IMG/VR virus record: IMGVR_UViG_3300042890_000162
Coordinates: 1-38,283 of that record
Reading direction: 5' to 3' (one strand)
DNA from: a virus
DNA: 38,283 nucleotides
The notes below the pieces were generated by a model. That model was not told the DNA's origin. It did no database searches and worked only from the letters and a program-made list of their open reading frames with translations. The position numbers were made by a program, and so were the translations under genes. Positions 1-38,283 of this stretch are shown here, piece after piece (position 1 is the first letter of the stretch; the number at the start of each line of letters is the position of its first letter).

Positions 1-590
1 GGTTGACAAGGATTCCCAGGAACTGCCTCCGAAGTATGATGTAGTACCACAATCGCAGCGTTAGTGTCTCTCGCAAGGAACTTCAACTCCTTCATAATTG
101 CACGCATAGAAGCGAATTCTTCGCCTCCGTCTGTTGCAACATCCATAAGGTTGTCCAAGACAATGAGGTGAGGACTGCATCCCCATAGTTCCTCAAAGGC
201 TTGGACTTCCTCATCGATGTCTTCTAAGGTTGGTGATGATTCGAAGGACCAGACTATATGGTTTCCTTTTTGGAGGACTGCTTTAGTCCAGCCAACATCA
301 GTATTAAGTTTCTGCTCTACGTCTGACTGACTCTTCCCCGATATCATAGATGCCAGACGCATCGCCATAGTGTGTGCATTAGTATCCGCAGATATGTATA
401 GAGTTGGAACATTAGTCTTAAGTGCTAGCGCTAAGGCTAGTGTAGACTTACCTGCTCCAGGTGCTCCTGCAAACATAGAAACTTCTGAACGACGAATGAT
501 AATCTTATTCGCTTCGAATGCTTTGAACGAACTAGGTAAAGGTTCCCCTCCAATAGAGGCACGTCCTACTGAGCGTACTAGTGTTCTCAT
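1..590 (-). CDS. DnaB/RecA-fold replicative helicase, 3' end cut by window edge
   Basis: A P-loop ATPase of the RecA/DnaB-helicase type, probably the replicative helicase that unwinds the fork with the primase encoded in the same leftward block. The reading frame is open from ATG at 590 to base 1, giving 196 residues without a stop. Visible motifs are Walker A GAPGAGKST (residues 42-50), a hydrophobic strand ending in D at LIVLDNL (142-148, Walker B), and a VLHHTSE segment like the sensor strand of the KaiC/DnaB family. The C-terminal part lies outside the window. A GGGAAGGG purine run just upstream can serve as ribosome binding site. A RadA/Sak4-type recombinase ATPase is the main alternative; the position beside the Cas4-like nuclease allows either. 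Confidence 0.8.
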   Translation of the reverse strand, partial: MRTLVRSVGRASIGGEPLPSSFKAFEANKIIIRRSEVSMFAGAPGAGKSTLALALALKTNVPTLYISADTNAHTMAMRLASMISGKSQSDVEQKLNTDVGWTKAVLQKGNHIVWSFESSPTLEDIDEEVQAFEELWGCSPHLIVLDNLMDVATDGGEEFASMRAIMKELKFLARDTNAAIVVLHHTSEAVPGNPCQ

Positions 591-634
591 TGGTACCCTT
601 CCCTAGTTAATTCAAAATGGAAACTCTTCTGGTA

Positions 635-1039
635 TTAGTTGACTGGCTTGCATTGGTCCGCGCCCTGAGGCATCGGACAGACCCACATTGCGTAAGGATT
701 TCCCGTCTTGCTGGAGATTCCCGACTTGTACTTGCGAGGTCCGTGTTGACATGTCGGTCCACCCTGTTGCTGGGTTGTTGGAGCCGTAGCGGACGGAGCC
801 TGCGCCTGGGGTGGTGCGGAGTAAGGCGCTGGCGATGTGCCTTCGGTTGAAGGCGATGTCACTAAAGGGGCTGCTGCGCTTACCCCCGAAAGCAGGCGTT
901 GCGTTGCAGCAATCTGTGTGGCAAAGTCACCAATGCCTTCGAGCAATACGCTTAGTTCATCCGCTGATTGCGCACGAACATTGATTAGGTCGCCCGAGTT
1001 CAACTTATATGATACTTGTAACTTCCAGTCTTCGGCCAT
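635..1039 (-). CDS. Hypothetical protein with C-terminal zinc-ribbon-like motif
   Basis: A 134-residue protein between the RecB-like nuclease, whose stop it directly abuts, and the helicase. The first 60 residues are compact and mixed. Residues 60-95 form a low-complexity linker rich in Ala, Pro, Thr and Gln. The last 40 residues carry CQHGPRKYKSG, then WVCPMP and DQC, a C-x-H...C...C pattern typical of small zinc ribbons. Folded head, disordered linker and metal-binding tail is a layout seen in single-strand DNA accessory proteins. Position between nuclease and helicase supports a replication or recombination role, but that is inference and no family is recognised with certainty. Confidence 0.75.
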   Translation of the reverse strand: MAEDWKLQVSYKLNSGDLINVRAQSADELSVLLEGIGDFATQIAATQRLLSGVSAAAPLVTSPSTEGTSPAPYSAPPQAQAPSATAPTTQQQGGPTCQHGPRKYKSGISSKTGNPYAMWVCPMPQGADQCKPVN

Positions 1040-1657
1040 TTATTTATCCTTCTTAATAGAGAATTGACAGTACTCGGTTAAACCGCACATGTACTGGCAA
1101 CTGTTTGTGTTGGGTAAGAATATCGCAGCCTTGCGGGCAGCGTCGAATTGCGTGATTAGGTACTCCATCTTGTCGAACGTGTATTCAGATAGGTCTACCA
1201 TCTCGGATATGTTATTACCGCGAGACATGTAGTAGGTGCCCCACTTGACCTCTATACCAAAGGTCTGCTCTAGACCTAGTTTGTAGAAGCCAAGTTGTAG
1301 ACTGCTGGTTGGTGTATTCTGTGATGTCTTTAAGTCGACAATGACCAGTTCTCCGTTGACCTCAAACACACGGTCAATAATCATCTTGACTGGTACGCCA
1401 TTGACGACAGGGGTTAGTGCAAGTTCAATACCTGGGTTGCCATCTGGCGCTGTCCAGATTTTCCATCCAGGATTAGTCTTGCGCCATGCGATGTAGCCTT
1501 CAACCCAACGTGGTCCTGCTGATTGCCAGAATGTCTGGTCTTCCTTGTTGGGGTTAGCCTTGGTAGCACGACCGCCAACGCGAGCATTGGTTAGGTCAGT
1601 ATCACCCTTGCAGAGGTTCCAGGATTCGGTCCACAGGTTTTGGACATCGCTTATCAT
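1040..1657 (-). CDS. RecB/Cas4-like PD-(D/E)XK exonuclease, C-terminal catalytic part
   Basis: Carries the nuclease core of the RecB/AddB/Cas4 superfamily: IIDRVFEV (D95), IVDLKTS (D108-x-K110, the D...(D/E)xK signature) and QLGFY (Q121, the QxxxY RecB motif). The C-terminus has C187-x3-C191-x5-C197, the trailing cysteines of the Cas4/AddB iron-sulphur cluster. The fourth cysteine expected in that cluster is not here but in the preceding gene (1654-1845). The ATG overlaps the upstream TGA as ATGA, and AAGGA six bases before it is a good ribosome binding site, so coupled translation is likely. Family enzymes resect DNA ends in recombination. In 205 residues the N-terminal helical entry of the family is missing. 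Confidence 0.85.
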   Translation of the reverse strand: MISDVQNLWTESWNLCKGDTDLTNARVGGRATKANPNKEDQTFWQSAGPRWVEGYIAWRKTNPGWKIWTAPDGNPGIELALTPVVNGVPVKMIIDRVFEVNGELVIVDLKTSQNTPTSSLQLGFYKLGLEQTFGIEVKWGTYYMSRGNNISEMVDLSEYTFDKMEYLITQFDAARKAAIFLPNTNSCQYMCGLTEYCQFSIKKDK

Positions 1658-1845
1658 AGGTTATCCTTATCGTAGGTTTCGCATGCTAAGTGGAATGCTG
1701 AGCCTCCAACGGACCAGACGGATGGGGCTTCTTCCTTGTTGAGGAGTCTGCCGAGATAGTACTGGTACCCACAGGTTAGGTAAGTTGTAAACGCAGAGTA
1801 GGACATATGCTCTGGTAGGGTATATTCTTCTAGTTTGATTGACAT
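1654..1845 (-). CDS. RecB/Cas4-like nuclease, N-terminal part encoded as a separate ORF
   Basis: A 63-residue protein matching the start of RecB/Cas4-like nucleases: MSYSAFTTYLTCGYQYYLGR (C25 is the expected first cluster cysteine) and VGGSAFHLACETY, the (G)xxxHxxxE motif. It ends in TGA where the catalytic part begins in the -1 frame through an ATGA overlap. No slippery heptamer is seen at the junction, so termination-reinitiation is likelier than frameshifting, but an assembly error is possible. Start choice: ATG 1845. It lies 8 bases after a TATACT hexamer (1858-1853) with no Shine-Dalgarno, which would give a leaderless mRNA, common in Actinobacteria. GTG at 1863 is an alternative. Confidence 0.7.
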   Translation of the reverse strand: MSIKLEEYTLPEHMSYSAFTTYLTCGYQYYLGRLLNKEEAPSVWSVGGSAFHLACETYDKDNL

Positions 1846-1851
1846 AGATGG

Positions 1852-1924
1852 AAGTATACACACAGGTCGTAAGACCGTTGCCCTCCAGTGCTTCCCAACG
1901 ATGGGCTAGGGTCTGTGTATACTT
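1852..1924. promoter_or_regulatory. Divergent control region: inverted repeat with a TATACT -10 in each arm
   Basis: The arm at 1852-1866 (AAGTATACACACAGG) and the arm at 1910-1924 (GGTCTGTGTATACTT) are inverted copies about 44 bases apart. Each contains TATACT reading outward: minus strand 1858-1853 towards the nuclease gene, plus strand 1918-1923 towards the small membrane gene. No good -35 box stands 17 bases upstream of either. On the minus side the hexamer is 8 bases from ATG 1845. The symmetry is what one expects of an operator controlling two divergent promoters. Confidence 0.45.
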
Positions 1925-1939
1925 AGTTATGTAAGTAAT

Positions 1940-1965
1940 TATATAAAGGCCTTCGGCCTTATATA
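1940..1965 (+). promoter_or_regulatory. Stem-loop in leader of the small membrane protein gene
   Basis: AAGGCC-TTC-GGCCTT with an AT-rich extension (about 11 paired positions with one bulged A). It lies between the putative plus-strand start region and the ribosome binding site of the 2002 gene. There is no T-tract, so it is not an obvious terminator; a 5' stabilising hairpin or translation control element is more likely. Confidence 0.4.
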
Positions 1966-2001
1966 GTAGTTATATAATATATATTATATCTAAGGAGTAC
2001 T

Positions 2002-2154
2002 ATGTCTAACTTTCTAGAAACGTTCTTAGCATCACTAGCAGGTATCGCAACTTTCTACCTGGTAGAGGCTGTATACTACGATATTAAGGCTCGTATCAAT
2101 GGTAAGCGGTATGAAGAATTCTGGGATAACCTCGAAGAGGAGTTCCAAGAATAA
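2002..2154 (+). CDS. Small membrane protein
   Basis: Fifty residues, not assignable to a family. AAGGAG (1992-1997) stands just upstream of the ATG. Residues 4-21 are hydrophobic (FLETFLASLAGIATFYLV), consistent with one membrane segment. The rest is a charged tail ending in NLEEEFQE. It is the only plus-strand gene in the left third of the window, divergent from the nuclease gene and followed by a strong terminator. Lone small membrane proteins in phages can act in superinfection exclusion or lysis timing, but nothing here proves a role. Confidence 0.65.
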   Translation: MSNFLETFLASLAGIATFYLVEAVYYDIKARINGKRYEEFWDNLEEEFQE

Positions 2155-2225
2155 CAATGTTGACTGGCATTAACTGCTACTACTGAGTAACGTTCCAGTA
2201 GCCAAGGTTTGCATCAGAAACGACA

Positions 2226-2276
2226 AAAGACCCCCTCGCCCTAGTATAATCACTAAGGTAAGGGGGTTTCTTGTCT
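2226..2276. terminator. Bidirectional terminator between convergent genes
   Basis: CCCCCT (2231-2236) pairs with AGGGGG (2261-2266), extended by AAGA on the left and TTTCTT on the right, with CTAG...CTAAGG pairing inside. It separates the plus-strand gene ending at 2154 from the minus-strand lysis genes ending at 2305, so it can end transcripts from both sides. Confidence 0.75.
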
Positions 2277-2304
2277 TAAATTGCCCTTGTGGGGCGTTTA
2301 AATG

Positions 2305-2508
2305 CTATTCTGTGGAGCCAATGCCGTACTCTGATTCGTTTCTGTCTGCCCATTTAGCAGCAGGTGCTGCCAATGCGCCGATTACCACAGCGTACTGAGG
2401 TGCCATATCTGTAAGAAGGGCGATGCCCATCACAATGGCTGATGCTAGCAAGGCGCGAAGATATGACTTAACGGCTGCTGTTTGCTTCTTATTGAGTAGA
2501 TTTTTCAT
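2305..2508 (-). CDS. Holin-like membrane protein
   Basis: Sixty-seven residues with a basic N-terminus (MKNLLNKKQ) and two hydrophobic stretches, about residues 18-34 (LRALLASAIVMGIALLT) and 37-51 (PQYAVVIGALAAPAA), then a charged tail. This fits the small two-span holins of actinophages, which form membrane lesions releasing the endolysin. Its ATG overlaps the endolysin stop by four bases (ATGA). It is the last gene of the late operon. Position next to the endolysin is the main support; an unrelated virion membrane protein cannot be excluded. Confidence 0.75.
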   Translation of the reverse strand: MKNLLNKKQTAAVKSYLRALLASAIVMGIALLTDMAPQYAVVIGALAAPAAKWADRNESEYGIGSTE

Positions 2509-2957
2509 TTGTTCTCTTTCTTCTTAGGTAGAGGTTTAACTGCTGCCTTTACTTTAGCGACGATTGTTACTTTACCCAACCATGGAAACCATGGAGATGT
2601 ATTATTTCCACAGTCATCCTTGATTGAGATATGTAGGTGTTTATTATGCTGATTTATCCCAGTATAGCGAGCCTCACCATTTTTGGCTGACCAAATCTTG
2701 CCGTGAAAAATAATGTATTTTACGCGCTTATCGGACTGAATCTTTTTGTAAATATCAAAGCAATCAATTCCACCATTTGTATCATGGGTTAAGTCTACTG
2801 CGTATCCTGTGTTGTGGTCTGAATCAGGATTCTGATTTATATGAGCAGCACTGGGTAGGAGCCCATCTGATGTTTTCTTGCGGTTCGGTCGCAATGCCGT
2901 CGCTTGGCGCAGAACAGCAATTGCAGCAGGCGTGGCTTTCTTGACTACAGGTTTCAT
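2505..2957 (-). CDS. Endolysin, M15/VanY-like metallopeptidase
   Basis: A 150-residue predicted peptidoglycan peptidase. The zinc-site motifs of the D-Ala-D-Ala carboxypeptidase-like (M15) fold are present: SDHNTGYAVDLTHD (SxHxxGxAxD) in the middle and KHLHIS (HxH) near residue 120. The N-terminus LRPNRKKTSDGLLPSAAHI is typical of actinobacterial proteins of this group. The last 25 residues are Lys-rich and may bind the wall. No signal peptide is seen, so export would rely on the holin. It overlaps both neighbours by ATGA, between two small membrane proteins, forming the lysis cassette. Confidence 0.85.
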   Translation of the reverse strand: MKPVVKKATPAAIAVLRQATALRPNRKKTSDGLLPSAAHINQNPDSDHNTGYAVDLTHDTNGGIDCFDIYKKIQSDKRVKYIIFHGKIWSAKNGEARYTGINQHNKHLHISIKDDCGNNTSPWFPWLGKVTIVAKVKAAVKPLPKKKENK

Positions 2958-3160
2958 TCATTCTTCCCTCGTTGTAACATCATCTGATATAGTATTTCTA
3001 CTTTTTCTTCTAACCTAATGACTGAGTCTTTAAGACTTGAGCCAGAATTGGGCTTGAGTTCGTAGAGGTAATGCTTAACTAACCATCTAACAGAGCCAGC
3101 AAATGCCGACACGATTGCTATGATGGATACGATTAAACCAGCCCAACTTGCTGCAGTCAT
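2954..3160 (-). CDS. Small membrane protein with coiled-coil tail, lysis cassette
   Basis: Sixty-eight residues. Residues 5-29 (SWAGLIVSIIAIVSAFAGSV onward) form one membrane span. The tail LKDSVIRLEEKVEILYQMM has heptad spacing of a short coiled coil. AGGAGCGCAA precedes the ATG. Single-span proteins with a coiled-coil tail are common next to endolysins and may be a second holin, antiholin or spanin-like helper. The role is inferred from position only. Confidence 0.7.
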   Translation of the reverse strand: MTAASWAGLIVSIIAIVSAFAGSVRWLVKHYLYELKPNSGSSLKDSVIRLEEKVEILYQMMLQRGKNE

Positions 3161-3175
3161 TTGCGCTCCTAAGAG

Positions 3176-5188
3176 TTATACGGTACGGATAGTGATTTCA
3201 AGCACGCCACCAAAGCCATCAAAGCGCTTATCTGGTGGAGTCATGCGGGTGAATGTAACTTGCTCGATTACTGCCTGACGAGATTCGCCAGTTGATAAGT
3301 CCTGCCATGTTAAAACATCGCCTGACTCTTCTACATCTTCTAATAGTTGAATACGGTCGAAGGCTCTGCCTTCATATCCAACTACAGTATTAAATCTATC
3401 TGTCTCAACATCAAAGCAATATACGGGGAAGCGTACAATGCGCTGACGTGGAGTAGCAATAGTTGCCTTTGCCTGGTATCCCTTGAAGGTTGGTCCAAGT
3501 GAAGATGTTGTTGCATCGCGGTAGAGAATAAACTTGTAGGCTACATACTCTTGCGCGGTTGCTGGGCTAGATGTTCCAACCTCAATTGGAGGAATGGCTG
3601 AATCGTATGAAATGTGGTCATACTCAACACCGTTTTTATCAATAGTTTCAAGCGTCATTGAACCATAGGTAAAGTCACCGCGACCAAGCAAGCGCTTAAA
3701 GTTCTTAGGCTCAAGAGTTCCGTATCTGATGTTACCTGTTGTGATAAATCCAGATGGAACTAAGTTGCTTGACTCTGTATAAATTGCACCATTAGTTGTA
3801 TTGTGCGCTGTTGCAAATGCTAACTTGTTAGTTGCCCCAACGAATGCTACTGCTGTAGTAAAGTGTTCTGTTGTTTGACTTATTTCAAGGTCATTTGCAT
3901 ACGCAAAGCGCAATGTGTCTAATTCATTATCTAGGTCAATACGAATTAATCCGCCATTAAGAGAGCCAATACCAGTAGCACACCATACGTAATGGTCACG
4001 TGCTGCAAAATCATAGCATGGCTGAGATGTTTCAACGACAAGCGGACCATACTTAATAGAACCATCTTGGTCATTAATGGCTGCTACACGTATGCCTTTA
4101 TTTGTACCAATCATCATGTATCCAAGGTAATAGTAAATCTTTTCGATTATTTCTCCAGCAGGTAATTCTGCTGCAACTACTGCAGAAGAAAGAACTGGCA
4201 TTGAGCCGTTACTTGCTAGTGTGTACTTTTGGATAGTTGAATAGATGCCTGAGTGACCCGCTGTGTAAATAGCAGGACCAGATGCAGCCACAGATGTATA
4301 ATGGTAGTTAGTATTAGGATTTGTATAAACTGCAGATGGTAACGTGGTAGCGTCAGTTGCTACTTCAAAAACTTTATTGTTTACACATAGGATAATTCGG
4401 TCTTTAATGAATTCCATTGCTGCGTACAAAATCTCAGTATCACCGCTTTGGAACATCTGAGTAACATCACCTGTTGCAGATGGATTAGATGAACCAGTAG
4501 TTGAGTCTCCAGTTAATGGCTTCTTAAACATAGTAAGGCGTTGATTGCCACCAACTGTTTTATTGGTTATCCAGTAAGCATTTACTCCATCATCACAGAT
4601 AGCAAATACTTTGCGGTCTGTACCAGAAATATAATCAATAAAGTGAACAGGGGATGCGCCTGGGACAATCTTATCTACGTCAAATTCATCATGCAGTAAC
4701 ACAGCGTTTGTTCCATTGTACTGAATTGAGCGTGTATGCTGATTAGTATGTTGATGGTCTGTACCTGTGACTGCGCCTGTTGTAATGTGATTATTATCTA
4801 CGTCATTAAGTAAGGTTGCTTCACCTTTAGTCCATACATCGATGCCTCTACTGTCTGCAAAACGATAATGGCCGTTCTCATCAGTAGTTGCAGGGTCAAA
4901 GAACTTGATACCTGAGCCAGAGTGGAATGACATCTGTGAACGAATCCACCAACCAGTTAGAGATTGCTCTCCTGGTTCTGTGCCATTGTCAAACTGGTCC
5001 TTACGGAAAGGTGCTGTTTGACGAAGATACGGACGTGAGTCATTGATTGCATAAATGAACGGAAGTCCACCAACTGCCACATCGTAAGCAACATCAGTAT
5101 TCTGCCATAGTGAAGTAGATGATACTACGCCTACGTCAACTGCAATAGAATTGGTACTTCGACCATCCGTTATATCTCTACCAGCCAC
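3176..5188 (-). CDS. Tail protein, beta-propeller-like
   Basis: A 670-residue, beta-rich protein starting at GTG 5188 (AAGGAG six bases upstream). Repeated blocks combine hydrophobic strands with short aromatic and Asp/Asn-rich turns (for example KVFAICDDGVNAYWITNK and DFAARDHYVWCATGIGSLNG), as in propeller-type tail proteins. The C-terminus (FDRIQLLEDVEESG, GFGGVLEITIRTV) resembles the final domains of siphovirus and podovirus minor tail proteins. It lies between the lysis cassette and tail-fibre genes in the late operon. A tail-nozzle role like T7 gp12 would be consistent, but the similarity is structural guesswork. Confidence 0.7.
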   Translation of the reverse strand: MAGRDITDGRSTNSIAVDVGVVSSTSLWQNTDVAYDVAVGGLPFIYAINDSRPYLRQTAPFRKDQFDNGTEPGEQSLTGWWIRSQMSFHSGSGIKFFDPATTDENGHYRFADSRGIDVWTKGEATLLNDVDNNHITTGAVTGTDHQHTNQHTRSIQYNGTNAVLLHDEFDVDKIVPGASPVHFIDYISGTDRKVFAICDDGVNAYWITNKTVGGNQRLTMFKKPLTGDSTTGSSNPSATGDVTQMFQSGDTEILYAAMEFIKDRIILCVNNKVFEVATDATTLPSAVYTNPNTNYHYTSVAASGPAIYTAGHSGIYSTIQKYTLASNGSMPVLSSAVVAAELPAGEIIEKIYYYLGYMMIGTNKGIRVAAINDQDGSIKYGPLVVETSQPCYDFAARDHYVWCATGIGSLNGGLIRIDLDNELDTLRFAYANDLEISQTTEHFTTAVAFVGATNKLAFATAHNTTNGAIYTESSNLVPSGFITTGNIRYGTLEPKNFKRLLGRGDFTYGSMTLETIDKNGVEYDHISYDSAIPPIEVGTSSPATAQEYVAYKFILYRDATTSSLGPTFKGYQAKATIATPRQRIVRFPVYCFDVETDRFNTVVGYEGRAFDRIQLLEDVEESGDVLTWQDLSTGESRQAVIEQVTFTRMTPPDKRFDGFGGVLEITIRTV

Positions 5189-5201
5189 CGTTACTCCTTA
5201 G

Positions 5202-5573
5202 TTATTCTGTAGGTATTTCTATCCAGTTGGTTGTTGCTTCATTCCAATAATAATATTTACCGTCAGTTGGGTAAGGTATTGGTGCTTCCCATTGGCAAGT
5301 TGTTTCATTTAATATCCAAGAAGCAAATGGTTGAGGTGCAATAAAAGCATCACGGATTGGGTCATAAAGAAAACCAATGCCAGCATAGTTTTTACGGAAG
5401 TTGTTATTGTAAGAAGTTTGTAGCCAATGAGTATAGCCACCTGACCATTCAGTTAAGAACTCAATGCCTACTGGTTCTGACTCAGGAAAAGGTAAGTTGT
5501 TAGTTACTTCATTGTTAAGAACATTTACTTCAAGAACAATGTTGCTATCATCTAGTTTTGCAAAGTGTGCCAT
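5202..5573 (-). CDS. Conserved phage tail-associated protein of the MAHFAKLD type
   Basis: Begins MAHFAKLDDSNIVLEVNVLN, the opening of a family frequent in aquatic phages next to tail-fibre genes. Later signature segments are FRKNYAGIGFLYDPIRDAFI and TCQWEAPIPYP. ATG 5573 is chosen over an upstream TTG because it matches the family and overlaps the preceding stop as TAATG. The 123-residue protein is rich in aromatic residues and probably part of the virion surface. Its biochemical role is unknown. Confidence 0.75.
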   Translation of the reverse strand: MAHFAKLDDSNIVLEVNVLNNEVTNNLPFPESEPVGIEFLTEWSGGYTHWLQTSYNNNFRKNYAGIGFLYDPIRDAFIAPQPFASWILNETTCQWEAPIPYPTDGKYYYWNEATTNWIEIPTE

Positions 5574-6931
5574 TAGAAAGTTATACTCCCGCTTCCAGTC
5601 CAAGTGTAAATCTTGTTTCCACCAGTGTTGCTAAATGTTGGAGAACCTGTTGTTGCCGATGCATCGGCAAAAGTATTTGTATAAGAAATAACTACAATAC
5701 CTGAGCCGCCTGCACCACCAGTAAGACTTGTTCCATCGCCACCAGTAGCACCGCCACCGCCACCGCTTCCACTATTTGCAGAACCAGCAGTTGCGTTAGT
5801 ACTTACGTTGTTACTTGCGTTACCTCCACCTGCCGCACCAGTACCGCTTTTACCACCACCGCCACCGCCTGCGCGAGTTACAGAGGTGCCAGTAATTGAT
5901 GATGCAGTACCCGCGCCACCATTTCCGCCAGTGTTTAACACCGAATTAGCGCCAACTGCACTTGACCCACCGCCACCGCCGCCTGATGAAAACGCAGATA
6001 ATGATGTGCCACCATTATTGCCTTGACCAGATGTGCCTGTACCTGCTGGCGCACTTCCACCACCTGAGCCACCTTGCGGGCTTTGTCCATTATTTGCGTT
6101 CATACCTTTGCCGCCGCCAGTTGAGGTGATTGAACTAAAGACACTATTATTTCCAGGGGTTCCATCATTACCGCTGTTACCAGTGCCGCCTGCGCCGACA
6201 GTTACGGTCAAAGCGCTGCCCGATGCAACAGATAAAGTAGATGTACGGTAGCCACCTGCGCCGCCGCCGCCGCCACCGAAGCCGCCACCTGCACCAGCAC
6301 CTGCAACAACTAAGTAAGTAACAGTAGATGGTCCTGGATTAACAGGAGTTGCTGAGTTAGATGCAGCAGATTCTAATGACGTACCATTTGCGTTTGTTGC
6401 CTTAACCTTAAAGGTATAAGCAGTTCCATTAGACAATCCTGAAACTGTAATTGGGCTTGCGCCTGTTCCTGTTAATGAACTTGGAGTTGATGTTGCTGTA
6501 TATACAGACACAGCCTTGCCACCTGTTGCACCTGCTGTATAAGTAACAGTTGCAGAACCATTGCCAGCAGTAGCAGTTCCAATAGTAGGAGCCTGAGGAA
6601 CTGTAGTTGCAGTGATGCTTGCAGTTGCGCTAGATGCAGCACTTGTGCCAATAGCATTAGTAGCAGTTACAGTAAATGTATAAGATGTAGATGATTGCAA
6701 ACCAGTAACAGTCAATGGAGATGAAGCACCAGATGCTGTATATCCACCTGGGCTAGATGTAACTGTGTAAGAAGTGATAGGTAACTTGCCATCAAAAGCA
6801 GGTGCAGTAAATGTTACTGTTGCTGAACCATTGTTATAGGCACGAGCAGTGCCAACGTCTGTTGCTGTACCAATTGTAGGCGCGTTAGGAACTGACCTTT
6901 CAGAAGATGCTATGATTCCAAGTATTGGCAT
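5573..6931 (-). CDS. Tail fibre/adhesin: two fibronectin III domains plus Gly-rich domain
   Basis: Residues about 12-110 and 111-205 are two fibronectin type III repeats (PNAPTIGTATD..., SYTFTVTATNAIG and PQAPTIGTATA..., AYTFKVKATNANG). The rest is a glycine-rich domain with runs such as GGGFGGGGGGAGGYRTSTL, ending VVISYTNTF. Gly-rich sandwiches of this kind form receptor-binding tips in tail fibres, so this is a strong candidate for host recognition. Start is ATG 6931, overlapping the previous stop (TAATG); the upstream TTG at 6961 is unlikely. The G/C-rich repeats make long meaningless open frames on the opposite strand. Confidence 0.8.
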   Translation of the reverse strand: MPILGIIASSERSVPNAPTIGTATDVGTARAYNNGSATVTFTAPAFDGKLPITSYTVTSSPGGYTASGASSPLTVTGLQSSTSYTFTVTATNAIGTSAASSATASITATTVPQAPTIGTATAGNGSATVTYTAGATGGKAVSVYTATSTPSSLTGTGASPITVSGLSNGTAYTFKVKATNANGTSLESAASNSATPVNPGPSTVTYLVVAGAGAGGGFGGGGGGAGGYRTSTLSVASGSALTVTVGAGGTGNSGNDGTPGNNSVFSSITSTGGGKGMNANNGQSPQGGSGGGSAPAGTGTSGQGNNGGTSLSAFSSGGGGGGSSAVGANSVLNTGGNGGAGTASSITGTSVTRAGGGGGGKSGTGAAGGGNASNNVSTNATAGSANSGSGGGGGATGGDGTSLTGGAGGSGIVVISYTNTFADASATTGSPTFSNTGGNKIYTWTGSGSITF

Positions 6932-9198
6932 TAAGCACTCAAATCGCCAACAAGGACCCAAGTATCTGTTGCACGCTTAATAAGCGTTGCTGCTGACCAT
7001 TGTCCTCTTAGTTTTAATCCTGGACTAGCATTGATAGTTACACCACCTGTTGCTACTACTGTAGTCTGACCAGCACCAGTTTGAAGAATATGAATCTGAG
7101 TGCCTGTAGGGTAGGCTACAGATGAGTTTAGTGGAACTGTAAGATTGTTTGCAGAAGCGTTAGACATTTCAATTAAATCGTTAGCATCCGTAAGAACTAA
7201 TGTATAAGAGGATGCTTGAGCATTAGTTGTAAGCAGTGCATCTTGCTTTGTACTTAAGTCAACAGTTCCCCAAGATGATGTTGTTCCATCTGTTGTGAGG
7301 TATTTGCCTGAGTTGCCAGTCTGAGATGGAACTACATAAGTAGTCGAGTCAGTAGCAACTAGAGTCTTAGATGTTGGGATAGTGGTTCCGTTGACTGAGG
7401 TAGCAGTTGCTACACCTAGTGCTGGAGTTACAAGTGTTGGACTTGTATCCATTACAAACTTAGTACCAGTACCAGTCTGAGATGCAATAGAAGTTGCTGC
7501 ACCTGTTGATGTAATCGGACCAGTCAAGTTAGACGGAGCAAGGACTACGTTATCTAAATAGTACTTTGTGACTACATCCTGAGCATTGGTTGGGTCACCA
7601 ACTCCAGTAATCTTATTGGTTCCCATAGCGATTGCACCTGACATTGTGCCACCAGCCAGAGGAAGCATAGTATCGGCATAAGCCTTAGTTGCTGCATCTG
7701 TACCAGTCGTAGGAGTTCCAAGACCAGTAATCTTGCTAGTGCCCATAGCGATAGCGCCACTCATGGTTCCGCCAGCCAAAGGCAACTTAGTTGCTAGGCT
7801 ATTAGTGACAGTAGTTGAGAATGATGCATCGTTACCAAGTGCTGATGCTAACTCATTAAGAGTATCTAGCGCACCAGGTGCTGCTGCAATTAAATCTGTA
7901 ATCTCTGTCTGTACATAAGCAGTAGTAGCAACCTGAGTTGTATTAGTATTTGCTGCTGCAGTTGGAGCAGTAGGTACACCAGTCAAGGCTGGACTTGCAA
8001 GAGGAGCGTATGTAGATGCTGCTGTAGCAGTTTCTAATTTAGCATCAATCTGAGTCTGAATTGCAGAAGTTACGCCATCTAGGTATCCAAGTTCAGTTGC
8101 AGATACTGTTGATGATGGGGCAATCTTTGTCCAGTCAATTGCTGCTGAGGCATTAATGTCAGCGTTAAGAATTGTTCCATCAAGAATCATAGTTGATGTA
8201 ACAGTTCCAGTATCTCCAGCAGTAATTGCTGTTCCAGAAATCTTAGTCTTATCAATAGCAGCGGATGCGTTAACGTCTGCATTTACAATTGTATTAGTAA
8301 GATTTAACTTGCTATAAGCAATTTGAGCAGATGCATTTACATCAGCATTAACAATAGCCCCAGTACCAATAACTGTTGTTAGGCTTACATTGCCAGTCCC
8401 ATCAAAGGTAACCCCGCTTGCTTCTACATCTCCAGTTAATTGGAATGTACGAGCAGTAGCAAGTGCTGTTGCTGTAGCAGCATTGCCAGTAGTAGAACCA
8501 GATGTTCCGCTTACGTTACCAGTTACGTTACCTGTAATGTTGCCTGTAAATGTACCTGCGATAGCACCAGTACCAGTAATGGTCGGGCTAGAAATTGTTG
8601 GGCTGGTAGCAAATACATTTGCTCCGCTACCTGTCTCATCTGTTAAAGCGGCAGCAAGATTTGCGCTAGATGGAGTAGCAAGGAATGTAGCAACTCCTGT
8701 ACCTAGACCAGAAACACCTGTTGCAACTGGAAGTCCTGTAGCATTAGTCAGAACACCAGATGCTGGAGTTCCTAGCGCTGGAGTAGTCAATACTGGGCTA
8801 GTTAAAGTCTTGTTAGTTAAAGTCTGTGTGTTAGTTGTACCGACTACGGCACCTGTTGCACCGTGTCCTGTGGTTGCCTCTATGTGCGTATTGGCTTCGC
8901 GGTAGTCACGACCAATTGCCATGTGTCGAACTACTGCACCTGCTGAGTGAGCCTGTCCAGTTGAACCGTCAATTCCACGAACAATTGTTAGTGTGTTAGT
9001 GCTGACGGCACTAACATCTACAATTTCTTCAAGTGCTGTATCTGGGTCAATAACAACTGTAAACAGTTCTCCAGCAGAGACGGTGATACCGCCAAGCAAG
9101 CCAGAGCCTGATACAACAGTCGCTGAGGTTCCAGACGATGTAAGTGCGCCAGTCAGCGTTGTTTGCTGAGAGCGGGATGAGTATTTTCTAGTTGTCAT
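6931..9198 (-). CDS. Repeat-containing tail fibre protein
   Basis: A 755-residue Thr/Ala/Gly-rich fibre. Two copies of the phage-fibre motif [16 protein letters not shown](S/N)KITG, each followed by a (D)A(A/V)TKxYxD segment, lie in the second half. Three copies of a [15 protein letters not shown]-like repeat occupy the centre, and TLTNKTL-type repeats the first third. The N-terminal 100 residues ([34 protein letters not shown]) form a conserved attachment domain. No chaperone gene is obvious downstream. It most likely trimerises and links the baseplate or tail to the adhesin encoded next. Confidence 0.8.
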
Positions 9199-9207
9199 TC
9201 AGGTTCC

Positions 9208-10146
9208 TTATCGGCGGGAGTAATGAACTTTTGGAGGATAGTTCTGCTGTTGTGCTTTTGTTTCTTCATTAAGACGCTGTTGGTAGAGGGCATAGAGTTG
9301 CTTTGTTGCACTCTGTGAAGCGCCGTAAGGGCGCTTAGAGTCTGTTTCGTCAGCCTGTGGGCTAACTTGAGAAGCACGTGCTGGGTCAAGGAATGTCAGT
9401 AGACGATACGCTGCACCAAGGATTGCAACATCCTTTGTTGATTCTGGCAAGCCAGTTTGTGTTGAGTAGTCTTGTGCATTAGTTGTAAAGGCTACTGGGT
9501 CTGTTGCATAGGTAACCTTGACTGTACGACCAGAGATTGGTGCCTCACCAAGTGTAACTGTCTGTACTATGTCAGTGCCACTTGTATACCCAAATGCTTC
9601 TGGGTTTGCTGTTGCATCAAGGTCATAGCGACGAATTGGTACCCACTCTTTAGATGGCCCAATTGACTGCCAAGCAATTGTAATGATATTCTTAATGTTA
9701 AGATTAGCAAAAGCATATGTTGAGATTGCAGCGTTGTATGTAAAGGTTGTTGTCTTTACTGAGAAGATGTTTGAACCTAATGAACGAATTGTATCGTTGA
9801 CGGCACGCTTAACTGAGTGACGTGGGAAGGTTGGGCTAATGGTAACTTTCTTATCTGCAGCGTGTGTAGCAGCAGTAGAACCTAGGTAGCCACGTCCGTA
9901 AGGAGAGACGGTTGCAGTATTAGCAATGCGGTCATATGAGTCAACCCATAGTAACTCTTCTTCAATCTCAACAATACCCTTACCGACAGACTCTGTTGAG
10001 CCAAGAGATAAAATGAGTGGGGAAGCACTTGTTGATGTTGTTGTAGTTACTGCACTTGTAAGGTGAGTTGCGCGGTCTTGTTGAAAGGTATAACCTGCAA
10101 GGTTAATCAGGACTTCATCAATCATGTTCTCTAAAGTAGTTGTCAT
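9208..10146 (-). CDS. Virion structural protein, likely connector/tail adaptor
   Basis: A 312-residue protein starting MTTTLENMIDEVLINLAGYT. N-terminal helices are followed by strand-rich sequence with ELLWVDSYDR and VSPYGRGYLGS, then a helical C-terminus ending in QLYALYQQRLNEETKAQQQ. Such an order of helix, beta-barrel and long C-terminal helix is common in head-tail adaptor and tail-tube-like proteins of short-tailed phages. It overlaps the upstream gene by ATGA and precedes the fibres. Role inferred from order; no catalytic motif seen. Confidence 0.65.
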   Translation of the reverse strand: MTTTLENMIDEVLINLAGYTFQQDRATHLTSAVTTTTSTSASPLILSLGSTESVGKGIVEIEEELLWVDSYDRIANTATVSPYGRGYLGSTAATHAADKKVTISPTFPRHSVKRAVNDTIRSLGSNIFSVKTTTFTYNAAISTYAFANLNIKNIITIAWQSIGPSKEWVPIRRYDLDATANPEAFGYTSGTDIVQTVTLGEAPISGRTVKVTYATDPVAFTTNAQDYSTQTGLPESTKDVAILGAAYRLLTFLDPARASQVSPQADETDSKRPYGASQSATKQLYALYQQRLNEETKAQQQNYPPKVHYSRR

Positions 10147-10409
10147 GCGTTGATGCTCCTTAAGGCAGCAGGGGCTGCTAGTCCAGTTGTTCCAGCAAGT
10201 TCATTACAGATACCGTTTATTTTCTTAAACTTATCTCTTGTGCGTCCAGCCTCTGCCTTGATGTTCAAAGCGCCTACTGTTGCAAGACCAGTGGTACCAG
10301 CCCAAGCATTAGCAGCACCTTGTTCGTCAAGAAATTTTGCTACATCGGTAATGCCTGCCAGCCTGTTAAGTTCTGCTGTAAGACTGCTTCCTGCTATGCC
10401 TAGTGCCAT
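10143..10409 (-). CDS. Small Ala/Gly-rich phage protein with internal repeats
   Basis: Eighty-eight residues. The block ANAWAGTTGLATVGALN is repeated loosely as CNELAGTTGLAAPAAL and in degenerate form at the N-terminus (LNRLAGITDVAKFL). Proteins of this repeat type are encoded in tail regions of many phages and are probably virion components. Overlaps the next gene by ATGA. Specific function unknown. Confidence 0.65.
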   Translation of the reverse strand: MALGIAGSSLTAELNRLAGITDVAKFLDEQGAANAWAGTTGLATVGALNIKAEAGRTRDKFKKINGICNELAGTTGLAAPAALRSINA

Positions 10410-10412
10410 TGT

Positions 10413-11147
10413 TTAACCCTTCGTATAATGCTTTGGTAGTACTAAATTAGATTTCTTTTCTTCTTTAACTCCACCAAAGAATGCTTTATAGTAATGCTCA
10501 TCAAATGAAAATCGTTTCATATGAGGAACTACCGCACCTGTATGACAGTAGACTGGAATGTCGGCCTTGCCAACTAGTGCAAAGAAGTAGATATCTTCAC
10601 CCATGAATGACTTACCAGTTCCAATTTCATTGAAGATAGCAATCTCATTGCCAACTGCTTCAATAATCTTGTCAATTACATTTCGGTGCATAAGAACAAA
10701 TCCCATACCCGCTGCTTCAACTTTAATAAGTTCATTCTCTGGCATTGGGTGAACTCGCTTGATGCCAACCACACCATCTTCTGCTTCTGCAAAGTTAAAG
10801 ATAGTTGGCATTGGAATCATTAAAGGTTCTTCTGGCGTGTCTGTTGTAAAGTAAACTCCAGTAAGGATAGGGCGTTCTGCCACATCCTTATTGTCCCACA
10901 GGAGTCTAAACTTTTCTGGACTGATAACAACATCTGAATCAACCCAGAGTAGCCACTCTGAGGTGTTGTTCTCATACCAGTAACGAATTATCTTTTCACG
11001 CTGTCTAGCAATCTGGTTGCCTTGACTTCTCAGGGTGGAGGTAAAGTTGACGCCAGATTTAAGCATAACGTCTGTAACGCCTTGCATAAACTTGCCGTCA
11101 ACCATACCATTGTCACACCAAGCGATTGATACTGTTTCTTGTGCCAT
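10413..11147 (-). CDS. GT-A-like glycosyltransferase within the virion operon
   Basis: A 244-residue protein with a GT-A glycosyltransferase outline: SIAWCDNGMVDGKFM at the N-terminus, WLLWVDSDVVIS containing the D-x-D metal/nucleotide-sugar motif near residue 78, and a later GEDIYFFALVGKADIPVYCH segment typical of the acceptor-side GEDxxF motif. Start is ATG 11147, with AGGTGGGG upstream, preferred to GTG 11156. Enzymes like this in structural operons may decorate capsid or fibre proteins or the host surface; which is not visible here. Confidence 0.65.
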   Translation of the reverse strand: MAQETVSIAWCDNGMVDGKFMQGVTDVMLKSGVNFTSTLRSQGNQIARQREKIIRYWYENNTSEWLLWVDSDVVISPEKFRLLWDNKDVAERPILTGVYFTTDTPEEPLMIPMPTIFNFAEAEDGVVGIKRVHPMPENELIKVEAAGMGFVLMHRNVIDKIIEAVGNEIAIFNEIGTGKSFMGEDIYFFALVGKADIPVYCHTGAVVPHMKRFSFDEHYYKAFFGGVKEEKKSNLVLPKHYTKG

Positions 11148-11165
11148 TGTCCCCACCTTTGTTAG

Positions 11166-11948
11166 TTACTTCTTCTTTGTTTGCCCTGCGCCTGCGGTTG
11201 CGATTCCAGCCTTGCCAGCCTTGACCTTTGGCTTTGGCTTAGTTGCTGCTGCCTTTGCTGCATCTGCAGTAGGTGCCTTGATACCCTTTGCTTTTGCTGC
11301 AGCCTTCATGGCATCAAATTGTGTCTGCGATACTGGCTTTCCAACCTTCGCTGCAATCTTTCCAGATGTAGAAAAAGCCTTGTTGGTCAACTTCTCGCCT
11401 GTACCAAATACTGCTTTACCAGCACTTGAACTAGCAAGTTTGCCTACTGCTGGTGACAACTTGGCTGCTAAGCCTGCTGCCTTGCCCTTTGATAGGACCA
11501 TCGCGCCAACTGCTGCTGCTCCGTAGAGTCCTCCAACTGCTTTGCCAAAGTTAGAATTATTCTTTGTACCTGGCTTTGTAGTTGGCTTAGTTGCTGGCTT
11601 TGGTGCTGGCTTTGTTACACCACCACGTGCTGCATCTGCAGTCTTTGCCTTAACTGGAGCATACTTTGTTTTTGCTGCTTCAAGACGCTTTGCGCCATAC
11701 ATACGACGTACGCCTTCTTGGAATTCACGTGCCATTCCGCCAGATGTCTTGCCGTTCTTGCCAGCAAGTTTTAGGGCTTCTGTCATGCCCAACTTCTTAA
11801 TGCTATCAATTGTCTTCTGAGATACCTTACCGACTAGTGCATCTCCTGATAAACCTTTTCCTCCGCCTTTAGTTAATTTTCCTGCTGGGCGTGTTGGAAG
11901 TTTCTTTGTCATTGCTGCCTTACGTGCTTCATCTGCTGTTTTTGCCAT
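11166..11948 (-). CDS. Very basic Lys/Ala-rich protein
   Basis: A 260-residue protein dominated by Lys, Ala, Gly, Pro and Thr. The motif TAD(A/E)A(R/K) occurs three times (AKTADEARKAA, AKTADAARGG, PTADAAKAAAT), as if built by duplication. A central hydrophobic stretch (AVGGLYGAAAVGAMVLSKGKAAGLAAKLSP) interrupts the basic sequence. ATG 11948 is used because it overlaps the upstream stop as TAATG. Composition resembles histone H1 or HU tails, suggesting nucleic-acid binding, but no folded domain is recognised. Confidence 0.6.
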   Translation of the reverse strand: MAKTADEARKAAMTKKLPTRPAGKLTKGGGKGLSGDALVGKVSQKTIDSIKKLGMTEALKLAGKNGKTSGGMAREFQEGVRRMYGAKRLEAAKTKYAPVKAKTADAARGGVTKPAPKPATKPTTKPGTKNNSNFGKAVGGLYGAAAVGAMVLSKGKAAGLAAKLSPAVGKLASSSAGKAVFGTGEKLTNKAFSTSGKIAAKVGKPVSQTQFDAMKAAAKAKGIKAPTADAAKAAATKPKPKVKAGKAGIATAGAGQTKKK

Positions 11949-12226
11949 TACCATTTCACCTTGTCTGCCCAATATGCGGCACTCATTTTTCCTTTGGATA
12001 TATTACTTGCATGGCGTGCCTTAAACGATTTACGACGCGCTGTGTACGATGCAGACTCTCCTGCTTTTTTAGGTGAGCCAGAAACGCCTTGTTGCCCAAA
12101 ACGTATGGTCTTAATCTGGCTACCTACCTTAGCCACAACAACGTGTGACTTAGTAGGGTGGCTTGGAGTTTTCTTAGGCTTGTTAAAGCCTGCTACTCCA
12201 GCCCGTGTTAATCGTGAGTCTTTCAT
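11948..12226 (-). CDS. Basic hypothetical protein
   Basis: Ninety-two residues, rich in Lys, Arg and Ser (MKDSRLTRAGVAGFNKPKKT, ARRKSFKARHASN), ending in Trp-containing AAYWADKVKW. No domain recognised. Its start is one base after the previous stop and its own stop overlaps the next ATG, so the group of basic proteins is translated together. A packaged DNA-associated protein or a capsid-stabilising factor are possibilities. Confidence 0.6.
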   Translation of the reverse strand: MKDSRLTRAGVAGFNKPKKTPSHPTKSHVVVAKVGSQIKTIRFGQQGVSGSPKKAGESASYTARRKSFKARHASNISKGKMSAAYWADKVKW

Positions 12227-12568
12227 TTACTTCTTTTTTGCCTTGATTTGCTTTCCTGTTTTGTCATCGTAACGACGACCTAGAGCAAGAGCGCCAACGA
12301 ATTGACCAACCTGCTCCTTGACATTGGACGAACCAATCTTGTTGCCAATCTTGCGATTGTACTTCTTCTCGTAGTCAGACTGTAATGCTTTGTCAACTGC
12401 GTTGCTTGCACGACCTGCAGTCTGCTTTGCCTCACGCATAAGGTTTTCTAGGTAGGACATCTTACGTGGCTCAGGCTTGGCAAAACCAAAGTCCTTTACA
12501 ACTTTTGCTACCTGTGCATCTGCGTTCTTCTTTGCTACCTTAGTAGTTGTATACTTCTCGCGTGCCAT
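12227..12568 (-). CDS. Basic hypothetical protein
   Basis: A 113-residue Lys-rich protein (MAREKYTTTKVAKKNADAQ, ending GKQIKAKKK) with predicted helices around YLENLMREAKQTAGRASNAV and DKALQSDYEKKYNRK. No family recognised. It is the second of four consecutive basic proteins downstream of the capsid gene in the late operon, directly preceding the 92-residue basic protein without a gap. Confidence 0.6.
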   Translation of the reverse strand: MAREKYTTTKVAKKNADAQVAKVVKDFGFAKPEPRKMSYLENLMREAKQTAGRASNAVDKALQSDYEKKYNRKIGNKIGSSNVKEQVGQFVGALALGRRYDDKTGKQIKAKKK

Positions 12569-12570
12569 GA

Positions 12571-12756
12571 TTACATGCCCTTCTTACGTACTACTGCAGT
12601 CTTCTTTGCTACGCGCTTGGCGACAGCCTTCTTTGCAGTCTTTTTAACAGCCTTCTTCTTAGGACCGTATTCCATCATACGTTCCTTGGCACCTTCAACT
12701 TTTTCATGGCGCTTCATGGCAGCCATTGACTTGTACTTCTCCATTTTTGCTGACAT
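12571..12756 (-). CDS. Histone-tail-like basic protein
   Basis: Sixty-one residues. The second half, KKKAVKKTAKKAVAKRVAKK, is almost only Lys, Ala, Val and Arg, like the C-terminal tails of actinobacterial HU or eukaryotic H1. The first half is Met- and Lys-rich (MSAKMEKYKSMAAMKRHEK). ATG 12756 overlaps the previous stop (TAATG). Likely binds nucleic acid by charge; function in capsid or host not shown. Confidence 0.6.
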   Translation of the reverse strand: MSAKMEKYKSMAAMKRHEKVEGAKERMMEYGPKKKAVKKTAKKAVAKRVAKKTAVVRKKGM

Positions 12757-13229
12757 TATATTTGTCCAATCTCTTTCATGACTTCGGTGGTTTTCTTGTC
12801 AATCTGATGTGCTTTAGGCATTGTCTCTGAGTTGTAGGCTTTACCCATAGTCTCAGATGCTGCGTAGGCTGCTTCAACATGAGCACGTGATGTGCCTCCT
12901 GGTTGGATTCCTTGAGCCTTAGCATCTCTGTATGCCTGCAACTCTGAGGTCCATTTCTTGTCAGAAATATCTCTTGTTGCATCTCCAGTATTAAGTTGTA
13001 GACCTTTTGCCTTGCATCCGAAGCATTCAAATGGACCGCCACACTTGGTGTGGTCTATCGCCTCGAAGTCATCTGATATGAATGGAACATCTGATGTCTC
13101 ATCGCACTTAGTACATCCGTACAATGCTACATATGAAACCATGTCGCCATCTATTAAGTTGTATCCCCATTTAAGAACTTTGCTTATATGGTCGCACTCA
13201 CTGTGCTGTAAAGTTTTCTTCCGTGACAT
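12756..13229 (-). CDS. Cys-rich, zinc-finger-like hypothetical protein
   Basis: A 157-residue protein. N-terminal cysteines and histidines (HSECDHISK, YGCTKCDETS, HTKCGGPFECFGCKA) give C-x2-C pairs suited to one or two zinc sites. The C-terminal half is helical and Ala-rich (SRAHVEAAYAASETMGKAY). It starts 32 bases inside the upstream gene, unusual for this tightly packed operon but with no better start downstream before the cysteine motifs. Role unknown; between the capsid gene and the basic proteins. Confidence 0.65.
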   Translation of the reverse strand: MSRKKTLQHSECDHISKVLKWGYNLIDGDMVSYVALYGCTKCDETSDVPFISDDFEAIDHTKCGGPFECFGCKAKGLQLNTGDATRDISDKKWTSELQAYRDAKAQGIQPGGTSRAHVEAAYAASETMGKAYNSETMPKAHQIDKKTTEVMKEIGQI

Positions 13230-13467
13230 CTACGCCCCCTGCAATTAGTGCCGCCTTTGTTGCATCATCTACTGTATGGTTATAACCACCACGATAGACT
13301 TCTTGGTAAGTAGCCAAGTCTTCATCTGTTGCGTAACGAGTTTGGTAGTATTCGCCATCACTCTTAACAATAGTAATTCCTTTGCGCAAATTGGCAAAGT
13401 AGAATAACCTATGTCCACCAGATGGACCTTCTAGTACATATGGTGTTGTGAATGTCCAGTTTGCCAT
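13198..13467 (-). CDS. Small virion-operon protein, hypothetical
   Basis: Eighty-nine residues, beginning MANWTFTTPYVLEGPSGGHR, with several aromatic strands and an acidic C-terminus. AAGGAGA lies before the ATG. It is the first gene after the capsid gene and its hairpin. Small beta-rich proteins here are often capsid decoration or head-completion proteins, but no family assignment is possible from sequence. Confidence 0.65.
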   Translation of the reverse strand: MANWTFTTPYVLEGPSGGHRLFYFANLRKGITIVKSDGEYYQTRYATDEDLATYQEVYRGGYNHTVDDATKAALIAGGVDVTEENFTAQ

Positions 13468-13495
13468 GATTCTCCTTATAATGGATTTACTGCTA

Positions 13496-13519
13496 AGCAG
13501 GGAGATTTCTCCCCCTGCT
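13496..13519 (-). promoter_or_regulatory. GAAA-capped stem-loop after the capsid gene
   Basis: On the minus strand AGCAGGGGGA-GAAA-TCTCCCTGCT folds into a 10-bp stem (one G-U) with a GNRA tetraloop, 14 bases after the capsid stop. No T-tract follows, so it is not a standard terminator. A processing or mRNA-stabilising element that raises capsid output over downstream genes is likely. Confidence 0.55.
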
Positions 13520-13533
13520 CAACCGTCAATCAA

Positions 13534-14487
13534 TTAAGCGATTGATGAACCTGATTCGATTCGGTATAGTGCTTCTTCGCGGTAGCGAGCAAAGCCAAGT
13601 ACGCCGTACCAACCCATTGGGCGGTGACGCATTAACTTGTCGACAACTGGTCCGATAACTACATGTGGCTCTTCGGCAACTGCTTCTGCAAGCGCTTGCT
13701 GTCCAGCGATGATTGTGCGGTACACCTTTGCAGATGAAGCACCGTCAGTTGCTGAGTATAGGCGTGGTGACTCTACGAAGTATGCACCTTCGTATGTACC
13801 AATTTCTCCTGCCCAGATGCGGTCCTGTGAAGAACCGTACTGATTAGGAAGAAGCCATCCAGCAGAACCTGTCTCAGCACGAAGGTCGTGTGAAACTTCT
13901 GGGTGAAGTCCAGCCCAGTATAGTGAACCCTTACGGGCTACTGCCTTGCCTGCACGCAACTTTGCAACAGCCTTGCGGATGTTAGCAGAAGATAGTGTTG
14001 CAGCAGCAGTTACTGTTGCTGTTGATGTTGCTGTTGAACCTGAGTAGATTACGTTTGTTCCGCCGCGCAATGTTGTCATTGCTACTGCGTCGATTGAATC
14101 TGCTAGGTTGAATGCGATGATGTTAGCAATTGCTGGGTCTACATCAGCAAGGCTGAATAGTTCCAAAGCACGTGTTACAAGAACAGAATTACCGTACTCG
14201 TTAAGAGTAATAGTAACTGATGTTGGTGTAGACATTGCTACTGCATCTGGGTCAACTGTCTCTGTTAGAGCAGTTGTTGCTGCTGATAGGTCTACATAAC
14301 GCTGTAGAACTACTGTTGAGCCTGGGATTGCTTGCTTAGCGGGACGCTTGTCTGCGACTGAACGAATTAGGGGTTCAGAACGGAGAGCAAACTCGAGAAG
14401 GCGGTCATATGCCTTCTGTACTAAACCAGCGCTACCAGCGGTTCCGCCTAAAGAGGCAGAGTCTGATGATACGTAGGCGTTAGCCAT
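13534..14487 (-). CDS. Major capsid protein
   Basis: A 317-residue protein with features of HK97-fold/N4-gp56-type capsid proteins: a helical N-terminal segment (LVQKAYDRLLEFALRSEPL), VVLQRYVDLSAATTALTE, then SVTITLNEYGNSVLVTRALE, a pattern typical of these shells, followed by ADSIDAVAMTTLRGG. The gene directly follows the scaffold gene and is itself followed by a strong hairpin, consistent with high expression. No N-terminal prohead-protease delta domain is visible; the separate scaffold probably plays that part. Confidence 0.85.
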   Translation of the reverse strand: MANAYVSSDSASLGGTAGSAGLVQKAYDRLLEFALRSEPLIRSVADKRPAKQAIPGSTVVLQRYVDLSAATTALTETVDPDAVAMSTPTSVTITLNEYGNSVLVTRALELFSLADVDPAIANIIAFNLADSIDAVAMTTLRGGTNVIYSGSTATSTATVTAAATLSSANIRKAVAKLRAGKAVARKGSLYWAGLHPEVSHDLRAETGSAGWLLPNQYGSSQDRIWAGEIGTYEGAYFVESPRLYSATDGASSAKVYRTIIAGQQALAEAVAEEPHVVIGPVVDKLMRHRPMGWYGVLGFARYREEALYRIESGSSIA

Positions 14488-14519
14488 GTTTTAACTCCAA
14501 TTGTTAGGAATAACTATGA

Positions 14520-15002
14520 TTAGTTTTGTGAGCCGTAAATCATATTGATAATTTCTTCCGCAGATTGTGCGTTGTCAATTCTCATTGATAAATCTTCGGC
14601 TCTGTCAGGTGTTGTTGCACCCTGTGTAACCAAATCTTGCTGACGTAATGTAGCACGATTTTGGCTATTTACTTCGGGTGCATCCTTGCGAACTTCTAGT
14701 CCGAACAAGTCTGCGTTATCATCGAGCCAGTTATTCACTGACTCCTCGTTAACGTCATCCAAGTCCTTTAGGACTAAGCGAATTGCTTTAGGATTGACAC
14801 CTTTCTTTTCTAGGGTTTCTTTGACGATTCTCTCACGCTGTCCCTTGGACAAAGTCTCGAGTTGCTCTGTGAGGTCCTTAATACGCTTTTCATCTGCACG
14901 CTTGGCTTTACGTAACTTCTTTAAGAGGTCACTTCCGTCCATCTGTGTATCTGTATCGGTATCTAGTTCGTCGTCTTCGTCATCCCAGTAGTTGTTGCTC
15001 AT
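14520..15002 (-). CDS. Scaffolding protein
   Basis: A 160-residue highly charged protein. The acidic start (NNYWDDEDDELDTDTDTQMD) is followed by a coiled-coil region (LLKKLRKAKRADEKRIKDLT and onward to residue 75) and a C-terminus of short helices. Acidic/coiled-coil composition and position just upstream of the capsid gene are hallmarks of phage scaffolds, which guide shell assembly and leave before packaging. ATG 15002 is chosen because AGAAGGG precedes it; the longer TTG start is unlikely. Confidence 0.8.
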   Translation of the reverse strand: MSNNYWDDEDDELDTDTDTQMDGSDLLKKLRKAKRADEKRIKDLTEQLETLSKGQRERIVKETLEKKGVNPKAIRLVLKDLDDVNEESVNNWLDDNADLFGLEVRKDAPEVNSQNRATLRQQDLVTQGATTPDRAEDLSMRIDNAQSAEEIINMIYGSQN

Positions 15003-15122
15003 AGCAACCCACCCTTCTATTCGTTGTAGTCGCAAGCCTCAGTGACTAGTCGGGGAACTAGGCTGGCTCTTGCTATCGGTCTAATACGCTGACGGGGCCG
15101 ATAGGTCCGTTCAGGATTCTAT

Positions 15123-17279
15123 TTAGATTATACCTAGCGCTCTATCTTTTGATGCTAGTCTTCCAGAAGTGCCACTAAATCTGTTGACTTCTTCTTCTTT
15201 AATCTTTCTGATTTTTTCTGCAGCATCAGCATTCGCTTGAAATGTAGAGGCAATTGCTTCTTGTTGGGTAAAGTCAATGTTACTCATTTTACCTAGTGTT
15301 GCACCACGTTGTGCTGTCTGGTTAACGGTTCTAAAGCCTTCAAGTGACATGTTATAATCATAACCTTGTGCAGCAATATCTTCACTAGTTAAATAATCAA
15401 TATTAACACCCTGTGTCTTTGCTGCAGACTGTACGCTAACTGCTTTAACCTTCTTGGTTAACTCAGCAGCACCTTCTGCACCAGTAAGCATTGCCTTAGC
15501 AATAGATGTTCTATCTGCTCCAGGGAAGTATGACTTTAGGTCTTCCTTAAGAGCAGATGGGGCATTATCAATTCTATCAAATGTGTCTGTAATCAACTTA
15601 GTAACCTCAAGGACCGATTTACCAAGTCCAATGACTGAACCAAGAAAGTTTTGATTAGCAAGTTCTCCCATGCCAGAAGAACGAAGAACATCACCCATTG
15701 CGGACTCTGTTTGGAAGTACTCGGCAACAGTTGGAACCTCAATTGCTTCACCTTTAGCAAGTCTATCTGTTAAAGCATAGATTCCACTAAAACGGTCTGT
15801 AAAGGGTTTTAAATCTTTGTTGTAACGAACATCTTGTAAGGATAGATTAATTGATTCAGAGATAGTTGAACCGCTATTATAAAACTTTGATGAACTCGTA
15901 TATAGTGCAGTAACCCATGGCTGGCTTGCCTCTTTTGCTCCAAATAGGAGTGAGAGGGTATTCTTAAAAGTATCTAAGGCAAGAGTGGCTGTTCCATCAG
16001 CGCGAATTCCGCTTGAACCTGGAACTACTGTTGTATCTACCCAGCCTTCGTTAGCATCAAAAACCCATGTACCAGCAGCGGTTGGCTTATCTGGCATTTT
16101 CCACGACTTTGATACGCCATCATAAACATAAGCAGGTGGAGTTCCAACTGGCTTATTGGCGGCACCAGGATTGTACTCAGGTTTTTGTACTCCTAGATTT
16201 ATTAAAAAATCAGACTCAGCCTGTTCTTGCGCAGTCAACTTTAAGCCTTGAAAGGCTTTACCTTTTAAGGTTTCGTATCTATGTGTATTGTAATCTTTAG
16301 TCCATCGTAATTCTGATGCTTTAAGTGTTCCTGCTGTTGCTTTGCCTTTAAGATATTCATTATATTCTGCTGCTGCAGGACTAAAAACAGTTGGTACAGT
16401 TCTAAATTGCTCAGTCCCCATTAAACTAGGGACAGAGCCTGGTGTGCCCGTTCCTGATTGTGTGCCTACAGGAGAACCAGGAGAACCAGGAGAACTAAAT
16501 TGTGATGCAGGCCCAGTACCGCTGGTTACTTGACCACTTTTTGTTACAGTGATAGTTGAGCCATCACTATAACTATTAGTGATTGACCCACTAGAATCTT
16601 TTGTTTGATTAACTAAAGTTTTAACAGGTCCAGCAGATGTAGCACCAGGCATAGAACCAGGCGCTGCTCCTACCTGTACACCTTCTGAGGGGCCCCATTG
16701 ACCATATTGCTGTAGAAGTGCAGGGGTGTTATCAGAAATGCTTGTTGCGTTAGCCTCTTTTGGATTAGCGTTATCTGCATTAACAAGAATAGAAGCATAA
16801 AGATTTCTTTGAATTGCATCAAACTCTTGTTGCTGAGCATAACTCAATGAGGCATACTTTGGGCGCAGTTCTTCCACGCGCTTCATTGCCTCTTGCTTTT
16901 GCTGCCAGTTTAATACTTTGCCACCACCGTAAGGTGATACGCCTGCCTGTGCTAAAGAAGTATTTGCTCCGTACTGTTGACGGTATGCTGCTTCTTCTTT
17001 GGCTGTTGGGTTGGTATAACTAAGAGTAGTTGTGCCATCAGAATTTTTAATACCATAAACAGGAGGACTTACTTTTAGTAACTGTTCAACAGTTGAAGAT
17101 AGTTTATTAGACTCATCCATTTCTTCAGAAGTTAAGCCACCCTTAAACTCTTTACCTTTATCGGGTCCAATACCAGGAGTACCAACTCTTGATTTATTTG
17201 CTAAATAATTCAGACGATTCAGTACCGAGATTACATCGTTTGTATCTACTTCACTTGGAGTAGTTCCTTCAATTGCCAT
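15123..17279 (-). CDS. Large virion/internal protein, hypothetical
   Basis: A 718-residue protein with no recognised domain. The N-terminal 250 residues are polar, with a Ser/Gly/Pro/Thr linker (SYSDGSTITVTKSGQ, FSSPGSPGSPVGTQSGTGTP); the C-terminal 300 residues are helical, ending in coiled-coil-like EKIRKIKEEEVNRFSG. Start overlaps the preceding stop (TAATG). Size, order and position between portal and scaffold suggest an internal or ejection protein of the head. An 87-base gap with a weak hairpin (15077-15108 area) separates it from the scaffold gene. Confidence 0.65.
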   Translation of the reverse strand: MAIEGTTPSEVDTNDVISVLNRLNYLANKSRVGTPGIGPDKGKEFKGGLTSEEMDESNKLSSTVEQLLKVSPPVYGIKNSDGTTTLSYTNPTAKEEAAYRQQYGANTSLAQAGVSPYGGGKVLNWQQKQEAMKRVEELRPKYASLSYAQQQEFDAIQRNLYASILVNADNANPKEANATSISDNTPALLQQYGQWGPSEGVQVGAAPGSMPGATSAGPVKTLVNQTKDSSGSITNSYSDGSTITVTKSGQVTSGTGPASQFSSPGSPGSPVGTQSGTGTPGSVPSLMGTEQFRTVPTVFSPAAAEYNEYLKGKATAGTLKASELRWTKDYNTHRYETLKGKAFQGLKLTAQEQAESDFLINLGVQKPEYNPGAANKPVGTPPAYVYDGVSKSWKMPDKPTAAGTWVFDANEGWVDTTVVPGSSGIRADGTATLALDTFKNTLSLLFGAKEASQPWVTALYTSSSKFYNSGSTISESINLSLQDVRYNKDLKPFTDRFSGIYALTDRLAKGEAIEVPTVAEYFQTESAMGDVLRSSGMGELANQNFLGSVIGLGKSVLEVTKLITDTFDRIDNAPSALKEDLKSYFPGADRTSIAKAMLTGAEGAAELTKKVKAVSVQSAAKTQGVNIDYLTSEDIAAQGYDYNMSLEGFRTVNQTAQRGATLGKMSNIDFTQQEAIASTFQANADAAEKIRKIKEEEVNRFSGTSGRLASKDRALGII

Positions 17280-18202
17280 TATAGTCCAAATCCGAATGCT
17301 CTAGCAAATTCAGTTGCAGAGTCGCGTGCATTATTATTCGCTTCTTCGGTCAACTGATACTTAGGGTCATTCTTTGCTTTAAGTAGTAAATCATAATATG
17401 ATGGTGGAGTACCCTTGCCATCTGCGCCAGCAAAGTGGGTGTAAGATGTTACAATAGGATTGCTTTTCCAGTCAATATCTTCTTCTGGTATTGCCCATGT
17501 TTTTGCAAGCATCTTAACAATAGGGGAAGCAATGTCATAGGTTGTAATTTCTGGGTCTGCTGCAAAACGGTCAGCAAACTGTGGATATTCTTTTGCTGCA
17601 ACTCTTTGAAGTTGAACTGTGTAATCAGCAATTGTCATTTCGCCCCTAGCAATTGACTTAGCAGCAACTCTTATATCTCTGTCTGCGACACCAAATATAT
17701 TAAACTTATCAACTAGGCTACGTACTTGTCTTAATGTATTAAGAGACTTGGCCCCTAATGTTGCTTCGTCATTAAAGTTAACTTTCTTCCAGACCCAGTC
17801 TGATGTAAAATTACCAGGGTCAAAGAAAGATGGATACTCTGTCTGCGCTGTTGATGATATTGTTCTATCAACTGCGCCTTTAGTAGTTCCACCAGGTGTT
17901 ACTTTACTTGAAGTAGAAGTGACAACCTTTTCAATTTGAAGTGCCTGTTCAGCATCAAATTCTTTCATGAATTGTGCTACATCTGCACTGCTAAACTTAA
18001 GAGTATATCCAGCATCTTCTGCAGCCAATTTCATGATTGCTAGCGCTGTATTATATGTTAACTTAGTCTTGCTAGTTGAAGTACTTGAGCCAGCCTGTGG
18101 ATTCTTGCTATCCCCGCTACTTGCCATGACAGCATTGATAATTGCTGCTACATCACTAGGAATCTTTTGCGCGTCTGTCAACGGTGTTTTTGAATCTGCC
18201 AT
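17279..18202 (-). CDS. Virion/internal protein, hypothetical
   Basis: A 307-residue protein. A disordered start (SGDSKNPQAGSSTSTSKTK) precedes mostly helical sequence with LAIMKLAAEDAGYTLKFS and YTVQLQRVAAKEYPQFADRF. The LAAEDAGY and ADPEI features recall proteins beside large internal virion proteins in other actinophages. It is co-encoded with the 718- and 1682-residue proteins and separated from the latter by one base. No enzymatic motif seen. Confidence 0.65.
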   Translation of the reverse strand: MADSKTPLTDAQKIPSDVAAIINAVMASSGDSKNPQAGSSTSTSKTKLTYNTALAIMKLAAEDAGYTLKFSSADVAQFMKEFDAEQALQIEKVVTSTSSKVTPGGTTKGAVDRTISSTAQTEYPSFFDPGNFTSDWVWKKVNFNDEATLGAKSLNTLRQVRSLVDKFNIFGVADRDIRVAAKSIARGEMTIADYTVQLQRVAAKEYPQFADRFAADPEITTYDIASPIVKMLAKTWAIPEEDIDWKSNPIVTSYTHFAGADGKGTPPSYYDLLLKAKNDPKYQLTEEANNNARDSATEFARAFGFGL

Positions 18203-18203
18203 A

Positions 18204-21200
18204 TTAATTAGCCGCCTTTAGTGAGTCATTGTCAAAGTATCGTGTAATAATTGTCTTCAAGTTGCTATCCCATTGACCAGCATTTTGTTCTGTCCACATG
18301 TTGTATGCTTCTCTTAGCATAGCCTTGCGTGGGTCGTAGTCTGGTAATGACTGATACGCCATAGAAAACATTGAACGAGCATTTAAGAATTCTTGAGTGT
18401 CTTGCCAAAGTTGGCTCTTGCCATTCTTTGCCATAAAATTCTTGTCGTTAGTAATCTCAGTTAATGCGCGAGCATACTTGTAAGAGGTGTCACCACTCTG
18501 TGCAAGTTGGTACTGGTCGTACCATGCTTGGCTTTGCTCTCTAAATGTAGTAGCAGCAAGATTATCTAGAACAACCTTTAATTCTGGGTGAGCACGTAAT
18601 GTCTTGCCATCGGTAATCTTAGCCTCTAGAGCAGCCTTAGTAGCCATATAGGTGTTCCAAGTACGCTGCTTAATGCGTTCAGTCTCAATCTCCTGTGGAG
18701 TCATCTTGAGTTCATTAAGGTTCTTACTTGTTCCTGGCAATGTTGCACTTGGATTAGCAAGAAGTGCAAGGATATTGTTTGACTGCTTTGCTGGGTCGTA
18801 ATCTAAATCAGCAGTTAGCAAGCCAACTAAACCAATTTCACCTGGCTCAATATTAGCAAGTCGTCCAACCAAAGCATCATTCTCTTCAAATACGCGTGCG
18901 TATGCTTCGCTTGTTGCAGGGATATTAAGGTTCTTAGATGAACCAGTAAATGTTACTCTGTCAAGCATGAATTGTGGACCAAGCAAAGAAATCATTTCTT
19001 CACCTGCTGCATCACGTGCATCTTGATTAGCCATGCCCTGTGCAATGTACTTTTCCTGTAACTTATAGTACAGATTTGAAGTAAGCGCCATTGGTGCATT
19101 GTCAATCTTGTAAGGAATACCTGCATATGGTGATGCAAATGTAGATAGAAACTTAGCGCGGAATAGACCCTTTACTTGCTTTTCTATTTGAGCGTCAGAT
19201 GGCATTTCTTTCTGAATTCCCATTTCAACCAACATTGCATTGTAGTTGTAAACAGATTTCCAAGAACTTAGATAATCTCGTTGTCCGCTCTGACCAAATA
19301 TCTTACCTGCAAGTTCTCTCTGCCAGTCTGGTCCAGAATTAACTATGTTCTTAACCCAAGGTGGAGTATACGCATCTCTTACAGATGTTGGTGGACCATA
19401 GGGGAAGATAACCTTGTACCAGTTAGTCCCGCCAACCGTCATTAGTTCTTCAACGTCTGCTTCTGATTTATGAAACTTCTGCATTATTTGACCTACTGAA
19501 AGACCTGTAATAAATGATGGTCCTGGTCGGTTAAGAAGGAAGCCTAGAGACTGAGCGCTAAGTTTAACGCCTTCACCTCTTGAGCCTAGTCCTAAGTCTT
19601 TGCTTCCAGGTACAACTAAGTGAGACATCTTATTGATATCATCAGTTGGATTGCCGTACTCATCAACACCAAATGTTGTATATGAACGTCCGTAGTTAGA
19701 CACTAGTGCTGCTGCGCGAACTGGGTTCTTGGCAGCAAGGCGACCATAACGCAAGAATGCATTAGCATTTGCACCTGGAAACGCCATAATTCCACGTAAT
19801 GAATTAATAAGACGATTAGGATTGTTAATAGTGTAGAGAGTCTTTTCCATCTCTTGCAAAGCCTCACGGCCTGCCGCTTGACGTAAAGCATTGTACTGAC
19901 CAGTTGTCATCTCGACACCTTGGTTCATTAAATACTGTGCTCGTCGTGCAACGTTTTCGGTTGCCAACTTGTCAAACAAAGAACCACGAATAGGATTTTC
20001 AACGCTTGCGAGTTTACTCATTACCTTAGTCATCATCTTATTGTAGCCCTGGGCTGCGGTTGCAACACCGCTTACACCAAATGTTAATGCTTCGTAGTTG
20101 TGATTAGATGGGATGATATCATATAACTCATCAAGGTATGGAGCAAGCAACTTCTCTAGTTGCTGTGATTTTACTTCACCCTTAAGAATCGCTGCGCGAG
20201 CCTCGTAAGATGGGTACATACGCTTAACAAGTGCAACCTTTTCAGTAAGATAAGAAACTGCTTGCTTTTCATCAACAACATCAAATGCCTTGAGGTATGC
20301 TGTTCCTTCTGCAGTCTTACCCCATTTTAGAATATTTTCTACTGGGGTTTCTGCAAAGATTAGGTCCATTAGAGGCTCACCACGGTATTGACGGTTAGCG
20401 ATATCTGCCAACTCTTCAAAGTAGTTCTCGTCTCCAACGCCAATCTTTGACATAGGAATCTTGCGCTTAATGGCAGCAACACCTGATGCAACAGACATTT
20501 CTCCTAAGAAGTTAATCTGTTGTGTTCTAGCGTTTTGTGTTTCTGCGCGTACCGCTGCAGTAAAGTTGTTTGCGCTTCCATCAGCCTGTTCTTCAATAAA
20601 AGAATCAATGTGATGTTGAGTTCCGTTAAGAACAATAGTGTTCTTTTCTTTTGAGTAGTAACGCTCTTTAAACTTTGCGCTCTTACCAAATACATCTGCT
20701 TGCTTAATTCTGGCTTCGCCAAGTGCTTTAATAGCATTATCAATGCTAACATATGCTTGTTGAACAGCATCATCAGCACCCTGGATTACCTTTTTATTGG
20801 TTGCCATCTTGCTAACTATGTTCTTGTAATTAGCAATCGCTGCCTTAGCCTTAGCAACCTCTGCAGTCTTCTTGGTGATTCCTGGATTAGCATCAAGGTA
20901 TGCAAGCCTACGCTCTAGTGTTGCCATGCTTGGCACAGCCTCTGTAACTCCATAAGGAACCATGGCATCGCGCAAGTCTAGTTCTATACCATCAACAACT
21001 TCTTGAATAGCCTTTAGTTCTTTTCTTGCAGCAGATAAATGCTGTGACTTTGTAGCAGGAGATGCGTTCTTAAGAAGGTCATTAACAGATACTTCCGCAT
21101 AGTTCTTAGCAGCAATTGCTTGCTGCAACATCTGTGACCTATCTGATACGTTACTAACAACAGCATTATACTCTGCTCTATTAGTAACTCTCTTTTTAAT

Positions 21201-23252
21201 GTTATCTACAGACCAGTTGTAAAAGTTCTTAGATGCTCTTTTACCGCCTGCTAAAATGATTTCGTTTCTTACAAAAGCAATTCCTTGTGATAGACCAACA
21301 CTAATGATTGGTTCAAACAATGACTGCTTAAATGCGTATGATGGGCGAGCAAGTACGTCAAATGTCCATACCTTGTTGAGTTCACCAAAGATGTCTCTTC
21401 CAGCACGATTTAATTGTCTGCCAGTTTTAGTGAATCCTTTTGCTGCCTCAATATCAAGTTGGGATTCAATATCATCCCAAGGTGTGAAACGATAGGATTC
21501 AGCAAATTGACGCAATGTCTGAGGCTGAACAAGTGTAACATTTCCATCGTAGCCAATGCCAAATCCGTTTTCTTTAACAGACTGCATTCCTTTGCTTACG
21601 TTCATCTGGAACTTTGCTACATAATTATTAATTGCTGTTTCATCGTATATGCCAGCCTTGTATGCAAGCATACGACCAACTTGAGCATCGATAGACTTGA
21701 GTGCTTCTACCTGTACGATTGAACCCTTACCAAGCGTATTCATGTATTCGTTTTCTAAACGAGCACGAACAACTGAAACTTTTTCAAATACTCCAGGTTG
21801 TATTTCAACTTTACTAGCACCATCTCTAAACATCTTCATGTTGTTGAGGAATCCAGTAAGTTCTACACGTGCCTGCATTGGGCGCATACCTGATAGAGAT
21901 ACAAATCCTGCAGGTAGTGACTCTGTTGCACGACCACCAAGTCGCACAGCCTTCATTACTAATCCACCAGCAGTTGTTCCAATTGTAGTCTCAAGAAATC
22001 CTGAAATCTTTTCATATTCTCTACCACGAATTGCAGACTTTGCTCCACGGACTGCGCCTTGTCCCTTGATTAGTGCAGATGCACCAACAATGGGCTCAAT
22101 AGGCATAAAATCTTTTCCACCAAAGGTGATGTCACCCTTTTCATTAAAGAATGCATCTCTAATCTTTGTAAACTGTGGGTCATTATTGATAGCGTCATCA
22201 AATGCTTTCTTTAAACGTAAAGCAGAGACACCTGTTGGCATAGGCAATTCGCCATTTTGAATAGCCTTGGTGCGTATTTGTGACTTAACATCAGCCATAT
22301 CAAATAGTTTATCGCTTGATGTTGCGGCTAAGCGTTCTAGAGCAGCAAGATTGCCCTTGTCACCAAGAAGAATATCTTTAACAACATTTGCATCTGTTGC
22401 TTCACGAATGATTGGGATTAACTTCTCATTAGTGCTGTACTTCATGACTAGGTCTTCAATAACGCCCCAGTCTTTAGTACCAGCAAGCAACAATACGTGG
22501 CTTCCTGAAACAGTTTGAGCACCCTTGGTACCGTTTGTGTTGGCGTGTAATATTCCAGCATCTATATCTGATGCTAAAGAGTCAACGCTTTTGCCCTTAG
22601 TGTATAGACCTGCAGGTTTTGCAACAGCCTTTACACCAGCACCAGCAAGTTTGCCAGCAACACCGATACCCTTGTTTCCTACAAGTAAGTCACCAACACC
22701 AGTGTACCAGCGACCAACTGCATTATCAACAAAGTTCTTCTTAATGCTTTCGTCTTCCCATAGGTTAACGTTAGCAAGGTCGATTTTACCAGTAGAAAGA
22801 ACTAGTTGAGATAAAGGGTTAATGATTGGGAGTAGAGTTGACTTAGTGAGTGCCTGCATTGCAGAAACTTTTTCACTACGATTGTAGGCTCTCTTGATAT
22901 CCTCAAACTGGAAACCCTCTTCAAATTGACCCTTTTGATAAAGGGGAGAGTTTACATCAGTTAGTAATGCTACTGTTGATATTGGACGAGAAATGAATGG
23001 TGAGTAAACCTTTTCATTAAACTGAACGGCACCCTTAAGAAGAAAGTCTGCTGTAGATTTAGTTGCAGCCTTGGCCACGCGTCCTGGAGCGGTAGATTCG
23101 ATTGCTTTATTTACAGTATCAAGAGCGTTTCTTACATTTGCAGTAAATGTTTCTTCTCTTTTTTGCTCATCTGCATTGAGGTAAGACCCACCGCCTGTGA
23201 GTTTTTTACCAACCGCACCTATTGTGGACAGGAATGAATTCCATGAAGACAT
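18204..23252 (-). CDS. Giant 1682-residue virion protein, putative ejection protein
   Basis: The largest gene in the window. It is mostly alpha-helical with long Ala/Lys/Glu-rich stretches and few hydrophobic segments (LVLSTGKIDLANV, SYAFKQSLFEPIISVGLSQG, LINSLRGIMAFPGANANAFL). A coiled-coil-like zone lies about residues 720-880 (SAARKELKAIQEVVDGIELD; AEVAKAKAAIANYKNIVSKM). No peptidase or lytic transglycosylase signature could be recognised by eye. Proteins of this size near the portal of phages lacking a tape measure are usually packaged internal proteins that enter the host with DNA. A tape-measure role is the alternative, weakened by the absence of other long-tail genes. Confidence 0.7.
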   Translation of the reverse strand: MSSWNSFLSTIGAVGKKLTGGGSYLNADEQKREETFTANVRNALDTVNKAIESTAPGRVAKAATKSTADFLLKGAVQFNEKVYSPFISRPISTVALLTDVNSPLYQKGQFEEGFQFEDIKRAYNRSEKVSAMQALTKSTLLPIINPLSQLVLSTGKIDLANVNLWEDESIKKNFVDNAVGRWYTGVGDLLVGNKGIGVAGKLAGAGVKAVAKPAGLYTKGKSVDSLASDIDAGILHANTNGTKGAQTVSGSHVLLLAGTKDWGVIEDLVMKYSTNEKLIPIIREATDANVVKDILLGDKGNLAALERLAATSSDKLFDMADVKSQIRTKAIQNGELPMPTGVSALRLKKAFDDAINNDPQFTKIRDAFFNEKGDITFGGKDFMPIEPIVGASALIKGQGAVRGAKSAIRGREYEKISGFLETTIGTTAGGLVMKAVRLGGRATESLPAGFVSLSGMRPMQARVELTGFLNNMKMFRDGASKVEIQPGVFEKVSVVRARLENEYMNTLGKGSIVQVEALKSIDAQVGRMLAYKAGIYDETAINNYVAKFQMNVSKGMQSVKENGFGIGYDGNVTLVQPQTLRQFAESYRFTPWDDIESQLDIEAAKGFTKTGRQLNRAGRDIFGELNKVWTFDVLARPSYAFKQSLFEPIISVGLSQGIAFVRNEIILAGGKRASKNFYNWSVDNIKKRVTNRAEYNAVVSNVSDRSQMLQQAIAAKNYAEVSVNDLLKNASPATKSQHLSAARKELKAIQEVVDGIELDLRDAMVPYGVTEAVPSMATLERRLAYLDANPGITKKTAEVAKAKAAIANYKNIVSKMATNKKVIQGADDAVQQAYVSIDNAIKALGEARIKQADVFGKSAKFKERYYSKEKNTIVLNGTQHHIDSFIEEQADGSANNFTAAVRAETQNARTQQINFLGEMSVASGVAAIKRKIPMSKIGVGDENYFEELADIANRQYRGEPLMDLIFAETPVENILKWGKTAEGTAYLKAFDVVDEKQAVSYLTEKVALVKRMYPSYEARAAILKGEVKSQQLEKLLAPYLDELYDIIPSNHNYEALTFGVSGVATAAQGYNKMMTKVMSKLASVENPIRGSLFDKLATENVARRAQYLMNQGVEMTTGQYNALRQAAGREALQEMEKTLYTINNPNRLINSLRGIMAFPGANANAFLRYGRLAAKNPVRAAALVSNYGRSYTTFGVDEYGNPTDDINKMSHLVVPGSKDLGLGSRGEGVKLSAQSLGFLLNRPGPSFITGLSVGQIMQKFHKSEADVEELMTVGGTNWYKVIFPYGPPTSVRDAYTPPWVKNIVNSGPDWQRELAGKIFGQSGQRDYLSSWKSVYNYNAMLVEMGIQKEMPSDAQIEKQVKGLFRAKFLSTFASPYAGIPYKIDNAPMALTSNLYYKLQEKYIAQGMANQDARDAAGEEMISLLGPQFMLDRVTFTGSSKNLNIPATSEAYARVFEENDALVGRLANIEPGEIGLVGLLTADLDYDPAKQSNNILALLANPSATLPGTSKNLNELKMTPQEIETERIKQRTWNTYMATKAALEAKITDGKTLRAHPELKVVLDNLAATTFREQSQAWYDQYQLAQSGDTSYKYARALTEITNDKNFMAKNGKSQLWQDTQEFLNARSMFSMAYQSLPDYDPRKAMLREAYNMWTEQNAGQWDSNLKTIITRYFDNDSLKAAN

Positions 23253-23261
23253 TCTTACCCC

Positions 23262-23471
23262 CTAAAAGTTTCGTTTGATATAATTTTTTTCGTTTCCACC
23301 TTTGACGTCTTCTCCAGTAATTCCGACAATAAAAGAATCACGTTCTTCTGGAGAGCGCCATGAAATCATTGCAAGTTCAATTGCGATTGCTGCATTTTGG
23401 TAGCCAAGTGAATTGGCAAACTTATCAACATTGTCAAAAAAACTTCCAGGTACAAATGTAACATCATCCAT
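23262..23471 (-). CDS. Small hypothetical virion-operon protein
   Basis: Sixty-nine residues from ATG 23471, chosen because it overlaps the upstream TGA (ATGGATGA). Sequence MDDVTFVPGSFFDNVDKFAN then ELAMISWRSPEERDSFIVG. No domain recognised. Such short acidic-to-neutral proteins between portal and internal proteins are common but uncharacterised. Confidence 0.6.
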   Translation of the reverse strand: MDDVTFVPGSFFDNVDKFANSLGYQNAAIAIELAMISWRSPEERDSFIVGITGEDVKGGNEKNYIKRNF

Positions 23472-23952
23472 TTGGAACGCCACTGGCATTTTGTACAAGG
23501 TAGTTTACAAAACGCTTGTATGAATCTGGAGCGTTTGAAGATTGAGCAGCAAGGCTCAAGTCTGGAAGATATGACATAGCAATCTTTAGATTCTCATCTT
23601 GACGTGCATCACTCTTAAACATGTTTGGCAGCGCTTCTGAACCAGGACCAGGACCGAAGTCTACACCAGCAGTAATTGGTTCTGATGGATTATTAGTTGG
23701 GTCCATGAATGTGCCCAGTGGAGATAAATTGATTCCATCGTAGGCTCCTGCTGATGAAGAAGGAGTTGATGCTTTAACAGATGCTACTGCTGCATTTCCC
23801 TGCACGCGAGAGTTATTTAATGCGCTGTTTTCTCCATATGCAAAACCTGTATAATTACCGCTTTGTCCTGCTCCGCCTGTGCCTGAAACATTGGCAGGGT
23901 TATACTGAGGTCCGCCATTGGGTCCACCACGATTTTCTGGTGCTGTTGTCAC
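23464..23952 (-). CDS. Hypothetical protein, disordered N-terminus
   Basis: A 162-residue protein. The first 75 residues are rich in Gly, Asn, Ser and Ala with little predicted structure (NRGGPNGGPQYNPANVSG). The end is helical (ENLKIAMSYLPDLSLAAQSS, YKRFVNYLVQN). Directly follows the protease gene; a substrate or partner of that protease, such as a processed scaffold or head-completion protein, is an attractive but untested idea. Confidence 0.6.
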   Translation of the reverse strand: MTTAPENRGGPNGGPQYNPANVSGTGGAGQSGNYTGFAYGENSALNNSRVQGNAAVASVKASTPSSSAGAYDGINLSPLGTFMDPTNNPSEPITAGVDFGPGPGSEALPNMFKSDARQDENLKIAMSYLPDLSLAAQSSNAPDSYKRFVNYLVQNASGVPNG

Positions 23953-23960
23953 TGCGCCTC

Positions 23961-24527
23961 CTACTTAAATTGTTTAAAGATATGAATTGGTTCTGAGCAC
24001 ATATTATCGTATTGAATTGCGATAGCAATTGCTTTGCGAACCATTGTTTCTGCTTGATTAATAGTTTTTACTTTTTCCACACCCAACGCTGCCAATGCGC
24101 CGAGGGCAACATCGCCACCACTACCCATAACGTATACATTACGAACATCGGTATCCCAAGAGTAATCCTCAGAAACCGAAAAAACTTGGCCCTTGACCGA
24201 GATAAGGAATCCCCCATCGATTTGTGCAACATCGCCGTCCTCTTTCATATCTATACCAGCATCAACAAAATTCTTACGCATTGCTGGAATAAACTTTTGC
24301 GTCATGAAAGTATTTAAATCTTCTTTGACGGTAGGTCTAGGTTGCACATAGCCATAATGTAGAACGTTACTTGCACGCGATGAACCGCATCCAGCAATTA
24401 GAATCCCATTATTGTCTACAATCTTAGGAGTCTTTGCTATTTGAAAACGTCCATGCTCATCACTAAGACGTGAATCACATCCTAGTACCGACCAACCGTC
24501 ACCTTGTATCGCTACTAGAGTTGTCAT
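23961..24527 (-). CDS. Proteasome-beta/HslV-like Ntn peptidase
   Basis: A 188-residue N-terminal-nucleophile hydrolase. The start MTTLVAIQGDGWSVLGCDSR aligns with HslV and proteasome beta subunits: T2 would become the catalytic Thr after Met removal, D18 matches the conserved Asp of the second strand, K32 or K35 the catalytic Lys. YVMGSGGDVALGALAAL (132-148) matches the SGG(N/D)xALAAA strand of HslV. No ATPase partner is encoded nearby. It sits between portal and virion genes, where most phages encode the prohead protease, so a maturation-protease role is a reasonable inference. AAGGGA precedes the ATG. Confidence 0.8.
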   Translation of the reverse strand: MTTLVAIQGDGWSVLGCDSRLSDEHGRFQIAKTPKIVDNNGILIAGCGSSRASNVLHYGYVQPRPTVKEDLNTFMTQKFIPAMRKNFVDAGIDMKEDGDVAQIDGGFLISVKGQVFSVSEDYSWDTDVRNVYVMGSGGDVALGALAALGVEKVKTINQAETMVRKAIAIAIQYDNMCSEPIHIFKQFK

Positions 24528-24528
24528 T

Positions 24529-26301
24529 TTATCCCTTAGTTGTTACTCGTCCCGATGCCTTACCGCTACCACTTAGGGTAGATAAAATTGTTTGAATGTC
24601 TGGCGCTGGTGTTGGTGGTGCCATTCCCATATCCATTGGAGAGCCTCCTACTGGAGCCGCGCCTGGAGCAGGGGACGGCTGCTCAACAGGAGAAGTTGCC
24701 GCCCCAGCAGGAGGAACTTGTTGCTGTGGAGCAAATACTTCTGCAATAGCATCTTCAAGAGTTTGACCCTTTTGACGTGCAGCAATTACTCCCGCAATTT
24801 TAGTTACGATAGATGCTGGGTCGCCGCCTTGTGTAGCCATCTGCGGAATGGCCTGAGCCATTGCAGTAATACCACTAAGAAGTGATGAGCGCATGTTTTC
24901 GATTTCAATCTTTTCAAGTTCTTGTGTAACATTGACTGTGAATGGTAATTCACGCATAGCCATGTCCTTGGAGATTAATCCTCCACCAAGAGCCTGTAGC
25001 ATAAAGATAAGTCCCTGTGCTGGGTTAAGACCCGCAAGCATTCCATAACGGACGTCTGCAGAGTAATCACCCTTAATGTCTTTAGTTGGTCGGTATGTGA
25101 TTTCGTAAGGTGAACCAGAATCTACACCGCGGATTGTCTTTTCTTCTGCAAAAATTTTCTCATCTACTTCAAAGCAGAGAGAGACAACATCACGTAGGGC
25201 AGATGCAAAGATTGCCTGTGCTGATTTAACTTGTGTATCAAAGGCTCCCATAAGTGCCTGTACGCCTTGACCAGTAACGATGCTTGCATCAATGTTACCA
25301 GAACGTCCTTCTGGGTAACGAGTACCTGAGCGAAGTTCTTGGTTAAGGAGTTGTGCTTCCGTGAATGCGCCTTGTGGAATGTTTAATTCGACACGACGAA
25401 CGCCAGCAGGGTTGGAGGTACGGATAACCGCATCTCCACCCAACTGGAGTTCTTGAACGTCTTGAGGTAGTACAATTGGTGCTTGAACACTTTTCTCTGC
25501 TGCTTCCATTGCCAGTAAGGCGAAACGGTTGCGGAGAAGTTGAATACCGAGTACGTCGTCGAATTGTCCACGCATTTCACCATCAATGGATGGCTTACGC
25601 GCCACGACAACCATCATCTTGCCCATTGGATTCAATGCGCGAGATAAAACTAAATTGCCCTTCTTGGGCAAATAAATAACTGATTGGTCCTTGTCGTAGT
25701 AACGAACCATTTCAACCTGAGCATGCAGGTCCTGTGTATAGCCGTCACGACCAAGGATTTGAGTTTCATACTCTGGGAACTGTGCGACAAGTTCTCCAAG
25801 AGTCATCATGTATCGCTTTGCAAATGCCACACAACGTCCGTAGCGGTCAAATTCTGGGTAAGCCCCAATTGGATTTTCTACGCGGATACGCGGCAACTTG
25901 CTTTCTTCGTCCAATTCAATCATGAACGGAACGAAACCATATGTTAGATACCAGTCTGCACCTGAGTACATCTGTACTGATAGGTCAGAGTGAGAGAAGT
26001 AGTTAGCAGCAATACGAGTACGCTTATCAGCAAAGTTGCGTGCCTTGTCACTAACAGAGTTAGCAGCAGAACAGTTGATTGCTGGAAGTGGTGCCATAAC
26101 CTCTGAGAGGTCACGTGCTACTACGTCAATAAAGTTTGCAACTACGTTAGCATCTACACCCTCTGGGAAGAACTCAGGGTAGACAGATGCAATCTGTCCC
26201 TTACGAACTGCGAGTACGCTTAGATTACGAGCATCTCGTTCGTGGTTACGGTAGCGTAACGCTTCAACGCGTGCTGCAACCTGTTCCATTGATAATGCCA
26301 T
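24529..26301 (-). CDS. Portal protein
   Basis: A 590-residue protein directly after the terminase. It has the usual portal order: N-terminal helices, clip/wing region (YLTYGFVPFMIELDEESK, RVENPIGAYPEFDRYGRCVA), stem helices (QLLRNRFALLAMEAAEKSVQ), and a Pro/Gly/Ala-rich C-terminal tail (FAPQQQVPPAGAATSPVEQP). It forms the dodecameric DNA gate at the head vertex. Start ATG 26301 (MALSMEQVAARVEALRYRN) has AGGA upstream and avoids overlap with the terminase; a longer TTG start would overlap it by 32 bases. Confidence 0.85.
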   Translation of the reverse strand: MALSMEQVAARVEALRYRNHERDARNLSVLAVRKGQIASVYPEFFPEGVDANVVANFIDVVARDLSEVMAPLPAINCSAANSVSDKARNFADKRTRIAANYFSHSDLSVQMYSGADWYLTYGFVPFMIELDEESKLPRIRVENPIGAYPEFDRYGRCVAFAKRYMMTLGELVAQFPEYETQILGRDGYTQDLHAQVEMVRYYDKDQSVIYLPKKGNLVLSRALNPMGKMMVVVARKPSIDGEMRGQFDDVLGIQLLRNRFALLAMEAAEKSVQAPIVLPQDVQELQLGGDAVIRTSNPAGVRRVELNIPQGAFTEAQLLNQELRSGTRYPEGRSGNIDASIVTGQGVQALMGAFDTQVKSAQAIFASALRDVVSLCFEVDEKIFAEEKTIRGVDSGSPYEITYRPTKDIKGDYSADVRYGMLAGLNPAQGLIFMLQALGGGLISKDMAMRELPFTVNVTQELEKIEIENMRSSLLSGITAMAQAIPQMATQGGDPASIVTKIAGVIAARQKGQTLEDAIAEVFAPQQQVPPAGAATSPVEQPSPAPGAAPVGGSPMDMGMAPPTPAPDIQTILSTLSGSGKASGRVTTKG

Positions 26302-26308
26302 TGGTATC

Positions 26309-28186
26309 CTAACCGTATGTTTGGGACCATTGGTCCGCAAATGCTTCGTCTAAATTTACTGCTTGTCGTCTGGATGCTTGTGCTTGAGTTGTCCATCTGT
26401 TCTGCATCCATCTAGATGCACTGCTGCTCTGTTGCATCATTTCACGTATGCGGATGATAGCAAACCAAAGAGCCATAACGCAGTCTGTTGGGTTCTTAGT
26501 ATCTGGCTTCCAAGTGATAAGTTCTTGTACGAGGGTCTTCAGACCTTCAGAACCCTCATTGCTTGGTAGTTCTATAATGTTGTTATCCTGGAATCTACCA
26601 TCGCGGGTATTGCCAAATAACATAGACATGGACGCAACACCAAAAGACGTGTCCCATTTGTTCTTGCCAGTAAAGTGAGAGTTGAGTTGGCATCCGTAAG
26701 ATGCTAAGTATGCTCGTAAATCATCGTCTAAGGCATACGCCTTCTGGTGTGCGTTAATTTCAATACGCAGTTCCTGTGGACGGTACTTCTCAACCCATTC
26801 CTCAATCAAGGATTGAATCTTTGCGGGACTTGGGTCAGTCATGTTCACACAGTCTAGAACGTAGATACGTCCATCTGCTCGGTTGTATGTAACAACCACG
26901 GCTCCTGTAGCACCTGCCATAGCAGGGTCAAGGCCAATAATAGTATAACCCTCAATGTGCTGAGGATGTCCTGGGGTGTTAGGTTTTAGAGGTCCTCGTT
27001 TACGCATTCCGTTGACGGAACCTGCGATACAGGTAGGCGAGAAGATTGAGTCCTCTTGGACGTCTTCTTGCTGGTAGACCATAGCCCATACAGACGGAGC
27101 GACCTCAGAGCGACGCTTAAAGAGCGAGGGTCCATCCCATTTGGGGTATAATCCATTTTCAAGTACATCGTCCAAATCATTTTCTTGTTGGTCTGTTTCA
27201 GGCCAAAGCGTTTTCCAGTTCTTAGGTTTATCGTCAAACTGCAATACGGCTGGCATGGCACAGTATGTAAAGGGGGTCTTGCCACCTGTCCATTGTGAAC
27301 CATCACGAATCATCTTGTAGAGGTCTACAGAGGATACTCGGGTACCTACAATAATAAGTTTACCATGTCTACCTAGACGGGTGATAACTTCCTTCTGCAG
27401 CCATTCAATCTGCTTTTCCCACTCATGGGCGTTGGAACCCATCACCACGTCGTCGAGAATAATCAGGTCGGCACGTGCTCCGTAAATCTGTGACCCAAAG
27501 CCTAGGGCTTGTACGGTTGGGTCCTTTTCGCCAGAGTCTCGACCTGTTCCCAGGTAAATCATATCAGCAGACCATTGAGTTGCATCTGCCTTATATCCAC
27601 CGTTAGGGCCAAAGGCCGTTTGTAGTTTCATGTAGCCAGGGTGGGAAAGGCGCGTTTTAATAGCGCCTAGGAACTTGCGAGCCATACCCTGAGTCTTAGA
27701 CACGATAATCACTCGCGTGTTAGGGTTGGTCACAATCTGGTGTGTTACATAGTTAGTTGTAATCGTTGTCGACTTGGCGTGCTCAGGTGGCACGTTAATC
27801 AAGACACGATTAGGGTCTCCTGGCTCATAGGTCATACCCGCAGGTAGCCAACGTGGAGGTTTACCCTCAATAAGGTCAATCCAGTTTAACTGGTGATTAA
27901 AGAGTTTAGAGCCTAGGAACTGCTCTGAGAATTCGTGGAAGGGCATATCCTTAAGTTCGGATAAGTCCTGCTTGATGCCCTTTCCTGCAAGGCGGGCTTT
28001 ATCTGCCTTCTCCTTGAAGTCGGCATCTGCCATAGACCATTGACGGAAGGCGGTATCTTGACGGTCAACGGCTGCCATAGCAGCGGTGACGGTAGCCCCT
28101 TGTTCTAGAAGAGCCAGTACTTTAGCCTGGGCTTCATCCTTACCATAGGTCTGTTTTCCAGCCTTGCGTCCCATATAACGTCCCAT
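26309..28186 (-). CDS. Terminase large subunit with N-terminal helix-turn-helix
   Basis: A 625-residue packaging motor. Walker A-like VPPEHAKST (132-140), Walker B LIILDD (241-246), a coupling segment IIVGTR (279-283 area) and the RNase H-type nuclease IIGLDPAMAG (D420), with later acidic EINAH and NPTDCVMALW. The first 70 residues (QGATVTAAMAAVDRQDTAF, FKEKADKARLAGKG) look like the DNA-binding helix-turn-helix of small terminase subunits. No separate small-subunit gene is recognised, so the function may be fused. The ATG has no strong ribosome binding site; a second ATGGGACG copy occurs 12 bases further in. Confidence 0.9.
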   Translation of the reverse strand: MGRYMGRKAGKQTYGKDEAQAKVLALLEQGATVTAAMAAVDRQDTAFRQWSMADADFKEKADKARLAGKGIKQDLSELKDMPFHEFSEQFLGSKLFNHQLNWIDLIEGKPPRWLPAGMTYEPGDPNRVLINVPPEHAKSTTITTNYVTHQIVTNPNTRVIIVSKTQGMARKFLGAIKTRLSHPGYMKLQTAFGPNGGYKADATQWSADMIYLGTGRDSGEKDPTVQALGFGSQIYGARADLIILDDVVMGSNAHEWEKQIEWLQKEVITRLGRHGKLIIVGTRVSSVDLYKMIRDGSQWTGGKTPFTYCAMPAVLQFDDKPKNWKTLWPETDQQENDLDDVLENGLYPKWDGPSLFKRRSEVAPSVWAMVYQQEDVQEDSIFSPTCIAGSVNGMRKRGPLKPNTPGHPQHIEGYTIIGLDPAMAGATGAVVVTYNRADGRIYVLDCVNMTDPSPAKIQSLIEEWVEKYRPQELRIEINAHQKAYALDDDLRAYLASYGCQLNSHFTGKNKWDTSFGVASMSMLFGNTRDGRFQDNNIIELPSNEGSEGLKTLVQELITWKPDTKNPTDCVMALWFAIIRIREMMQQSSSASRWMQNRWTTQAQASRRQAVNLDEAFADQWSQTYG

Positions 28187-28255
28187 CTAATAACGCCGAT
28201 TTAACGTACCCTATAAACGGCATAAGGGGGGCATTTTGATAAAAAAAAATTTCAA

Positions 28256-28261
28256 ATTATA
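28256..28261 (-). promoter_or_regulatory. Possible late promoter -10 (TATAAT) upstream of terminase
   Basis: A perfect TATAAT on the minus strand, 70 bases before the terminase ATG, in an alternating AT tract and followed by T9. No convincing -35 is present, so an activator, the phage sigma-like factor or pure AT-richness could explain it. Weak evidence. Confidence 0.25.
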
Positions 28262-28323
28262 TATATAGGAGGAGCGGAGTCTTAAACGGAGCGACTCCGT
28301 AGATATTTATCTATATACTATAG

Positions 28324-28347
28324 AAGACCCGTTCAAACGGGTCTTTT
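28324..28347 (+). terminator. Rho-independent terminator-like hairpin
   Basis: AAGACCCGTT-CA-AACGGGTCTT followed by TTTT on the plus strand. The stem is 8-10 bp and GC-rich. On the minus strand the tail is only TCT, so plus-strand termination fits best: it would shield the terminase antisense side or attenuate a plus-strand leader. Confidence 0.6.
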
Positions 28348-28400
28348 CCGAGTGGGTTGGGAAAGTATTTTCCCGAACCCCTTTATCTTATGCGTACGAT

Positions 28401-28414
28401 GTGACGTACGTCAC
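28401..28414. repeat. Perfect 14-bp palindrome GTGACGTACGTCAC
   Basis: Fully self-complementary, in the intergenic control region, next to another hairpin (28425-28441). Unrelated in sequence to the GGTCGGC dyads. A dimeric regulator or replication-protein binding site is possible. Confidence 0.5.
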
Positions 28415-28769
28415 ACTCTCCGAGGAGTACTTTAGGTACTCTGAGGGGGGTATTAAATATAACAGAAAATTATTTATGGAGTATATATACATAATACATC
28501 TCGGTTTTAATAAACCTCGGGTCAAAGATAGCCTTTTGCAAGGCTTATTGTGGCTCTATTGTTAGTGTTTAGTTATTGTCATTGAGCAACTATCTACACG
28601 CATCATTCATAAATAGATTACCCCCATGAATAAATAAATAGATGGTGAAATAAATTAGAAACTAAATTGTAAAATGGTTAGGGCTATCGCCCTGCCATGT
28701 CGGCAGACTTATACCATGACCCAACCCCCAACCCTTACCATTCTGCCCCGCGTGTCTGGTCAGGCTTAG

Positions 28770-28797
28770 GCTCACGCGCTCAGGCTCACGCTCACGC
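28770..28797. repeat. Iteron-like GCTCACGC repeats
   Basis: Three direct copies of GCTCACGC begin at 28770, 28784 and 28790 inside a GC-rich stretch within the control region. Direct repeats of this length near an AT-rich tract can be replication initiator sites, but three copies with uneven spacing are weak evidence. Confidence 0.3.
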
Positions 28798-28804
28798 GCC
28801 CAAA

Positions 28805-28822
28805 CGGTCGGCCAGCCGACCG
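28805..28822. repeat. GGTCGGC dyad, copy 1 (CA centre)
   Basis: CGGTCGGCCAGCCGACCG. Arms GGTCGGC/GCCGACC flank a CA centre; the outer C/G also pair. Lies 34 bases upstream of the -35 of promoter P1, so it could bind an activator or repressor of that promoter. Confidence 0.85.
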
Positions 28823-28856
28823 CCAAAACACGCTCAAAAAAAGATTACTTTCAATG

Positions 28857-28885
28857 GTGCATAAATCGTCTTTTTGCCCTAGACT
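28857..28885 (+). promoter_or_regulatory. Promoter P1, sigma-70 type
   Basis: GTGCAT (28857-28862), 17-bp spacer, TAGACT (28880-28885). Closely resembles P2 (TTGCATAAAT...CTATACT), including the AAAT after the -35. The transcript would begin near 28892 with a CTGGC-ACAA-GCCAG hairpin (28893-28906) before the ribosome binding site of the 28927 gene. Confidence 0.6.
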
Positions 28886-28926
28886 GGTACCACTGGCACA
28901 AGCCAGCCCAACGAAAGGTTCACATC

Positions 28927-29538
28927 ATGTCAAAAGCAACAAAGGCACCAAAGGCACCAGTATCCACAACTATCCCTGCTGTAAATACAGCATGGCGCGT
29001 GTTCGTAAAAGCCACTTCTAGCAATGAAAAAGGCAACCGCGTTGCGGTGCTAAATCTTGCAGATGTAATTGAAAGCCAGACCGCAAGTATCAACAGCGTT
29101 AAGAAAAGCATCGACGATACCGCGCAGGTTTCACCGCTTATCACTTCATCACAGGTACGCACCCTGCCTACCTTTAAGGCACTAGAAAAGAAGCATGCAG
29201 AGTTTCGCGCCCTACCGCTAAAGAAAGCCCTTACTTTCGCTGCAAAGGCTTATGACCTTTTGGGCAAGGGTGAGGCAGAAAAGCACTCATTCTCAGATGC
29301 CGTTAAATTGGTAGATGATGCTCAGGCAGAAAAGACACGCAAAGCAAAAGCAGCAAAGGCAGAAAAGTCAGGCAAGGCACCAAAGAAAGACGCAAGCCTT
29401 ATGGAAAGCCTGCAAGCGGTGTACGCCCTTGTGAGCGAGATTAACCCTAGCCAAATCGGGGATAAGGAGATAGACCTACTTAACGACATTCTAGGCACTA
29501 TCGAAAGCAAGATGCGCGAAGATGCAGAAATAGCATAG
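28927..29538 (+). CDS. Lys/Ala-rich hypothetical protein, first gene of the plus-strand operon
   Basis: A 203-residue protein with GAAAGG (28913-28918) upstream. The N-terminus MSKATKAPKAPVSTTIPAV is flexible; residues 25-130 look folded and helical (VFVKATSSNEKGNRVAVLNL, SFSDAVKLVDDAQ); a Lys/Ala segment (KTRKAKAAKAEKSGKAPKK) separates a C-terminal helical part (MESLQAVYALVSEINPSQIG). No family recognised. A promoter stands in front and a strong terminator behind, so it is a single-gene unit; first-transcribed position suggests an early host-takeover or regulatory protein. Confidence 0.75.
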   Translation: MSKATKAPKAPVSTTIPAVNTAWRVFVKATSSNEKGNRVAVLNLADVIESQTASINSVKKSIDDTAQVSPLITSSQVRTLPTFKALEKKHAEFRALPLKKALTFAAKAYDLLGKGEAEKHSFSDAVKLVDDAQAEKTRKAKAAKAEKSGKAPKKDASLMESLQAVYALVSEINPSQIGDKEIDLLNDILGTIESKMREDAEIA

Positions 29539-29551
29539 TCGGCTAGCCGAC
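29538..29551. repeat. GGTCGGC dyad, copy 2 (TA centre, truncated arms)
   Basis: GTCGGCTAGCCGAC, perfectly palindromic over 14 bp. Its first G is the last base of the TAG stop of the preceding gene, and it ends two bases before the terminator stem. Confidence 0.85.
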
Positions 29552-29553
29552 AG

Positions 29554-29584
29554 ACCCTCACCCCGAAAGGGGTGGGGGTTTTTT
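29554..29584 (+). terminator. Strong rho-independent terminator
   Basis: An 11-bp stem (29554-29564 with 29569-29579; one G-U), GAAA tetraloop and T6 tract. It ends the transcript of the 28927 gene. Confidence 0.9.
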
Positions 29585-29601
29585 CATGCCCATTTTTTCG
29601 G

Positions 29602-29720
29602 CCAACACAAACCAACACAAACTTTCTGAATGAATGATGGCAGCAACCGACCTACCACAAGAACCGACCCCAGAAAAAATCCAACACAAACCCACGCCAG
29701 AATGATGAGTGCCACCGACC
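29602..29720. repeat. Imperfect tandem duplication with CCGACC half-sites
   Basis: CCAACACAAA occurs at about 29602, 29612 and 29680, each block followed by a GAATGATG...CCGACCT segment (29628-29653 and 29698-29721). This gives two related units about 70-77 bases apart. Each carries CCGACC half-sites of the dyad (29647, 29664, 29715), just upstream of dyad copy 3 and promoter P2. A fourth CCAACACAAA lies at 33787, again next to a dyad copy. Confidence 0.45.
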
Positions 29721-29761
29721 TCTGGCAACGGTCGGCCAGCCGACCAACACCCGATGAATAA
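29630..29761 (+). CDS. Doubtful 43-residue ORF
   Basis: An open frame starting MNDGSNRPTTRTDPRKNP and ending RSASRPTPDE, running through the duplication and dyad copy 3. No ribosome binding site and very biased composition (Thr, Pro, Arg, Asn). It is between a terminator and promoter P2, so it may never be transcribed. Recorded only for completeness; the region more likely has a regulatory role. Confidence 0.15.
   Translation: MNDGSNRPTTRTDPRKNPTQTHARMMSATDLWQRSASRPTPDE
29729..29745. repeat. GGTCGGC dyad, copy 3 (CA centre)
   Basis: CGGTCGGCCAGCCGACC, 22 bases upstream of the -35 of promoter P2, a usual position for an activator site. Confidence 0.85.
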
Positions 29762-29767
29762 CATGGG

Positions 29768-29796
29768 TTGCATAAATAATATTTAAGACCTATACT
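29768..29796 (+). promoter_or_regulatory. Promoter P2, sigma-70 type
   Basis: TTGCAT (29768-29773), 17-bp spacer, TATACT (29791-29796). Downstream, GCAGGGGG-TATGT-CCTCTTGC (29807-29827) can fold into an 8-bp stem at the 5' end of the transcript, followed by dyad copy 4. Confidence 0.75.
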
Positions 29797-29841
29797 AGAG
29801 TTATTGGCAGGGGGTATGTCCTCTTGCTGATAAAACCCAAA

Positions 29842-29858
29842 CGGTCGGCCAGCCGACC
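29842..29858. repeat. GGTCGGC dyad, copy 4 (CA centre)
   Basis: CGGTCGGCCAGCCGACC, in the leader of the 29878 gene, six bases before its GAAAGG ribosome binding site. Confidence 0.85.
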
Positions 29859-29877
29859 ACTACAGAAAGGAACGGCA

Positions 29878-30009
29878 ATGAATGTACAAGAGTTCGTAGA
29901 GAGTATGCAGGTGAAGGTGAACATTCTTAATGAGCAAAAGGCAGAGCGTGAACGCTATGAGCGCGGAGTAATCGCTATGCGTGAGGCTTCCAACAAGGAG
30001 TCAATGTAA
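29878..30009 (+). CDS. Small charged helical protein
   Basis: Forty-three residues (MNVQEFVESMQVKVNILNEQ, then KAERERYERGVIAMREASN), probably one long amphipathic or coiled-coil helix. GAAAGG (29865-29870) is seven bases from the ATG. It has its own promoter (P2) and is followed by promoter P3. Small early phage proteins of this kind often bind host enzymes, but no target can be named. Confidence 0.7.
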   Translation: MNVQEFVESMQVKVNILNEQKAERERYERGVIAMREASNKESM

Positions 30010-30038
30010 TTGACCCGATAATCTTTACATGCTAGAAT
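30010..30038 (+). promoter_or_regulatory. Promoter P3, sigma-70 type
   Basis: TTGACC (30010-30015), 17-bp spacer, TAGAAT (30033-30038), directly after the TAA of the previous gene. It drives a 150-base structured leader before the gene at 30195. Confidence 0.75.
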
Positions 30039-30044
30039 AAAGCC

Positions 30045-30174
30045 TTAAGCGGATAGCCTACCCTGATTTGGGCAGGTGTTAGGCTGGTGGCTCACGATAG
30101 GTAGTAACGCAGGTGCGAGTCCTGCGGTGAGCGCGTTAGTAACAAATCGTTACTAATCGGTCGGCTAGCCGACC
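30045..30174 (+). ncRNA. Structured leader RNA or small RNA of unknown class
   Basis: Between promoter P3 and the 30195 gene. First element: AGCCTA...TAGGCT enclosing CCTG...CAGG (about 30055-30084). Second: GCTCAC/GTGAGC (30090-30095 with 30127-30132) enclosing a T-arm-like hairpin GCAGG-TGCGAGT-CCTGC (30109-30125). Third: a perfect 8-bp stem TTAGTAAC-AAATC-GTTACTAA (30136-30156). Fourth: dyad copy 5. GTAGTAAC at 30101-30108 can also pair with GTTACTA at 30149-30155, so two folds compete, as in riboswitches. Too short and lacking D and anticodon arms for a tRNA. Confidence 0.5.
30158..30174. repeat. GGTCGGC dyad, copy 5 (TA centre)
   Basis: CGGTCGGCTAGCCGACC, one base after the 8-bp stem-loop of the P3 leader and seven bases before the GAAAGG of the 30195 gene. 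The preceding CTAAT is shared with copy 7. Confidence 0.85.
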
Positions 30175-30194
30175 ATGTACTGAAAGGTTATAAA

Positions 30195-30338
30195 ATGTAC
30201 CTACAAACAAGTGATGTGTTTGCAATAACACTCGCACTATTCGCAGTAAATGTTGTTCTAGTCCTTGCATTTCGTAGAGTGTATGTACTAGAGAAGCAAA
30301 TCATTAAGTTGCGCCGACAGATTAGAGAGGCAAAGTGA
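30195..30338 (+). CDS. Small single-span membrane protein
   Basis: Forty-seven residues: short N-terminus, a membrane span about residues 8-26 (VFAITLALFAVNVVLVLAF), then a basic amphipathic tail (RRVYVLEKQIIKLRRQIREA). Basic residues after the span predict the tail in the cytoplasm. GAAAGG is seven bases upstream. Its stop overlaps the next start (TGATG). Possibly a membrane-targeted inhibitor or exclusion protein; not assignable. Confidence 0.7.
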   Translation: MYLQTSDVFAITLALFAVNVVLVLAFRRVYVLEKQIIKLRRQIREAK

Positions 30339-30523
30339 TGTACCCAACAGCGGACGAACTTATGGAGAACGCAATTTCCGACACAAACTTATGGGAGTCA
30401 CGCCTCGACTATCAACTTGTTCAAGAAATTCTTGGGCATGACCTATCGCAAAGCGAATGGTCAGAACTTGTCGGGCAATTAGATGATGCTGTTTATGAGA
30501 CGGTTATGGCTTACCAACGATGA
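30338..30523 (+). CDS. Small acidic hypothetical protein
   Basis: Sixty-one residues, acidic and probably helical (MYPTADELMENAISDTNLWE, YQLVQEILGHDLSQSEWSEL). No family recognised. Translationally coupled on both sides (TGATG upstream, ATGATTAA-type overlap downstream). The LVQEILGHDLSQSEW segment looks like a compact helical hairpin. Confidence 0.7.
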   Translation: MYPTADELMENAISDTNLWESRLDYQLVQEILGHDLSQSEWSELVGQLDDAVYETVMAYQR

Positions 30524-30690
30524 TTAAGATTGAGTTTTCCGAGCGTGAGTGGAGTGCCGTCATGGGTGCTTTACGATTGCAAGAGGAAGGTCATAAGCGT
30601 AATGATTTTAAGGCTTTGGTATTGGAAATGCAGGAGATACGCTCTCGCATGAATGATGCCATGATTGACAGCAAAGTAGTTAAGGTGTAA
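30520..30690 (+). CDS. Small hypothetical protein
   Basis: Fifty-six residues starting in the last codon region of the previous gene (ATGA). MIKIEFSEREWSAVMGALRL and the following KRNDFKALVLEMQEIRSRMN suggest two helices. Its 3' end contains the -35 of promoter P4. No family recognised. Confidence 0.65.
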   Translation: MIKIEFSEREWSAVMGALRLQEEGHKRNDFKALVLEMQEIRSRMNDAMIDSKVVKV

Positions 30691-30693
30691 GAT
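30665..30693 (+). promoter_or_regulatory. Promoter P4, consensus -35, for the amidoligase operon
   Basis: TTGACA (30665-30670, perfect), 17-bp spacer, TAAGAT (30688-30693), overlapping the end of the previous gene. Followed by a perfect 8-bp stem CTTATTGC-AAAGC-GCAATAAG (30697-30717), then dyad copy 6 and the ribosome binding site. Confidence 0.8.
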
Positions 30694-30724
30694 AATCTTA
30701 TTGCAAAGCGCAATAAGTAGTAAT

Positions 30725-30739
30725 GGTCGGCTAGCCGAC
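30725..30739. repeat. GGTCGGC dyad, copy 6 (TA centre)
   Basis: GGTCGGCTAGCCGAC (last C of the full arm replaced by A). In the leader of the amidoligase gene, two bases before GAAAGG. Confidence 0.85.
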
Positions 30740-30754
30740 AAGAAAGGTATGACA

Positions 30755-37182: not shown

Positions 37183-37801
37183 CGTTTAACCCCATTTTTT
37201 CTCTGATAAATTGCGCTCCGTGTCTGATATAAGCACTGTTGACATCTTCTCCGTCTCCAAATGTGACAGTAGTAACAGGCAGTTCTCTCGAAAGACTCGC
37301 AGCGAATTCGCGTCCAGGGGCATCTCCGTCGGCAAAGACGAAGACTCTTTCGAAATCTGCAAGTAATCGCGTATAGTGTTTCTTCCAAGAGTTTGCTCCA
37401 GGAACGCCAACGCAGGGAATTCCAACCAGCCTAGACATTGTAAGCGTGTCCAACTCTCCTTCGCAGACACCAATCCAATCTCCAGCCACTTCAATATCAA
37501 GTACGTTATACATCCGAGTATCAACACCGACCATACCCATATACTTCGGTTCAACGGCAGGGTTAAGAGAGCGAAAGCGCAGGTCAACAACGCCAGTCTT
37601 CGTAATGTACGGTATACTAAGTCTGCCCGTGTACTGTTCATGTCCAGGTTCAGGCTCCTCTACTACGCCTAATCGCGCCAGACGCGCTACTTCCTTTGTT
37701 ATTCCCCTGCTTGCTAGGTAATCTTCCGCCAGAGAGATGCTTCCCGCGTACTTGCTCGTTGCTCTCCCCAGTAATTCCTTCTGCGATAGACTTTGCTTCA
37801 C
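37175..37801 (-). CDS. DnaG-like primase, TOPRIM part
   Basis: A 208-residue catalytic primase domain. DYLASRGITKEVARLARLGV matches the DnaG region after the zinc finger, GVCEGELDTLTM (E114) is the first TOPRIM acid, and VFVFADGDAPG (D158-x-D160) the second. It makes RNA primers with the helicase. The zinc-finger half is in another frame of the upstream gene, overlapping by about 150 bases. GTG 37801 with AGAGG upstream is the chosen start; TTG 37828 is possible. A +1 slip at GGGG in the overlap would fuse both halves. Confidence 0.8.
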   Translation of the reverse strand: MKQSLSQKELLGRATSKYAGSISLAEDYLASRGITKEVARLARLGVVEEPEPGHEQYTGRLSIPYITKTGVVDLRFRSLNPAVEPKYMGMVGVDTRMYNVLDIEVAGDWIGVCEGELDTLTMSRLVGIPCVGVPGANSWKKHYTRLLADFERVFVFADGDAPGREFAASLSRELPVTTVTFGDGEDVNSAYIRHGAQFIREKMGLNVD

Positions 37802-38024
37802 GTATATCACACCTCTCTTGTTTAGCAATTATTTGAATGCTATTGCCTTGCATACCACACGCGAAGCAATTAAAGATATTCTGTTTTGTATTAAAACTTG
37901 CACTTGCATGACTATCATTATGGAATGGACATTTGATATTGACTTGACCAGATGAGCGGTTTATGTTGGCACCGTAATGCTTTAATACCGCTACTATGTC
38001 TGGTAAGTCATCCACCAAATACAT
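37650..38024 (-). CDS. DnaG-like primase, CHC2 zinc-finger part
   Basis: A 124-residue protein. IKCPFHNDSHASASFNTKQN and FNCFACGMQGNSIQII form the CHC2 zinc finger of DnaG primases (C32, H35, C53, C56), which recognises the template. From about residue 85 the sequence (HLSGGRLPSKQGNNKGSSAS) turns low-complexity because it is read over the TOPRIM frame. It starts 17 bases inside the resolvase gene. It may work as a separate subunit or as the first half of a frameshift product. Confidence 0.8.
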   Translation of the reverse strand: MYLVDDLPDIVAVLKHYGANINRSSGQVNIKCPFHNDSHASASFNTKQNIFNCFACGMQGNSIQIIAKQERCDIREAKSIAEGITGESNEQVRGKHLSGGRLPSKQGNNKGSSASGAIRRSRGA

Positions 38025-38283
38025 CGCCCAACCTTAATACTAGATACGAATCTTCTATTGACTTGCCTCTTGCTTTGATTAGTACTGCTGGCATTACCTG
38101 CTCTCGCGTAAGCCCTCTGGCTTCTGCGTAGTGTACGGCTTCAATCTGTGCTTCTTTTGTCCATCCACTAAGGTCAATGGCGTTGCCTGCCCCTGGTGCT
38201 TTACATTCGATAACGCCAATGCTACCAAGGAAGTCTGAGCGGACAACAACGTCGCCCTCATCTCTTGCACCTGTTCGAGCAAG
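38008..38283 (-). CDS. Holliday-junction resolvase-like nuclease, 5' end cut by window edge
   Basis: The open frame runs in from the window edge to TGA 38010-38008. RTGARDEGDVVVRSDFLGS and IGVIECKAPGAG give the D...(E-x-K) PD-(D/E)XK motif, and LSGWTKEAQIEAVHYAEARG with a final YLVLRLGDVFGG follow the pattern of actinophage Holliday-junction resolvases. It would process branched replication or packaging intermediates. The N-terminus lies outside the window. The primase zinc-finger gene starts inside its last 17 bases. Confidence 0.75.
   Translation of the reverse strand, partial: LARTGARDEGDVVVRSDFLGSIGVIECKAPGAGNAIDLSGWTKEAQIEAVHYAEARGLTREQVMPAVLIKARGKSIEDSYLVLRLGDVFGG

Follow-up and report, generated by a model that had tools for sequence, protein, structure and literature searches.

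Bacterial RNase P recognises its substrates through the T-loop/elbow, a 12-bp ruler, G+1 and a 3' RCC, the pairing partner of the GGU motif in RNase P RNA, and strong NAIM interference was reported at G19, G53, A58 and G71 (PMC11143913; PMC4975455). Model hairpins consisting of an acceptor-T-arm are cleaved by E. coli RNase P RNA, and the natural substrates include phage RNAs and mRNAs; C4 antisense RNA of P1/P7, phage M3 RNA and T4 gene 32 mRNA are processed by the host enzyme (PMC11143913). In the tRNA elbow, residue 18 contacts residue 55 and residue 19 pairs with residue 56 (PMC4810234).

As kinds, neither tRNA-like structures nor RNase P sites in mRNA are new. The tRNA-like domain of tmRNA has an acceptor and a T-arm with a D-loop strand and no D-stem, as has the half tRNA described here, which differs in having no mRNA-like tag, no alanine identity and no CCA. 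The tRNA-like structure of Turnip yellow mosaic virus (PMC4810234) is a viral RNA that keeps the D-loop/T-loop elbow and diverges elsewhere; it differs in lying at the 3' end of a plant RNA virus genome and in its pseudoknotted acceptor. The plant mitochondrial t-elements (PMC4368725) are tRNA-like structures in mRNA UTRs and proposed RNase P sites. They belong to a eukaryotic organelle with a protein-only RNase P, and their likeness to the present leader is one of structure.

Location and anatomy of the leader

The window, that is, the whole stretch of DNA analysed, comprises 38,283 nucleotides (IMG/VR record IMGVR_UViG_3300042890_000162). The leader lies directly 3' of a promoter and 5' of the 47-aa membrane-type ORF that starts at 30195 and that the initial annotation had correctly described. 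The features are as follows.

30010-30038, + strand: promoter, read from sequence; -35 TTGACC (30010-30015), 17-nt spacer, -10 TAGAAT (30033-30038)
30055-30085, + strand: 5' hairpin P0; AGCCTA/TAGGCT, inner CCTG/CAGG, loop ATTTGGG
30086-30089, + strand: single-stranded spacer GGTG, 4 nt; RNase P cut predicted at 30089/30090
30090-30095, + strand: acceptor-like stem, 5' strand GCTCAC; partner 30127-30132; 100% paired, with UA/CG and CG/UA double changes
30096-30107, + strand: D-loop-like linker GATAGGTAGTAA; A30099 is tRNA position 18 and G30100 position 19
30108-30126, + strand: T-arm, stem CGCAGG/CCTGCG; 100% paired, with double changes in 5/6 pairs
30114-30120, + strand: T-loop TGCGAGT; G30115 is position 55, C30116 position 56, A30118 position 58
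30127-30132, + strand: acceptor-like stem, 3' strand GTGAGC; abuts the T-stem strand, giving a 12-bp stack
30133-30134, + strand: R73-C74-like tail, G C, no CCA; R then C in 38/38 distinct cores
30136-30156, + strand: 3' hairpin TTAGTAAC-AAATC-GTTACTAA; other, still complementary, arm sequences in relatives
30159-30174, + strand: palindrome GGTCGGCTAGCCGACC, a repeat typical of this phage, outside the tRNA-like core
30195-30338, + strand: operon gene 1, tiny single-span membrane protein, 47 aa
30338-30523, + strand: gene 2, conserved 61-aa protein (MYPTADELMEN...)
30755-32005, + strand: Amidoligase_2 gene (Pfam PF12224, E 1.5e-10)
32006-32848, + strand: gene after the amidoligase, weakly like class II glutamine amidotransferases (Pfam E 5e-5, below cut-off; PHROG 25883, E 9e-34)

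A ribosome-binding site 3' of the palindrome is the last element of the leader. The -35/17/-10 layout was also present 5' of most relatives. Across relatives the P0 stem changes in sequence and its loop TTGGG is kept in most, and the spacer GGTG was found in 30/38 distinct cores. In L022 and L093, P0 and the stop codon of the preceding gene overlap.

The palindrome GGTCGGCYAGCCGACC occurs at 28806, 29537, 29730, 29843, 30159, 30725, 31973, 32850 and 33763, mostly right before genes (nine sites, against 0.3 chance matches). Relatives carry other palindromes at the same place, recurring in their own contigs (TTCGGTTAACCGAA, TCCGTTTAAACGGA and GTCGGGATATCCCGAC). These palindromes are perhaps operators of a phage regulator.

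Searches and folding statistics

The folding energy of the leader was -51.6 kcal/mol, against -45.1 in shuffles (z -1.82), which is only mildly unusual. The window contains a single instance of the exact architecture (6+6 bp stacked stems, T-loop and a linker of 9-18 nt); Markov-resampled windows averaged 0.005 instances. The leader had been said to match no riboswitch or ribozyme class, and indeed no Rfam 15 family of any kind reached its gathering score there; at E up to 10 only chance-level matches appeared (Plastid-ycf2 on the reverse strand, E 0.048; P15, E 7.4). Neither a tRNA nor a tmRNA was called in the window by ARAGORN, and RF00005 (tRNA) gave no window match at E up to 10. A full cloverleaf that includes the 5' hairpin was considered and rejected: it received a weak ARAGORN call only in L004/L005 (one relative contig) and breaks conserved stems. 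An extended acceptor with a bulge, GTG-G-CTCAC/GTGAG-CGC, was likewise rejected, being lost in L022 and L023.

DNA similarity to annotated phages was found neither for the locus nor for the core, and bacterial contigs of GTDB contained no match to the core pattern and no relative of the amidoligase. Elsewhere, the window carries a WhiB-like gene and has DNA in common (77% identity) with phage E7, a phage of the freshwater actinobacterium Planktophila (PMC10202952); the host is therefore probably a member of the order Nanopelagicales, abundant freshwater actinobacteria. Phage E7 itself has a candidate cousin of the core between two genes (OX376640; L156 2140-2220, - strand), GCCCCC-15 nt-CGTAGG-TTCAAGA-CCTACG-GGGGGC-ACT, for which 0.07 occurrences were expected by chance. 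No such element was found in the cultured phage F5, from the same host order.

Covariation of the stems in relatives

Relatives were collected by a protein search with the downstream amidoligase (20 IMG/VR loci), by a 17-nt T-arm pattern (68 stretches, some of them ordinary phage tRNAs) and by further patterns, which added more. Structure-based scanning yielded 53 distinct loci, and about 50 distinct IMG/VR relatives carry the core GCTCAC-linker-CGCAGG-TGCGAGT-CCTGCG-GTGAGC. In this plan two 6-bp stems, one acceptor-like and one T-like with its T-loop, stack on each other with no gap, and a strand of 12-18 nt with no conserved stem takes the place of the D and anticodon arms. On the 3' strand the 12-bp stack (7+5 in tRNA) is unbroken in all distinct cores except L140, which has one mismatch.

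The real proof of the leader structure is covariation in relatives. In a first alignment of 35 loci, which was not fitted to the structure and was gap-free in the core, 420/420 core-helix cells were paired and double changes were present. After distant variants were added, a second alignment gave 348/348 paired cells and both-side changes in 7/12 pairs (slid controls, 34-49% of cells paired); it was fitted to the structure and its counts are biased towards it. Acceptor versions included GCTCAC/GTGAGC, GCTTAC/GTAAGC, GCCCAC/GTGGGC and GCCTAT/ATAGGC. Compensatory changes were thus plentiful; their absence, which the initial annotation had named as the refuting outcome, was not observed, and the stems covary just 3' of the promoter, where a structured leader had been proposed. 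Judged from these comparisons, the leader is genuine and is held by natural selection across many phages.

The helices named in the initial annotation lie where it placed them (GCAGG-TGCGAGT-CCTGC at 30109-30125, GTAGTAAC at 30101, TTAGTAAC at 30136 and GTTACTAA at 30149), and the 8-bp stem at 30136-30156 is also present. Its T-arm mimic is genuine and was incomplete: the outer stem (30090-30095/30127-30132), the D-loop-like linker and the RC tail had been missed, and with these the core reads as a tRNA-like elbow. The proposed switch between helices competing for 30149 did not survive comparison, since the 7-bp match of 30101-30108 with 30149-30156 occurs only in this window. In the 37 other cores with such a hairpin, the linker matched the 3' arm of the downstream hairpin over at most 5 bp, mostly 2-4.

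The elbow

The T-loop of the relatives is either TGCRANT or the canonical tRNA form TTCRANT. A G at loop position 2 (tRNA 55) always goes with AG at linker positions 4-5 (tRNA 18-19), and a T there with GG. This rule held in 34/34 distinct cores (21 G-type and 13 T-type) with zero exceptions; some of the scans preset the linker or the loop. Among loci fetched irrespective of linker and loop, it was exceptionless when full 6+6 bp cores were read. On a tree of the amidoligase proteins at least six loop switches fell on supported branches, and both sites changed in 6/6 independent pairs (sign test, p 0.031). In several cases the whole linker was switched together with the loop, and cassette exchange by recombination may count as a single step of the switch. 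Smaller-looking changes were GAAAGG/TGC vs GAAGGG/TTC and GCTAGA/TGC vs GCTGGT/TTC.

Because of this co-switch and of the 18-55 and 19-56 contacts of tRNA, the linker is expected to dock on the T-loop; the 34/34 cores and 6/6 independent switches indicate that the elbow forms. By comparison of sequences, the core is thereby shown to retain a tRNA elbow and to lack the D-stem, the anticodon arm and CCA. It shares with tRNA-like structures a 12-bp coaxial acceptor-T stack with T-loop, the 18-55 covariation and an invariant G19-C56; an anticodon arm, a D-stem and an RF00005 score, which would mark a tRNA gene, are absent.

In the phage tRNAs of the fetched contigs, whose D-loops were classed by the crude rule of containing GG or AG, 66 were T55-GG, 62 G55-AG, 4 G55-GG and 4 T55 with neither; the rule seen in the cores is followed here too, against 4 exceptions. 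An apparent A18-G55 pair (TGCRANT T-loop with AG D-loop, in place of TTC with GG) was seen in many phage tRNAs, those of L027, L030, L033-L036, L042, L044 and others. Earlier reports of A18-G55 pairs were not found in a literature search, which does not exclude them.

Synteny and a second structured RNA

The core was present in 19/19 loci from the protein search with enough upstream sequence. Of 90 core-bearing stretches (duplicates included), 80 had the amidoligase gene about 0.4-0.85 kb 3' of the core, its product 42-100% identical; in the other 10 the 2.4 kb examined held no match to the amidoligase, in several cases because the stretch ends early. The interval from core to amidoligase encodes a tiny protein (42-68 aa, with a hydrophobic segment) and a second short protein, which is conserved. 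At least two families that look unrelated are represented among the tiny proteins; in L068 a protein that is not of the membrane type takes their place. There is one core per phage, strongly kept whichever tiny protein comes next. Some relatives lack a separate promoter, the core following immediately after the upstream ORF.

In many relatives a second structured RNA, of about 95 nt, lies directly 3' of the half tRNA (L062 4209-4303, - strand; L093 798-892; L023 3453-3547; also L130-L133 and L137-L145). It has a 12-bp closing stem, two inner hairpins, a near-invariant CAATCAGCAGGGAAACCTGAAATGATG and a loop TGCCATACCAT, and double changes were found in 7/30 predicted pairs. The loop CATACC could pair alternatively with GGTATG in the closing stem. 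Rfam gave no match for this RNA in L062 and L093. In L135 (5733-5827, - strand) and L136 (1508-1602, - strand) it stands ahead of another gene (MARGNNRTINVKIPTA...) with no half tRNA beside it, which identifies it as an independent module.

A predicted RNase P substrate and its alternatives

The explanation favoured here, tentatively and with a probability of about 45%, is that the half tRNA is a natural minimal substrate of host RNase P. The enzyme would land on the T-loop/D-loop elbow of the leader, use the 12-bp stack as its ruler, recognise R73-C74 and cleave at 30089/30090. P0 would be released, and the mRNA of the amidoligase operon would gain a defined 5'-monophosphate end under a stable fold cap; in relatives with the core right after an upstream gene, the cut would split two cistrons. 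This site is predicted since the determinants are kept (the T-loop and the 12-bp ruler; G+1 in 34/34 cores; G19, G53, A58 and G71 invariant; R73-C74 in 38/38), since acceptor-T-arm hairpins are cleaved and since phage substrates are known. It also fits that the missing part, the anticodon arm, is dispensable for RNase P and that the core stands behind its own promoter or behind upstream ORFs, as a processing site may. Against it, position 75 is C in 0/38 cores, so that only two of the three RCC pairs with the GGU motif are possible, the -1 base is G or A (C once) instead of the favoured U, and the 4-nt gap between P0 and the cut site could hinder the enzyme. The absence of such an element from phage F5 counts against it as well. 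The invariant positions all belong to general tRNA architecture, and another elbow binder could be what selects them.

Such a binder is central to the next most probable reading, to which we give clearly less weight: the half tRNA would be bound in cis and left uncut, a reader of the elbow or T-arm (ribosome, EF-Tu, RNase Z, an aminoacyl-tRNA synthetase or a tRNA-modifying enzyme) controlling translation or stability of the operon. Ribosome, RNase P, T-boxes and numerous proteins all target the elbow (PMC4810234), each of the 19 protein-search loci with enough upstream sequence has the core ahead of the operon, and the absent C75 would suit RNase Z, which acts on CCA-less tRNAs. RNase P is nevertheless the simplest explanation of the R73-C74 invariance and of the 12-bp length; a synthetase would have no anticodon or CCA, and pseudouridine-55 synthase is excluded as reader because T-loop position 55 is often G. 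That the leader is a plain protecting or insulating fold, whose 5' hairpins slow decay and whose tRNA likeness is incidental, is unlikely: it begins at the promoter and has three or four stable helices, as such a fold might, yet the T-loop, the 18-55 co-switch and the invariant G19-C56 and R73-C74 would go unexplained. Release of the core as a free small RNA or decoy, titrating a tRNA-processing factor or working in trans, would agree with its single copy per phage and its conservation independent of the type of tiny protein. The fixed site before one operon, maintained at 42-100% protein identity, favours action in cis, and no terminator follows the core; we hold release to be slightly less likely still than a plain fold.

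It is improbable, though conceivable, that the half tRNA is an RNA handle or cofactor recognised by the products of the amidoligase operon in order to modify a peptide, for example the tiny membrane protein, and so more than a site of processing. Two further readings are contradicted by comparison and are given very little credence. A riboswitch with two competing helices could draw on the 7-bp alternative pairing of the window, which is missing in relatives, whereas the core pairs are kept in all; a T-box or other two-state leader was rejected likewise, there being no conserved alternative pairing. The T-arm is the same in kind as those of phage tRNAs, as would befit a decaying tRNA gene or a phage attachment site with a tRNA 3' end, but the stems are kept by compensatory changes, anticodon and CCA are lacking and tRNA models fail in the window.

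Comparison with known systems

We know of no report of a half-tRNA elbow in C4 RNA, M3 RNA or T4 gene 32 mRNA, and no description of a half-tRNA leader RNA was found in the literature search. An element of Gordonia phages (Katyusha, Kvothe; L112, L152, L153) is intergenic and has an 11-bp acceptor-T stack, a CTAG/GTAG linker, TGCGAGT and an RC tail; the group was found via the same 17-nt T-arm, so that this part of the likeness is not independent evidence. Its context is unrelated, and some members have a long interior instead of the short linker. At one intergenic site of Demosthenesvirus (Gordonia phages; L112 2501-2543, L152, L153), Katyusha has a half tRNA, and Kvothe and ASerpRocky have instead a long tRNA-like RNA that shares its acceptor end and has a TTCGATT loop. 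These elements are unannotated and lie 5' of a terminator-like hairpin.

What is new, with no Rfam family and no paper found, is a conserved half tRNA that leads a phage operon and combines a D-loop strand with the 18-55 switch. Its carriers infect very abundant freshwater actinobacteria, about whose gene control very little is known, and the switch, seen in half tRNAs and in phage tRNAs, allows the requirements of the tRNA elbow to be tested cleanly. The closest likeness in design is to the minihelix RNase P substrates of the pATSer type (PMC4975455), which also have an acceptor-T stack, a 7-nt T-loop, a 5' leader and a 3' RC. Those are laboratory designs with a full RCCA, whereas the present element is natural, has a conserved D-loop-like strand and lacks CCA. 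If the RNase P reading is true, the mRNA of a bacterial virus would contain a minimal RNase P target that is natural and conserved, the counterpart of that laboratory model substrate.
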